From Altererythrobacter sp. (GTDB lineage: Bacteria; Pseudomonadota; Alphaproteobacteria; Sphingomonadales; Sphingomonadaceae), in NCBI GenBank assembly GCA_023260985.1, contig JALRKY010000080.1, positions 1 through 64,000 on the forward strand: a stretch of DNA of 64,000 nt. Direction: 5' to 3'. Below are positions 1-64,000 of the stretch, in pieces. The notes beneath the pieces are model-generated. The model saw nothing but the letters and a program-made list of their open reading frames with translations. It had not been told where the DNA came from and did no database searches. How positions within the stretch are numbered: position 1 is the first letter of the stretch; each line of letters begins with the position of its first letter. Both the position numbers and the translations under genes were made by a program.

Positions 1-1
1 C

Positions 2-598
2 TCGTATGAGCTTGTGTCGGACAATCTACTCGATCTGTCGCACGTCCAGTATCTCCATCCCGTCCTTACCCCGGAATCGGACCCCGATAGCTATTGGGAA
101 AATGATATCGTCCAGGACGGCGATGTGGTCACAACTACTTACAACGTGAGGCAAATCAAACCTACGCCATTCATCCGCCTGAATTGGCCGGACGCACCTG
201 AAAAAGTCGACAATATTGCCGGTGTCCGTTGGGAACCGCCCGCAGCGATGCTTTTGAAGGTGCACATGGAGTCAGCCTCTCCGGGCGACAATCGTTCTAT
301 GAAGACCTGGGGCGCGCATCTAGTTACCCCGGAAACCGAAACAACCTGCCACTACTTTTGGTCGTTCGCGCGCAATTTCCGCCACGAGGACCAAGAGTTC
401 AGCGACACATTGCGGGATACGATCAACTCGGTTTTCACCAATGAAGATGGTTGGATCATCGGTGAAATCCAGGCGAACATGGGGGGTGAGACCGACCTTA
501 TGTCACTGCGTCCAGTGGTCCTTCCAACGGACGAACCCGCTATTCGTGCCCGAAGGATCGTCAGAAAGCTGCTCAAGCAAGAGACGGCAGTTCATTAG
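2..598 (+). CDS. Rieske-type aromatic ring-hydroxylating oxygenase, C-terminal part (VanA-like); 5' end outside window
   Basis: Frame open from base 2 (SYELVSDNLLDLSHVQYLHP...), with the N-L-DLSH..-H motif of the oxygenase catalytic domain; listed ORF start at 14 is internal. Confidence 0.7.
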   Translation, partial: SYELVSDNLLDLSHVQYLHPVLTPESDPDSYWENDIVQDGDVVTTTYNVRQIKPTPFIRLNWPDAPEKVDNIAGVRWEPPAAMLLKVHMESASPGDNRSMKTWGAHLVTPETETTCHYFWSFARNFRHEDQEFSDTLRDTINSVFTNEDGWIIGEIQANMGGETDLMSLRPVVLPTDEPAIRARRIVRKLLKQETAVH

Positions 599-703
599 AA
601 ACGCTGACAACACGGACCACTCAGTGGGGGCCGGTCAATCGACCGCACAGCGCAATCATCAATATCCCACCTTAAAGGGGCACGTCATTTGCGAATAAAA
701 TGA

Positions 704-732
704 CGCCGCCCAATTGGGCGGCGCCTTTATTT
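704..732. terminator. Rho-independent terminator, possibly bidirectional
   Basis: GCCGCCC-AATT-GGGCGGC stem followed by GCCTTTATTT, between convergent genes. Confidence 0.65.
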
Positions 733-752
733 GCGACTGTGACTTTGTGAGA

Positions 753-1526
753 TTAGCGGTTTGCACCTCTTGCCAAGGTAGCGTTGTATACACGCTCGCT
801 GTTACATTCCATTATAGGATTAAACGTTTGGAACGCACGCATCCATCCACCTTCGTTAGCTATTATGTCCTCGAAGCGGCCCTTCTCTTGCATGTCAGGA
901 AACCATGTGGAGATTTTAACACCGTATTCATTATTAGGGTCTTCCCCGGCCCCTGGCAGATGGTAAGCAACGGTCGCCTTTACCTCGTTCTCGTCGAGAT
1001 ATTCAAACCACGATTTCTGTACGGCGAATAAATCAAGCACAGATTTTCCATCCTTGAAGGTGCAATCAGTAAAGTCCACGACCGCCGTGCTGCTTGGCGC
1101 AGTAGGCTGTGGCCGCACAATCATGCTGGTGCTGAGTGATTGGGAGCCGCAGGTCCAAACCTCATTGAATTCAGCTAGAAGTTCTCCGCCATTGGCGACC
1201 CAGTCGTCCTTGGCTTGACCCATTGCTTCAGCACTGGGGGATGCACCAAACCAAAACGCGGCCTTCCCGCCATTTAACTCGGAGTGATAATGAGGCGTTA
1301 GGACCCAAGCAAAATAATTGTTGAGGCCTCGCTCATTTGACCAGCTGTTCCATTTGGAAGCCACATCCATCAGGTCCACAAGAGATTTGCCGTCATTATA
1401 CTGACAGGCGATCGTCTCAACTTTGCCCCAGCTAGGTGCGGACATGTGGTCGTCTGCGGATACTGGTGCTGCTAACAGTGTTGCAGCCATAGCCGAAGCC
1501 GCCAAAAGATTTATTTTGAGTTTCAT
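753..1526 (-). CDS. secreted protein of unknown function with two internal homologous repeats
   Basis: Signal peptide MKLKINLLAASAMAATLLAAPVSA; repeats start CQYNDGKSLVDL and CTFKDGKSVLDL. Confidence 0.7.
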   Translation of the reverse strand: MKLKINLLAASAMAATLLAAPVSADDHMSAPSWGKVETIACQYNDGKSLVDLMDVASKWNSWSNERGLNNYFAWVLTPHYHSELNGGKAAFWFGASPSAEAMGQAKDDWVANGGELLAEFNEVWTCGSQSLSTSMIVRPQPTAPSSTAVVDFTDCTFKDGKSVLDLFAVQKSWFEYLDENEVKATVAYHLPGAGEDPNNEYGVKISTWFPDMQEKGRFEDIIANEGGWMRAFQTFNPIMECNSERVYNATLARGANR

Positions 1527-1561
1527 ATAAGTATACCCCCCAAAGATTCTCGAAATGCAAA

Positions 1562-2176
1562 CTAATTTTGAAAATCGTAGTACCCATCCAAAGGGATCAT
1601 TAAGTGATCGAAACCGGTGCCCTTAAACATCAAATAGGGCGCGCCGCTGGTAAAATCAGTAGTAGTATTCGCGATAGTGGAAACGTCTGCAGGCATCATC
1701 ATAAGATGGGGACCGCTAACGATCCAATGCGCCGCATTAGCTTCTTCGATAGACATAGCAGTGTGGTCAAAGTTGTCTGCACCCATGTCGCCATGGAGCA
1801 TCCACATCCAGCCATCGGTCTCTAAGGCAGGTTGTTCGCCTGCCATATAGGCCTTCATCCAAGCTTGAGCCGCTTCATCCGAGCAAGCCGGGACGGCCTC
1901 CCGAACAGTTGCATACCCAGTGACAGGCATTGTCATTGGACTAGCTGATTGGCATGTCCATCCGTTGGTGCCTTCTTGCAAAACCGTTCCATCAGGTGCG
2001 ATAACAGTTGCGTTTTCTCCGATGAATGAAGGAGCAGCTGTAGTAAGCGCCCATAAAATCCATTCACTTTCATTGTGCGCAACAGCGGGTTCCCCCGTAT
2101 CTACAGGAGCTTCTGCATTGTTAGCAGAGCACGCGGCAAGCAGGGTTGCGCTAAACGCAATGATTGTCTTTTTCAT
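1562..2176 (-). CDS. putative lipoprotein of unknown function
   Basis: Start MKKTIIAFSATLLAACS with lipobox LAAC; ORF extends to 2206 but this ATG fits better. Confidence 0.65.
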   Translation of the reverse strand: MKKTIIAFSATLLAACSANNAEAPVDTGEPAVAHNESEWILWALTTAAPSFIGENATVIAPDGTVLQEGTNGWTCQSASPMTMPVTGYATVREAVPACSDEAAQAWMKAYMAGEQPALETDGWMWMLHGDMGADNFDHTAMSIEEANAAHWIVSGPHLMMMPADVSTIANTTTDFTSGAPYLMFKGTGFDHLMIPLDGYYDFQN

Positions 2177-2266
2177 ACGAGATCTCCCTGACTTTCTATA
2201 TCCCAATATTTTTCATGAAATGAAAATTATTTGGAAATCGATTTTTGTGAAAATGTGCTGATCTAA

Positions 2267-2701
2267 TCAGAGTTTTAATTCGGATACGTCAAATCTCGCT
2301 GTCTTATTGATGAAATCTATTTCACCAATAGCCAAATTAAGTTTACCATTTGATACCGCATCGAAAGTATAAAGCTTAAATACCGTTCCAGATTTCACCC
2401 AAACACCTTGGAGGGTGGCCGTTACTACCTCCTCTCCATTTTGCGTCCAAGCGAACCCTGTGAATTCGCCCATGCTGGCTAAATCCTGTTTGCTCGTAAA
2501 ATCATATGACAAATAAACGCGGCCATAGGGACCTGCCTCTCCAGACAGCGAGGCTTTGAATGTTTCTGCATCAACATCCACAGCATCAATTTCGAATTCA
2601 GCCACGAATTGCTCATTAACATCAAATGATCGCGCCAAGGCCGCAGAGCCCGACATTGCAGTTAAAAGCAAAGTTGCCAATATAACTGATAGAAAACGCA
2701 T
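2267..2701 (-). CDS. secreted protein of unknown function
   Basis: 144 aa ORF with signal peptide MRFLSVILATLLLTAMSGSAALA. Confidence 0.65.
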   Translation of the reverse strand: MRFLSVILATLLLTAMSGSAALARSFDVNEQFVAEFEIDAVDVDAETFKASLSGEAGPYGRVYLSYDFTSKQDLASMGEFTGFAWTQNGEEVVTATLQGVWVKSGTVFKLYTFDAVSNGKLNLAIGEIDFINKTARFDVSELKL

Positions 2702-2910
2702 TTGACGCTCCTTCGTTTAAGATATTGAAATTTAAAAATATATCTTGTTTGATTTCAAAATTGATTCGAGAGGCTAAGAGATAAATATTTCATGTCAATA
2801 ACAATTTTATGTTCACTTTTTGTTTGGAGCGCGTCCACAACTGAGATCATTCGGGCCAGCAAAGCTTCGCGAACTGATTTTATGTTAAGTGGGTGGCTGA
2901 AGCTGGGTCG

Positions 2911-3375
2911 TTAGCGGACTTTGGGTTTTCTGCCTCTCGTTCTTTGTGATCCGGACACTACCGTATCGAGAGAGAACATCAGGTCCTCCGCCTCGTGAAA
3001 AAATACAGACATCGCGTGCCGCTCAGCCTTGGCCTCAAGCGTTTCTTGTCCGTGTCTATACTGCAAATGGTTTGCGCCCTTCCTGATCGTCTCAGGCTTT
3101 CTAGCGCCGTGGTATCGGCAGGTCTTACACCCCCATGCAGCGGGGTTCTTGCAGCGTTCTTTGGTACGCTTGGATTTGGCCTCACGACGCGCAGTTCCTA
3201 AAAGCCCGCGGCTCACTTTCCACAACGTATGCCCCGCCGTTAACCCGCCCTCCCCCGGGGGGGGGTAAAGGACGATAGGGTGGTGGAATAGATCGCCTTC
3301 TTCGGTGAGCGAGACCTCAAATCTCCAGGCGGTTAGACGGCTCGCCGAAGCGCAAACAACGGCTGACTGCGACAC
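2911..3375 (-). CDS. small protein with CRYHGARKPETIR...YRHGQETLEAKAER motif (HGG/HGA-type, often near mobile elements)
   Basis: ORF with CKNPAAWGCKTCRYHGARKPETIRKGANHLQYRHGQETLEAKAER; start uncertain (a G9 run lies in the N-terminal part). Confidence 0.45.
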   Translation of the reverse strand: MSQSAVVCASASRLTAWRFEVSLTEEGDLFHHPIVLYPPPGEGGLTAGHTLWKVSRGLLGTARREAKSKRTKERCKNPAAWGCKTCRYHGARKPETIRKGANHLQYRHGQETLEAKAERHAMSVFFHEAEDLMFSLDTVVSGSQRTRGRKPKVR

Positions 3376-3435
3376 CTTATTTTACAGGATTTTTACAGGA
3401 AGAAGGCCGGTCTAGCGCCTAACTAATTGAAAAAT

Positions 3436-3512
<77 letters not shown>

Positions 3513-3859
3513 GTGGCGCGGTCAGCGACAAGCGAGCGGCGCGCTTAGCAAAGCACCGTCCCACCTGCCAGCCGAAAATCGCGCGCCCTTGCCGGTCGCG
3601 GTTAACGCAGCAGCCCCGCGCATTAGGGATTTGGCAATTCTGGCCCGCTACTCCGGCAGGGCCTCGTCGCGCTGCGCACGATCCGTGCGCGGGGCCAGGA
3701 GACCAACGCCCCGGCGCTGGCGCTTTGGCGCGAATTCCATGCCCTGCGCTCGGCGCTGCTCAGCCTGCCAATCGATGCCCAGGCTGAGGCCGAAACCGCA
3801 AATCCGCAGGTCGCCTCCTGAAGCTTGACCGTGTTCGTGATCTGTTCCAGTCTGGCCCG

Positions 3860-4363
3860 ATGCCGACGCCCCTGATCACCAATCCCGATTCGCCACCATC
3901 GACAGTGTACGACGCGGCAGCGGTCGCGCGCGGCGTCGGGCGGCTGTTCGCGCGCAACGACATCTGGTGCCTCACCGAAATGCCGCTGCGTAATGGCCGC
4001 CGCGCCGATCTGATGGGAGTCGATGCCAAGGGGCAGATCGTAATCGTGGAGATCAAGGTCGCGCGCGGCGATTTGCTGGGCGATACGAAATGGGGCGAAT
4101 ATCTCGATTTCTGCGACCGGTTCTTCTGGGCCCTGCCCCCCTCGCTCGACCGCGCCCCGCTGGAAGGGGAGGCATTCCGCCCCGATTGCTGCGGCGTGAT
4201 CGTGGCCGATGGCTATGATGCGGAGATATTGCGCCCGGCCCCGCTGCAGCCGCTCAACGCTGCACGTCGGAACAAGGAGTTGCAGCGGCTAGCCCGTGCT
4301 GCGCTGCGCCGCCATGCCGGGCTGATCGATCCGCTCTGCGCGAAACTGTCTGGCGCGCAATAA
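3860..4363 (+). CDS. mmcB: MmcB family DNA repair protein (PD-(D/E)XK-like)
   Basis: 167 aa; RADLMGVDAKGQIVIVEIKVARGDLLGDTKWGEY..CDRFFWA typical of MmcB. Confidence 0.85.
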   Translation: MPTPLITNPDSPPSTVYDAAAVARGVGRLFARNDIWCLTEMPLRNGRRADLMGVDAKGQIVIVEIKVARGDLLGDTKWGEYLDFCDRFFWALPPSLDRAPLEGEAFRPDCCGVIVADGYDAEILRPAPLQPLNAARRNKELQRLARAALRRHAGLIDPLCAKLSGAQ

Positions 4364-4424
4364 ACCCTGCACTCGCGGCTTCTAACCCGTCGCAATTTGC
4401 GATTACAGCGGCTAGAACGCCCCC

Positions 4425-5144
4425 ATGCTGATCGCACTCGCCATTGCTGCATTGTCGATGACGGCAATCGTCGCATTGCGCTATTTCGCCAGCAGTGGGT
4501 TCTTCGCCTGGCTCGCCGGACGCAAGCGCCCTGGCCAATATGCTGCGCTGGGCGCGCAGATCCGCCGCGAGATCGGCTGGTCGCTGGCCTCAGCGGCAAT
4601 CTATGGCGTGCCCGCAGGGCTGGTGGCCTGGGCCTGGCAGAATCTGGGCTGGACGAAGATTTACAGCGAAATCGGCGCGTACCCCCTGTGGTATCTGCCG
4701 CTTTCGCTGCTCATCTATCTCTTCGCGCATGACACGTGGTTCTATTGGACCCACCGCTGGATGCATGCGCCACGGCTGTTCCGTCTGGCGCATTCAGTCC
4801 ATCATGCCAGTCGCCCCCCGACGGCATGGGCCGCGATGAGCTTCCATCCGCTCGAAGCGATTACCGGTGCCGTGGTGATCCCCGCGCTGGTATTCGTGGT
4901 GCCGATCCATCTAAGCGTGCTGGCGTTGGTGCTAACAATAATGACGGTAATGGGCGTCACCAACCATATGGGGTGGGAAATGTTCCCGCGCTGGCTTATC
5001 CGCTCGCGGATTGGCGATTGGGTGATCACTGCGAGCCATCACCAGCGCCATCATGAAGAGTATCGCTGCAATTATGGCCTTTATTTCCGCCTTTGGGACC
5101 GGGTATGCGGCACCGACCGCGGATTGACGGAGAAATTCGGATGA
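4425..5144 (+). CDS. sterol desaturase / fatty acid hydroxylase family protein
   Basis: His motifs HDTWFYWTHRWMH, HSVHH, HHQRHH. Confidence 0.85.
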   Translation: MLIALAIAALSMTAIVALRYFASSGFFAWLAGRKRPGQYAALGAQIRREIGWSLASAAIYGVPAGLVAWAWQNLGWTKIYSEIGAYPLWYLPLSLLIYLFAHDTWFYWTHRWMHAPRLFRLAHSVHHASRPPTAWAAMSFHPLEAITGAVVIPALVFVVPIHLSVLALVLTIMTVMGVTNHMGWEMFPRWLIRSRIGDWVITASHHQRHHEEYRCNYGLYFRLWDRVCGTDRGLTEKFG

Positions 5145-5590
5145 ATCGCATCGCCGTCTTTGGCCTTGCGGCTGTCGCTGCCGCCTTCTTGCCTGGGGCC
5201 ACCCCCCCGAAGGCCGGCGAAATTGCCGTTACAGTAACCGACCTGCGCTCAGCAAAGGGCGCTGTACGGGCTTGCCTGACCTCGCGGGCAGACGGGTTTC
5301 CCAGATGCCGTCAGGATGCCGCGGCACTTGAGACCGTAGTGCCGGCCGCGAACGGCAGGGTCCAGTTCATCTTCACCAATGTGAAGCCTGGCCGCTATGC
5401 CGTGGCGGTTTTGCATGACGAGAATGGGAATGGCAAGGCCGACCGCGCGCTGGGAATGATGCCCAAGGAAGGCTTCGGCTTCTCGCGCGACGCCAAGGTC
5501 ACCACAGGGCCGCCAAAGTTTGACGCCGCCGCTTTCGACTATGGCGGCGAAGCCTCCACCCTGTCTATCCGCATGCGCTACATGCTCTGA
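5141..5590 (+). CDS. DUF2141 domain-containing secreted protein
   Basis: Signal peptide; VTDLRSAKGAVRACLTSRADGFP...GRYAVAVLHDENGNGKAD...MPKEGFGFSRDAK; ATGA overlap with upstream gene. Confidence 0.8.
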   Translation: MNRIAVFGLAAVAAAFLPGATPPKAGEIAVTVTDLRSAKGAVRACLTSRADGFPRCRQDAAALETVVPAANGRVQFIFTNVKPGRYAVAVLHDENGNGKADRALGMMPKEGFGFSRDAKVTTGPPKFDAAAFDYGGEASTLSIRMRYML

Positions 5591-5714
5591 TCGGCCCCGG
5601 CCGCGACTTGGCGTCACGCCGCCGTTGAACCGCGGCATCATGCTTTTCTGCGCAGCTTAAAGGTAAGTTTACCATGTCGCGCCAAAACCAATGGCTGGCT
5701 CACTAGTCAGGAGC

Positions 5715-5846
5715 ATGATTGGGCCATGGGTAGCTTGCGCGGCAGCTTCGATACGCCGGACCGAAGATGGCGAAATAGTGGTGCTGGGCGAAATCGAGCA
5801 AGACATCCCGCTGATCGAACGCGCCGCTCGCAAATTGCTCGGCTGA
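5715..5846 (+). CDS. possible 43 aa small protein
   Basis: ATG frame MIGPWVACAAASIRRTEDGEIVVLGEIEQDIPLIERAARKLLG; coding-like composition only. Confidence 0.25.
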   Translation: MIGPWVACAAASIRRTEDGEIVVLGEIEQDIPLIERAARKLLG

Positions 5847-5917
5847 TCCGACGCGGCGTCGCCGGGCGCAGACACTTCGCGCTAGCCAGCCGCAGCGGTG
5901 CGGGATAGAACGCGCCA

Positions 5918-6856
5918 ATGTCTGTTCGGGCAAGGCGCGCGATGATCTGGATCCTTGGAGCCGTGCTGGCGATTGTTTGCTCGCTCGCCGTCGCGCTGCT
6001 GATTGCAATACGAATCAACGGCGCGGCGGTACTCGACCGGGTCGATCGCATTACCGGGGGCTCGCGCGAAGTTGAGTTGCTCGAACAGGCACGCTTCGGT
6101 CCGGGCGTCAGGCAAGTGCTCGACGTTTACGGAACCGCTGCAAACGCATCCGAACCGCGACCCGTGCTGCTCTTCCTCCACGGTGGCGGCTGGAACAGCG
6201 GGGATCCCGCCGATTACGGCTTCATAGGCCGCGCCTTCGCACCCGAAGGCTTCGTGGTCGTAACCGCCGGATACCGCCTGCATCCCGAAGCAGTGTTCCC
6301 CGCCATGCTCGAGGATACCGCCAGCGCAATCGCCTGGACCCGCGTCAATATAGCGCGGCTGGGCGGCGATCCCAGCCGGATCGTGCTCGCGGGCCATTCG
6401 GCGGGCGCATACAATGCGGCGATGAGCACGCTCGACCGACAGTGGCTGGCGCGCGAAGGGCTGGGCCCCGATGCCATCGCCGGAGTGATCGGCCTCGCCG
6501 GTCCGTATGACTTCTTCCCCTTCACCAGTGATTCCGCGCGCAACGCCTTCGGCCACGTTCCCGATGGCGAGACCACCCAGCCGATCCGTTTCGCGCACCC
6601 TGGCGCCCCGCCAATGCTGCTGCTGCATGGCGACAAGGACACTGTAGTTCGGCCGCGCAACAGCCACGCGCTTGCCACCAAGCTCGAGGCGGTCGGCGCC
6701 CGCACCACTACCCGGATCTACGCCGGGATGGACCACACCGACGTGCTGATTTCCCTCGCCAGCCCGTGGCGTGGAAGGCGTCCAGTGCTGGGCGACATGG
6801 TGGAATTCGCGCGATCGGTGCGTGCTTCAGTTCCGGTTCAGGACAAAATTGGCTAG
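5918..6856 (+). CDS. alpha/beta hydrolase (esterase)
   Basis: HGGGW oxyanion motif, GHSAGAYNA nucleophile elbow, GMDH near C-terminus. Confidence 0.85.
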   Translation: MSVRARRAMIWILGAVLAIVCSLAVALLIAIRINGAAVLDRVDRITGGSREVELLEQARFGPGVRQVLDVYGTAANASEPRPVLLFLHGGGWNSGDPADYGFIGRAFAPEGFVVVTAGYRLHPEAVFPAMLEDTASAIAWTRVNIARLGGDPSRIVLAGHSAGAYNAAMSTLDRQWLAREGLGPDAIAGVIGLAGPYDFFPFTSDSARNAFGHVPDGETTQPIRFAHPGAPPMLLLHGDKDTVVRPRNSHALATKLEAVGARTTTRIYAGMDHTDVLISLASPWRGRRPVLGDMVEFARSVRASVPVQDKIG

Positions 6857-6868
6857 CACTGCAGCAAC

Positions 6869-8224
6869 ATGCGCCTGTTCTGCCATTTCGTCGCCTTCCT
6901 TGCCGCGCTGCTGCTGACGGTCCAGCCCGCCGCCGCGCAATCGGTGCTGCGCGATGCGGAGACCGAAGCCATGCTCGAGGACATGGCCGCACCGCTGGTG
7001 AGAGCTGCCGGGCTGGATCCGGGCAATGTCGACATCGTGCTGATCAATAACCCCAGCATCAACGCCTTCGTCGCCGGCGGGCAGATCGTCTACATCCACA
7101 GCGGGCTGATCAACGCAGCCGACACCGCCAATGAAGTGCAGGGTGTGATCGCACACGAACTGGGCCACATTACCGGCGGCCATATCGTGCGTTTCGACGA
7201 AGGCATGGCTGCGGCGAGCAACATCTCCATCCTGAGCCTGCTTCTGGGCGTCGGCGCCGCACTCGCGGGAGCGGGTGAGGCTGCGATCGGCATCATGCAG
7301 GCTGGGCAGCGCGCCGCGCTTGGCAAATTCCTGGCCTTCAGCCGCGTGCAGGAATCCTCGGCCGACGCGGCAGGCGCCGAGTTTCTTTCCAAGGCCGGCA
7401 TTTCGGGGCGCGGATCGCTGGCCTTTTTCGGCAAGCTGCAGAGCCTCGAGTTCCGCTATGGTGTGAGCCAGGACGACGATGCCGCCTTCACCCGCACTCA
7501 CCCGCTTTCGGGCGACCGCATCGCGAGATTGCGCGAGGCTTATATAGTCGACCCGGCGTGGAATGCGCCCGACGATCCCCGGCTGCAGGCGCGCTTCGAG
7601 CGGGTCAAGGCCAAGCTCTATGGCTATCTTTCCGAGCCGCAGAGGACCCTCGCGGCCTATCCCAAATACGATACAAGCGTCCCCGCGCGCTATGCCCGCG
7701 CCTATGCCTATCACAAGGGCGCGCTGATCGATGACGCTTTGGCAGAGGCCGAAGGGCTGCTCGCAACCGATCCGGAAAATCCCTATTTCCTAGAGCTGGC
7801 GGGCCAGGTCCTGCTGGAATCGGGCAATCCCGAAGGCGCGCTACCCTATCTCCGCAAAGCCACCGAGAATAGCTCCAGCCAGCCATTGATCGCGGCCATG
7901 TTCGGCCATGCGCTGATTGCGACAGAAGACCAATCGCGCTTCGAGGAAGCGGAAAAAGTGCTCAGGGCAGCCGTCGTGCGCGACCGCCTCAATCCCTTCG
8001 CCTGGTACCAGCTCGGCGTGGTCTATGCCGCGCGCGGCGACATGCCCCGGGCACGGCTCGCCAGCGCCGAACAGCAGGTAATGAGCCGCCGCTATCCCGA
8101 GGCACTGCGCAACGCACAGGCCGCCGAAATGGGGCTGGAGCGCGGCACGCCCGACTGGATCCGTGCGCAGGATATCGCACTGCAGGCCCGCGCCGAGCTT
8201 GAGCGCATGCGGGATCGAAAGTGA
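6869..8224 (+). CDS. M48 family metalloprotease with TPR-like C-terminal region (BepA-like)
   Basis: HELGHITGGH zinc motif, ESSADAAG, TPR-like region. Confidence 0.9.
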   Translation: MRLFCHFVAFLAALLLTVQPAAAQSVLRDAETEAMLEDMAAPLVRAAGLDPGNVDIVLINNPSINAFVAGGQIVYIHSGLINAADTANEVQGVIAHELGHITGGHIVRFDEGMAAASNISILSLLLGVGAALAGAGEAAIGIMQAGQRAALGKFLAFSRVQESSADAAGAEFLSKAGISGRGSLAFFGKLQSLEFRYGVSQDDDAAFTRTHPLSGDRIARLREAYIVDPAWNAPDDPRLQARFERVKAKLYGYLSEPQRTLAAYPKYDTSVPARYARAYAYHKGALIDDALAEAEGLLATDPENPYFLELAGQVLLESGNPEGALPYLRKATENSSSQPLIAAMFGHALIATEDQSRFEEAEKVLRAAVVRDRLNPFAWYQLGVVYAARGDMPRARLASAEQQVMSRRYPEALRNAQAAEMGLERGTPDWIRAQDIALQARAELERMRDRK

Positions 8225-8943
8225 ATTCGAACAGGGGCAAGATGGCCGACAATTTCAAGACTTCGCTTCGCACCGCCGCGCTGGCGTTGCTGTTCGGCTT
8301 CGCTGGCGCCGCGATCTGGTCCTATTCGGGCCTCGGCGACGCGCGCACCAAAAGCTATCTCCTCGCCAATCCCGACATCCTGCCGCAAATGGCCGAAGCC
8401 TATCAGTCGCGCCAGGCGAAGGACCGTTTGGCGGGGATTTCGGTGCAGGTCATGACGCCTTTCCCCGGCGCGATACTGGGCAATCCCGATGGCTCGAAAG
8501 TGCTGGTCGAGTTCACCGACTACAATTGCCCCTATTGCGCGATGAGCCAGGCCGACGTGCACCGGCTGGTCGAATCCGACCCCGAAGTGAAGATCGTCAT
8601 TCGCGAATGGTCGATCTTCCAGGGCAGCGAAGTCGCGTCGCAAATGGCGCTGGCAGCTGCGAAGCAGGGCAAATACGCCGCCTTCCATGACGCCATGTTC
8701 CGGCTTGGCCCGGTTTCGCCCGAAAGCGTGGAGGCAGCCGCGCGCGAAGCCGGGCTCGACCTGGAGCGCGCGCGTGCCGACGCAGCCTCGCACGAAGTGG
8801 CGCAGGAACTCGCGCGGAATCACGAACTGGCCGGCCGGCTGGGCTTTTCCGGCACGCCCAGCTGGGTAACAAAAGATAGCGCCTTCGAAGGCGCAGTGGG
8901 ATATGGCGCGCTCAAGGAGGCGCTTGAGCCCGGCGACAGCTGA
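8221..8943 (+). CDS. DsbA family / thioredoxin-fold oxidoreductase
   Basis: FTDYNCPYCAMSQAD active site (CPYC), GTPSWV; start GTG 8221 or ATG 8242. Confidence 0.9.
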   Translation: MNSNRGKMADNFKTSLRTAALALLFGFAGAAIWSYSGLGDARTKSYLLANPDILPQMAEAYQSRQAKDRLAGISVQVMTPFPGAILGNPDGSKVLVEFTDYNCPYCAMSQADVHRLVESDPEVKIVIREWSIFQGSEVASQMALAAAKQGKYAAFHDAMFRLGPVSPESVEAAAREAGLDLERARADAASHEVAQELARNHELAGRLGFSGTPSWVTKDSAFEGAVGYGALKEALEPGDS

Positions 8944-9926
8944 TGGCTGGCGGGCGCAGCCTGGCTCTGATTACTTCGGCAATGGCGCTGGCCCTCGCCG
9001 CTCCGCTCGGCGCGGCGGTACAGCAGGTCGGGTCTGCGCAGGCTCTGCTAATCTTCTCCGAGCGGCAAGCGCTCGAACAACGGCTCCAGGATATTGGCTG
9101 GAAACTCGCGACTGCCAACGCCCCTTTCTGCGATCAGGCCATCCCCGCAGTCGGCCTGCAACTGCACGACATGGCAAGCTATGGCGCCCCCGAGACCATG
9201 CGCCCGCTGCTTGGTCTAACGAGCGATTTCGCGGTGCTGACAGTCGCCTCGGGCTCGCCAGCGGCTGCGGCGGGATTGGCGCCAGGCGTCGAGATCGCAG
9301 CGATCGACGGGGAGGATCTCAATGGCTGGGCGACGAGTGGTTCGCGCGACTGGCGGCGAACGGTCCGCGCGCATGACCTGATCGACACGCGGCTCGCGGC
9401 GAACGGGTCGGTCGCTCTGGCGCTGGCGGCTGGGGCGCGGATCGCGCTCGACCCGGTGATGGCCTGCGCCTCGCGGTTCGAGCTCGGCGGCAGCGGCAAG
9501 CGCGCAGTCGCTGAGGGATCACGTGTGATCATCGACCGCGACTTTCCCGGCTTTGATTATGCGGAAGACGAACTCGCCGCCGCAATCGCGCATGAACTTG
9601 CGCATAATCTGATGAGGCATCGTGCCTGGCTCGACGCGGCCGGGCGCAAGCAGAAGAACGTCCGGCTGACCGAACGTGAGGCCGACCGGTTGATGCCGTG
9701 GCTGCTTGCCAATGCCGGTTACGATCCCGGCGCGGCAATTCGCTTCATGCAGTTGTGGGGACCGCGCCATTCGGGCGGCATCCTGCGCAAGCGCAGCCAT
9801 GACGGGTGGGACGAGCGCGCCGAAGGGATCAAAGCCGAAACGGCACTGGTCGAACATTTGCGGCGCAATGAAGGCATCGCCGACTGGGGAACGCAATTCC
9901 GCCGCGAGATCGCTCCCGCAGAATAG
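8943..9926 (+). CDS. PDZ-like / M48-type metallopeptidase, exported
   Basis: Signal peptide, PDZ-like VASGSPAAAAGLAPGVEIAAIDGEDL, AHELAHNLMRHR, READRL. Confidence 0.75.
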   Translation: MAGGRSLALITSAMALALAAPLGAAVQQVGSAQALLIFSERQALEQRLQDIGWKLATANAPFCDQAIPAVGLQLHDMASYGAPETMRPLLGLTSDFAVLTVASGSPAAAAGLAPGVEIAAIDGEDLNGWATSGSRDWRRTVRAHDLIDTRLAANGSVALALAAGARIALDPVMACASRFELGGSGKRAVAEGSRVIIDRDFPGFDYAEDELAAAIAHELAHNLMRHRAWLDAAGRKQKNVRLTEREADRLMPWLLANAGYDPGAAIRFMQLWGPRHSGGILRKRSHDGWDERAEGIKAETALVEHLRRNEGIADWGTQFRREIAPAE

Positions 9927-9929
9927 CGG

Positions 9930-10526
9930 TCAGTCGTCGATAACCTTGGCGTACATCGAGTTCATCGGCCGCTCCATCACCCGGCGCACCATCGGCTCGA
10001 AGAAGCTCAGTGGCGCGCTGTGGTAATTAGGGTCGAACGCCGCCTGGTCGTATTTCTCGCAGAAATGCGCGCAGGCCTCGAAGTGCAGATGGCCGCGATA
10101 TTGCTCGCGGATATCGCGATCCATGCCGACGTGATGGAAATAGTAATAGCCCTGGAACGCGCCGTGCTTTTCGCAGATCCAGTGATATTCCTCAGGCACG
10201 AACGGCTTGATGATCGCCGCAGCCACATCGGGGTGATTGTAGGTGCCCAGCGTGTCGCCAATGTCGTGCAACAGCGCCATGACCACATAGCGTTCGTCGC
10301 GCCCGTCGCGATGCGCGCGCGTCGCGGTCTGCAGGGAATGTTCGAGCCGGCACACCGGGAATCCGCCGAAATCGCCCTTGAGCAGCATCAAATGGTCGAG
10401 CACCCGGTCGGCTAGGCCCTTTGCGAAGGTGCGGTATTCGCGCCCGATGATTGCCCAATCCTCGGCAGTGCCTTCGGTCATGGCGGTGAATTTGGCGTGC
10501 TCGCCCGGATGTTCCAAAGTGGCCAT
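9930..10526 (-). CDS. HD-domain protein (PhnZ/MIOX-like HD oxygenase or phosphohydrolase)
   Basis: RLEHSLQTAT...VVMALLHDIGDTLGTYNHPD...HHVGMDRDIREQY; ORF extends to 10583, ATG at 10526 preferred. Confidence 0.7.
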   Translation of the reverse strand: MATLEHPGEHAKFTAMTEGTAEDWAIIGREYRTFAKGLADRVLDHLMLLKGDFGGFPVCRLEHSLQTATRAHRDGRDERYVVMALLHDIGDTLGTYNHPDVAAAIIKPFVPEEYHWICEKHGAFQGYYYFHHVGMDRDIREQYRGHLHFEACAHFCEKYDQAAFDPNYHSAPLSFFEPMVRRVMERPMNSMYAKVIDD

Positions 10527-10621
10527 CGTTCCTCTCCTTGCAGACGGACAGTGTAACGCGCGCGACGGCAAGCGGCAAAACAAACTGCACCCCGCCGCAC
10601 AAATCGGCTAAGGGATTGGCA

Positions 10622-11842
10622 ATGGCCATGCTGCCTTTTCGCCCTACGCCCTTCTTCGCAAACAAGAATCGGGCATTCTGGAACCTCCAGCTCGCCGGTT
10701 GGGGAGGCGCATTCCTGCTGCGCGCGAGCGCGGCAATCGCCAATGGGCAGCCGTGGGATCTTGTCGCAGTGATCCTGGTGGCGACGATCACCGGCTTCTC
10801 GATCAGCCTGATAATCTCGGTGGTCTATCGCCAGTTGATCAGCAAGCAGCCGCTATTTGCCTGGGGTGCAACCACGCTGGCGCTGATGGTGGCGGTGACG
10901 ATCTACGCCTCGATCGATGCCTGGGTGCAGGGCATCTATTACGCAGGGATTCGTGAAACCACCTTCGCGCAGCGTTTCATCGGCCTAAGCTACATCCCGC
11001 TGACGCTGCTGGGTGGCTGGAGCGCGCTCTATTACGCGATCAACTACTTCCTCACCGTGGAAGAACAGGCCGACCGGCTCGAGCGGCTCGAAGCGCAGGC
11101 GACCAGCGCGCAACTGGCCATGCTCCGTTACCAGCTCAATCCCCATTTCCTGTTCAACACGCTCAATTCGATCAGCACGCTGGTGCTGCTGAAGCAGACC
11201 GAGCCGGCCAACGCCATGCTCTCGCGCCTGTCGGCCTTCCTGCGCCACACGCTGATCATGGAGCCCGGCAGCCAGGTGACTCTGGCGCAGGAGGTTGAAA
11301 CGCTGCAGCTCTATCTCGATATTGAGCGTATGCGGTTCGAAGAGCGGCTGAGAACCGAATTCAAGATCGACGACGCGGCGCGTGACGCGCTGCTGCCTTC
11401 GATGCTGCTCCAGCCGCTGGTGGAGAATGCAGTCAAATACGCCGTTTCGCCGCAGGAGGAAGGCGCGCGCATCTCGCTCAGTGCCCGCATGCGAGGGCAT
11501 CGCCTGCAGATCAAGGTCGAGGATACCGGGCCCGGGCTGGCAGGGCCGCGGCAGGGCGACCTGCCGCGCTCGCACGGCGTGCCCGGCCGACCGACTTCGA
11601 CCGGGGTAGGCCTCGCCAATATCCGCAACCGGCTGGCGCAGGCCTATGGCCCCAACCACCGGTTCGAAACTCGCTCCGGCGCGGGCGGCGGCTTCACCGT
11701 GCTGATCGAAATCCCCTATGAGACAGCCACGGTGGATACGCCTGCCTCCGAAGCGACACCCCCCGCTCAGCCGGAGCTGCCGGCCAAACAGACGCCCGCG
11801 GCAAGCGTTGCACGCGGGCGCAGCATGGAACCCAACGCATGA
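10622..11842 (+). CDS. LytS-type sensor histidine kinase (His_kinase domain)
   Basis: YQLNPHFLFNTLNSISTL, LQPLVENAVKYA, GVGLANIRNRL. Confidence 0.9.
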   Translation: MAMLPFRPTPFFANKNRAFWNLQLAGWGGAFLLRASAAIANGQPWDLVAVILVATITGFSISLIISVVYRQLISKQPLFAWGATTLALMVAVTIYASIDAWVQGIYYAGIRETTFAQRFIGLSYIPLTLLGGWSALYYAINYFLTVEEQADRLERLEAQATSAQLAMLRYQLNPHFLFNTLNSISTLVLLKQTEPANAMLSRLSAFLRHTLIMEPGSQVTLAQEVETLQLYLDIERMRFEERLRTEFKIDDAARDALLPSMLLQPLVENAVKYAVSPQEEGARISLSARMRGHRLQIKVEDTGPGLAGPRQGDLPRSHGVPGRPTSTGVGLANIRNRLAQAYGPNHRFETRSGAGGGFTVLIEIPYETATVDTPASEATPPAQPELPAKQTPAASVARGRSMEPNA

Positions 11843-12636
11843 CAATCCGTACTATCCTGGTCGATGACGAGAGACTGGCCATCGAGGGCCTGCAGCTCCG
11901 GCTCGAGCCGTTCGAGGACATCGAAGTGATCGCCACCTGTTCGAACGGGCGCGAAGCGATCCGCGCCATCAAAACCGAAAAGCCCGACCTGGTGTTCCTC
12001 GACATCCAGATGCCAGGCTTCGACGGCTTTGGCGTCGTCAAGGGCGTGATGGAGATCGAGCCGCCGCTGTTCGTGTTCGTCACCGCTTATGAAGAGCATG
12101 CGCTCCGCGCGTTCGAGACCAATGCGGTCAATTACCTCATGAAGCCGGTCGACCCCGACAAGCTGGCCGACACGATCGAGCGCGTGCGCCAGCGGCTGGC
12201 GGAAAAGAAGTCCGCCGAGGAAGCCGACAAGCTCATGAGCGTTCTGGCGGAAGTCGCGCCGGACAAGGCGGAGGAATTCTCGGCCGCCGACGGCGAAGCG
12301 AGCGACCGTTTCGAAAAGCTGATCAATGTGAAGGATCGAGGCCAGATTTTCCGCGTCGATGCCAACGCGATCGAGCGGATCGAAGCGGCCGGCGACTATA
12401 TGTGCATCTACACTGCGGACAATTCGCTGATCCTGCGCGAGACGATGAAGGATCTCGAGCGGCGGCTCGATCCGCGCGTGTTCCAGCGCGTCCATCGCAG
12501 CTGGATCGTCAACCTCAACCTCGTGCGCCAGGTGCGCCCGCACACCAATGGCGAATGCTTCCTGGTGCTTGAGAGCGGGGCCGAAGTGAAGGTCAGCCGG
12601 TCCTACAGGGACGTCGTGGCGCGCTTCGTCCACTGA
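11839..12636 (+). CDS. LytTR family response regulator
   Basis: Receiver DDERLAIEGL..LVFLDIQMPGFDG..K PVDPDKL; LytTR HRSWIVNLNLV; ATGA overlap with kinase. Confidence 0.93.
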   Translation: MTIRTILVDDERLAIEGLQLRLEPFEDIEVIATCSNGREAIRAIKTEKPDLVFLDIQMPGFDGFGVVKGVMEIEPPLFVFVTAYEEHALRAFETNAVNYLMKPVDPDKLADTIERVRQRLAEKKSAEEADKLMSVLAEVAPDKAEEFSAADGEASDRFEKLINVKDRGQIFRVDANAIERIEAAGDYMCIYTADNSLILRETMKDLERRLDPRVFQRVHRSWIVNLNLVRQVRPHTNGECFLVLESGAEVKVSRSYRDVVARFVH

Positions 12637-12644
12637 TTTGTTAT

Positions 12645-12741
12645 CGCTCGCGCCTCCGCGCGAGCGTCCTCGACGAAATTCCTCCGCTTCGCGTCGGGCG
12701 CCTGCGAGCGCACGGTCGTGCTTGCGGTCGCTTCGCGACCG
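12645..12741. repeat. intergenic cluster of hairpin-forming palindromes
   Basis: CGCTCGCG/CGCGAGCG (12645-12666), CGGTCGC-TTC-GCGACCG (12725-12741), weaker stems between. Confidence 0.6.
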
Positions 12742-12755
12742 ACTATTGAGAGCCT

Positions 12756-13616
12756 ATGGCTTTCTCTCTCCCCGGCTTCGACCTCGCCGCATTCGTGCGC
12801 GACACGCTGGCCGAAGACCTTGGAACGGGCCTGCCCGGCGGCGGGCATGACGTCACATCCGAAAGTGTGATCCCGGCAGACGCGCGCTTTTCAGGCGTGA
12901 TGGACAGCCGCGACGCGATCATGGTCGCGGGGCTGCCGATTGCCGAAGCCTTTTTCCGCGCGCTCGACCCCGCGATGGAAATCGAAGTGCTGGTCGAGGA
13001 AGGCATGCAGGTCGGCCCCGGCACAGACCTGATGCGCCTCAGCGGCAATGCCCGCGCCATGCTGACTGCGGAGCGCAGCGCGCTCAACACCGTGCAGCAC
13101 CTCTCGGGCATCGCCACGCTGGTGCGCACCTATGTAGATGCGATGGACAATCTCCGCTGCACGCTGCTCGACACACGCAAGACCATTCCCGGCCTGCGCA
13201 TGCTCGAGAAATACGCGGTTCGGATGGGCGGCGGCCGCAATCACCGCATGGGGCTGTGGGATGCGGCGATGATCAAGGACAACCACGTGCTGGTTGCCGG
13301 TTCGGTCGGCGAAGCGGTGCGGCGCGCGGTCGCAGCTGGCGTGACCGAGATCATCTGCGAAGTCGACCGGCTCGACCAGATCGAACCGTCGCTCGCAGCC
13401 GGGGCGACACGCCTGCTGCTCGACAATATGGATGCCGATACGTTGCGCGAAGCGGTGGGCATCGTGAACGGGCGCGTCCCGACTGAGGCATCGGGCGGGA
13501 TCAATCTCGACACGATCAAACCCAAGGCCGCGAGCGGGGTGAATTACGTTTCTGTCGGGCGACTGACACAAAGCGCGCCCGCCGCCGATATCGGGCTGGA
13601 CTTCACGCCTTTGTGA
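12756..13616 (+). CDS. nadC: nicotinate-nucleotide diphosphorylase (carboxylating)
   Basis: ERSALNTVQHLSGIAT, LLDTRKTIPGLRMLEKYAVRMGGGRNHRMGL, IKDNH, EASGGI. Confidence 0.96.
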   Translation: MAFSLPGFDLAAFVRDTLAEDLGTGLPGGGHDVTSESVIPADARFSGVMDSRDAIMVAGLPIAEAFFRALDPAMEIEVLVEEGMQVGPGTDLMRLSGNARAMLTAERSALNTVQHLSGIATLVRTYVDAMDNLRCTLLDTRKTIPGLRMLEKYAVRMGGGRNHRMGLWDAAMIKDNHVLVAGSVGEAVRRAVAAGVTEIICEVDRLDQIEPSLAAGATRLLLDNMDADTLREAVGIVNGRVPTEASGGINLDTIKPKAASGVNYVSVGRLTQSAPAADIGLDFTPL

Positions 13617-13627
13617 ATTGGAACCCT

Positions 13628-13720
13628 CGTCATCACGAGGGACCAAGCCCCGCGGCGATCCAGGGCGGTCAAACGCCACCATCTGGATTTCCGAGTCGCC
13701 TGCGGCTACTCGCAATGACG
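13628..13720. repeat. REP/MITE-like imperfect inverted-repeat element
   Basis: Left arm CGTCATCACGAG...ATCCAG and right arm CTGGAT...CTCGCAATGACG are near-complementary. Confidence 0.65.
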
Positions 13721-13774
13721 GCACTGCTGCTTGGCCTTCCCTCGCAAGCGCTCGCGCAGGCTGAACAATTCGAC

Positions 13775-14230
13775 TTACCTTCGCGCCTTGAAGAAATCGC
13801 GCAGCAATTCGGCCGCTTCACTTTCGCCCATGCCGGTATAGACTTCGGGCTTGTGCAGGCACTGGTTCTGCTCGAACACAAGCGCGCCATGCTCCACTGC
13901 GCCGCCCTTGGCATCGGGCGCCCCATAGTAAAGCCGCGCTATCCGTGCGTGGCTGATCGCCCCTGCGCACATGGCGCAAGGCTCGAGCGTGACATAGAGG
14001 TCGCAGCCGATCAGCCGCTCGCTGCCCAGCTTCGCCGCCGCTTCGCGCAGCGCCACGATCTCGGCATGGCCAGTGGGATCAGGCGGGGTGCGAGTGCGGT
14101 TGGCGGCGACGGCCAGCACTTCGTCACCGCGGGTCACCACCGCTCCGATCGGCACCTCGCCTTCCGCCGCCGCAGCACGCGCGGCATCGAGCGCCAGCTG
14201 CATCGGATGCGGGATCGGCCACTTGGTCAT
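13775..14230 (-). CDS. tadA: tRNA-specific adenosine deaminase / nucleoside deaminase
   Basis: DPTGHAEIVALREAA and YVTLEPCAMCAGAI zinc motifs. Confidence 0.92.
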   Translation of the reverse strand: MTKWPIPHPMQLALDAARAAAAEGEVPIGAVVTRGDEVLAVAANRTRTPPDPTGHAEIVALREAAAKLGSERLIGCDLYVTLEPCAMCAGAISHARIARLYYGAPDAKGGAVEHGALVFEQNQCLHKPEVYTGMGESEAAELLRDFFKARR

Positions 14231-14271
14231 ATCCGCGCGCTAGCCGCACTCGGGCAAAGCCGCAACTTTGC

Positions 14272-14300
14272 TTGACGATTCGGCAGGTCGCCGCTATGCG
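14272..14300 (+). promoter_or_regulatory. sigma70-like promoter upstream of rpmB
   Basis: TTGACG - 17 nt - TATGCG. Confidence 0.4.
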
Positions 14301-14378
14301 CCCGGCCTTTCGGGAAATCCCGGCGAATTGCGGGCCGTCGAATCGGCTGCCCTCCACTTTGAACGAACGAGAGATATC

Positions 14379-14666
14379 ATGTCGCGTATTTGCGAACTGA
14401 CCGGCAAGGGCCGCCAGGTGGGCCACAATGTGAGCCACGCCAACAACAAGACCAAGCGGGTGTTCCTGCCGAACCTGCAGAACGTAACGCTTCTGAGCGA
14501 AAAACTGGGCCGCAGCTTCAAGTTCCGCGTGTCGACCCATGGCCTGCGCTCGGTCGAGCACAATGGCGGGCTCGACAACTGGCTGCTCAAGGCCAGCGAC
14601 GAAAAGCTTTCGGCCAATGCGCTGAAGGTGAAGCGCGAGCTGAAGAAGGCCGGCGAAGCAGCTTGA
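14379..14666 (+). CDS. rpmB: 50S ribosomal protein L28
   Basis: [34 protein letters not shown]. Confidence 0.97.
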
Positions 14667-14701
14667 TTCCCTGCCCGAAAGGGCAAGGTTCAAAGCAATC
14701 G

Positions 14702-14729
14702 GCGTGCGGGGAAACTCGCGCGCTTTTTT
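14702..14729 (+). terminator. Rho-independent terminator after rpmB
   Basis: GCGTGCG...CGCGCGC stem followed by TTTTTT. Confidence 0.75.
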
Positions 14730-14751
14730 GCGTCTGGATTTGACGGACCGC

Positions 14752-15675
14752 TCAGTCCTGTTGGCTAACGAACAGCAGCGGGTCGAGCCGCGCTTCGTGC
14801 CACTTGAGGCTCCAGTGCAGATGCGGGCCGGTTGCCCGCCCGCTCGCCCCGGCATTGCCGATATGCTGACCTTGCGTCACCCGGTCGCCCAGTTTCACCA
14901 TCAGCTGCGAAGCATGGAGGAAGGCGCTGTTGAGCCCCTGCCCATGGTCGATGATCAGCAATTTGCCTTCGAGAGAGAAATCATCCGCCGCCAACACCAC
15001 CACGCCATCGGCAGGAGCGACGAAGGGCGTGCCAGCGCCCAGAGCGATGTCGAGCCCCGAATGGTAGCTGCCCGGCACTCCGCGATAGACCCGCTGCGAG
15101 CCGAAGCGCCCCGAGATTCGCCCCTTCGCCGGCCAGCGGAAGCTTTGCCGCCAGCCTTGCGCGCCGGTCTCTTGTGCGCGCGCAGCAGCAATGGCCTCAA
15201 GCTCGGGCATGCGGCGGGCAAGGAAGGACTCGCTCGCCGCGCCGCCGGGCCTGCGCGCAACATTGACGTGTTCGATGTTCCAGGCCCGCGGCGAAACTTC
15301 CAGCGTCTGGCTGAATCGCGACCCTTCAGCCAGTTCGCCCGACAGCACCGCTTCGCCAGCCGCGTCGCGATCGAAAGCGGCGAAGAAGCGGCCGTCGGGC
15401 GCCAGCTGCACTTCTGTCTCGCCAAGCCGCAGCGACCGTGTGCCCGCCATGACCTGCCCGGTGATCCAGCCGCCCTGGGTCACTTCGCCGCGATAGCTCA
15501 GCTTCTGCGGATCGGCGTTGTCGCTGGAAGGCAGCGCATCCATGGCCATGCTGGCGAGCGCGAGCGCGAGTAGTTGGCGCGGCGCTTCCTTGATCTCGGG
15601 ATCGTCACCGCAGGCCGCGAGTAGCGCCAGCGCCGCCGCCGGCGAAGCCAGACGGGCGGGGCACGCGCCGGTCAT
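14752..15675 (-). CDS. M23 family metallopeptidase (LytM/NlpD-like), lipoprotein
   Basis: GRFGSQRVYRGVPGSYHSGLDIALGAGTPFVAPADG..., GRATGPHLHWSLKW; lipobox LLAACG. Confidence 0.9.
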   Translation of the reverse strand: MTGACPARLASPAAALALLAACGDDPEIKEAPRQLLALALASMAMDALPSSDNADPQKLSYRGEVTQGGWITGQVMAGTRSLRLGETEVQLAPDGRFFAAFDRDAAGEAVLSGELAEGSRFSQTLEVSPRAWNIEHVNVARRPGGAASESFLARRMPELEAIAAARAQETGAQGWRQSFRWPAKGRISGRFGSQRVYRGVPGSYHSGLDIALGAGTPFVAPADGVVVLAADDFSLEGKLLIIDHGQGLNSAFLHASQLMVKLGDRVTQGQHIGNAGASGRATGPHLHWSLKWHEARLDPLLFVSQQD

Positions 15676-15881
15676 CGTTGCCCCAGCAGGCGCCGCGTCG
15701 CGATTTCGCACGAGGCATAGGCCTCCTGCAGTTCGGCGCTCCAATAACGCAGCTCTTCCAGTTCGATCGCATCGCCGCTCACTGCACAGCGCACGAACTT
15801 GCCGCCACGCAGCACCCTGAACGTGCTCGGCCCGTAATAGAGCTTGGCCTCTCCATCTCTTGACGACATCAACATGGCCAT
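15672..15881 (-). CDS. DUF2093 domain-containing protein
   Basis: KLYYGPSTFRVLRGGKFVRCAVSGDAIELEELRYWSAELQEAYAS. Confidence 0.8.
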   Translation of the reverse strand: MAMLMSSRDGEAKLYYGPSTFRVLRGGKFVRCAVSGDAIELEELRYWSAELQEAYASCEIATRRLLGQR

Positions 15882-15911
15882 ACTTTTAGCAAGTGCTTGC
15901 CGAACGGGCAA

Positions 15912-17384
15912 TTAACCGAAGAGATCGTCCTGCCGGGACGAGTCCGGTGCGGGTTTACGCGCTGGCTTGTGCGGCGAAGGAGGCGGAGACGGCGGCGCGT
16001 CTGCCGGGACCACATCGAGCCGCCCGTCCGCGAATTGCAGCGCCAGCGCGGCTTCTTTCGCGGCGAGCGCGCGGCTGGTCAGTGCCCTGTCATTGGCATC
16101 GCGCACGATCGCATAGCCGCGCCGCAGCGGTTCCTCGGGGTGGAATTGCTGCGCGAGCCGGGCAAGCGCGCCGAGCGCTTCGCGCTTGCGCTCTATCGGT
16201 CGAGTGATCAGCTCGGGCACCAACCGCACGCTTTCGAGCTGGCGCTGCGCATCCCCCGCGCTGCGCCGCAGGAGCGTGGGCGAGAGCCGCGCCGAAGTTC
16301 CGGCCAATTGCTCCCGCCCACGGCCCGCACGGTCCATCAAGCCGCGCCGCAAGCATTCGCCCAACTCGTCGAGCCGCTGTGCATGCGGCTGGAGCAGCTG
16401 GTCGAGCCGCGGCATACGCCGCACCCGCGCCTCTAGTCGCTCGCGCCCCAGCTCGGCCGGGCGCAGCACCGCCCGCCACTGGCGATTGGCGAGATCGGCC
16501 ACCGTGGCGACCAGGTCGGCCCGCACCGGCACAGCGATCTCGGCCGCCGCGGTGGGTGTGGGAGCGCGAAGATCGGCGGCATAGTCGGCCAGTGTCGTGT
16601 CGGTTTCATGCCCCACCGCCGAAATCACCGGGATGGTTGATTCGGCGATCGCGCGGACCACGACTTCCTCGTTGAAGCTCCACAAATCCTCGATCGATCC
16701 GCCACCGCGCGCGACGATCACCACGTCGGGGCGCGGGATCGGCCCGTCCTCGCCGAGCGCGGAAAAGCCGCGCATCGCGTTGGCGACCTGCTCTCCAGCG
16801 CCCTGCCCCTGTACCAGCACAGGCCAGACCAGCACATGCGAAGGGAAGCGATCAGCCAGGCGGTGCAATATGTCGCGGATCACCGATCCGGTAGGCGACG
16901 TCACCACCCCGATCACCCGCGGGAGGAACGGCAGCGGGCGCTTGCGTTCTCGCGCGAACAGCCCTTCGGCCTCTAGCTTGGCCTTGGTTTTCTCGAGCAG
17001 CGCGAGCAGCGCGCCTTCGCCTGCGATCTCCAGGCTGTCGATCACGATCTGGTATTTCGAGCGCCCGGGATAGGTCGTGAGCTTGCCGGTGGCGATCACT
17101 TCGATCCCGTCTTCGGGCGAGAATTGCAGCCGCTGGGCACTGCCGCGCCACATCACCCCGTCGAGCACGGCATTCTCGTCTTTCAGCGCCAGATAGAGGT
17201 GCCCCGATGCCGCGCGCTTGACCCCCGACACCTCGCCGCGCAGCCGCACGAAGCCGAAACGATCTTCGACCACGCGCTTCAACATGTTCGAAATCTGGGT
17301 GATCGAGAGCGGCGCGGCGTTGTCGCCTTGCCGATTGCGCGCTACCAGCCCGCCATCTTCTTCACTCTCATCGGGGGCGATCAT
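15912..17384 (-). CDS. xseA: exodeoxyribonuclease VII large subunit
   Basis: [51 protein letters not shown]; start ATG at 17384 (or 17390). Confidence 0.95.
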
Positions 17385-18663
17385 GAACATCCTTCTTCTG
17401 GGCTCGGGCGGCAGGGAACATGCGCTGGCCTGGAAGCTGGCGCAATCCCCGAGCTGCACAAAGCTGTATGCCGCGCCCGGAAATCCCGGGATTGCCGAAG
17501 AAGCAGAGCTGGTCGCGCTCGACGCGACGGACCACGGCGCAGTCATCGCTTTCTGCAAGGCCCATGAAATCGCGCTGGTGGTGGTGGGGCCGGAAGCCCC
17601 GCTGGTCGACGGGCTGGGCGACAGCCTGCGATTGGAGGGCATTCCTGTGTTCGGCCCGTCGAAGGATGCGGCGCAGCTCGAAGGCAGCAAGGGTTTCACC
17701 AAGGATTTGTGCGAACGCGCAGGGATCCCCACGGCGGGCTATGTCCGCACCAGCTCGCTGAAGCAGGCGCTGGAAGCGCTCGGCCGTTTCGACCCGCCCT
17801 ATGTGCTCAAGGCCGACGGGCTGGCCGCGGGCAAGGGCGTGGTGATCGCCGAGACATGGTCGGAAGCCGAAGCCGCGCTCGAGGACATGTTCGGCGGCAC
17901 TTTGGGCGCGGCGGGCGCGGAAGTGGTGATCGAGGAATTCCTGACCGGCGAGGAAGCCAGCTTCTTCGCGCTTACCGACGGCAGCTCGATCGTGCCCTTC
18001 GGCACTGCGCAGGACCACAAGCGTGTGGGCGACGGCGACACCGGCCCCAACACAGGCGGCATGGGGGCCTATTCGCCCGCGCCGGTGCTGACCGAAGAGC
18101 TGCAGGCACGTGCCATGCGCGAAATCATCGAGCCGACCGTGCACACCATGGCGGCCGAAGGCATGCCCTATTCGGGCGCGCTCTATGCCGGGCTGATGCT
18201 GACCGGCGATGGCCCCAAGCTGATCGAGTACAACGCCCGCTTCGGCGATCCCGAATGCCAGGTGCTGATGATGCGGCTGGACGACGATCTGGCGTGGATC
18301 ATGTGGCTCTGCGCGCGCGGCGAGCTCGACCAGCTGAGCAGCGGCTCTCCGAAGTTTGACGCCGGGACTGCGCTCACCGTTGTGATGGCGGCAAACGGCT
18401 ATCCCGGCACTCCCGAAAAGGGCGGCACGATCGACCTCGATGGCGCTGAATCCGAAGGCGCAAAGGTGTTCCATGCAGGCACCGCACTGAAAGACGGGCA
18501 GCTGATTGCCAATGGCGGGCGCGTGCTCAACGTCACCGCGCGTGGGGGCAATGTCACCGAAGCGCAGGCCGCTGCCTATCATGCAGTCGATGCGATCGAC
18601 TTTCCTTCGGGTTTCTGCCGCCGCGACATCGGCTGGCGCGAAGTCGAGCGGGAGCGTAGTTAG
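17383..18663 (+). CDS. purD: phosphoribosylamine--glycine ligase
   Basis: [19 protein letters not shown]...[10 protein letters not shown]...[12 protein letters not shown]...[10 protein letters not shown]. Confidence 0.97.
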
Positions 18664-18687
18664 GACCGGAACGAGGGAGAGAGCATC

Positions 18688-19107
18688 ATGAAGGTAGAGA
18701 ACCAGGTCACACCAACGCCTGAGCGAATGATGGAGTTCTTCGGGTCGCATGAGGATGGCCCCTTCGTGATGGTCAACCTGCTCAAGTTCAAGCAGAGGGC
18801 CGAATATCCGGACGGCACAGACCGAGGCATGTCGGGCGCCGAGGCCTATGCGATCTACGGCGTCGAAGTGACCGAGATAGTCCGTAAACTTGGCGGGCGT
18901 CCGATCTACAGCGGCGCGATTACCGGCCTCATGCTAGGTGAAGTCGAGGAGATTTGGGACATGGTGGCGCTGGTGGAATATCCATCGCTCGCCGCCTTCC
19001 AGGGAATGGTCATGTCGCCCGATTACCAGGCGGTCGCAGTGCACCGCACTGCAGGCCTAGCTGGCCAACTCAATATCAGGACCAAGGCGGCGGGCGAAAA
19101 GGGTTGA
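18688..19107 (+). CDS. DUF1330 domain-containing protein
   Basis: MVNLLKFKQRAEYPDG...YPSLAAFQGMVMSPDYQ. Confidence 0.75.
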   Translation: MKVENQVTPTPERMMEFFGSHEDGPFVMVNLLKFKQRAEYPDGTDRGMSGAEAYAIYGVEVTEIVRKLGGRPIYSGAITGLMLGEVEEIWDMVALVEYPSLAAFQGMVMSPDYQAVAVHRTAGLAGQLNIRTKAAGEKG

Positions 19108-19168
19108 TCGCGGTCAATGCCCCGTGGTGCGGGGCATGCTCGAATGCGCGAGCAGCAAGGTTAGGCAT

Positions 19169-19551
19169 ATGCGGCGGAAAGTGATCCCTGTTCTCATCCT
19201 GCTTGCAGCCGCAGCGTGCCAGCAGGCCTATGGCGCGGGCAGCGTGGAAAGTACGCCGCCGTCAGCGCCGGTCAGCGAGGCCGAGCATCACCGGCTCGCA
19301 TTCGTGCAGGCCGCCTGTGGCGGGTGCCACGCGGTCGAGGCTCCGGGCCTTTCGCCCGGCCCCAATCGCCGCCCCTTGCCGACATCGCCAATCGCGAAGG
19401 CCTGACCCGCGCGACGCTGGTCACCTGGCTCACCAATGCGCACAATTACCCCGAAGTGATGGATTTCGATCTCGACCAGCCGCAAGTAGAAGAGATCGCC
19501 GACTATATCCTCACCCTGCGCAGCGAAGGCTACAAACGGGTGCCAGACTAA
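19169..19551 (+). pseudogene. c-type cytochrome, frameshifted (-1 around 19365-19375)
   Basis: Frame 1 MRRKVIPVLILLAAAACQQ...CGGCHAVEAPGLSPGPN; continues in another frame as PPLADIANREGLTRATLVTWLTNAHNYPEVMDFDLDQPQVEEIADYILTLRS. Confidence 0.8.
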
Positions 19552-19630
19552 GCGCAGAAAAACCCGTTTGGCGCGGGCAGGCAATTCGTGATAAATCGCC
19601 TGCAGGGCCGCATCGAGGGGAGAGTTCTCG

Positions 19631-20410
19631 ATGGCTCATCACCATGGCCTCTATTACGTCGGCTTTGTCCTGCTGTTCATCCTGGTCGGTTTCTGGGCCA
19701 GCTACTGGTCGCCGATCGCCAATGTTCCGCTGGCATTCCATGTCCACGCGATCAGCTCGACGACCTGGTTGTGGCTGCTGATTATTCAGAGCGTCGCGAT
19801 CCATCGCCGATCGAACGCGTTCCACAAGCAAAAGGGCCGGGCCAGCTCCGCGCTGTTTCCTTTCCTGATCCTCGGCTTCGTGATGATCATCGAGGTCTCG
19901 GCGCAGCGCTATGCCAAGGGCGAAAGCGAATTCATCATGCACCACGACCCCGCCTTCGGGATTGGCATGGTAATCGCGATTTCGGCCTATCTCGCGCTGT
20001 TCTACCAGGCGCTCAAGAACCGCCGGAACATCAATCTGCACGCTGGATACATGCTGGCGATCCCGCTGATCCTGTTCGAATCCCCGTTCAGCCGCGTAAT
20101 AGATAGCCTGTTCCCATGGATGAGCTTCATCGGAAGCGGAGACCTGCACACGGCGCAGGATACGATCGTCATTTCCGATGGGACGGCGATCGCATTCGCG
20201 ATGACGCTCTATTTCATGGACCGCAAACATGGCGCGCCGTGGCTGGTCGCGTCCTTCTTCATGGCGCTCCAGGCAGTGGTGATGTGGAATGCGCCCTTCA
20301 TACCGCAATTCGGCCCACTGCGATGGCGGGGATCGCCGCGGGCGGGCTGGCAGGATGGCTTGGCTGGCGCGGGGGGCGTTCCAGCCAAGAGAGCGGCAGC
20401 AACAGCCTGA
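19631..20410 (+). CDS. integral membrane protein of unknown function (C-terminus possibly frameshifted)
   Basis: MAHHHGLYYVGFVLLFILVGFWASYW; several TM segments; adjacent frame gives a more natural C-terminus. Confidence 0.65.
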   Translation: MAHHHGLYYVGFVLLFILVGFWASYWSPIANVPLAFHVHAISSTTWLWLLIIQSVAIHRRSNAFHKQKGRASSALFPFLILGFVMIIEVSAQRYAKGESEFIMHHDPAFGIGMVIAISAYLALFYQALKNRRNINLHAGYMLAIPLILFESPFSRVIDSLFPWMSFIGSGDLHTAQDTIVISDGTAIAFAMTLYFMDRKHGAPWLVASFFMALQAVVMWNAPFIPQFGPLRWRGSPRAGWQDGLAGAGGVPAKRAAATA

Positions 20411-20418
20411 GCGGATTC

Positions 20419-21414
20419 TTAGCCGAGCTTCGCGTCCATCAGCGCCCTGAGGTCGACTTCGGTTCGCGCGCCATAATGCGAGATAATCTCGGCTGCTGCA
20501 ATCGCGCCGCGCCGCAGGCACCGCTCAAGCGGCTCGCCATTGACGTGGCCATAAAGGAAGCCGGCAGCGAAGAGGTCGCCCGCGCCCGTGGTGTCGACCA
20601 CTTCGTCGATCGGTTCGGCGGCGACTTCGGCGCGCTCGCCATTGTGGATGGCGACTGCACCGTCGGCGCTACGGGTGACAACCAGCGTCGGCACCTTGCC
20701 ATGAAGCTCGGCGATGCCGTCTTCAATCGTATCGGTGCCCGTTAGCGCGAACAGCTCGAGGTGGTTGGCGAACAAGATGTCGATCAGACCGTCTTCGATC
20801 AGCGCGCGGAAATCGTCGCCATGGCGATCGATCACGAACACTTCGGACAGGGTGAAGGCCACTTCGCGCCCGGCAGCACGCGCCGCCTCGATCGCGCGGC
20901 GCATCGCTGCGCGCGGTTCCTTGGGATCCCACAGGTAGCCTTCGAGGTAGAGCACCTTGGCAGCCGCCACCGCTTCGGCATCGAGTGCCGATGGCGGCAG
21001 GAATTGGCTAGCGCCCAGGAAAGTATTCATCGTGCGTTGCGCATCGGGCGTGACGAATATCAGGCAACGCGCCGTTGGGGGATTTCCCTCGCGCGGTGCG
21101 ACATCGAAATCGATTCCCACGGCGCGGATGTCATGCGCAAAGACTTTGCCCAACTGGTCGTCCGCGACCTGGCCGATGAAGGCGCATTGCGCGCCGAGCG
21201 CCGAGAGACCCGCCAGCGTGTTGGCTGCCGAACCGCCCGAAATCTCGCGCGCCGGGCCCATTGCATCGTAGAGTTCCTTGGCCCGCTCGGTGTCGACCAG
21301 AGTCATCCCGCCGCGATTGAGCTGGAGCTCTTCGATCAGCTCATCTGAGGCGGGGGACATCACATCGACAATGGCATTGCCGATGGCGATCACGTCATAA
21401 CGGGGCTTGGTCAC
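20419..21414 (-). CDS. PfkB family carbohydrate/adenosine kinase
   Basis: GGSAANTLAGLSALGAQCAFIGQVADDQLG and DTTGAGDLFAAGFLYG. Confidence 0.9.
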   Translation of the reverse strand: MTKPRYDVIAIGNAIVDVMSPASDELIEELQLNRGGMTLVDTERAKELYDAMGPAREISGGSAANTLAGLSALGAQCAFIGQVADDQLGKVFAHDIRAVGIDFDVAPREGNPPTARCLIFVTPDAQRTMNTFLGASQFLPPSALDAEAVAAAKVLYLEGYLWDPKEPRAAMRRAIEAARAAGREVAFTLSEVFVIDRHGDDFRALIEDGLIDILFANHLELFALTGTDTIEDGIAELHGKVPTLVVTRSADGAVAIHNGERAEVAAEPIDEVVDTTGAGDLFAAGFLYGHVNGEPLERCLRRGAIAAAEIISHYGARTEVDLRALMDAKLG

Positions 21415-21540
21415 GCGAATTCCTGATTGAGTTGCCTAAACTAATCCAATCCGCACCGCCTAGCGCCCCGCAGCGCGCGCGCCAAGGGCGGATTGTCGCG
21501 CAGGCGTTGACTTGGGACGAGATCGTTAGGAAACGGTGCC

Positions 21541-21990
21541 ATGCCCGATCTGCGCAAACTCTTCATTTCGCTCGCCCCGCTACCGCTGCTCGCCGCCTGC
21601 GTTTCCGTCGGCAGCCCACCCCCGGTGAGCCAGCCGCGCCTCGGGCACGTCACTACCGCACCGCCCGCCGTGCGCGTGCCCCCAAACAATCCTGCGCCGC
21701 CGACATCAGGCTTCATCGCGCCGCAAGTGATGCGGCTGCCCGGGCTCGAGAATGTCATCGGCGCAAGCGCAGCCCAGCTGGAACGGCGCTTCGGCAAGCC
21801 GCGGCTGGACGTGCTCGAAGGCGATGCTCGCAAGCTGCAATTCGCTGGCGAGCCCTGCGTGCTCGACGTGTTCCTGTATCCGATGCAGCCGGGGGCTGCG
21901 CCGGTCGCGACCCATGTCGAAGCGCGCCGCGCCAGCGCAGGCCGCAATGTCGATCGCGCAGCCTGTGTTGCCGCGCTCGGAGGCGGATGA
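21541..21990 (+). CDS. putative lipoprotein of unknown function
   Basis: Lipobox LLAACVSV; conserved-looking IGASAAQLERRFGKPRLDVLEGDARKLQFAG segment. Confidence 0.65.
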   Translation: MPDLRKLFISLAPLPLLAACVSVGSPPPVSQPRLGHVTTAPPAVRVPPNNPAPPTSGFIAPQVMRLPGLENVIGASAAQLERRFGKPRLDVLEGDARKLQFAGEPCVLDVFLYPMQPGAAPVATHVEARRASAGRNVDRAACVAALGGG

Positions 21991-22071
21991 TCGCCGGATT
22001 TCGGCGGTAACCCCGTCTTAAGCCTGTCCTGCGATCGCGGTCCCCATGGAAATTCAGGAGAGCCGCGCATC

Positions 22072-23011
22072 ATGAGCATCCAGTTTGCCGATCTGGCCCG
22101 CCGCGTCGCCGAAGACGGACAAGTGAGCGCCGAGGAACTATTCTCGCTGCGCCAGCTGGGTTGGGGCGACGGAAAGATCTATCGCGAGGCAGCCGAGGCG
22201 ATCTTCGCGATCAATCGCGCGCTTAAGCAGCCTGCGTCTGAATGGGTCGATTTCTTCGTCGAAGCGATCGGCGAATGCATGCTCAACGTCAGCGAGCCCA
22301 GAGGCAGGTGCAGCGACGACGAAGCGAGCTGGCTTATCGGAGCCATCGACGACGATGGCAAGGTCGACAGCATGGTCGAAATTGAACTGCTCGCCCGCGT
22401 GATCGAACGCGCACAGAACGTGCCTGAATTCTTCAAGGATTATGTGCTGCGCCAGGTCGAACGCGAGATCATGACTGGGGTTGGCCCGGCGCGCTGCGGT
22501 GGTGAGCTCTCGGCCACGCAAATCAGCGCTGCCGAATGCCGCATCCTGCGCCGCGTGATCTTCGCCAGCGGCGGACATGACCCGGCCGCAGTCACCCGCA
22601 AGGATGCCGAAATGCCGTTCCACCTGAAGGATGCAGCCATGCAGGATGAGAATTCGTCGCTGTGGGACGAGCTCTTCGTCGATGGCGTGGCGAACTATCT
22701 CAAGGGGTTCCAGCTGCAGAACGCCTAGCTCAGCCACGAGCGGGTGAAGGAGCTCAAAAGCTTCGTGGCTGACAACCGCGCCCGCGGCCGCCGCTTCTTT
22801 GGCGCGATGGCGCGCGAAGTGCCGCAGGCGCGCAATCACTTCGGCAAGGTCTTCGGCAGGAACGACAAGGCCAGAACTATGTCGAGGCGGCTGCCGCCGG
22901 GACCTGGCCGAGGATTTCGAGCAGGAATGGCTCGAGAAGATGATCGGTGCCGATGGCGAGGTTGGCGATCTCGAGCGCGCTCTACTGGCCCAGATTATCG
23001 ACGGAGGTTGA
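22072..23011 (+). pseudogene. TerB-like two-domain protein, apparently interrupted (in-frame TAG plus frameshifts)
   Basis: ORF 22072-22728 ends QLQNA-TAG; homologous-looking sequence continues LSHERVKELKSFVADNRARG...; final segment DLAEDFEQEWLEKMIGADGEVGDLERALLAQIIDGG in another frame. Confidence 0.6.
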
Positions 23012-23057
23012 GAACGGGATCTGCGGATTGCGTCAGCCTCAGCCGAAGCAGGCGAAA

Positions 23058-23417
23058 TCAGACCATGAAGCTTTCGCCGCAACCACAGGCCCCCTTGGCA
23101 TTGGGATTCTCGAACACGAAGCCTGCGGTGAAGTCGTCCTCGACCCAATCCATGGTCGAGCCGACGAGATAGAGCACGCTGGCGCCGTCGATGTAGAATA
23201 CGCCGCCCGGCGTCTCGATCTTCTCGTCGAACTTCGCTTCCTCGTTCACGTATTCGACCGAATAGGCGAGGCCCGAACAGCCGCGCCGCGGGGTCGACAG
23301 CTTCACGCCAATCGCACCTTCGGGCGCCTTGGACATCAGCTCGGCAATCCGCGCTTCGGCGGCAGAAGTAAGCTTGACGACAGCGGGGATCTGGCGGGTC
23401 TTGGCTTCGGTCATCAC
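23058..23417 (-). CDS. HesB/IscA family iron-sulfur assembly protein (SufA-like)
   Basis: GVKLSTPRRGCSGLAYSVEYV...KGACGCGESF. Confidence 0.92.
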   Translation of the reverse strand: MMTEAKTRQIPAVVKLTSAAEARIAELMSKAPEGAIGVKLSTPRRGCSGLAYSVEYVNEEAKFDEKIETPGGVFYIDGASVLYLVGSTMDWVEDDFTAGFVFENPNAKGACGCGESFMV

Positions 23418-23914
23418 AGCATCCCCAGTTCGAGCCGCGCTTCGTCGCTCATCTTGTCAGGGCCCCATGGCGGGTCCCACACCAGGCTCACTTCCGCATC
23501 GCGAATGCCGGGCACGCTGGACGCGCGCAGCTCGACTTCTCCGGGCATGCTTTCAGCCACGGGGCAATGCGGCGTGGTGAGCGTCATGGTGATGATCGCA
23601 TCGGCTTCGTCGGTGATCTCGACCCCGTAGATCAGCCCGAGATCGTAGATGTTCACTGGGATTTCCGGATCGTAGATTTCCTTGAGCGCGGCCACCACCG
23701 CTTCATAAAGCTCGCCGCCCGGTTCGCCCGCGCCGAGGTTCTCGGGCTTCTTCTGCAGGAACCCTTCGAGGTAATCGCGCTTGCGCTCAAGCTTCTCCGC
23801 AGGGGTTTCGTCGGGATCAACCGCGTCTTCCACGCGCGCGCGGGGCGGCTTGACCACCTCTTCATTGGGCGCCGGTGCGGCCACGAACTGCTTTTCCTCG
23901 GCCGGTTTGTTCAT
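23414..23914 (-). CDS. sufT: SUF system Fe-S assembly protein SufT-like (DUF59/MIP18)
   Basis: VAALKEIYDPEIPVNIYDLGLIYGVEI, TTPHCPVAESMPGEV. Confidence 0.88.
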   Translation of the reverse strand: MNKPAEEKQFVAAPAPNEEVVKPPRARVEDAVDPDETPAEKLERKRDYLEGFLQKKPENLGAGEPGGELYEAVVAALKEIYDPEIPVNIYDLGLIYGVEITDEADAIITMTLTTPHCPVAESMPGEVELRASSVPGIRDAEVSLVWDPPWGPDKMSDEARLELGML

Positions 23915-25149
23915 GCGAATATCCTCCGCGTGCGGGCGATGCCTTCGAGCAGCGCCACAATATCGCTTTCATCCGAATAGATCCCGAAACTGGCGCGCGC
24001 GGTTGCCGGCACCCCCAAATGGTCCATCAGCGGTTGCGCGCAGTGATGCCCGGCGCGGATCGCCACATCCGCTTCATCCAATATGGTGCCCAGATCGTGC
24101 GGGTGAACAGTCCCGTTCCCTTGGCCGAGCGCAAAGCTGACGATACCCGCGCTGTCGGCCGGGCCGAACAAAGTGATGTCGTTCATCGCGCCGAGCTCGT
24201 CGCGCAGCTTCGCCACAAGCGCGCGTTCATGCGCGTGAACATTGTCGAGCCCGATGGCTTCGATGAAATCCACTGCGGCATGCAGCGCGATGGCTTCAGA
24301 GATTGCGGGGGTGCCCGCCTCGAACCGCTGCGGCGGCGGAGCATAGGTGGTCTTTTCGAAAGTCACGCGGTCGATCATCGAGCCGCCGCCCTGATAGGGT
24401 GGCATGCTGGCGAGAATTTCGCCGCGCGCCCACAGCGCGCCGATCCCGGTCGGGCCGTAAAGCTTGTGTGCGCTGAACACGTAGAAATCGCAGCCGATCG
24501 CCGCCACATCGACCTTCAGCCGCGGCGCGGCCTGGCAGCCGTCGAGCAGCAGCTTTGCGCCTACGTCGTGGGCCAGAGAGGCAGCGCGCTTCGCATCGAG
24601 TACCGAGCCAAGCACATTCGAGACATGCGCCAGCGCCACGAGCTTGTGCCTCTCGGTCAGCATGGCTTCCGCGGCGTCGAGATCGATGCAGCCATCGGAG
24701 GTGAGCGGGCAAATATCGATCTGCGCGCCGGTACGCTCGGCCAGCATCTGCCACGGCACGATGTTCGAATGATGCTCGAGCGTGGAAAGCAGGATGCGGT
24801 CGCCCGGCCCGATGTTTTCCATGCCCCAGGTCGCCGCGACGAGGTTGATCGCTTCGGTCGCGCCGCGCGTGAAGACGATTTCGTCCTCGCTGCCGCCAAT
24901 GAACTCCGCCACACGCCGCCGCGCACCTTCATAGGCAAGCGTCATTTCGGCCGAGCGCGCATAGACCCCGCGATGGACGGTGGCGTAATCCTCGCCCAGT
25001 GCGTGCGCCATCGCATCGATCACTACGCGTGGCTTCTGCGCGGTCGCGGCGGTGTCGAGATAGTGCCAGGGCTTGCCCTCGCGCGTCCTTATGCCGGGGA
25101 ACTGCGCCCGCACATCGCCAAGCCGCACCGAGGCCGACAACTCGTTCAC
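23911..25149 (-). CDS. sufS: cysteine desulfurase, SufS type
   Basis: YLDTAATAQKP, FTRGATEAINLVA, DGCQAAPRLKVDV..SAHKLYGPTGIG, RAGHHCAQPLM; GTG start. Confidence 0.95.
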   Translation of the reverse strand: MNELSASVRLGDVRAQFPGIRTREGKPWHYLDTAATAQKPRVVIDAMAHALGEDYATVHRGVYARSAEMTLAYEGARRRVAEFIGGSEDEIVFTRGATEAINLVAATWGMENIGPGDRILLSTLEHHSNIVPWQMLAERTGAQIDICPLTSDGCIDLDAAEAMLTERHKLVALAHVSNVLGSVLDAKRAASLAHDVGAKLLLDGCQAAPRLKVDVAAIGCDFYVFSAHKLYGPTGIGALWARGEILASMPPYQGGGSMIDRVTFEKTTYAPPPQRFEAGTPAISEAIALHAAVDFIEAIGLDNVHAHERALVAKLRDELGAMNDITLFGPADSAGIVSFALGQGNGTVHPHDLGTILDEADVAIRAGHHCAQPLMDHLGVPATARASFGIYSDESDIVALLEGIARTRRIFA

Positions 25150-25895
25150 AGCGCGGCCTCGTCGAGCTTCGCCAGCGCGCGTTCGAGCATGGCTTCGGCC
25201 TGCGCTTCGTCGGCCATGGCGACGAAGGCATCGCCGATAAAAGCCTGCACCAGCAGCTTGCGCGCCACTGCGGGCGGAATCCCGCGCGCCGCCATGTAAT
25301 AGGCCGCTTGCTGGTCGAGCTGGCCGACCGCCGCGCCATGCGCGCATTTGACGTCGTCAGCGAAGATCTCGAGTTCGGGCTTGGCATTGGCCGAAGCGCC
25401 CCTTTCGAGCAGGATCGCGCGGAAATTCTGCGACGCATCGGTCTTCTGCGCGTGGCGGACCACTTCGATCCGGCCAAGGAAATTGCCCGTCGCATGGCCC
25501 CATTGCACCGCGCGCACGACCTGGTTCGAGGTTGCACCCGGATGCGCGTGGATCGTGCGGGTGACGAATTCCTGCCGGTTGTCGCCGCCACCAATGGTTA
25601 CTCCGCCAAATTCGAAATGCGCGCCTTCTGCAAGCGTCACTTCGACTTCGAGGCGAGCGTAAGGCCCGGCGGCGTTGATCGCATAGAGTTCGAAGCGGGC
25701 ATCGCGGCCCACGGCAACGCGCAGCCGCTCAACCCCTTCGCCGGCAAGGCGCGTTTCGACCAGCGCTTCGCCAGCGGGTACGGCAAGCTCCGCCCAGTGC
25801 GCCAGCGCCTCGGCGTCGGCCGCAGCGAGCCAGCCGGAATCGGCGTAGCGCCAATCCTCGTCTCGCGTGGTCGGAAGGGTGGCCAGTTCGCTCAT
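25146..25895 (-). CDS. sufD: Fe-S cluster assembly protein SufD
   Basis: KCAHGAAVGQLDQQAAYYMAARGIPPAVARKLLVQAFIGD. Confidence 0.93.
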   Translation of the reverse strand: MSELATLPTTRDEDWRYADSGWLAAADAEALAHWAELAVPAGEALVETRLAGEGVERLRVAVGRDARFELYAINAAGPYARLEVEVTLAEGAHFEFGGVTIGGGDNRQEFVTRTIHAHPGATSNQVVRAVQWGHATGNFLGRIEVVRHAQKTDASQNFRAILLERGASANAKPELEIFADDVKCAHGAAVGQLDQQAAYYMAARGIPPAVARKLLVQAFIGDAFVAMADEAQAEAMLERALAKLDEAAL

Positions 25896-26635
25896 GCCGC
25901 GACCGCTGCGTAGCCTTCCTGTTCGAGCTGGAGCGCAAATTCGGGGCCGCCCGACTTCACGATCCGGCCCGCGACCATCACATGCACCACATCGGGCTTC
26001 ACGTAATCGAGCAGGCGCTGGTAGTGCGTGATCAGCAGCACGCCCTTGTCGGGGCGACGCATGATCGCGTTGATGCCTTCGCCCACGATCCGCAGCGCAT
26101 CGATATCGAGCCCGCTGTCGGTTTCGTCGAGCACGGCGAATTTCGGGTCGAGGATGCCCATCTGGACCATTTCGGCGCGCTTCTTCTCGCCGCCCGAAAA
26201 GCCGACGTTCACATTGCGCTTGAGCATGTCCATGTCGAGCCGCAGCAGACCGGCCTTTTCCTTGGCCAGCTTGAGGAATTCGCCACCTGAAAGGGGCTCT
26301 TCGCCGCGCGCTTTGCGCTGGGCGTTGAGCGATTCGCGCAGGAACTGGACATTGGACACGCCGGGGATCTCGACCGGATATTGGAAGCCGAGGAACAGGC
26401 CTGCGGCGGCGCGTTCGTAAGGTTCGAGTTCGAGCAGGTCCTCGCCCGCGAATTCGACCGAACCCTCGGTCACTTCATACCCGGGCCGGCCGCCCAGCAC
26501 ATAGGCCAGCGTGGACTTGCCCGCGCCATTGGGGCCCATGATCGCGTGCACCTCGCCAGCGTTCACGGTGAGTGAGAGGCCCTTAAGGATTTGCTTGCCG
26601 TCAATCTCGGCGTGGAGGTTATCGATCTTCAGCAT
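25892..26635 (-). CDS. sufC: Fe-S cluster assembly ATPase SufC
   Basis: MGPNGAGKSTLAYVLGG, NVGFSGGEKKRAEMVQMGILDPKFAVLDETDSGLDIDALR. Confidence 0.97.
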   Translation of the reverse strand: MLKIDNLHAEIDGKQILKGLSLTVNAGEVHAIMGPNGAGKSTLAYVLGGRPGYEVTEGSVEFAGEDLLELEPYERAAAGLFLGFQYPVEIPGVSNVQFLRESLNAQRKARGEEPLSGGEFLKLAKEKAGLLRLDMDMLKRNVNVGFSGGEKKRAEMVQMGILDPKFAVLDETDSGLDIDALRIVGEGINAIMRRPDKGVLLITHYQRLLDYVKPDVVHVMVAGRIVKSGGPEFALQLEQEGYAAVAA

Positions 26636-27152
26636 TTCGTGTCCTGCTTGCGCTAGAGCGCGGTCTGGGCGCGCTGTCGCGTTGGTGCTTGCGACGGGCC
26701 TCGCCCTTGTCGGCGATGCGCATGCGCATCCCGACGGTGATCCGCTGGAGCACTGCGTCCATGTTCTCGAGAATGTCCTGCGCCTTGATTCGCATCACGC
26801 GAATGCCAACCGCTTCGAGGCTCTTGTCGCGGCGCTTGGCGATGGCCTCGTTCGCGCCTTCCTCGTCGATCGCGATGGCCATGCCAAGGTTGTGGCAACC
26901 GAAATCGACAATGGCCGAACCGATTACCGCATGGCGGGTGAATTTGTAGCGCCCCATGTCGGCCTTGGCGAAGCGCGCCGCCAGCGCCTTGTGCGCCTCG
27001 GAGGAATGGCGGCGCATCTCGCGCGCCTGCTCGTGCAGCGCATCGAGCCGCTTCTCCGAGATTTCCCAGCCACGGCCCTTTTTCTTGAGCGCGGGGGAAG
27101 TGTCGTCCTGCTCGGACGCAGGCTTGATCTGAAGTGTTTTGCGGTCGGTCAT
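26619..27152 (-). CDS. DUF559-like endonuclease-domain protein embedded in suf operon
   Basis: FTRHAVIGSAIVDFGCHNLGMAIAIDEEGANEAIAKRRDKSLEAVGIRVMRIKAQDILENMDAVLQRI resembles the DUF559 / vsr-type fold. Confidence 0.75.
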   Translation of the reverse strand: MTDRKTLQIKPASEQDDTSPALKKKGRGWEISEKRLDALHEQAREMRRHSSEAHKALAARFAKADMGRYKFTRHAVIGSAIVDFGCHNLGMAIAIDEEGANEAIAKRRDKSLEAVGIRVMRIKAQDILENMDAVLQRITVGMRMRIADKGEARRKHQRDSAPRPRSSASRTRNAEDR

Positions 27153-27396
27153 TAGACTTCGATGCTCATCAAAAGCGCCAGCATGACGACGAAGCCAGCG
27201 GACCCGGCGATGAGGCCGCGCAGCCTCCAATTCCCATCCGGATCGCGGAGAAACGATAGTCCGACAGTGCCGAGGGTCAACAAAGCCGTTAGCGGCAGCG
27301 TATAAGCGAAGTCTCGGTCAACGAGTGTAAGAACGGCGGCCACCAGTAAAGGCAGGGCAGCGACCAGTGGCAGCCATGTAGCAATTGCCTTGCTCA

Positions 27397-27400
<4 letters not shown>
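27152..27400 (-). CDS. small membrane protein
   Basis: 82 aa with two or three hydrophobic segments, start/stop overlaps with both neighbours. Confidence 0.7.
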
Positions 27401-28889
<1,489 letters not shown>

Positions 28890-28893
<4 letters not shown>

Positions 28894-29297
28894 ACCGCTA
28901 CTCGCTGCGCCACGAGCTGCGTCAGCGGGATGCCCGCCAGCGCGCCGCGCAATGCCTGGTTGATCACCGGCCAGTGCGGCTTGACCGAACAGGCGTGATC
29001 GACCGCGCAATCCTGTCCTTCGACGCATTGAGTAAGCGCAATCGGCCCTTCTACCGCTTCGACGATATCGGCCACAGTGATCGCGGCGGCCGGGCGTGCC
29101 AGCTGCAATCCGCCGCCCGCGCCGCGCACGCTGCGCAGCAGCCCGGCCTTGCCAAGGATGCTAACGAGCTTCTGCACCGTCGGCAGCGGCAGGCCGGTCT
29201 CTTCTGCCAGCTCGGTCGCCGAAGTGCGTCCGCCGCCACAATGGCGCGCGGCCGCGCTCATCGTAACGACCGCATAATCGGCAAGGTTTGACAGGCG
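28890..29297 (-). CDS. Rrf2 family transcriptional regulator of SUF system
   Basis: [23 protein letters not shown], Cys motif [19 protein letters not shown]. Confidence 0.92.
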
Positions 29298-29313
29298 CAT
29301 GGCACTCCAGCTC

Positions 29314-29338
29314 AAATCGGACTGATTCGTTCCGATTT
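29314..29338. promoter_or_regulatory. candidate operator (inverted repeat) upstream of Rrf2-suf operon
   Basis: AAATCGGA-N9-TCCGATTT perfect 8-bp inverted repeat 17 bp from the regulator start codon. Confidence 0.55.
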
Positions 29339-29631
29339 CTAGTTAGGAGCGCAAATGCGAGGTTTCAATGCGAATCGCGCAGTTGCGAGCCGCTCTCAAA
29401 CTAGCTCAGTCGCGCTCGGCGCCCAATTGTTCCGCCTCTTCGCATCGCTGCTCCGAGCCCTTCGGGTCGCAGGTTCCAACTAGCCGATTCAATGCCACGC
29501 GGATTGTATGTAAACGACAAGAATTGATTTGAATCACAAAATTCTTTGCCGTCAAATTGAAATATTTAACCAAAATCGTCAGCTACTACGAAAGCTCGAC
29601 AGCGCGCCGCGCGCTTGCCATAGGCGAAACG

Positions 29632-30672
29632 ATGCTTTTCCGCCTCCTACGCCCCGCGCTTTTCTGCCTCGAATCAGAATGGGCCCACCGACTCGCGATC
29701 GAGGGCCTCAAATTTATGCCGCGGCGCCCGCCCGCGGCGCCGGGGACGCTCTCCATCGATGTGGCCGGGATCGTCTTTCCCAACCCGGTCGGCGTGGCCG
29801 CAGGGTTCGACAAGGATGCCGAAGTGCCCGACGCACTGCTCGGACTGGGCTTTGGTTTCGCCGAGGTCGGCTCGATCACGCCCATCCCTCAATCGGGCAA
29901 TCCCAAACCGCGCCTGTTCCGCCTTTCTGAGGACCGTGCGGTGATCAATCGCATGGGTTTCAACAATGGCGGCGGCGAAGCCGCGCTAGAACGACTGGCG
30001 CAGCGCAAGGGCCGACCGGGCGTGCTCGGCATCAATATCGGCGCGAATAAGGATTCGGCGGACCGGATCGGCGATTACGCCATCATGACGCGGCTCATGG
30101 CACCGCACGCCAGCTATCTAGCGGTCAATATTTCAAGCCCCAACACGCCCGGGTTGCGCACACTGCAGGACGAAGCTGCGCTGACGGAGCTGCTGGACGC
30201 AGTATTGGCCGCGCGCGACGAAGCAATGCCCGAGGGCGCTCCACCTGTGTTCCTCAAGGTCGCCCCCGATCTCGAACCCGCCGATATCGACGCCATCGCG
30301 CGGATAGCGCTCGAAAAGCGGCTGGGCGCGCTCATCGTATCAAACACCACCGTCTCGCGGCCCGCGCTCCGTTCCCGCCATGCGGGAGAGGTGGGCGGGC
30401 TTTCCGGCGCGCCGCTGCGCCTGCTTGCGCTCCAGCGCGTGCGCGATTTCCGCAAGGCGACCGGTGGTGCCATTCCGCTGGTTGGAGTGGGCGGGATCGC
30501 CAGCGCCGAAGACTCGTGGGAGCGGATCAAGGCTGGCGCGAGCCTAGTGCAGATCTACAGTGCGATGGTCTATGAAGGGCCGACCCTTGGCGCCAGGATA
30601 GTGCGCGGGCTGGAGCGGTTGATGCGCCGCGAAGGGTTCGCAAGCATTGCCGAAGCCATCGGAAGCGAATAA
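29632..30672 (+). CDS. pyrD: quinone-dependent dihydroorotate dehydrogenase
   Basis: NPVGVAAGFDKDAEV, NRMGFNNGG, VNISSPNTPGLR, GVGGIASAEDSWERIKAGASLVQIYSA. Confidence 0.96.
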   Translation: MLFRLLRPALFCLESEWAHRLAIEGLKFMPRRPPAAPGTLSIDVAGIVFPNPVGVAAGFDKDAEVPDALLGLGFGFAEVGSITPIPQSGNPKPRLFRLSEDRAVINRMGFNNGGGEAALERLAQRKGRPGVLGINIGANKDSADRIGDYAIMTRLMAPHASYLAVNISSPNTPGLRTLQDEAALTELLDAVLAARDEAMPEGAPPVFLKVAPDLEPADIDAIARIALEKRLGALIVSNTTVSRPALRSRHAGEVGGLSGAPLRLLALQRVRDFRKATGGAIPLVGVGGIASAEDSWERIKAGASLVQIYSAMVYEGPTLGARIVRGLERLMRREGFASIAEAIGSE

Positions 30673-30682
30673 TCCTCCGCGC

Positions 30683-32410
30683 ATGAATGCCAAGCCCATC
30701 GCGCGATTGATCGCCAGTCCGCTTCTTGTTGGCCTTGTCCTATCGGGCTGCGCCTCTACTGCCGCAATTGCCGAAAGCGGCCCGCCACACTCGGCCGAAA
30801 GCGCTGTAAGCGCGGCCGATCCGCGCGCGCAAGCTGCGGGCGAGGCGATGCTGGCGGCGGGCGGCAACGCCACCGATGCTGCGATCGCAGTGATGCTGGC
30901 GCTGACCGTGGTCGAACCGCAAAGCTCGGGGATAGGTGGAGGCGGCTTCCTGGTACGCGGCGCGGCCGATGGCGATGTCACGACCTATGACGGTCGAGAA
31001 AAGGCGCCGGCGGGAGCGAGCCCCGACTGGTTCCTGCGCGCCGACGGCTCGCTACCGAGCTTTGAGGAATCGGTCCAGAGCGGCCTCAGCGTAGGCGTGC
31101 CGGGGAACATCCGCATGGCAGCGATGGCGCATCACGAACACGGCAGGCTGCCCTGGGCCAAGCTGTTCGAACCGGCAATCGCCCTTGCAAGCGGCGGATT
31201 CCAGATCAACAACCGCCTCTACAATGCACTGAGTGCCAATCCCGAACATTCGGGATTCAGCCATGAGGCGCGGCAGCTCTACTTCGACGCCGACGGCAAG
31301 GTTTTGCCCGCTGGCAGCATGGTGAAGAACGAGGTCCTGGCGCAGGCGTTCGAGCGGATCGCGAGCGAAGGCCCCGACGCCTTCTACCTGTCCGACATGG
31401 GCAAGAAGCTCGTCGCCCAAGTGGCGCAAGCGACACCGCGCGAAGGCGCGATGACGATGAGCGACCTGACTGAGTATGACGCGAAGCAGCGCGATGCGGT
31501 GTGCGGCAGCTACCGCAAGTATCGCGTCTGCAGCATGGGCCCACCCAGTTCAGGCGGTGTCGCCGTGTTGCAGATTCTCGGCCAACTCGAACGCTTCGAT
31601 CTTACGGCATTGGGCAAAGACAATCCGGTCACTTGGCACCTGTTCATCGAATCGCAGCGGCTCGCCTATGCCGACCGCGAGCTATACATGGCCGACCCGG
31701 ATTACATCGACGTGCCGGTCGCCGGGCTGATCGCCTCCGACTATGTGGCGACGCGCAGCGCACTGATCGACCCAGGCAAGCGCAACGACAATGTTGCCCC
31801 CGGAACCCCAGTCGGCGCAAAGCTGGCGCTGGTAGATGGAGACGAGCCCGAGGAGCATGGCACGTCACATTTCGCCGCGGTCGATAGTGAAGGCACGATG
31901 GTCAGCTACACTTCGACTATCGAAAGTTCGTTCGGTTCTGGCCTGATGGCAAACGGCTTCTACCTCAATAACGAACTGACCGATTTCAGCCGTTCGCCCG
32001 AAGTAAAAGGTCGGGTCGTTGCCAATCGAGTCGAAGGTGGCAAGCGCCCGCGCAGCTCGATGTCCCCCACGGTCGTGTGGGATCCGCAGGGCCATCCCTT
32101 CATGGTTATAGGCGCAGCAGGTGGCCCAACGATCCCGGTGACAACCACTCGCGCGATTATCGGCGCGATCGATTTCGGCCTGTCTGCGCAGGAATCGCTC
32201 GCGCTTCCGTTCCTGATGGCTGTCGGCAACGCGCTGATGCTTGAACAGGGCACTTGGCTCGCATCGACCGCACCGCAGTTCGAAGCACTGGGGCACTCGC
32301 GGATCGTGCTTCGCGAGGCGCCGATCAAGGGCAATGCGATAGTGCGCGAAGGTGAGCAGTGGATGAGCGCGCGCGACCCGCGAATCGAGACCGGGCTCGA
32401 CGTGCCTTGA
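30683..32410 (+). CDS. ggt: gamma-glutamyltransferase
   Basis: GGNATDAAIAVMLALTVVEPQSSGIGGGGF, EEHGTSHFAAVDSEG, RPRSSMSPTVV. Confidence 0.95.
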   Translation: MNAKPIARLIASPLLVGLVLSGCASTAAIAESGPPHSAESAVSAADPRAQAAGEAMLAAGGNATDAAIAVMLALTVVEPQSSGIGGGGFLVRGAADGDVTTYDGREKAPAGASPDWFLRADGSLPSFEESVQSGLSVGVPGNIRMAAMAHHEHGRLPWAKLFEPAIALASGGFQINNRLYNALSANPEHSGFSHEARQLYFDADGKVLPAGSMVKNEVLAQAFERIASEGPDAFYLSDMGKKLVAQVAQATPREGAMTMSDLTEYDAKQRDAVCGSYRKYRVCSMGPPSSGGVAVLQILGQLERFDLTALGKDNPVTWHLFIESQRLAYADRELYMADPDYIDVPVAGLIASDYVATRSALIDPGKRNDNVAPGTPVGAKLALVDGDEPEEHGTSHFAAVDSEGTMVSYTSTIESSFGSGLMANGFYLNNELTDFSRSPEVKGRVVANRVEGGKRPRSSMSPTVVWDPQGHPFMVIGAAGGPTIPVTTTRAIIGAIDFGLSAQESLALPFLMAVGNALMLEQGTWLASTAPQFEALGHSRIVLREAPIKGNAIVREGEQWMSARDPRIETGLDVP

Positions 32411-32489
32411 GCCGCACAGCCACTTGCCCATAAACGCGGCCGAGCTTAATCCCTTGCGATAAACAGAAAAACGGCGCGAGGAGCCTGGG

Positions 32490-34280
32490 GTGCTGCAAGA
32501 CATCGATTCTGCCAAAAATCTGGTCGAACTCTTCCTGAGGCGCGCTGATGAGAAAGGCGATGCGCCCTTCCTCGGCAGCAAGCGGGGCGGCCAGTGGGTA
32601 ACGCAGAGCTGGCGAGAAGCGGCTGAGCGGGTCTGCCTGCTGGCGGAGAGCCTGCGCAGCCTCGGGCTCAACCCCGGCGACCGTGTGGTGCTGGTCAGCG
32701 AGAACCGGCCCGAGTGGTGCATTGCCGATCTTGCAATCATGGCCGCAGGCTGCGTCACCGTGCCCGCCTACATCACTAACACCACCCGCGATCACAGCCA
32801 CATCCTCGACAATTCGGGCGCGCGCGCGGTGTTCGTTTCCGACGAGAAGCTGCTCGGGCCGCTTCATCCCGCGATCCAGTCGACCGGGCTGGTCGAGCAT
32901 GTCATCGGGATCGAGGACTTGCACCGGCACCAGTCGGGCAGCTTCGACTACCATTCCTGGGAACGAATGACGTCTGGAGACGCGCCGGCCGCGCGCAAGG
33001 CGGTGGAAGAGCAGCTTGCAGGCATCGGGCGCGAACAGACGGCCTGCATCATCTACACCAGCGGCACCGGCGGTGCACCGCGCGGCGTGCTGCAGCACCA
33101 TGGCATGATCCTGTGCAATGTGGCGGGCGCAGCCGAAATCCTGATCGACGATTTCGGGATCAAGGACGATCGCTTTCTGTCGTTCCTCCCGCTCAGCCAT
33201 GCCTATGAGCACACCGGCGGACAGTTCCTGCCGATCGGAGTGGGCGCGGAAATCTTCTATTCCGAAGGGTTGGAAAAGCTCGCCAGCAATATCGAGGAAA
33301 CCCGCCCCACGATCATGGTGGTGGTGCCGCGCCTGTTCGAAGTGCTGCGCACGCGCATCATGAAACAGGTCGAGAAGCAGGGCAAGTTCGCCAACTACCT
33401 GATGGACCGCGCATTGATCATGAGCGAGGTGGGCTGCAAGCGGCTGCGCGACAGGCCGATGAACTTCATCCTCGAGAAGACGTTGCGCCCCAAGATTCGC
33501 GGGCGTTTCGGGGGGCGGATCAAGGCCATGGTAAGCGGCGGTGCACCGCTGAACCCCGAGGTCGGCACTTTCTTCGAAGCGATGGGCCTCACCATGCTTC
33601 AGGGCTATGGCCAGACCGAGGCCGGGCCGGTGATCAGCTGCAACCGCCCCGCGGCGGGCCTCAAGATGGACACTGTCGGCCCGCCGATGCGCGGCGTCGA
33701 AGTGCGGATCGCGGATGACGGCGAGATCCTCGTGCGCGGCGAACTGGTAATGCACGGTTACTGGCGCAACGATGCCGAAACCGCACGCACGATCGTCGAC
33801 GGCTGGCTCCACACGGGCGACATCGGACATCTCGACGAAGTCGGGCGAATCGTCATAACCGACCGCAAGAAGGACATGATCGTCAACGACAAGGGCGACA
33901 ATATCGCGCCGCAGAAGATTGAGGGCATGCTCACGCTGCAGCCCGAGATCGCGCAGGCGATGGTGAGCGGCGACAAGCGGCCCTACGTCGTGGGCCTAAT
34001 CGTGCCTGATGCCGAATGGGCGGTCGACTGGGCCAAGGCCAATGACGAAAAGTTCGACATGAAGGCATTGCAGGACTTGCCCGCTTTCAAGACTGCGGTC
34101 CGCGCCGCGATCGACCGGGTCAACCAGGATCTCTCAGTGATCGAAAAAGTGCGCGGCTTTGCCTTCGCGGACGAGGCATTCTCGATCGAGAACGAAGAAA
34201 TGACGCCGAGCATGAAGATCCGCCGGCACAAGATCCGCGAGCGCTACCAGGATCGGATCGATGGGCTCTATCGAAGCTAG
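32490..34280 (+). CDS. long-chain fatty-acid--CoA ligase (AMP-binding)
   Basis: IYTSGTGGAPRGV, QGYGQTEAGPVIS, GWLHTGDIGHLDEVGRIVITDRKKDMIV. Confidence 0.93.
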   Translation: MLQDIDSAKNLVELFLRRADEKGDAPFLGSKRGGQWVTQSWREAAERVCLLAESLRSLGLNPGDRVVLVSENRPEWCIADLAIMAAGCVTVPAYITNTTRDHSHILDNSGARAVFVSDEKLLGPLHPAIQSTGLVEHVIGIEDLHRHQSGSFDYHSWERMTSGDAPAARKAVEEQLAGIGREQTACIIYTSGTGGAPRGVLQHHGMILCNVAGAAEILIDDFGIKDDRFLSFLPLSHAYEHTGGQFLPIGVGAEIFYSEGLEKLASNIEETRPTIMVVVPRLFEVLRTRIMKQVEKQGKFANYLMDRALIMSEVGCKRLRDRPMNFILEKTLRPKIRGRFGGRIKAMVSGGAPLNPEVGTFFEAMGLTMLQGYGQTEAGPVISCNRPAAGLKMDTVGPPMRGVEVRIADDGEILVRGELVMHGYWRNDAETARTIVDGWLHTGDIGHLDEVGRIVITDRKKDMIVNDKGDNIAPQKIEGMLTLQPEIAQAMVSGDKRPYVVGLIVPDAEWAVDWAKANDEKFDMKALQDLPAFKTAVRAAIDRVNQDLSVIEKVRGFAFADEAFSIENEEMTPSMKIRRHKIRERYQDRIDGLYRS

Positions 34281-34284
34281 GTGA

Positions 34285-34761
34285 TTGAGTGCGCTTCTCC
34301 TTGCTTTGGCCGCCTTGAGCGGCTGCACCATGGCCCTCGCGAACGGCCAAGCTGTGGCGGGCGGTTTTGAGCCGGGGCACTACCTCCCCGAACTCTCGAT
34401 CCAGAATGACGGCTCCGGACATGCCCTGATCCAGCTCGAGAACCTGGAATCCGGAACAAAGCACCTCTATTACGTTGCTCGTTCGTCATCGGCGGAAATC
34501 AGGTTCGTACCGGTCGGTCGCTATAGCTTGAGTTTTGCCATGGACGGCAGGCTGGCAGCCGATTGCGTGACGCTGGTGTCTGCCAAGATGGTAGTCAGGT
34601 TCGAGGAACCGTTCGAGTTCACTGTCGAAGAAAAATACGTCCAGACTGCGAACGAATTCTATACCGACATCGTCGTGATGAATCAGTGGGCGACCCTGTT
34701 TGGCGTCGAAGATGGCAACGGTCCTTCCGATGCGATAACTATTGAAGATTTCAATCGTTAA
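34285..34761 (+). CDS. putative lipoprotein of unknown function
   Basis: TTG start, lipobox ALSGC; 158 aa. Confidence 0.5.
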   Translation: MSALLLALAALSGCTMALANGQAVAGGFEPGHYLPELSIQNDGSGHALIQLENLESGTKHLYYVARSSSAEIRFVPVGRYSLSFAMDGRLAADCVTLVSAKMVVRFEEPFEFTVEEKYVQTANEFYTDIVVMNQWATLFGVEDGNGPSDAITIEDFNR

Positions 34762-34843
34762 GGGCTGGGCCTCGCGTACCTGCGTGCTGTGGCACGAGGG
34801 ATCGCGGTATCCTGCGATCGCCTGACTGATACTTGCGAGCGGT

Positions 34844-35374
34844 TCAGGCCGCCTCGGCTGCTTCGATATATTCCGGGTAGAAGCTCGGTTCGCGGTCAGA
34901 CCAACCGGGCGCGGTCGCGGCGGCCTCGCTGAGGCTCTGCAGGAGCATCTTTCGTTGTTCGGGGTGGATCTGCGGCAAGGCGGCGGCGGCGCAGAAGCCG
35001 CTTGGCAGCCAAGGACGCACATCGGCGCCAAGCAGGCGTTCGTAGAGGAAGCGAAAGGCCGAAAAGCTGACGATCCGTTCCTGCGAAAGATCGAAAGCGG
35101 CAACGCGTACCAGCTTGCCGATGAAGCCTTCGACCTGCGCGATCGTGGCATCGTGCGGGATGGTGGCGCGAAGCGCCTTCAACTCCTGGTAGGCGACATA
35201 CTGGCTACGGATCGCGGCGTTTTCGCCTTCGCTGCGCGCCCACAGCTTGAAGGCGTCCTGCCGTCCCAGCCCGATGTCGAGGCTGCGCTTGATGTAACGC
35301 TGTTCCGCGGCCGAGAAGCTCGCGAATTCGCGCATCTCGTTGATCGTCATCGATGCGGTGCCGGCAATAGCCAT
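34844..35374 (-). CDS. hypothetical protein
   Basis: Coding-like ORF MAIAGTASMTINEMREFASFSAAEQRYIKRSLDIGLGRQDAFKLWA. Confidence 0.6.
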   Translation of the reverse strand: MAIAGTASMTINEMREFASFSAAEQRYIKRSLDIGLGRQDAFKLWARSEGENAAIRSQYVAYQELKALRATIPHDATIAQVEGFIGKLVRVAAFDLSQERIVSFSAFRFLYERLLGADVRPWLPSGFCAAAALPQIHPEQRKMLLQSLSEAAATAPGWSDREPSFYPEYIEAAEAA

Positions 35375-35439
35375 GGCGGATGCTCCCTGTTTCAAGGAGC
35401 AGGTTCGCGCAATGTGGTTAATTTAGCGTTAGCTATCGA

Positions 35440-36420
35440 TCAGATTAGTCCCGCGAGCGGCGAACTCGGGTCGGCATACATGCGGCGGCCCATGCGCCCG
35501 GCAAGATAGGCCTCGCGCCCGGCCTCGACGCTGAGCTTCATTGCCCGGGCCATGCGGATCGGGTCTTTCGCTTCGGCGATCGCAGTGTTCATCAGAACAC
35601 CGTCGCAACCGAGTTCCATTGCCACTGCCGCATCGCTCGCAGTGCCGACGCCCGCATCGACCAGCACCGGCACATTGGCACCTTCGACGATCAGTCGAAT
35701 CGTGACGCGGTTCTGGATGCCGAGGCCCGATCCGATGGGCGCGCCCAGCGGCATCACCGCCACCGCACCTGCTTCTTCCAGCTGCTTCGCGGCGATGGGA
35801 TCGTCGACGCAATAGACCATGGGCAGGAAGCCCTCTTTCGCGAGGATTTCGGTCGCCTTGAGCGTTTCGCGCATGTCGGGGTAGAGCGTGCGAGCTTCGC
35901 CCAGCACTTCGAGCTTCACCAAATCCCAGCCGCCCGCCTCTCGCGCCAGCCGCAACGTGCGGATCGCGTCATCGGCGGTGAAGCAGCCCGCGGTGTTGGG
36001 CAGGTAGGTGATCTTCTTGGGATCGATGTAGTCGGTCAGCATCGGCGCCTTGGGGTCGCTGACATTGACCCGACGCACCGCCACAGTCACGATCTCGGCG
36101 CCGCTCGCCTCCAACGCCGCCGCGTTCTGACCGAAATCCTTGTACTTGCCTGTACCGACGATCAGCCGACTTCGGAAAGTCCGCCCGGCCACGCTCCAGG
36201 TGTCATCGTCGGAGCCGCCGCCCACGAAATGCACGATCTCCAGCGTGTCGCCGTCCTGCAGCGGCGCTTCAGGCAGCGTTGAGCGCGGCACGATCTCACG
36301 GTTGCGCTCGACCGCCACCTTGGTGGGATCGAGCTCTAACTCGCGAACCAGTGCGGCGATAGTTTCAGCGGTGGTCCGGCGGCTCTCGCCGTTGAGGGTG
36401 ATTGTCTTGGCGGTGTTCAT
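35440..36420 (-). CDS. thiSG: bifunctional sulfur carrier protein ThiS / thiazole synthase ThiG fusion
   Basis: N-terminal ThiS-like [22 protein letters not shown]...[13 protein letters not shown] joined to Thi[38 protein letters not shown]. Confidence 0.93.
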
Positions 36421-36438
36421 ACCAGCGCCACATAGCCC

Positions 36439-36810
36439 TCAATGCGCGTGACGCAAGTTGAGGATGTGTCCGGTCGACACCAGCGCCACGCCGATCATGG
36501 TCAGCACCACTTCGTAGAGCCCGTGCGGAACGGCAAGCGCGCCGCCCATGAAGGTCAGGCCCATCATCGCGGTGACGAAAGGCAGGCGGCGGCGATGCCT
36601 GAGCGCCCCCCAGCCGATCGCGACCGCTGCGATGATCAGCGCCAGCGCCAGTCCGAAGCGATGGATTTCGGGGACCAGCAGCAATTGCCCACCAAGCCCC
36701 AGCACCGAAACCAGCAGGGTCGTGAGCACGCAATGCAACAGGCAAAGGCTCGATAGCCAGATGCCTGCGCGGTCGAGCCGCCGCCGAATCGAGATGGAGT
36801 TGTGCGCCAT
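36439..36810 (-). CDS. MerC domain-containing membrane protein
   Basis: MAHNSISIRRRLDRAGIWLSSLCLLHCVLTTLLVSVLG; Cys..His CLLHC motif. Confidence 0.8.
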   Translation of the reverse strand: MAHNSISIRRRLDRAGIWLSSLCLLHCVLTTLLVSVLGLGGQLLLVPEIHRFGLALALIIAAVAIGWGALRHRRRLPFVTAMMGLTFMGGALAVPHGLYEVVLTMIGVALVSTGHILNLRHAH

Positions 36811-36943
36811 GGCGAGCCTGCCCTTTATGTAACGGTGTAACATCTTGCAAGTGTTGCAAGCGATAGTGCGGCGATTCGGCTTGCACTTTCGGCGGGCAGT
36901 GCCGATTAGCTGCGCCATGTCAGCAAGCGCAGGCCAATCAGCA

Positions 36944-37990
36944 ATGAGCGAATCTCCTAACCATGCAACTCTGCGCCCGCTGGCGCTGGTGCGCTGGCTA
37001 TATGTTGTCGCAGCAATGGTAGTGGTGATCGTGGCTGTCGGAGGGATCACCCGCCTGACGGAGAGCGGGCTTTCGATCACTCAGTGGAACCCGGTCACTG
37101 GCGTGCTTCCGCCAATCGGCGAGGCGGCTTGGCAGGCCGAGTTCGAACTTTACCGCAAGACGCCCGAGTATCTCTACGAAGCGGGGCCAGCCGGAATGAC
37201 GCTGGCCGATTTCAAGTTCATTTTCTTCTGGGAATGGTTTCACCGCCTGATCGGTCGGCTGATCGGGCTAGCCTATGCGCTGCCGCTGGCATGGTTCTGG
37301 ATCAAAGGTGCGATCCCGCAGGGATACAAGCCGCGCCTGCTGGCGCTGCTGGCGCTGGGGGCACTGCAAGGTACCTTCGGCTGGCTGATGGTGCGTTCGG
37401 GACTGAGCGGGCAGATGACCGATGTCAGCCACTTCTGGCTTTCGATCCACTTGCTCACGGCCTTCTTCACACTTGGCGGGTTAGTGTGGACAGCGCGCGA
37501 CCTGCAAGCGCTGGCGCAAAACCCCACCGCGCAGCCCGCACGGTTGACCGGCCCGTCATTGATCGTTGCCCTGGTGCTGTTCGTGCAATTGTTGCTGGGC
37601 GCTTGGGTGGCTGGGCTCAATGCAGGCCATGCCGCTTATGACTGGCCATTGATGAATGGGGAGTTTTTCCCTCAGCCCGATCTGTCGCGTGGATGGGCGT
37701 GGGCGCTGACTCACGATCCCTTCCTGCTCCATTTCCTGCATCGCTGGTGGGCCTGGGTCGCTGTGGGCGCGCTCATCTGGCTGGCGCGTCGAGTGCGCAA
37801 GGCCGAGCGCAGCGCCTCGATCGCGATCCACAGCGCTTTCGGCGTGATGGTGATACTCGGCATCGCCACCGTGCTGACCGAGGTATCGCTTTGGGTGGCG
37901 GTGGCGCACCAGTTGACCGGCGCGCTGCTGGTCGCGAGCGTTGCCTGGGGCATGCATGCCGATGGGCGGCGAAGGGTCCTTTACGCGTGA
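36944..37990 (+). CDS. ctaA: heme A synthase, COX15/CtaA family
   Basis: VGGITRLTESGLSITQWNPVTGVLPP, FFWEWFHRLIGRLIG, LHFLHRWWAW, AHQLTGALL; alternative start 36917. Confidence 0.93.
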   Translation: MSESPNHATLRPLALVRWLYVVAAMVVVIVAVGGITRLTESGLSITQWNPVTGVLPPIGEAAWQAEFELYRKTPEYLYEAGPAGMTLADFKFIFFWEWFHRLIGRLIGLAYALPLAWFWIKGAIPQGYKPRLLALLALGALQGTFGWLMVRSGLSGQMTDVSHFWLSIHLLTAFFTLGGLVWTARDLQALAQNPTAQPARLTGPSLIVALVLFVQLLLGAWVAGLNAGHAAYDWPLMNGEFFPQPDLSRGWAWALTHDPFLLHFLHRWWAWVAVGALIWLARRVRKAERSASIAIHSAFGVMVILGIATVLTEVSLWVAVAHQLTGALLVASVAWGMHADGRRRVLYA

Positions 37991-38304
37991 GCGCGCTGAT
38001 CTGGTGCCCCTTTCCCGATCGGGACAGCGCCCGCGCGGCGGCCCAGACACTGCTCAACGAGAAACTGGTAGCTTGCGTGAACCTGCTCGGCCCGATTGAA
38101 TCGATTTTTGACTGGCAAGGTGAGCGGAGCAGCGCCGCGGAAATTGGCGTGCTGTTCAAGACCGATGAGGGCTTGCTCGATCGCGCGATCACTCGTTTGG
38201 AAGTGCTGCATCCCTATGATACGCCAGCCATTCTCGGCTGGCGCTGTGATTCCGCTGCAGGAGCAACGCGCGCCTGGCTCGGCCTGTTGGGTCAGGGAGA
38301 TTAG
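37987..38304 (+). CDS. cutA: divalent-cation tolerance protein CutA
   Basis: WCPFPDRDSARAAAQTLLNEKLVACVNLLGPIESIFDWQGE. Confidence 0.9.
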   Translation: MSALIWCPFPDRDSARAAAQTLLNEKLVACVNLLGPIESIFDWQGERSSAAEIGVLFKTDEGLLDRAITRLEVLHPYDTPAILGWRCDSAAGATRAWLGLLGQGD

Positions 38305-38312
38305 GGATTGGA

Positions 38313-39023
38313 ATGTGGTCGCGCCGCTCCGCCTTGGGTGCGATGGCAGGGATGGCGTTGACAAGCCTTGCCGGGTTAGCTCGGGCCGCAGACGGCCTGC
38401 GGTTGCCGCAAGTACCGATGCGGTTGGCACGGCGGCTCATACGAGAATTTCAGGATGGCGATAAGATTCTTGTTGAACGCGAATGGCTCGTAAACTTTTC
38501 CATGCGCCCTGGGGGGATCGCTGTCGACGGGCGCCAACTCCATGCCTATGTCCAGGCGCCGCCGCGCATCGTGGCCATCGCCGAGATTGAGCGAAATCGT
38601 TCTACTGAGGGCCTGTTTCCGATCCTGCTCGACAGCACGGGCATGATCGCTTCAGTCGGGCCGTCAGAAGCTTATGGGGACGTTGATGCCGCCGTGCGGG
38701 CGGCCGAGCAGATCTTTGCCCGTGCTGCGGTTTCGGAATCGGAGTCAAAGACGCACAGGCGCCTCCTAGCGCAATTGCAGCAGGCGGGAAGCTCGATGCT
38801 CGACCAAATGCCGCGCGACCTGTTTTTCCCGCGTCGGCTTGCTCTGCATGAAACCCGCCCGCTGGCCCTGCCCGATGGCACGACTGGCGAATTCGAACTG
38901 GTTTACACGGCGCAAACCACCCCGGGCGCGGCATGGCTCGATCGAGCCGAGCGGCGGGTCACGACCCGGCTGGCAGGCAGCGAGAGATTCTCGTCTGAGA
39001 CGTGGAGCCTGGCCGAAACCTGA
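38313..39023 (+). CDS. hypothetical exported protein
   Basis: Signal peptide MWSRRSALGAMAGMALTSLAGLARA (Tat-like RR). Confidence 0.6.
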   Translation: MWSRRSALGAMAGMALTSLAGLARAADGLRLPQVPMRLARRLIREFQDGDKILVEREWLVNFSMRPGGIAVDGRQLHAYVQAPPRIVAIAEIERNRSTEGLFPILLDSTGMIASVGPSEAYGDVDAAVRAAEQIFARAAVSESESKTHRRLLAQLQQAGSSMLDQMPRDLFFPRRLALHETRPLALPDGTTGEFELVYTAQTTPGAAWLDRAERRVTTRLAGSERFSSETWSLAET

Positions 39024-39201
39024 TCCTGTCTGAGGTGCATGGTATTATTTTACCTCCTCCGAAAAGCGCGGTTTTGCTTGACTTGCGCGTCTCCAAACGA
39101 CATTTGCGCCGCGATCTCGCACCTGCGGCATTGCGCCGCGGGGAGGATTCGGGCCGGAGCGATGTCGCTGCAGCCCTATAGATATCTAGGAATATGAACC
39201 C

Positions 39202-39681
39202 ATGAAGGCGCTCAGCAAGCAGACCCGGTCCGTGAAGCCGGCCGAGGTCGAAAAGAAATGGCACCTGATCGATGCCGACGGCCTGGTTGTAGGCCGCGTC
39301 GCGACAATCATCGCCAATATCCTGCGCGGCAAGAACAAGCCGAGCTACACCCCGCATGTCGACTGCGGCGACCACGTCATCGTCATCAATGCCGACAAGG
39401 TGAAGTTCACCGGTCGCAAGATGGCCGACAAGGTCTATTACAAGCACACCGGCCACCCGGGCGGCATCAAGGAAACGACTCCCGCCAAGGTGCTGGAAGG
39501 CCGCTTCCCCGAGCGTGTGCTTGAAAAGGCAGTCGAACGCATGATCCCCCGCGGCCCGCTTGGCCGCCAGCAGATGAAGGCGCTGCATCTCTATGCCGGC
39601 ACCGAGCACCCGCATGACGGCCAGAAGCCCGAAACGCTCGACGTCGCTTCCATGAATCGCAAGAACAAGGTCACCGCATAA
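39202..39681 (+). CDS. rplM: 50S ribosomal protein L13
   Basis: [38 protein letters not shown]. Confidence 0.98.
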
Positions 39682-40202
39682 TGGCTGACGAAACCAACAA
39701 CGAAACGGTCACCGATCTGGCCGAGCTCAAGACCATCGCCGGCGACGCCCCTGAAGGTGACGCAGCGGTGATCGCCGTTGCCACTGCACCGCTGCGCGAG
39801 CAGGAGCTCGACGCGCACGGCCGCGCATATGCCACTGGCCGCCGCAAGGACGCAACCGCACGCGTGTGGCTGAAGCCCGGCGCCGGCAAGGTCATCGTCA
39901 ACGGCCGCGAGCAGGAAGTTTACTTCGCGCGCCCGACGCTGCGCCTCGTCATCGACCAGCCTTTCGCGATCACCGATCGCCAGGGCCAGTATGATGTCGT
40001 CGCGACAGTCAAGGGCGGTGGCCTGTCGGGTCAGGCAGGCGCCGTGAAGCACGGCATCGCTCAGGCGCTGAGCAAATATGAACCGGCCCTGCGGTCGACG
40101 GTTAAGGCCGCCGGCTTCCTCACCCGCGACAGCCGCGTGGTTGAGCGCAAGAAGTACGGCCGGGCCAAGGCTCGCCGCAGCTTCCAGTTCTCGAAGCGCT
40201 GA
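39681..40202 (+). CDS. rpsI: 30S ribosomal protein S9 with acidic N-terminal extension
   Basis: [19 protein letters not shown]...[17 protein letters not shown]...[17 protein letters not shown]. Confidence 0.97.
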
Positions 40203-40230
40203 TCCTTTCGGCTCTTCGGCACCCAAAAGA

Positions 40231-40258
40231 GGGCGGTCCTGCGGGGCCGCCCTTTTCG
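40231..40258 (+). terminator. Rho-independent terminator after rpsI
   Basis: GGGCGG...CCGCCC stem followed by TTTTCGTTT. Confidence 0.8.
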
Positions 40259-40280
40259 TTTGTAGCGTGGAAACCGCGAG

Positions 40281-41033
40281 CTAGGGGTGGAAGTCGCGCG
40301 ATTCGACGGAGATGGCGCCTGAGGAATCGATCCGCAGCACATTGTACGAAGGCGGGGCATTGTGCCGCAGCCGGGTCGAGAGCGTGCCCGCACCGATCAT
40401 TCGCATCGCCTGGTTGTCGCGCGAGCGCACCTGATCGAACGGGAAATGGACATGGCCCGAAAGGACCGCGCTGGCCCCTGCCGCCGCCAGCTTTGCGAAG
40501 GCCATGTCGCCGCGGATCGTCGGGTTCTTGCGCCCATCCGCTTCAGCCAGCAACGGGTGGTGGCACGCGACCAGCTTCGGCCGAGGATCTGGGCGCAGGG
40601 CCTCAAGCCGCGCCAATGCCGCATCGAGATTGCGGCGTGTCACTACCCCGTCGGACCACGGCCAGCGCATCTGCGCGGGCACGTTTGTATCGAAAGGCAC
40701 AATCAGCGCATGGTCGAGCGCGATCTCCGCGCCGACGGCCCGCTCCAACGCACCGAAACGGGCATAGGGTCGACGAAACCGCTCCCACGGGTTGTAATAG
40801 GGCATGTCGTGATTGCCCGGCTGCAGCATCACCGGCACGCCCAGGCTTGCAAACCATTCGGCCGCTTCAGCATATTGCCGATGAGTAGCGCGCTGCGTCA
40901 GGTCGCCAGTGCAAATCAGTGCATCGGGCCCTTCCGCATCCACCGCCGCTTCGAACCATGCCATTGCCGCGCGGTCCTCGACCCCGAAATGGGTATCGCT
41001 GAAATGGAACAGGATCGAAGTATTTTCCGGCAT
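40281..41033 (-). CDS. metallophosphoesterase
   Basis: HFSDTHFG, ICTGDLTQRA, QPGNHDMP, ACHHPL, SGHVH. Confidence 0.92.
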   Translation of the reverse strand: MPENTSILFHFSDTHFGVEDRAAMAWFEAAVDAEGPDALICTGDLTQRATHRQYAEAAEWFASLGVPVMLQPGNHDMPYYNPWERFRRPYARFGALERAVGAEIALDHALIVPFDTNVPAQMRWPWSDGVVTRRNLDAALARLEALRPDPRPKLVACHHPLLAEADGRKNPTIRGDMAFAKLAAAGASAVLSGHVHFPFDQVRSRDNQAMRMIGAGTLSTRLRHNAPPSYNVLRIDSSGAISVESRDFHP

Positions 41034-41076
41034 GGAGCAGGCGCCTAGCACATCTACCCTTTGAAGGAAGTGTCTG

Positions 41077-41361
41077 TCAGATTCGCCCGGTGAGGATTAG
41101 CCACGCCGCCAGTGCGTTGAGCACCGTGTAAATCAGATAGGCCCAGGCCAGCCCGGGCCAACCGTTAGCGGCGAGCATGAGCGCCGCAAGCAGGATCAGG
41201 AATTCGGTGAGCAGCGTCAGCCGACCGCCAAGCATGTGCACGAACCACGGCACATGCCCCGGCAGCGGGTGGCGGCTTTCGAGCACCGCCTTATGCAGCG
41301 CGAAGTTGCCGATGCCCAGCAGGAAGATGATCGCGATCGCCACAATTATATTATTGCGCAA
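41077..41361 (-). CDS. small integral membrane protein
   Basis: 94 aa, hydrophobic helices. Confidence 0.6.
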   Translation of the reverse strand: MRNNIIVAIAIIFLLGIGNFALHKAVLESRHPLPGHVPWFVHMLGGRLTLLTEFLILLAALMLAANGWPGLAWAYLIYTVLNALAAWLILTGRI

Positions 41362-41549
41362 ACGCCGGTCGATGGGAAATGGTTGTTCATCGGGCCTTGT
41401 CGATCATCGGTCCGAACTCTGCATCGCCGGTCGAACCTTAGTGCACCGCTGTCGAGCTAAGGCTGCACCTGCGAGCTGATGACCGTAGTTTTCATCTCGC
41501 GGCAAGGCCCCCCTCCCCCTTCTGGAGGTCGCTGCGAATGGAGGAAATT

Positions 41550-41858
41550 ATGTTGAAGTCCGCACTTGCGGCAGCAAGCCTCGGTGCTCTGCTCGCAACC
41601 GCCCCCGCGGTTGCCGGCGAACAGGATGGCCGGTCGATTCACGTGACCTACGGCGATCTAAACCTCGCTGCTGCCGCCGGGCAAGACCGGCTCGAAGGGC
41701 GCATCGTCCGGGCTGCGCGCAAGGTTTGCGGCGTGGGATCACCCACAACCCGCCCGCGCCAAATCGGCACGGCACAGCGCAACTGCATGGCCGCCGCCAT
41801 GAAAAGCGCGCACAGTCAGATGGCCGACGCGATCGACGAACAAAAGCTGGGCGCCTGA
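41550..41858 (+). CDS. UrcA family protein
   Basis: Signal peptide; IHVTYGDLNLAAAAGQDRLEGRIVRAARKVCG. Confidence 0.8.
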   Translation: MLKSALAAASLGALLATAPAVAGEQDGRSIHVTYGDLNLAAAAGQDRLEGRIVRAARKVCGVGSPTTRPRQIGTAQRNCMAAAMKSAHSQMADAIDEQKLGA

Positions 41859-41976
41859 CCCGGCATTACTGACTGCACCCCCTGTGCAGGCTTGCGGCCT
41901 GAGCCCTTTCCAGTCCCGGGGCTCGGGCCGCTTCTTTATCTGCAATCTGTGGGGTCGCCCCGGAAAACGCCGCGAC

Positions 41977-42723
41977 TCAGCGGCCGGCCATCGCCTTGAC
42001 CTTGGGGAGATAGGTGCGGCCGATCCGCAAGGCATCGCCGCATTCGAGCTCCGCCGACCAGACGCCCAGCCCGTCATGCCTGAGGCCTCGGATGTGATCC
42101 TTGCGCAGGATGGTCGAGCGGTGAATGCGGATGAATTGGTCCGGGTCGAGCCGCTGTTCGAGGCCCGCAATCGTTTGCAGCAGCAGATAGCTGCGACCGC
42201 CATCGTTCTGGTCGCCGACGAACAGGCGAACATAGTCGCGTTCCGCATCAATGCGGCACACTTCGCTCACCGCAATCCGCAGCAGCTCGGAACGATGCGG
42301 CACCCATAGTTCCTCGAGCCATTCGCTCTCGCTGCTGCGCGGGTTTCCGCGCCGCGCCACGGCGCGTTCGATCGCGCGTGCCAGGCGGTCTGCGGCCACA
42401 GGTTTTAGGACATAGTCGATAGCGTCGAGATCGAATGCCTCGACCGCAAAATTGTCATGCGCAGTCACGAAGATCACCGCCGGCGGATTGTCCTTGCGGG
42501 CCAGCTCGCGCGCGACACCCAGCCCATCGAGTTCGGGCATGGTCATGTCCAGCAGCACGAGATCGGGCAACAGGGCATCGATCAGGCGCAGCGCCGCCGC
42601 TCCGTCGCTCGCTGTACCTACGACACTGATCGAGCCAAGCTCGGCGCAGATCACCTGGATGCGCTCAACGGCCAGCGGTTCATCGTCGACAATCATCGTT
42701 CTCAATGGAGACTCAGATTGCAT
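41977..42723 (-). CDS. LytTR family response regulator
   Basis: IVDDEPLAVERIQ, LVLLDMTMPELDG, LytTR RIHRSTILRKDHIRGL. Confidence 0.93.
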   Translation of the reverse strand: MQSESPLRTMIVDDEPLAVERIQVICAELGSISVVGTASDGAAALRLIDALLPDLVLLDMTMPELDGLGVARELARKDNPPAVIFVTAHDNFAVEAFDLDAIDYVLKPVAADRLARAIERAVARRGNPRSSESEWLEELWVPHRSELLRIAVSEVCRIDAERDYVRLFVGDQNDGGRSYLLLQTIAGLEQRLDPDQFIRIHRSTILRKDHIRGLRHDGLGVWSAELECGDALRIGRTYLPKVKAMAGR

Positions 42724-42727
42724 AGCT

Positions 42728-43963
42728 TCAGCCGTTGCGGGTCAAGGGTAGGCGAATTTCGGTGCGATATCCACCCGGCACCGCCCTCGATTCAAGCGTG
42801 ACGTCGGGCCCGAAACGCGCTTCGATCCGGTCACGCACATTGGCAAGACCGATGCCGAAGCCCTTGCGCGCCGACTCGGGCACGCCCGGGCCATCATCGC
42901 TGACGGTGATCACCAGCCGGCCGAACTCCTCACGCGCGGAAACGGTGATGGTGACCGGTCGGCTTACCGGCGAAACGGCATATTTGACCGAATTTTCAAC
43001 CAGTGGCTGCAGGATCATGCCGGGTACGCGGGCGTCGGCAAGATCGCGCGGAAGTTCGAAACTGCTGCGCAGCCTCTCTGGAAACCGCACCGCTTCGATC
43101 TCGAGGTAGAGCTTCTGCAAGTCGAACTCGTCTTCGAGCGGCACATCGCTAGTGGGATCGTCGGCCAGACTATGGCGATAGAAACGCGACATGGTCTGGA
43201 TCATCTGCTCGGCGCGCTCCGCCTTGCCGGTCATGACCAGCGAAGAAAGTGAATTGAGCGTGTTGAACAGGAAGTGCGGATTGACCTGGTAGCGCAGTGA
43301 ACGCAGTTCGGCAGCTTTGGCCGCATTGCGGAATTCCTGTTCGCGCCGCTCCGCAACGCGCGCCTTCTCACCCGTCAGTAAGGCGAGGTAGATTGCGCAC
43401 CATGCCAGCATCATGAAGTAGCGGCTGAAGGCGATGTCTGTCAGCGAGCCGAGCGAGTCGAGAAAGCCCATTTCTTCCGGCTGGCCATCGGCCATCGATT
43501 CGCTTTCGGGGAAAAGGTTGCGTTCGGTTTCCGATGTGCCCCCAGATGCAGTGTCATGCGCAGTGGCAGTCGCTGCATTGCCGCCGTCGGTCACTCCGGC
43601 ATCCTTCATTATGCGCTCGTTGATGAGGCGCTCCATCTTCACGTTCATGTCGGCGAAGACGACGGCGTTGATCTGCGCCAGCAGCAATGCAGCGGGCAGC
43701 GACAACACCAATGCGGCAGCGGTCTTCTTCCAAATGGCGCCCGCATCGAACAGGCGAAGCACCGCCCATAGCACCAGGGTGACCGCCATGCCGCCTAGCA
43801 CGACGGCACCGCGTCGGACCATCATTTCGGGCGAATGGCCGATGCCGATGATCTCCCACCGCGCAGACGCGAGCAGGAAATACATCGCCCAAAGCACCAC
43901 CACTGAAATCAGGACGGTACGAAAGGCGACCCTTGGCTGCGGCTTGGCTGAGGCTGTCGTCAT
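42728..43963 (-). CDS. LytS-type sensor histidine kinase
   Basis: YQVNPHFLFNTLNSLSSLV, MILQPLVENSVKYA, GFGIGLANVRDRIEARFG. Confidence 0.92.
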   Translation of the reverse strand: MTTASAKPQPRVAFRTVLISVVVLWAMYFLLASARWEIIGIGHSPEMMVRRGAVVLGGMAVTLVLWAVLRLFDAGAIWKKTAAALVLSLPAALLLAQINAVVFADMNVKMERLINERIMKDAGVTDGGNAATATAHDTASGGTSETERNLFPESESMADGQPEEMGFLDSLGSLTDIAFSRYFMMLAWCAIYLALLTGEKARVAERREQEFRNAAKAAELRSLRYQVNPHFLFNTLNSLSSLVMTGKAERAEQMIQTMSRFYRHSLADDPTSDVPLEDEFDLQKLYLEIEAVRFPERLRSSFELPRDLADARVPGMILQPLVENSVKYAVSPVSRPVTITVSAREEFGRLVITVSDDGPGVPESARKGFGIGLANVRDRIEARFGPDVTLESRAVPGGYRTEIRLPLTRNG

Positions 43964-44063
43964 TACCAATGCCCCTTAACCCCGGAGGTCGCCCAAGGCC
44001 AATCCGTCGTCGGCTACGGAATGGTGTTCATCGAAAGTTCATCGAGTGACCAACGACGCGAAA

Positions 44064-45590
44064 TCACCCTCGCGCGAGCAGATTTTCCTTTGCAATCCGC
44101 TCTTTCCATTGCGCTGGAGCCAGTGTGTGGACATTGGTGCCCTGGCTGTCGACCGCAACGGTAACGGGCATATCCTTCACCGTGAACTCGTAGATCGCCT
44201 CCATCCCGAGATCCTCGAAAGCGACGACCTTGGCCTCCTTGATCGCGCGTGCGACGAGGTAGGCCGCGCCGCCCACCGCCATCAAATAGGCGACCTTGAA
44301 GCGGCTGATCACTTCGACCGCATTGTGCCCACGCTCGGCCTTGCCGATCATCGCCAGCAGCCCGAGATCGAGCATCATCTCGGTGAACTTGTCCATACGG
44401 GTGGCGGTGGTCGGGCCGGCCGGGCCCACTACTTCGCCCATCACCGGATCGACCGGGCCGACGTAATAGATCGCACGCCCCTTGAACTCGACCGGCAGTT
44501 CCTCGCCCTTGTCGAGCATGTCCTGGATGCGCTTGTGCGCCGCATCGCGCCCGGTCAGCATCGCGCCGCTGAGCAGCAGTCGGTCGCCCGCTTGCCAGCT
44601 GGCGACTTCCTCGGGCGTGAGATGGTCGAGATCGACCCGCTTGGCCTCCTTGTCCGGCTGCCAGTGAACATCGGGCCACTGGTTGAGATCGGGCTGATCG
44701 AGATAGGCGGGGCCCGAACCGTCCATCACCACATGCGCGTGGCGGGTGGCGGCGCAATTGGGGATCATCGCCACCGGTTTGCCCGCGGCGTGGCACGGCC
44801 AGTCGAGAATCTTGACGTCAAGCACGGTCGACAGCCCGCCGAGACCCTGTGCACCCACGCCCATCGCATTGACCGCATCGAAAATGTCGATCCGCAGCTG
44901 CTCGATATCGTTCTGCGCGCCGCGCGCTTTCAGCTGGGCCATGTCGATCGGCTCCATCAGCGATTCCTTGGCGAGCTTCATGCAATGCTCGGCCGTGCCG
45001 CCAATGCCGACGCCAAGCATGCCCGGAGGGCACCAACCCGCGCCCATCGAAGGGATCTGCTCGACCGCCCAGTCGACGATGTTGTCGCTGGGGTTCATCA
45101 TCTTGAATTTCGACTTGTTTTCGCTGCCGCCGCCCTTGGCCGCAACGTCGATCGAAATCGTGTTGCCGGGCACCATTTCGACCGACAGCACACAGGGCGT
45201 GTTGTCGCGCGTGTTCCGGCGAGTGAAAGCCGGATCTGCCAGGATCGAAGCACGCAGCTTGTTCTCGGGGTGGTTATAGGCGCGGCGCACCCCTTCATCG
45301 ACTACATCCTGCAGCGAACGCGCCGATTCGAGCCGGCATTGCTGGCCCCATTTGATGAAGACGTTGACGATGCCGGTGTCCTGGCAGATCGGCCGGTGCC
45401 CTTCGGCGCACATCCGGCTGTTGGTCAGGATCTGGGCGATCGCATCCTTCGCGGCCGGGCCTTGCTCGGCCTTATAGGCCTCGCCCAGCGCGGTGATATA
45501 GTCCACCGGGTGATAATAGGAGATAAATTGCAGCGCATCCGCCACGGTCTCGATCAGATCGTCTTCGCGGATTGTGATCATGTCGCTCAT
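44064..45590 (-). CDS. fumarate hydratase class I (4Fe-4S)
   Basis: RPICQDTGIVNVFIKWG, AKGGGSENKSKFKMMNPSD, GMLGVGIGGTAEHCM. Confidence 0.95.
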   Translation of the reverse strand: MSDMITIREDDLIETVADALQFISYYHPVDYITALGEAYKAEQGPAAKDAIAQILTNSRMCAEGHRPICQDTGIVNVFIKWGQQCRLESARSLQDVVDEGVRRAYNHPENKLRASILADPAFTRRNTRDNTPCVLSVEMVPGNTISIDVAAKGGGSENKSKFKMMNPSDNIVDWAVEQIPSMGAGWCPPGMLGVGIGGTAEHCMKLAKESLMEPIDMAQLKARGAQNDIEQLRIDIFDAVNAMGVGAQGLGGLSTVLDVKILDWPCHAAGKPVAMIPNCAATRHAHVVMDGSGPAYLDQPDLNQWPDVHWQPDKEAKRVDLDHLTPEEVASWQAGDRLLLSGAMLTGRDAAHKRIQDMLDKGEELPVEFKGRAIYYVGPVDPVMGEVVGPAGPTTATRMDKFTEMMLDLGLLAMIGKAERGHNAVEVISRFKVAYLMAVGGAAYLVARAIKEAKVVAFEDLGMEAIYEFTVKDMPVTVAVDSQGTNVHTLAPAQWKERIAKENLLARG

Positions 45591-45732
45591 CGAAGCTGTG
45601 CTCCTGTCGGTCGATTCAACCGCCCCATAGACGCGTGCTGCTCCTAGCGTCAAAGCGCTTGGCTGCAAGCACCGCAATCGCTAGAGCAGTTTGACGTAGT
45701 GTATTGTTTATGTAATACAGCCGACGGAAATC

Positions 45733-46320
45733 ATGACCGAGACCAATATGCCCGCAGCCCGCAAGGCTATGATTGACAGCCAGCTCCGCACCAGCGGCGT
45801 GAACGAGCCTTTCGTTCTCGCGCGCATGGGCGCGGTCGCGCGCGAGGATTTCGTGCCGGAAGGCGCGCGGGCGATCGCCTATGTCGATCGCGCCGTGCCG
45901 CTTGGAAATGGCAAGCATCTCGCCGCCCCGCTGGTGCACGGCAGGATGCTTGCCGAAGCGCGCCCCGCCGCGAGCGACAGCGCGCTCGTAGTCGAAAGCG
46001 GATCGGGATATCTTGCCGAACTTCTACGGCCGCTGGTCGACTCGCTCGCCACGATCTCGTCGGACGAGATCGCCAAGGGCAAGCGCGGCCGCAAGAGCTA
46101 TTCGCTGGTGCTGGTGGATGGCGCGATCGAGCAGCTTCCCGAATCGCTCGCCAAGCAGCTCGAAGAAAACGGCCGCATCGTCACTGGCATCGTGCAGCGG
46201 GGGGTAACTCGCCTCGCCGTAGGCCGCAAGGTTGCGAGCAGCGTCACTCTGCAGCCGGTTGCCGATATCGGCATCCCCGTGCTGCATGCGTTCAATCGCC
46301 CCAAGGAATGGAGTTTCTAA
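45733..46320 (+). CDS. protein-L-isoaspartate O-methyltransferase-like protein (shortened)
   Basis: ARKAMIDSQLRTSGVNEPFVLARMGAVAREDFVPE; VESGSGYLAELL. Confidence 0.8.
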   Translation: MTETNMPAARKAMIDSQLRTSGVNEPFVLARMGAVAREDFVPEGARAIAYVDRAVPLGNGKHLAAPLVHGRMLAEARPAASDSALVVESGSGYLAELLRPLVDSLATISSDEIAKGKRGRKSYSLVLVDGAIEQLPESLAKQLEENGRIVTGIVQRGVTRLAVGRKVASSVTLQPVADIGIPVLHAFNRPKEWSF

Positions 46321-47807
46321 CCTTGCCTAAACGGAGCCCTCCGCTGCGGCGCATTGCCGCTGTTCTCCTGCTGGGCTCCGCGTTGGCCCCTGCGACCGCA
46401 CAGGCCGACAGCCTGCGCGAAGCGCTCGCCAGTACATATGAAACCAACCCCACCCTGCAGGCGGCTCGCGCACAACAACGCGCCGCCGACGAGGAAGTGC
46501 CGATCCAGCGCGCGCAGGGGCTGCCCAATGCAAGCGCGACCGGAAATCATGTCGAATTTCTGCGGACCTCGCCCAACAGCTTCACCGCGCCAGAGCGGCG
46601 CCTGCAGATCGGCCCCGATCTCAATGTGCCGGTCTATTCGGGCGGCGCGGTTCGCAACGGGATCAAGGCGGCAAAGGAACGGGTAGCGGCGGGACAAGCG
46701 GATCTGCGCGGCATCGAAAGTGCGATCTTCAGCCAGGTCGTTGCCGCCTATATGGATGTGCTGCGCAGCGAAGCACTGGTGGCGCTTTCGGCCAACCAGG
46801 TCGGAGTCCTAACCGTCAATCTGCAAGCGACCAGCGACCGGTTCGAAATCGGCGAACTGACTAGCACCGACGTGGCGCAGTCGCAGTCGCGCCTCGCGCT
46901 GGCGCAGGGCGACCTGCGCAATGCGCAAGCCAATTTGATCTCCTTCCGCGAGAACTACATCCAGCTGGTTGGCCGCGCGCCGAGCAATTTGGAACCGCCG
47001 CCGCCGCTGCCGGGCCTTCCCGAAACCGTGGGCGAAGCGGTGGTTGCCGCACTCGACAACAACCCCGACCTGATCGCCGCGAAGGAGCGCGCCAGCGCCG
47101 CAGGCTTCGATTCCGAAGTGGCCGGCGGAGGGCGCCTGCCGAGGGTGGGCCTGTTCGCCGGGCTCGACTACACCGATTATTTCGGTACGCTGGGCGGCCC
47201 AATCTCCTCCAACTTCAGGCAAAGCGAGACCACCGCCAATGCGGGGGTCCAAGTCACAATCCCGATCTTCCAGGGCGGCCTTCCGGCAGCGCGCCAACGC
47301 CAAGCCTATGCCCGCGAAAGCGCCGCGCTAGAGAACGTCATCGCGACCGAGCGCGACGTGATTGCGCAGGTCCGCGCAGCCCATTCGAGCTGGCAGGCCT
47401 CCAATGCGGTTATCTTCAGTTCGGAGGCGGCGGTTTCCGCTGCCGAGCTGAGCCTCGAAGGTGTGCGCGCGGAAAATTCAATCGGCAACCGCACGATCCT
47501 GGACGTGCTCAACGCGGAGCAGGAGCTGCTTTCCGCTCGCGCCCAGCTGGTGACCGCGCGGCGCAACGCCTATGTCGCGGGCTTCAGCGTGCTGGCGGCA
47601 ATGGGGCGGGCCGAAGCGCGTGACCTCAACCTCGACACCGGCGTACTATATGATCCCGAAGTCAACGCTCGCCGGGTGCGTGGCCAGCTGTTCGACTGGC
47701 AGCGCGATGAAGAACCTGCTGCAACATCAACGAGAACCGTTGACATCCCCGCGCCTGACGCGATGATTGGCCCGCCCGGTGAATCGGGAGACGCCACCAC
47801 CGATTGA
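46308..47807 (+). CDS. TolC family outer membrane efflux protein
   Basis: SLREALASTYETNPTLQAARAQQRAADE; repeated TolC-type domains; start ATG 46308 or TTG 46323. Confidence 0.93.
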   Translation: MEFLTLPKRSPPLRRIAAVLLLGSALAPATAQADSLREALASTYETNPTLQAARAQQRAADEEVPIQRAQGLPNASATGNHVEFLRTSPNSFTAPERRLQIGPDLNVPVYSGGAVRNGIKAAKERVAAGQADLRGIESAIFSQVVAAYMDVLRSEALVALSANQVGVLTVNLQATSDRFEIGELTSTDVAQSQSRLALAQGDLRNAQANLISFRENYIQLVGRAPSNLEPPPPLPGLPETVGEAVVAALDNNPDLIAAKERASAAGFDSEVAGGGRLPRVGLFAGLDYTDYFGTLGGPISSNFRQSETTANAGVQVTIPIFQGGLPAARQRQAYARESAALENVIATERDVIAQVRAAHSSWQASNAVIFSSEAAVSAAELSLEGVRAENSIGNRTILDVLNAEQELLSARAQLVTARRNAYVAGFSVLAAMGRAEARDLNLDTGVLYDPEVNARRVRGQLFDWQRDEEPAATSTRTVDIPAPDAMIGPPGESGDATTD

Positions 47808-47859
47808 CGTCACCTGCCCGCCGGGCGCAGCTTAGTCGAACAACAGGGGATCGCGCGCA

Positions 47860-48351
47860 ATGGCGCAGCATGGTGAAGCTTCGGTCGAAGAGATTCTCGA
47901 ATCGATCAAGAAGGTGATTGCGCGCGACAATCTCGACACCGCGCAGGCCCCTGCCCCTCGAACGCTCGCGCGCGAGGTCGACGAAGACGACGATTCCGAC
48001 ATACTCGAACTCACCAGCATGGAGTTCGCACAGGACCCGCTGCGCCAACCCGATGCCGGCATCGAATATGACGCGTACGACTCTGAATCTGACGAGGCCG
48101 ATGAGGCTGACACACCGCTGACCACCGATTCGGTGCGCCAGTCGATGCGCGAGAATTTCGAAGCACTGGCAATGCTCGCCGAGCCGGGCGCCCGGCCACA
48201 GATCGTATGCTCGGGCGAGACTTCGCTCGAAGGGCTGGTGCGCGAAATGCTGCGCCCGATGCTGGCCGAATGGCTCGACAAGAACCTGCCGGGCATGGTC
48301 GAAAAGATGGTCCAGGCTGAAATCGCGCGGATCGCGGGCAAACGCCGCTAG
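47860..48351 (+). CDS. DUF2497 / PopZ-like protein
   Basis: SVEEILESIKKVIARDN N-terminus, acidic middle, C-terminal LVREMLRPMLAEWLDKNLPGMVEKMVQAEIARIAGKRR. Confidence 0.85.
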   Translation: MAQHGEASVEEILESIKKVIARDNLDTAQAPAPRTLAREVDEDDDSDILELTSMEFAQDPLRQPDAGIEYDAYDSESDEADEADTPLTTDSVRQSMRENFEALAMLAEPGARPQIVCSGETSLEGLVREMLRPMLAEWLDKNLPGMVEKMVQAEIARIAGKRR

Positions 48352-48385
48352 CGCCAAGCCGGTCGAGCAGTTAAGCCTGCTCGCC

Positions 48386-50530
48386 ATGACCAGGTCACAC
48401 GCGCTACTCTTCGCCGCCGCGCTGCTCGCGGCCCCCGCCACTGCACATGACCACGGCCCCGCCGCTCCGCCGATGCAAGCGCAGGACCTTGTCACAATGC
48501 CCCGGCTCGGCGCGGCCGTCACTTCGCCCGACGGGCGGCTGGCGATCTATCGAGTTACGGAGGCTGACGCCAAAACCTATGCACGCAGCGGCGAATGGTA
48601 TCTGATCGACCTCGCCGATCCCGAAGCGGGTTCAGTCAAGCTCTACCTTGGCGACGGCGCTTCAGACTTGGCGTTCGGTCCAAACGGAGCACTCTATTTC
48701 CTGTCGGATCGCGCAGACACAGGGGATGCGTCGTCCGGCGGCGGCTACGCCCGACTCTGGCGCGTCGAATTGCACGCGGGTGGCGTTACGGGCGCTCCCA
48801 CAATCGTCGCCGATTTCGTAGGCACCGCGATCGACGGATTCAAGCTTTCGCCCGATGGCAAAAGGCTGGCGGTGTGGGCGCCGATCGCGCGCGACTGCCC
48901 AGGCTTCGGGTGCGAAAGCGACGGCAAGGCGCATTTACCCGGGCCGGGCAGCGGGCGTCTTTACGACGCGGCCGACGGCTTCGTCCGGCATTGGGACCGC
49001 TGGACCACGCCCGGCATATTCAATCGCGTGTTCGTGTTCGACCTGACGGACGGGAAAGTGGCGGGCGGAGGTGTGCCGCTCGACGGGCGCGACCCGGCAA
49101 CCGACCTCACCGGCAACACGCCCACCATGCCCTTCGGCGGGGCCGAGGATGTCGCGTGGGCGCCCGACGGCACAGGCGTCTATTTCGTGGCGCGCGTCGC
49201 CGATGCAGCAGAGCCGCGCTCGACCGATCTCGACATCTACTGGTCCGATCTTTCGGGCTCGACCCCGGTCGAACTGACCGAAGCCAATCTTGCATATGAT
49301 TCAGCCCCTGCCCCGTCCCCCGACGGGCGTTGGCTGGCCTATCTCGCAATGGAACGGCCTACTTATGAGGCGGACCGGCTAGTGATCCAGCTACGCGATG
49401 TGCGGACTGGAAAGACCCGCGCACTAACACAGGATTTCGACCGCAGTTTCGACAGCATCGCATGGACCCCCGATTCGCGCTGGATCGTCGCCACGGCAGG
49501 CGACATGCTCGACACTCCTGCGTTCCGGATCGATCCGCGCACCGGCGCAGTCGAGCGGCTTGACCTGATGGCGGGCAATGAAGCGCATATTGCGGGCGTG
49601 ACTCCGCTTCCGGACGGCCGCTTGCTGTTCACGCGCGATTCGATCGGAGCGCCGCACGAACTCTATCTCTCGAAAGACTGGAAGCAGGCGCGCCTGCTCA
49701 CCGACATCACGATGAGCCGGATGGGGCAACTGGCGACGACCGTCACCAGCCGCTTCAGCTTCACCGGGGCGAATGACGACACGGTTTGGGGCCAGATCAC
49801 CCGCCTCGAAAAGCAGGAGGGGCCAATCCCGGCCATCCTCTACATCCACGGCGGGCCGCAGGGCTCGTTCAACGATGGCTGGTCGAGCCGCTGGAACCCG
49901 CGCGTGCTCGCAAGCCAGGGCTATGCCGTGATCTCGGTCGATTTCCACGGCAGCACCGGATACGGCCAGGCTTTCACCGATGCGATCAACCGCGACTGGG
50001 GCGGCAAGCCGCTCGAAGACCTGCAACTTGGTCTTGCCGCCGCGCTCGCGCTCGACCCACAGATCGACGGTAGCAATGCCTGCGCAATGGGCGCCAGCTA
50101 TGGCGGCTACATGGTCAACTGGATCGCCGGGAGGTGGCCGGACCGCTTCAAATGCCTGGTCCAGCACGACGGGCTGTTCGAGATGCGCAGCTTCTATTTC
50201 GCGACCGAGGAATCGTGGTTCCCGCGCTGGGACTTCGGTGGGTCTTACTCCGAAGCGAGCGAAACCTACGAGAAGTGGAATCCGGCGAACCATGTCGGCA
50301 AATGGCAAACGCCAATGCTGGTGGTCACTGGTGAGAACGACTTCCGCGTTCCCTATACGCAGGGGATCCAGAGCTTCACCGTGCTGCAGGAACGCGGCAT
50401 TCCCGCGCAACTGCTGGTCTTCCCCGACGAAAACCACTGGGTGCTGGGCGCCAAGAACTCGCTGCAATGGCACAATACCGTGTTCGACTGGCTTGCGCGC
50501 TGGTTGAAGCCCCAAGCCCCCGCCGAATGA
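48386..50530 (+). CDS. S9 family peptidase (prolyl oligopeptidase / acylaminoacyl peptidase)
   Basis: YIHGGPQGSFNDGWSSRWNPRVLASQGYAV, MGASYGGYMVNWI, GENDFRVPY, DENHWV. Confidence 0.93.
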   Translation: MTRSHALLFAAALLAAPATAHDHGPAAPPMQAQDLVTMPRLGAAVTSPDGRLAIYRVTEADAKTYARSGEWYLIDLADPEAGSVKLYLGDGASDLAFGPNGALYFLSDRADTGDASSGGGYARLWRVELHAGGVTGAPTIVADFVGTAIDGFKLSPDGKRLAVWAPIARDCPGFGCESDGKAHLPGPGSGRLYDAADGFVRHWDRWTTPGIFNRVFVFDLTDGKVAGGGVPLDGRDPATDLTGNTPTMPFGGAEDVAWAPDGTGVYFVARVADAAEPRSTDLDIYWSDLSGSTPVELTEANLAYDSAPAPSPDGRWLAYLAMERPTYEADRLVIQLRDVRTGKTRALTQDFDRSFDSIAWTPDSRWIVATAGDMLDTPAFRIDPRTGAVERLDLMAGNEAHIAGVTPLPDGRLLFTRDSIGAPHELYLSKDWKQARLLTDITMSRMGQLATTVTSRFSFTGANDDTVWGQITRLEKQEGPIPAILYIHGGPQGSFNDGWSSRWNPRVLASQGYAVISVDFHGSTGYGQAFTDAINRDWGGKPLEDLQLGLAAALALDPQIDGSNACAMGASYGGYMVNWIAGRWPDRFKCLVQHDGLFEMRSFYFATEESWFPRWDFGGSYSEASETYEKWNPANHVGKWQTPMLVVTGENDFRVPYTQGIQSFTVLQERGIPAQLLVFPDENHWVLGAKNSLQWHNTVFDWLARWLKPQAPAE

Positions 50531-50925
50531 GCCTACGCGCACCCCTCGAGGAGGCCGAACTTGCGCTGGCCAAGCTCGGCAGTGAAAGCATCGAGCGACA
50601 TATCTTCCTTTGCGCGATGAGCGAGAAGCAGAAATGCTGTTCGCGCGAAGAGGGCGAGGCGGCCTGGAAATACCTCAAGCGGCGCCTCAACGAGCTCAAG
50701 CTGGCTGGGCCCAAGCGTATCAGTCCAGACGGGAGGCCCTGCGGCGGCGTACAGCGCACCAGGGCCGACTGCCTGCAGGTCTGCGCGGCAGGACCGATCG
50801 CTGTCGTGTGGCCCGATCGTGTCTGGTACCACTCGGCGCGCGAGGATGTGCTGGAGCTGATCATCCAGCAGCATCTGATTGGCGGCGAACCGGTCGAGGA
50901 ATTCCGCCTGCGAAGCGCGCGTTAG
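50527..50925 (+). CDS. (2Fe-2S) ferredoxin-like domain protein
   Basis: HIFLCAMSEKQKCCSREEGEAAWKYLKRRLNE...RADCLQVCAAGPIAVVWPDRVWY. Confidence 0.85.
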   Translation: MSLRAPLEEAELALAKLGSESIERHIFLCAMSEKQKCCSREEGEAAWKYLKRRLNELKLAGPKRISPDGRPCGGVQRTRADCLQVCAAGPIAVVWPDRVWYHSAREDVLELIIQQHLIGGEPVEEFRLRSAR

Positions 50926-50935
50926 GCGCGACCGT

Positions 50936-51250
50936 TCAATCTTCGTCGGGTTGCGGCAGATTGTTGTCGACCGAGGCATCGTGCCCGGTGCCATTCGACA
51001 GGAACACGAGGCCCATCAAGGCACTGGTGAGCAGCATGGTAACGCCGAGCCCCAATGCCACGGCAATGTAGAAATGCACCGAGATCGCGCCGTTCGATTT
51101 GTAGAGCAGCGCCAGTGCGATGAGCACGACTCCCACCGTCGCAAGGAACATGAAGCGCATGATCCGGCGATAACGCGCCCAGGCGAAAGCGGCCTTTTCG
51201 GGATCGTCGAGGGGGGATTTGCCAACCATGCCCGCCACATGGCCTCTCAT
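50936..51250 (-). CDS. small membrane protein
   Basis: MRGHVAGMVGKSPLDDPEKAAFAWARYRRIMRFMFLATVGVVLIALALLY; two TM segments. Confidence 0.65.
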   Translation of the reverse strand: MRGHVAGMVGKSPLDDPEKAAFAWARYRRIMRFMFLATVGVVLIALALLYKSNGAISVHFYIAVALGLGVTMLLTSALMGLVFLSNGTGHDASVDNNLPQPDED

Positions 51251-51345
51251 GTCGTTCGATGCAACGTCGCATTTCGGACTGCATGATTCGCCTTTTGCGC
51301 ACAAAAATGTCATTCTTCGCAAGGGAATCGAAGAGGAGACATGCA

Positions 51346-51777
51346 ATGAGCATCGCGCTGATCACTCAGGATCGCAGCGCCGCGAACGTCATTTCCTGCG
51401 ATGCGTCGACACCCATGCGCGAAGCGGTGAAGCTGCTGGCGGAGAAACGCATAGGCGCACTTCCGGTCTTGCGGGGTGGCTCAGTGGTCGGGATCTTCTC
51501 CGAGCGCGATGTGATCTACCGGTTGGCGCAGGAAGGCGAGATCTGCCTCGACCGCCCACTTGCCGAAGTGATGACGGCCCCCCCAATTACCGTCGATACG
51601 AGCACGCTGGTCGACGATGCGCTGGCACTTATGACGCGGCGACGGATCCGCCACCTGCCGGTGATCGAAGGCGGCGCGATGGTGGCCTTCATCTCAATCG
51701 GCGATCTGGTGAAGCACCGCATTGACCAGGTCGAGCACGAGGCTGAGGCGATGCGGATCTATATCCAGACCGCTTGA
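51346..51777 (+). CDS. CBS domain-containing protein
   Basis: Two CBS motifs: GALPVLRGGSVVGIFSERDVI and RHLPVIEGGAMVAFISIGDLVK. Confidence 0.93.
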   Translation: MSIALITQDRSAANVISCDASTPMREAVKLLAEKRIGALPVLRGGSVVGIFSERDVIYRLAQEGEICLDRPLAEVMTAPPITVDTSTLVDDALALMTRRRIRHLPVIEGGAMVAFISIGDLVKHRIDQVEHEAEAMRIYIQTA

Positions 51778-51810
51778 TGATTTCCCCTGCGGTTCCTACA
51801 TCCGGCCGCA

Positions 51811-52140
51811 ATGGCTGACGCACTCACCCTTTCGCCCGCTGCCGCCAAGCGAGTGGCGTTGATCGCCGAGAAACAGGCGAAGCCTGCTATTCTGCGTCTG
51901 GCGGTGGAAGGCGGCGGCTGCTCGGGCTTCCAGTACAAGTTCGACCTGGCCGATGCGCCAGAGGCCGACGACATGGTGAGCGAGACCGATGGCGTCCGGC
52001 TGGTGGTCGACGCCATAAGCCTGGATCTCGTCGCGGGCAGCGTGGTCGATTTCGTCGAATCGCTGGGCGGTGCGGCCTTTCGCGTCGAGAACCCGCAAGC
52101 CGCTGCTGGTTGCGGCTGCGGATCAAGCTTCGGGATTTGA
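51811..52140 (+). CDS. HesB/IscA family iron-sulfur insertion protein (ErpA-like)
   Basis: LRLAVEGGGCSGFQYKFDL...NPQAAAGCGCGSSF. Confidence 0.93.
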   Translation: MADALTLSPAAAKRVALIAEKQAKPAILRLAVEGGGCSGFQYKFDLADAPEADDMVSETDGVRLVVDAISLDLVAGSVVDFVESLGGAAFRVENPQAAAGCGCGSSFGI

Positions 52141-52177
52141 ATTAGACCCGAGGACGATGTTCGGGCACTAAGCCCTC

Positions 52178-52975
52178 ATGAAAATTGCCACATTCAACAT
52201 CAACGGTATCAAGGCTCGCCTGCCGCGCCTGAAGGAATGGCTCGTCGAAACGCGCCCCACGGTCGCCTGCCTGCAAGAGATCAAGAGCATGGACGAGAAC
52301 TTCCCGGGCCATGAGTTCGAGGAGATCGGCTACCGCGCCCTCTGGCACGGACAGAAGTCCTTCAACGGCGTCGCCATACTGGTTGATGCGGAAGCCGGGA
52401 TCGAAGGCCCCATCGAAGTGCAGCGCGGGCTGGGCATCCCAGGCCCCGACGATTCGGGTCAGGAACAGGCGCGATATCTCGAAGCCGATGTCGGCGGCTT
52501 ACGCATTGTGTGCATCTACCTGCCCAATGGCAATCCGCAGCCGGGCCCGAAATTCGACTACAAGCTGGTATGGATGCAGCATTTGCGCGCCCGCATGGCG
52601 CAGATCTTGGCCGAGGAGGTTCCCGCCGCTGTACTGGGCGATTTCAACGTGATCCCGGAGGACAATGACGTGTGGTCGGTGAAATCCGTGGCCGACGATG
52701 CGCTGATGCAGCCCCAATCGCGCGCGGCCTACTCGCGCTTGCTGGGAGATGGCTGGACCGACGCGGTGCGCACGCACAATCCGCGCGGCGACGTGTGGAC
52801 CTATTGGGACTACCAGGCGGGCGCCTGGAAACGCGACCACGGCTTCCGCATCGACCACATATTGCTTAGCCCCGAGCTGGCCGACCGGCTCGAAGCGGTT
52901 GGTGTCGATCGCGCACATCGCGGGCGCGAAAAAGCGAGCGACCATGCGCCGGTATGGGCCGTTCTGCGAGGCTGA
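52178..52975 (+). CDS. xth: exodeoxyribonuclease III
   Basis: MKIATFNINGIKARLPRLKEWL, CLQEIKSMDENFP, GFRIDHILLSPELADR. Confidence 0.96.
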   Translation: MKIATFNINGIKARLPRLKEWLVETRPTVACLQEIKSMDENFPGHEFEEIGYRALWHGQKSFNGVAILVDAEAGIEGPIEVQRGLGIPGPDDSGQEQARYLEADVGGLRIVCIYLPNGNPQPGPKFDYKLVWMQHLRARMAQILAEEVPAAVLGDFNVIPEDNDVWSVKSVADDALMQPQSRAAYSRLLGDGWTDAVRTHNPRGDVWTYWDYQAGAWKRDHGFRIDHILLSPELADRLEAVGVDRAHRGREKASDHAPVWAVLRG

Positions 52976-52985
52976 TCCAATGCAA

Positions 52986-53020
52986 AGGGCCCCAACCTTA
53001 CGGCGGGGCCCTCCTGTATT
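52986..53020. terminator. Rho-independent terminator between convergent genes
   Basis: AGGGCCCC...GGGGCCCT stem followed by CCTGTATTT. Confidence 0.65.
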
Positions 53021-53038
53021 TCATCCATTCGCTCCTAT

Positions 53039-53701
53039 TCAGCGATAGAAGATGTGCCGGCTGATAACGGCGCGCACCACTTTCTTGTTGCTCCAACTCG
53101 GGCGCACATATTTCGCGTGGAAATAGAGCGAATCGCCCGCTTCCGATTCCCACAAACCTTCATGCGCGATGCGGGCGATTGCCTTGGCGCGCTGCCAGGC
53201 TTCCGTACCGGTCTTGATGCGCGGCATTTCACCGTCGCTCACGAAGGAAAACTGCGCGCGCTGGTAAACCACGCCGCAATAGCTTGGCGGGAAGCGCGGG
53301 TTGTCAGCGCGGTTGATCACCACTTGCGCCACAGCCAGCTGGCCGGCGAGCGGTTCGCCGCGCGCTTCGAAATAGACCGCGCCGGCAAGGCACTGCATCT
53401 GTTCGGAAAGCGCAAGTTCGGTATCGGTGGCGGCAACGAGCTGGCGCAGCGAGCCTGTCTTGGACGGCTGCGCATCGCCAGCGTCGGCAGCTTCATCGGT
53501 GACGACGGTCGGTTGTACCACTTCCTGAGAGATGAACACGGGGGTGGATGCACTATTCGATCCACCGGCGGTGTTCCCCGCCTCGATCTGCCCGGGATCA
53601 GTCTCCTGGGCAAAAGCGCCGGATGTGTCGGCGCTGGCAAATGTAAGGCCAAACAAAACCGCACCAGCGGCAAGCCCGAGCCTGTGGCTCCTGCGAATCA
53701 T
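53039..53701 (-). CDS. cell wall hydrolase (SleB-like)
   Basis: CLAGAVYFEARGEPLAGQLAVAQVVINRADNPRFPPSYCGVVYQRAQFSFV. Confidence 0.92.
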   Translation of the reverse strand: MIRRSHRLGLAAGAVLFGLTFASADTSGAFAQETDPGQIEAGNTAGGSNSASTPVFISQEVVQPTVVTDEAADAGDAQPSKTGSLRQLVAATDTELALSEQMQCLAGAVYFEARGEPLAGQLAVAQVVINRADNPRFPPSYCGVVYQRAQFSFVSDGEMPRIKTGTEAWQRAKAIARIAHEGLWESEAGDSLYFHAKYVRPSWSNKKVVRAVISRHIFYR

Positions 53702-53902
53702 ATATCCATATTTTTAGGCGGTGGACGCGCACAGACGCAGGCTTGGACCGATCGCGCTTTTGCGCGTTTGTTACGGTCCGATTTATCGGCCTGCCGGCCG
53801 CCCCCCGTCTGCGTGCTTGCACCCCAGCCTTATTGCCGAAGGGCGCCGCCTGCGCACCTGGAAGTTAGCGGGCCACGTAGAGTCGAGCGGCGAACAGTCA
53901 AG

Positions 53903-54238
53903 TCAACGCGGCAAGGATGCGACGAACCGTTCTCCATCAGCGATATCTGCCTCCAAAATCCAGGTGTCGGGGTCCTGTCGCTTGCGTTTCTCGAGGTATT
54001 CGAAAATTTCCTGCAGATTTTCAGGATTTTGCCTCCTTGCAGCAATATAAGGCCGTGAGCCGTCCAGCTGCGGCAATCTTTCGAAAAGTACTGCTTGGCC
54101 GCCACGATAGATAGTTAAGATGAGGATGGTTCCGGCATCCTTTTCGCCCTTGGCGATAACGCTTGCGAAACCACCTTGCGATTCGATTGCACGGATCAGA
54201 CCGGCCACTTCGAGATGTGCTGGAAGCCGCGCATCCAT
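53903..54238 (-). CDS. DUF1491 family protein
   Basis: MDARLPAHLEVAGLIRAIESQGGFASVIAKGEKDAGTILILT. Confidence 0.8.
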   Translation of the reverse strand: MDARLPAHLEVAGLIRAIESQGGFASVIAKGEKDAGTILILTIYRGGQAVLFERLPQLDGSRPYIAARRQNPENLQEIFEYLEKRKRQDPDTWILEADIADGERFVASLPR

Positions 54239-54346
54239 CTGCGCTAGCTATCCTTGCCTGGGCACACCGACATAAGGGGCCGCGTTCTCACTCGGCAATC
54301 CGGCACGTCTCCGGTCACGGGAGCCGCAACCGCTCCGTGCAATCCA

Positions 54347-54808
54347 TCATGCAGCATCGCGGTCGAGATGGTTGCTCAGCAGCGCAAACATCGCTTCGGC
54401 ATCCGGCGCTTCGAGCAACGCTTCGCGCTTGGCGTCGTCCCGCACCAGTCGCGAAATCGCCGCCAGCGCATGCAAATGCGCCGCACCCGCGTTCTCGGGA
54501 GAAAGCAGGCCAAACACCAGATCGACCGCCATACCGTCGGCCGCATCGAAATCGACGGGCGATTCGAGCCGCAACAGCACCGTAACCGGGCGATTCACTT
54601 CAGAAGACCGGGTGTGCGGTATCGCGACGCCATTGCCGAATCCGGTCGAGCCGAGCTTTTCGCGCACCTCGATCCCATCAAGCGTTTGCACAGGATCGAC
54701 CGCATAGGCGCGCCCAAACAGCGCAGCGACCCGTTCCAGAACATCCTGCTTCGATTCAAGCCGAACGGTTGCGACCGCGTCGGGAAGCAATTGAAAATTC
54801 GCGTTCAT
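54347..54808 (-). CDS. ptsN: PTS IIA-like nitrogen regulatory protein PtsN
   Basis: GNGVAIPHTRSSEV active-site His; VDFDAADGMAVDLVFGLLSPE. Confidence 0.88.
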   Translation of the reverse strand: MNANFQLLPDAVATVRLESKQDVLERVAALFGRAYAVDPVQTLDGIEVREKLGSTGFGNGVAIPHTRSSEVNRPVTVLLRLESPVDFDAADGMAVDLVFGLLSPENAGAAHLHALAAISRLVRDDAKREALLEAPDAEAMFALLSNHLDRDAA

Positions 54809-54941
54809 GTCAGCTTGCAATACATCCAATGACAATACCGGCAACTGTTGGCGATATGGCCGCCGCCCTTTGTAAGCGCCATGCCTTCAGCAACATTAAA
54901 GAGCCGTCGAGCTTGCCGCATTCTATCCTGCGGCACTTGAT

Positions 54942-55526
54942 TTAGCGAGGCTCAACCCAGCCGATCGACCCATCGGAGCGGCGATAGACCATATTATTCC
55001 TGCCGGTGCCAGCATTTTTGAAAAACAGCGCATTCGTATTGCGCAGATCGAGCATCATCACAGCGTCGGCCACGCTGGCTTCGGGGATATCTACGCTGGT
55101 TTCAGCGATGATCGGCGGTGCATCGCTGGTGACTTCATCTTCCGCCTCATCGCTTGCAAAGATGGTGTAAGCCGCTTCTTCGAATGCGTAGGCGGCTTCC
55201 TCTTGGCGCTGGGCGTGCGCAGCCTGCTCGTGCCTGTCGGTCAGGCGCCGTTTGTAGCGGCGCAGCTGCTTGTCGATCTTTTCCGCGGCTCCATCGAGCG
55301 CCAAATGGGCATCTTGCGCTTCGGCATGTGCCTTGAGGATCAATCCCTGCATGACATGCGTCACTATGTCGCATTTGAACATGCCTGCCGGCGCCTTGCC
55401 GAAAGTGACATGCGAGGACAGCGCACGATCGAAATATTTGTCGACCATCCCGCCAAGGCGTTCCGCCACATGGTCCTGAAGGGCGGCGCCCGTTTCGATC
55501 TGATGACCCGAAACCCGAATATCCAT
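54942..55526 (-). CDS. hpf: long-form ribosome hibernation promoting factor
   Basis: MDIRVSGHQIETGAALQDHVAERLGGMVDKYFDRALSSHVTF; C-terminal MMLDLRNTNALFFKNAGTGRNNMVYRRSDGSIGWVEP. Confidence 0.92.
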   Translation of the reverse strand: MDIRVSGHQIETGAALQDHVAERLGGMVDKYFDRALSSHVTFGKAPAGMFKCDIVTHVMQGLILKAHAEAQDAHLALDGAAEKIDKQLRRYKRRLTDRHEQAAHAQRQEEAAYAFEEAAYTIFASDEAEDEVTSDAPPIIAETSVDIPEASVADAVMMLDLRNTNALFFKNAGTGRNNMVYRRSDGSIGWVEPR

Positions 55527-55578
55527 GATGGCCCAATCTCCTTTCTGTTCTTTCGAGGCCGCACCGGCCCCGAAAATT

Positions 55579-56268
55579 TCAGTTCGACCAGAGTGGGGAG
55601 TCGATCTGGTCGACAAATGCCTTGTGCCGCGCCAGTTCCTCATCGGTCGGCGCATGTGGCCGTGGTTCACGGAGGGGTCGCATTGCAGCGGTAGCTGCAA
55701 CGGAGTGAGAAATTTCAACCTCGACCAGAGCGGTTTCCGCCGCGAGCTCGAGCCCGATCTGGCGACCACCAGTGAGTTCGACATAGACCTGCGCCAACAG
55801 CTCTGCGTCGAGGAGCGCGCCATGCTTAACGCGGTGGCTGCGATCGATCCCGTAACGGGTGCACAGTGCATCGAGCGAAACCTTCGCGCCGGGATGACGT
55901 TTGCGCGCGATCGCAACGGTGTCGATCATCCGGTCGTTGTTGACCCGAGCCATGCCGATCCGCTCAAGCTCGGAATTGAGGAAGCCGAAGTCGAACCCGG
56001 CGTTGTGCGCCACCAGCGGCGCATCGCCGAGGAACTCCATCAGTTCTTCGGCGCGCTCGGCAAAGCGGAGCTTATCCGAAAGGAACGAGATTGACAGGCC
56101 GTGGACGGCTTCTGCCGCAGCGGGCATGTCTCGTTCCGGGTTGAAATAGGCATGGAAGCTGGCGCCGCTTGGCACCCGGTTGATCATTTCGATGCATCCG
56201 ATTTCTACCATCCGGTCGCCCGAAGCTGGGTCGAGGCCGGTGGTTTCGGTGTCGAAAACGATTTCCCG
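55579..56268 (-). CDS. dnaQ: DNA polymerase III epsilon subunit
   Basis: MREIVFDTETTGLDPASGDRMVEIGCIEM, LVAHNAGFDFGFLN, HGALLDAELLAQVYVEL. Confidence 0.96.
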   Translation of the reverse strand, partial: REIVFDTETTGLDPASGDRMVEIGCIEMINRVPSGASFHAYFNPERDMPAAAEAVHGLSISFLSDKLRFAERAEELMEFLGDAPLVAHNAGFDFGFLNSELERIGMARVNNDRMIDTVAIARKRHPGAKVSLDALCTRYGIDRSHRVKHGALLDAELLAQVYVELTGGRQIGLELAAETALVEVEISHSVAATAAMRPLREPRPHAPTDEELARHKAFVDQIDSPLWSN

Positions 56269-56332
56269 CATCGATTTCAATATCGGACTCGGTTTGGCAT
56301 TTGGCAAGCAATTCTGCGCGGCAAAATGCCGT

Positions 56333-56929
56333 CTATTCTCCGGCCGAAAGTCGCTCGATCAATGCGACCACTTCGGCTTCGGTTTCCGCATGCGACACGT
56401 CGGTGTTGATCACATGGTCTGCCTTCGCGCGCTTTTCCGCATCGGGCACCTGGAGATCGAGCATGTGGGCGAATTTCTCGGGCGTCATACCGGGCCGAGC
56501 GAGCACTCGCTGGCGCTGGGCATCGGTCGGGGCCGAGACGACGACCACCGTATCGACCTGTTTTTCTCCGCCCTTCTCGAACAACAACGGGATATCGAAC
56601 ACCACGATCGGCGCGCCACCATGTTCGATCATGAAATCGGCGCGACGCGCCGCAACTGCGGGATGGACGATTGATTCGAGCCGGGCGAGAGCTTGCTTGT
56701 CGCCAAACACCTGCGCGCCAAGCGCCTCGCGCTTGACCCCTTCAGGCCCGGTCGAGCCAGGGAAGGCCGCTTCTATCGCAGGAAGCAACTCAGCACCGGG
56801 GCGTTGCATCCGGCGCACTTCGGCATCGGCGTCGAACACGGGAACGCCGTGGCGGATGAACATTTCCGCGACGGTCGACTTGCCCATGCCGATCGATCCG
56901 GTGAGGCCAACAATGAGCGGTCGGGTCAT
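56333..56929 (-). CDS. coaE: dephospho-CoA kinase
   Basis: GLTGSIGMGKSTVAEMF, FDIPLLFEKGGE. Confidence 0.95.
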   Translation of the reverse strand: MTRPLIVGLTGSIGMGKSTVAEMFIRHGVPVFDADAEVRRMQRPGAELLPAIEAAFPGSTGPEGVKREALGAQVFGDKQALARLESIVHPAVAARRADFMIEHGGAPIVVFDIPLLFEKGGEKQVDTVVVVSAPTDAQRQRVLARPGMTPEKFAHMLDLQVPDAEKRAKADHVINTDVSHAETEAEVVALIERLSAGE

Positions 56930-57780
56930 CAGGTGAGCATCTCCCTCAGTTCGTCATCGTGCCGGCGCGGCGGCGCTTCCCCGAAGAAGCGCTCGAACGC
57001 GAGCGCCGCCTGCCCGATAAGCATATTAAGCCCATCGAGTGTGCGGTGCCTGGCGGTGCAAGCCACCTTGAGGAAGACAGTATCAACCGGATCAGTCACG
57101 ATGTCATAGGCGATCGCGCCCGGAGGCGCGTGGCTCCAGTCGAAGGCAAGTGGTGGCTGGCCGCGCATGCCCAGCGGCAAGGCATTGACCACCAGGTCGA
57201 GGCAGCCCTCACGGTCATCAAAGGGAAAATCGGTTGGATCAGCAAAGTGCGCGAGCTCGATTGCATGGTGCTCGCCTTTGGGGGTAAGTTCATCGAGCAT
57301 GGCGCGCGCCTTGGCTGGATCGCGCGCGGCGAGCACCAATGTGAAACCCTCGTCAGCAAGCGCCGCAACAATCGCGCGCGCTGCGCCGCCTGTACCGAGC
57401 ACCCGCGCCATACGAAACAGGTGCCGCTGGCTCAGCTCGTAGTGCAGCGGCTCGAGGAAACCACCCGCGTCGGTATTATAGCCGACCAGCTGCTCACCCT
57501 CGCGAACGATCGTGTTGACCGCGCCGATACGCGCCGCCAGCGGATCGAGCCGGTCGAGCAGCGTGATCACCGCCTGCTTGTGTGGCATGGTGACATTGCA
57601 ACCGCGCCAGTCGGGATCCGCGCGACGGTTATCAAGGTAATCTGCCAGTTGCCCCATAGTGACATGCACGGCCCGGTAAGCGGCATTGAGGCCCAAATGA
57701 GCAATCCAGAAACCATGGATCGCGGGGCTTTTTGATTGGGTGATAGGATCGCCTATAACTTCGGCGTAGGGAAGGCTCAC
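56929..57780 (-). CDS. aroE: shikimate dehydrogenase
   Basis: GDPITQSKSPAIHGFW, GCNVTMPHKQA, GYNTDAGGF, GTGGAARAIV. Confidence 0.96.
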   Translation of the reverse strand: MSLPYAEVIGDPITQSKSPAIHGFWIAHLGLNAAYRAVHVTMGQLADYLDNRRADPDWRGCNVTMPHKQAVITLLDRLDPLAARIGAVNTIVREGEQLVGYNTDAGGFLEPLHYELSQRHLFRMARVLGTGGAARAIVAALADEGFTLVLAARDPAKARAMLDELTPKGEHHAIELAHFADPTDFPFDDREGCLDLVVNALPLGMRGQPPLAFDWSHAPPGAIAYDIVTDPVDTVFLKVACTARHRTLDGLNMLIGQAALAFERFFGEAPPRRHDDELREMLT

Positions 57781-58361
57781 GATTCCAACTCCCCTAGCTC
57801 GCGCAGAGCTGTGAGCACGCCGAGCAGCGGCATGCCGAGCACGGTGAAGTGGTCACCTTCGATCGCGTCGAACAATTGCACACCCAGCCCTTCGATACGG
57901 AACACGCCAACGCAGTGGCTGACTTTGGGCCATTCGGCGTCGAGATATCGCTCGATGAATCCGTCGCTCAGTTCGCGCACATGCAGCCGTGCAAGCGAAG
58001 CCTCGCTCCATTCGCAAGTATCGTCGCGCACCAATGCCGCGGCGCTATGCAGTTCCATCACCTTGCCCGAAAAGAAATGCAGGTGCTCTGCCGCCCGCGC
58101 GCGGCTTTCAGGCTTGTCGAAACGCCGCCCGCCACACATCACCAGGCTGTCGCTGCCGATTACCAACCGCCCAGGATGCGTGCTTGCCACTGCTTGTGCC
58201 TTTGCGACACTCAACGCTTCGGCGATCTCGCCTGGAGCGCACTCCACCAACCCAGCTTCCAACACTCGCTCATCGAGTGATGCAGGGATCGCTTCATGTG
58301 CAATACCTGCTACATCGAGCATGGCGCGACGCGACGCGCTCTTCGAAGCGAGCAAGATCAT
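57777..58361 (-). CDS. Maf family nucleotide pyrophosphatase
   Basis: ILLASKSASRRAMLDVAGI...LVIGSDSLV. Confidence 0.94.
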   Translation of the reverse strand: MILLASKSASRRAMLDVAGIAHEAIPASLDERVLEAGLVECAPGEIAEALSVAKAQAVASTHPGRLVIGSDSLVMCGGRRFDKPESRARAAEHLHFFSGKVMELHSAAALVRDDTCEWSEASLARLHVRELSDGFIERYLDAEWPKVSHCVGVFRIEGLGVQLFDAIEGDHFTVLGMPLLGVLTALRELGELES

Positions 58362-59206
58362 ATTGCGCCTTCACCCTCTTTGTCGCCAGGTCTCGGCCTA
58401 TCGGTGCGCTCCTGCATGAAGCGGATCACTGCGGCAGCGGTTTCCTCGATCGATCGGCGCGTTACGTCGATCACTGGCCAACCATTATCGGCAAACATGC
58501 GGCGCGCAAACTGCACTTCCTCGCGCACTTTTTCGCCATCGACATAGGAAGTCTCGGTGCCTTCATTGAGCGACAACAGCCGGTTGCGCCGCACCTGCAC
58601 CAGCCGTTCGGGGGCGGTGGTAAGCCCCACCACGAGTGGGCGACGGAGCCCGAACAGCGTTGGTGGTGGTGGAGATTCCATTACCAACGGGATATTCGCA
58701 ACCTTGTATCCGCGATTGGCGAGATAGATGCTGGTCGGCGTCTTCGAACTGCGCGATACGCCAGCGAGTACGATATCCGCCTCTTCCCAATCTTCCCATC
58801 CTACGCCGTCATCATGCGCGATAGTATAATGAATTGCTTCGACTCTGCGGAAATAGGCCTCGTCCATCAGGTGCTGGCGGCCGGGCCTACCATGCGCTTC
58901 CTCGCCGAGCTGGACTTCGAGCGCCGCCGTGACCGCATCGAGCACCGGTACAGCGGGTAGGCCAAGCTGGCGGCAATGCTCCTCCAGCCTTGCGCGGGTT
59001 TCCGGATTCACGAGCGTGAACAGAACTAGGCCAGGGCTGTTTGTGAGTGACGGCACGATCCGGTCGAGATGTTGGCGTGAACGCACCATCGGCCAGAAAT
59101 GGCGCACGACGTCTGGATTGTCGAATTGCGCGAGCGCCGCCTTGGCGATCATCTCGAGCGTTTCTCCGGTCGAGTCCGAAACGAGGTGGAGGTGCATGCG
59201 TTGCAT
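58358..59206 (-). CDS. ppsR: pyruvate, water dikinase regulatory protein (kinase/pyrophosphorylase)
   Basis: LHLVSDSTGETLEMIAKAALAQF, DIVLAGVSRSSKTPTSIYLANRGYKVANIPLV. Confidence 0.94.
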   Translation of the reverse strand: MQRMHLHLVSDSTGETLEMIAKAALAQFDNPDVVRHFWPMVRSRQHLDRIVPSLTNSPGLVLFTLVNPETRARLEEHCRQLGLPAVPVLDAVTAALEVQLGEEAHGRPGRQHLMDEAYFRRVEAIHYTIAHDDGVGWEDWEEADIVLAGVSRSSKTPTSIYLANRGYKVANIPLVMESPPPPTLFGLRRPLVVGLTTAPERLVQVRRNRLLSLNEGTETSYVDGEKVREEVQFARRMFADNGWPVIDVTRRSIEETAAAVIRFMQERTDRPRPGDKEGEGAI

Positions 59207-59238
59207 TGCGTGGTAGTTGCATCCTTGCTGGGAATGCC

Positions 59239-59531
59239 TGTGGAGAATGCAAGGCATAAACCACGGGAGAGGCCTGCCGACAAGTTTGGGGAGAGATTCC
59301 ATGCCCGCTATCAGCTTTATCGCCAGTGAGTTTGTAGACATCGAGCGTCGCTATCAACAGGCTGGGGATAGCGCGAATAAGTTTGACTCGACCTAGGTAA
59401 TCCCACGATTCGCAAGCCGGACGGTACTTTGCTCCGCGGGAAAAATCGGGCAGGAGCCACTTGTCCCCGAAATCCACAAGGCCAACAGACTCCTAAATCC
59501 TTTTATAAATATAATTATATTGATTGGATAA
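59239..59531. other. candidate chromosomal replication origin (oriC)
   Basis: ppsR-hemE gap with DnaA-box-like motifs (TGTGGAGAA 59239, TGGGGATAG 59363, AAATCCACA 59470, ATTGGATAA 59523) and AT-rich tract TTTTATAAATATAATTATATTGATT 59501-59525. Confidence 0.6.
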
Positions 59532-59537
59532 GACATC

Positions 59538-60557
59538 ATGCCCGGCTTGCTTCTCGACACTTTGCGCGGTCAAAAGGGTGATCGGGTACCCATATGGCTG
59601 ATGCGCCAGGCAGGGCGTTACCTTTCAGAATATCGCGCATTGCGTGCCGAAAAGGGCGGATTCCTCGAACTCGTCTACGATAGCGAAGCCGCGGCGGAGA
59701 TCACGATCCAACCATTGCGCCGGTTCGGCTTCGACGGGGCGATCCTGTTCTCGGATATCCTGATCGTGCCGCATGCGATGGGACAGGGGCTCGAATTCCT
59801 CGCGGGCGAAGGCCCCAAGCTGTCGCCACCGCTACTAGACGCGCGATTGGAGGATTTCACCGCGCAACCCGAACGGTTCGAAGCGATCTATGAAACCGTG
59901 CGGCTGTGCCGGGCGCAGCTCGGCGAAAGCGTGACCATGCTCGGTTTCGCGGGCAGCCCCTGGACCGTCGCGACCTATATGGTGGCGGGCGAAGGCAGCC
60001 GCGACCAACATGACACGCGCGAGTTGGCCTATGTCGATCCGGCGCGGTTCGAGGAAATTATCGGCGCCATCGTCGACGTGTCGATAACTTATCTGCGCGG
60101 GCAGATCGATGCTGGGGCCGAAGCAGTGCAATTGTTCGACAGTTGGGCCGGCAGTCTCGCACCAGACCAATTCGACCGCTGGGTGATTGCGCCCAATGCC
60201 GCGATCACCGCCGCGCTCAAGCAATCTCATCCGGGTACGCCGGTGATCGGCTTTCCCAAGGGCGCGGGAGCCAAGCTTGCTGCCTATGCCAATGAGACCG
60301 GGGTTGACGCAGTGGGATTGGATGAGACGGTCGATCCCGAACGGGCGGATCGCGAATTGCCCAAGGGCATGCCGGTGCAAGGTAATCTTGATCCACTGCT
60401 GCTGATGGCGGGCGGTGCGCCCCTGGTCGATCGCGCGCGCTTCATCCTCAGGACTTTCGCCGATCGCCCGCATGTGTTCAATCTGGGCCACGGGATCGGA
60501 CAGTTCACGCCGATCAAGCATGTCGACCAGCTCGTTGCGGCCGTGCGCGGACAGTGA
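59538..60557 (+). CDS. hemE: uroporphyrinogen decarboxylase
   Basis: RVPIWLMRQAGRYLSEYR, FSDILIVPHAMGQGLEF, NLGHGIGQFTPIKHV. Confidence 0.97.
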   Translation: MPGLLLDTLRGQKGDRVPIWLMRQAGRYLSEYRALRAEKGGFLELVYDSEAAAEITIQPLRRFGFDGAILFSDILIVPHAMGQGLEFLAGEGPKLSPPLLDARLEDFTAQPERFEAIYETVRLCRAQLGESVTMLGFAGSPWTVATYMVAGEGSRDQHDTRELAYVDPARFEEIIGAIVDVSITYLRGQIDAGAEAVQLFDSWAGSLAPDQFDRWVIAPNAAITAALKQSHPGTPVIGFPKGAGAKLAAYANETGVDAVGLDETVDPERADRELPKGMPVQGNLDPLLLMAGGAPLVDRARFILRTFADRPHVFNLGHGIGQFTPIKHVDQLVAAVRGQ

Positions 60558-60627
60558 TGATTGTGGCGGGGGATGACGCGGTGGTGAACTGCGCCTACAT
60601 AAGCGAGCGATGCAGGACGTCATCGCC

Positions 60628-61065
60628 ATGACCTATCTTTGGCTCAAGGCTGGCCACATCATTTTCGTGGTCTTCTGGATGGCGGGCCTTTTCATGCTCC
60701 CGCGGCAACTTATCTATGTCCACCCGGCGCAACCCGGTTCGGAAGAGGAAGTACTATGGGTTCACCGCATGGGCCTGTTGCGCAAGGTCATCCTCACGCC
60801 GAGCTTGGTGGTGGTGTGGGTGCTTGGCCTGCTCATGGCGGCCGAATTAGGCCTGTTTGCGGCCGCGCCGGGATTGGGCTGGCTTCATGCCAAGCTGCTC
60901 TTCGTGCTGCTGCTCACTGGCTATCACGGCTTCATGGTCGCGCAATCGAAGAAGGTTGCCGCCGGAGAGCGGCCGCTCAGCGAAAAACAACTGCGCATGC
61001 TGGGCGAAGCGCCCGGCCTGCTGCTGGCGATTATCGTGGTGCTGGCGGTGCTCCGCCCTTTCTGA
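60628..61065 (+). CDS. hemJ: CopD family / protoporphyrinogen IX oxidase HemJ
   Basis: YLWLKAGHIIFVVFWMAGLFMLPRQLIYV; follows hemE; possible start 60610. Confidence 0.85.
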   Translation: MTYLWLKAGHIIFVVFWMAGLFMLPRQLIYVHPAQPGSEEEVLWVHRMGLLRKVILTPSLVVVWVLGLLMAAELGLFAAAPGLGWLHAKLLFVLLLTGYHGFMVAQSKKVAAGERPLSEKQLRMLGEAPGLLLAIIVVLAVLRPF

Positions 61066-61250
61066 ACCATTTGCTCGGCGAACAATCGGCGATTGACGGC
61101 GGTTTCCGCGGGTCGTATTTTGAAATCCTCTAACCGGCATGAGGCTTCGCATTCGGTGAAGCCAAGGTCTGCTTTCTCCAAGCCCATATGCCTCACTCAA
61201 AAGACGAGGCGACGACCTGTAGGCCAATCCAGAGACGGACATATATTGCA

Positions 61251-62516
61251 ATGCATCTCAAAGACTTGAAACGTAAGACACCGGCCGAACTAGTCGCCAT
61301 GGCTGAAGAGTTGGGTGTCGAAGGCGCATCGACCATGCGCCGGCAGGATCTGCTGTTCAGCATCCTGCGCGAACTTGCTGAAGACGAGGAATATGAAGAG
61401 AAGATCATGGGTGTCGGCACCATCGAGGTGCTGCAGGACGGATTTGGCTTCCTGCGCTCGCCTGAGGCGAACTATCTCGCCGGGCCCGACGACATTTATG
61501 TCTCGCCCAACCAGATCCGAAAATGGGGCCTGAGGACTGGCGACACGGTTGAAGGTGAGATCCGCGCCCCGCGCGACGGTGAGCGCTATTTTGCCCTCAC
61601 AAGCCTCACGAGCGTCAATTTTGACGATCCGGAGGCGGTGCGCCACCGCACCAATTTCGACAACCTCACACCGCTCTATCCGGACAAGAAGCTGACTCTT
61701 GATCCGGTCGACCCGACCGTGAAGGACAGGAGCGCGCGGGTGATCGACATCATCGCGCCGCAGGGCAAGGGCCAGCGCGCGCTGATCGTGGCGCCGCCGC
61801 GCACCGGCAAGACCGTTCTGCTGCAGAACATCGCCAAGGCGATTACCGACAATCACCCCGAGGTGTTCCTGATCGTGCTCCTGGTCGACGAACGACCCGA
61901 GGAAGTCACCGACATGCAGCGCAGCGTGAAGGGTGAGGTTATTTCCTCAACCTTCGACGAGCCTGCGACGCGCCACGTGCAGGTCGCCGAAATGGTGATC
62001 GAAAAAGCCAAGCGCCTGGTCGAACACAAGCATGATGTGGTGATCCTCCTTGACTCGATCACGCGCCTCGGCCGTGCCTATAACACCGTGGTTCCGAGCT
62101 CAGGCAAGGTACTGACCGGCGGTGTCGACGCCAATGCCCTGCAGCGCCCCAAGCGTTTCTTTGGCGCAGCGCGCAACATCGAGGAAGGCGGTTCTCTTTC
62201 GATCATCGCCACCGCGCTGATCGATACCGGCAGCCGCATGGACGAAGTGATCTTTGAAGAGTTCAAGGGCACCGGCAACAGCGAAATCGTGCTCGACCGC
62301 AAGGTCGCAGACAAGCGCATCTTCCCGGCGCTCGATGTCGGCAAGTCCGGCACCCGCAAGGAAGAACTGCTGGTGGGCAAGGACAATCTGTCGAAGATGT
62401 GGGTGCTGCGCCGCATCCTCATGCAGATGGGCACCATCGATGCGATGGAATTCCTGCTCGATAAGATGAAAGATTCGAAGTCGAACGAAGACTTCTTTGC
62501 GACGATGAACCAGTAA
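61251..62516 (+). CDS. rho: transcription termination factor Rho
   Basis: [72 protein letters not shown]. Confidence 0.98.
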
Positions 62517-62524
62517 ACATTGTT

Positions 62525-62558
62525 GGGTCCGCGCCATTGCGCATTATGGCGCGGGCCC
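62525..62558 (+). terminator. strong hairpin downstream of rho, terminator-like (no good U tract)
   Basis: GGGTCCGCGCCAT...ATGGCGCGGGCCC. Confidence 0.5.
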
Positions 62559-62595
62559 GCTTGCCTTTGGGCGCTATCCAGCTATCACCGGGCCA

Positions 62596-62988
62596 ATGCT
62601 GCGCCAATATGTCTATATCAGCACTGCGGACGGGATCGGTCCCGAGGATATCGCTTCGATCCTCGACTCGTGCCAGCACAACAATAGCGAGCGCAATGTT
62701 ACTGGCCTGCTGCTCTACAACGGGCGCAATTTTCTCCAGCTACTCGAAGGCGATGTAGAGGATCTGTCCTGGGTGATGCGCAAGATCGAAGCCGATCCGC
62801 GCCATAACGGGGTTTCGATTATCGAGGATATCGCCATTGCCGGGCGCGCCTGCCCCGACTGGCTCATGCGGCATATCCGCATTGTCGACCAGGTGCCCGA
62901 GAGGCGTGTGGCGCTCGACGCCGAACTGCCCGCCGCGCTCGAGCCGAACCTGCGGCGGATCATCCTGAATTTTGCGGCACTGAACTAG
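62596..62988 (+). CDS. BLUF domain-containing protein (FAD blue-light sensor)
   Basis: YVYISTADG, NNSERNVTGLLLYNGRNFLQLLEGDVEDL, CPDWLM. Confidence 0.9.
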   Translation: MLRQYVYISTADGIGPEDIASILDSCQHNNSERNVTGLLLYNGRNFLQLLEGDVEDLSWVMRKIEADPRHNGVSIIEDIAIAGRACPDWLMRHIRIVDQVPERRVALDAELPAALEPNLRRIILNFAALN

Positions 62989-63022
62989 GCGCGAAGCTCG
63001 CTACGCAATCGAGCACGCAGCC

Positions 63023-63424
63023 CTAGGCCTTTTGGTGATCCAGCTGCGCAGCCATCATTTCCCAGACCTTGTTTATGGCCTTGAGTGGGCGAACCATCAC
63101 TTTGAAATCCTTGATCAAACCATCCTCGTCGAAAGCGATCATGTCGATCCCATTGACGTGGATGTCATCCATCTCGGTGGTGAATTCGAGCACGACAGTG
63201 TCGTCGCCCACAACTTCGCGCACATAGGTGAAGCTGCCATTTCCCAGCGTCGCCCCCGCTGCAGTGAGATAGGCGACCACGATCGGCTTGCCCACTTGCG
63301 GGGTGTGGACGACAGGCGAGTGAAACACCGCGTCATCGCGCATTATGGCGGCGAGTGCGGCAGGATCGCTTCCTCCTTCGATCACTTCGTGCCAGCGCTT
63401 GAGGCCTTCGGCTGCAATGCTCAT
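63023..63424 (-). CDS. nuclear transport factor 2 / SnoaL-like family protein
   Basis: MRDDAVFHSPVVHTPQVGKPIVVAYLTAAGATLGNGSFTY. Confidence 0.8.
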   Translation of the reverse strand: MSIAAEGLKRWHEVIEGGSDPAALAAIMRDDAVFHSPVVHTPQVGKPIVVAYLTAAGATLGNGSFTYVREVVGDDTVVLEFTTEMDDIHVNGIDMIAFDEDGLIKDFKVMVRPLKAINKVWEMMAAQLDHQKA

Positions 63425-63450
63425 TGGATGCTCCCTATAATCCGCGATGT

Positions 63451-64000
63451 TCAGCCGAGATGTTCGGCGAAAAAGGCCTTCGTGCGGTTGTCGGCGAGCT
63501 GCGCGCCCGCTTCGTTGCGGCGGTTGCCGCTTTCAGTGGCGAAGCCATGGTCGAGCCCTTCGTAATCATAGAGCGTGACCCGCGGATGATCGTCCAGCCC
63601 GGCATGCATCGCGGCTTGCGCTTCAGGTCCGACGAAATGGTCTGCGGTAGGCACGTGCAACAACAGGGGATGCGCGATGCCGTGCTTCTCGCCCAGCATC
63701 TGGTCGATCATCACCCCGTAATAGCCGACCGAGGCGTCGATATCGGTGCGCGCTGCAGTCATATAGGCGAGCTTGCCGCCCAGGCAGTAACCGACGCAGC
63801 CGACCTTCGGCACGCCGGCCACACGGCGGATCCAGTGGATCGTCGCTTCGATGTCCTTCACCCCGTCATCGGGATTGTATTCCCCGAAATAGCCGAGCGC
63901 TTCCTGGAATTCGGCTTCGACGTCCGGGTCGAGCTGGATGCCCGGCTTCATGCGGAAGAACAGGTCGGGCGCGACCGCGAGATAGCCTTCGGCCGCCCAG
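63451..64000 (-). CDS. dienelactone hydrolase family protein, 5' end outside window
   Basis: VGCVGYCLGGKLAYMTAARTDIDASVGYYGV, LYDYEGLDHGFA; frame open to window end. Confidence 0.9.
   Translation of the reverse strand, partial: WAAEGYLAVAPDLFFRMKPGIQLDPDVEAEFQEALGYFGEYNPDDGVKDIEATIHWIRRVAGVPKVGCVGYCLGGKLAYMTAARTDIDASVGYYGVMIDQMLGEKHGIAHPLLLHVPTADHFVGPEAQAAMHAGLDDHPRVTLYDYEGLDHGFATESGNRRNEAGAQLADNRTKAFFAEHLG

Follow-up and report, generated by a model that had tools for sequence, protein, structure and literature searches.

The ppsR-hemE intergenic gap as the predicted chromosomal replication origin of an Erythrobacteraceae bacterium

In the 64,000-nucleotide stretch analyzed here (the window), which is part of contig 21 of a draft Erythrobacteraceae assembly (2.07 Mb, 82 contigs, 95% complete), the divergent genes ppsR and hemE are separated by an unusually long gap, and the question raised by this locus was whether the chromosome starts its replication there. 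An origin cluster of this kind has been described for Caulobacter and Rickettsia, as cited in PMC4741004, and an earlier note on this DNA had read the gap as oriC. Our analysis supported that reading through the skew in relatives, the parS sites nearby, the conservation of the gap and the fixed positions of its DnaA boxes. With a probability of about 95%, we predict that chromosome replication in this bacterium starts in the gap at 59207-59537, a prediction based on gene order, on where the skew minimum lies in relatives, on the enrichment of DnaA boxes and the conservation found, and on the adjoining parS.

The divergent gap of about 330 bp that had been claimed proved to be exactly 331 bp, bounded by the ppsR start codon, which ends at 59206 on the minus strand and is kept in the alignment, and by the hemE ATG at 59538. 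The gap directly adjoined hemE within a conserved cluster, as in a hemE-type origin. Profile searches recovered the flanking genes that had been named, with hemE (59538-60557, plus strand), a hemJ-like gene (60610-61065, plus strand, below the model's cut-off) and rho (61188-62516, plus strand) on one side, and a ppsR-family regulator (pyruvate, phosphate dikinase/PEP synthase regulator; 58358-59206, minus strand), a Maf-like gene, aroE, coaE and dnaQ on the other. The HemJ and Maf scores fell under the curated cut-offs, but the matches covered almost the entire length. Altererythrobacter and Erythrobacter were the named relatives in a tree of hemE. The GC content of the gap was 50%, making it more AT-rich than the window. 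At the far end of the window, positions 1-4000 had a GC content of 52%, lower than the roughly 60-66% found over most of the remainder; this stretch could be a foreign insert.

All four DnaA-box-like motifs quoted in the earlier note were found in the gap, and three of them occupied sites kept across 25 genomes of the genus, but the fourth, ATTGGATAA, was not conserved, and a conserved box, CTATCAACA at 59351-59359, had been missed. The box closest to ppsR, TGTGGAGAA (59239-59247, minus strand, one mismatch), lies at about -299 from hemE, and its TGTGGA was invariant in the 25 genomes. The remaining conserved DnaA-like boxes each have two mismatches: CTATCAACA (plus strand, -187), which reads TTATCGACA or TTGTCGACA in relatives; TGGGGATAG (59363-59371, minus strand, -175), which reads TGGGGATAA in many relatives; and AAATCCACA (59470-59478, plus strand, -68), which opens a conserved block running to 59493. 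We rejected ATTGGATAA (59523-59531, two mismatches) as a DnaA box, as it was common to the nearest relatives only and sits in the ribosome-binding region of hemE, where the other relatives in the 25-genome alignment carry ribosome-binding-like sequence.

The gap contained six 9-mers with at most two mismatches from TTATCCACA, whereas 331-bp stretches of the window averaged 0.41, and 0.24% of them matched the count in the gap. Part of the excess reflects composition, given the higher AT content of the gap. Perfect copies of TTATCCACA were absent from the gap, and the genome as a whole had seven exact hits, no more than the reversed control. The comparison of 95 sphingomonad gaps was a stronger test than the count within the window. 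These gaps held 180 boxes with no more than one mismatch, where shuffling predicted 4.8, and the boxes piled up relative to hemE at -315 to -286 (reverse), -255 to -181 (forward), -195 to -166 (reverse) and -75 to -61 (forward), positions matched by the boxes at -299, -187, -175 and -68 in this window. The cluster thus exceeded chance and was kept in relatives, as in a hemE-type origin, with boxes that were weak and never perfect.

A comparison of the gap among relatives, which the earlier note had asked for, showed strong conservation, with DnaA boxes that keep their places. In the alignment of 25 same-genus genomes, 20% of the gap columns were invariant; the adjoining hemE had no invariant column among 73 fourfold sites, and 3.5% among all its third positions. 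Conserved blocks comprised the four boxes, the elements GCATAAACCACGGGA and GACAAG, a GANTC site at 59407, TCCACAAGGCCAACAGACTCC (59473-59493) and an AT-rich tract. This tract (59494-59530), the presumed unwinding element, directly follows the last conserved box; as had been pointed out, it is AT-rich, with 90% AT over 30 bp at 59494, a value reached at just 7 of 63,971 positions, in two places in the window. Read from its sequence, it represents the AT-rich putative unwinding element that stands beside a DnaA box in a hemE-type origin.

The element GCATAAACCACGGGA (59254-59268) was nearly invariant in the 25 genomes, and the conserved GACAAG (59279-59284) reads CTTGTC on the ppsR strand, where it is a possible -35 element at fixed spacing from GCATAAACCACGGGA. 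In some Novosphingobium-type gaps, GCATAAACCACGGGA was likewise followed by GACAAG at fixed spacing, and the pattern used did not find the pair in Sphingomonas gaps. Together, the two elements may represent the ppsR promoter or an origin-binding site. The gap also contained a CcrM-type GANTC site, GATTC at 59407-59411, whose column was kept in 25 of 25 genomes, with further GANTC sites at 59295, 59385 and 59488, the last of these kept in 19 of 25. The universal site suggests, at the level of sequence, that control linked to methylation matters at this origin. CtrA sites of the form TTAA-N7-TTAA were absent from the gap, so CtrA control in the style of Caulobacter was not supported; their absence denies the CtrA-controlled subtype, not the hemE-type origin. 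It is conceivable, though on balance unlikely, that origins in this group have control elements undescribed for hemE-type origins, consisting of the nearly invariant GCATAAACCACGGGA and the universal GANTC without CtrA. If this were true, initiation control would be linked to methylation and not to CtrA.

As the genome itself is an 82-contig draft, the chromosomal position of the locus was assessed by GC skew, the check proposed in the earlier note, in three complete same-genus chromosomes (G011, G021 and G003), sampled in 20-kb stretches; within the window, skew was too weak for use, with 4-kb values within about 0.06 either way. As in a hemE-type origin, hemE stood at the cumulative-skew minimum in all three, at distances of 30 kb (G011), 14 kb (G021) and 130 kb (G003) and at heights above the minimum of 1.3%, 0.5% and 0.8% of the range, respectively. 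The contrast between chromosome halves was significant in each (p = 6.5e-07, 0.0046 and 0.0049), with stretches that are not fully independent. These values bear on the alternative that dnaA marks the replication start, as it does in many bacteria, and that the hemE locus is a mere look-alike. In the complete relatives dnaA lies 409-452 kb from hemE. Along this interval the skew valley of G011, with dnaA at a height of 6.7% of the range, is flat and by itself separates the two loci poorly; fine contiguous skew over 1.60-1.88 Mb of that chromosome was flat at about 1.62-1.80 Mb and did not pinpoint the site. In G021 and G003, dnaA stood at heights of 16% and 34% of the range, far above hemE, and noise-resampled minima fell nearer hemE than dnaA in 71% (G011), 93% (G021) and 99% (G003) of cases. 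The parS sites also cluster at hemE and not at dnaA. On skew and parS position we rejected dnaA as the origin, an explanation that we consider the least probable of all.

The second alternative holds that this long gap serves only as the divergent promoter region of ppsR and hemE, its conserved words being sites for transcription regulators. Promoter-like pairs were indeed conserved, with CTTGTC and TTTATG 18 bp apart on the ppsR strand and TTGAC on the hemE strand, so the gap surely holds promoters as well. Promoters leave unexplained the DnaA boxes fixed across 95 gaps, the skew minimum, the AT-rich tract and the parS cluster, and as a full account this explanation is highly improbable, if marginally less so than an origin at dnaA. 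What counts against oriC itself is that the gap lacks a perfect DnaA box, that skew is weak across the genus and that the sampled minimum of G003 lies 130 kb off hemE. The origin reading nevertheless remains the one that we prefer.

The segregation genes lay where a hemE-type origin would have parS and parAB nearby. The genes mnmE, mnmG, rsmG, parA and parB, named from sequence and order (ParB additionally by profile), lie past the window, 5-10.6 kb downstream of the hemE start, and together with three parS sites occupy contig positions 64.5-70.2 kb. These three were the only parS palindromes in the whole assembly (contig 21, 65835-68341), 6.3-8.8 kb from the gap, and the same arrangement was present in most of the relatives with listed positions.

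We infer DnaA binding, melting of the AT tract, initiation and any role of methylation at the ppsR-hemE gap from these sequence features. DnaA would bind the four weak boxes at about -299, -187, -175 and -68 relative to hemE, the AT-rich tract at 59494-59530 just upstream of hemE would then melt, and the helicase and replisome would be loaded at that site. From its place 6-9 kb away on the hemE side, the ParB-parS centromere would then separate the new origins, and adenine methylation could act on the origin or on a promoter via the GANTC site kept in every aligned genome.

A separate observation concerned the genus at large. With its three parS sites, the genome studied here is not a many-parS case, whereas the complete same-genus genomes G003 and G021 carried about 60 parS palindromes around the chromosome (at most two mismatches), not 3-5. 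With the stricter pattern GTTNCACGTGNAAC, counts ranged from 0 to 77 across 114 genomes of the genus, and from 1 to 11 per genome outside it (an order sample of 201 genomes from 63 genera). Many-parS genomes include G003, G021, G010, G016, G024 and others (L111-L126, L209-L228, L089-L108). Of the 25 genomes on the hemE tree, the 12 with at least eight parS formed one group (100/99 support), with which Erythrobacter fulvus, Erythrobacter sp. WG and a Porphyrobacter bin also grouped. In G003, 55 scattered sites were evenly distributed between origin and terminus (13, 10, 11, 11 and 10 per fifth). By a simple gene caller, 22 of the 27 scattered G003 sites examined were intergenic, 12 of these between converging genes, and no longer repeat common to their flanks was seen by eye. 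G003 encoded one ParB_N protein, and G021 had one strong and five weaker matches. In each species the scattered sites and the origin cluster shared one letter variant (TTTCACGTGAAA in G003, TTCCACGTGGAA in G021), which points to one reader protein. ParB sites seem to have spread specifically within this many-parS clade, in a layout similar to that of the scattered Noc sites in Bacillus. A review puts parS at no more than 20-23 sites, near the origin, and our literature search turned up no description of a clade like this, which does not prove that none has been published. The clade is more surprising than the oriC finding itself and bears on the question of why clustering at the origin is the norm for parS sites.

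The kind of origin described here is nothing new: the arrangement is standard for the group, making the result ordinary, yet it is now well supported. The analysis places the origin of a species known from a draft genome alone and provides a conserved map of the Erythrobacter origin, with box positions, unwinding tract and a GANTC site in every aligned genome.

Compared with known systems, the predicted origin resembles Cori of Caulobacter crescentus (see also PMC8959179) in its hemE-side position, its several mostly weak DnaA boxes and its AT-rich region, and differs from it in that Cori has five CtrA sites and this gap has none of the form sought. In Hyphomonas neptunium, the replication start was measured near hemE (PMC6650430), with parAB about 7 kb from hemE and parS beside it, an arrangement like the present one; there, the position came from marker frequency and skew gave no clear answer, whereas here it is a matter of inference. 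There is also a likeness to Sphingopyxis granuli TFA and other Sphingomonadaceae, for which PMC4741004, with DoriC, predicts oriC beside hemE and, in Sphingopyxis, a putative unwinding element and DnaA boxes that are conserved. Conserved gene order, hemE-side position, boxes and unwinding element are shared with that prediction; the genus differs and the boxes are weaker here, and the tests of skew, parS and conservation are added by the present analysis.
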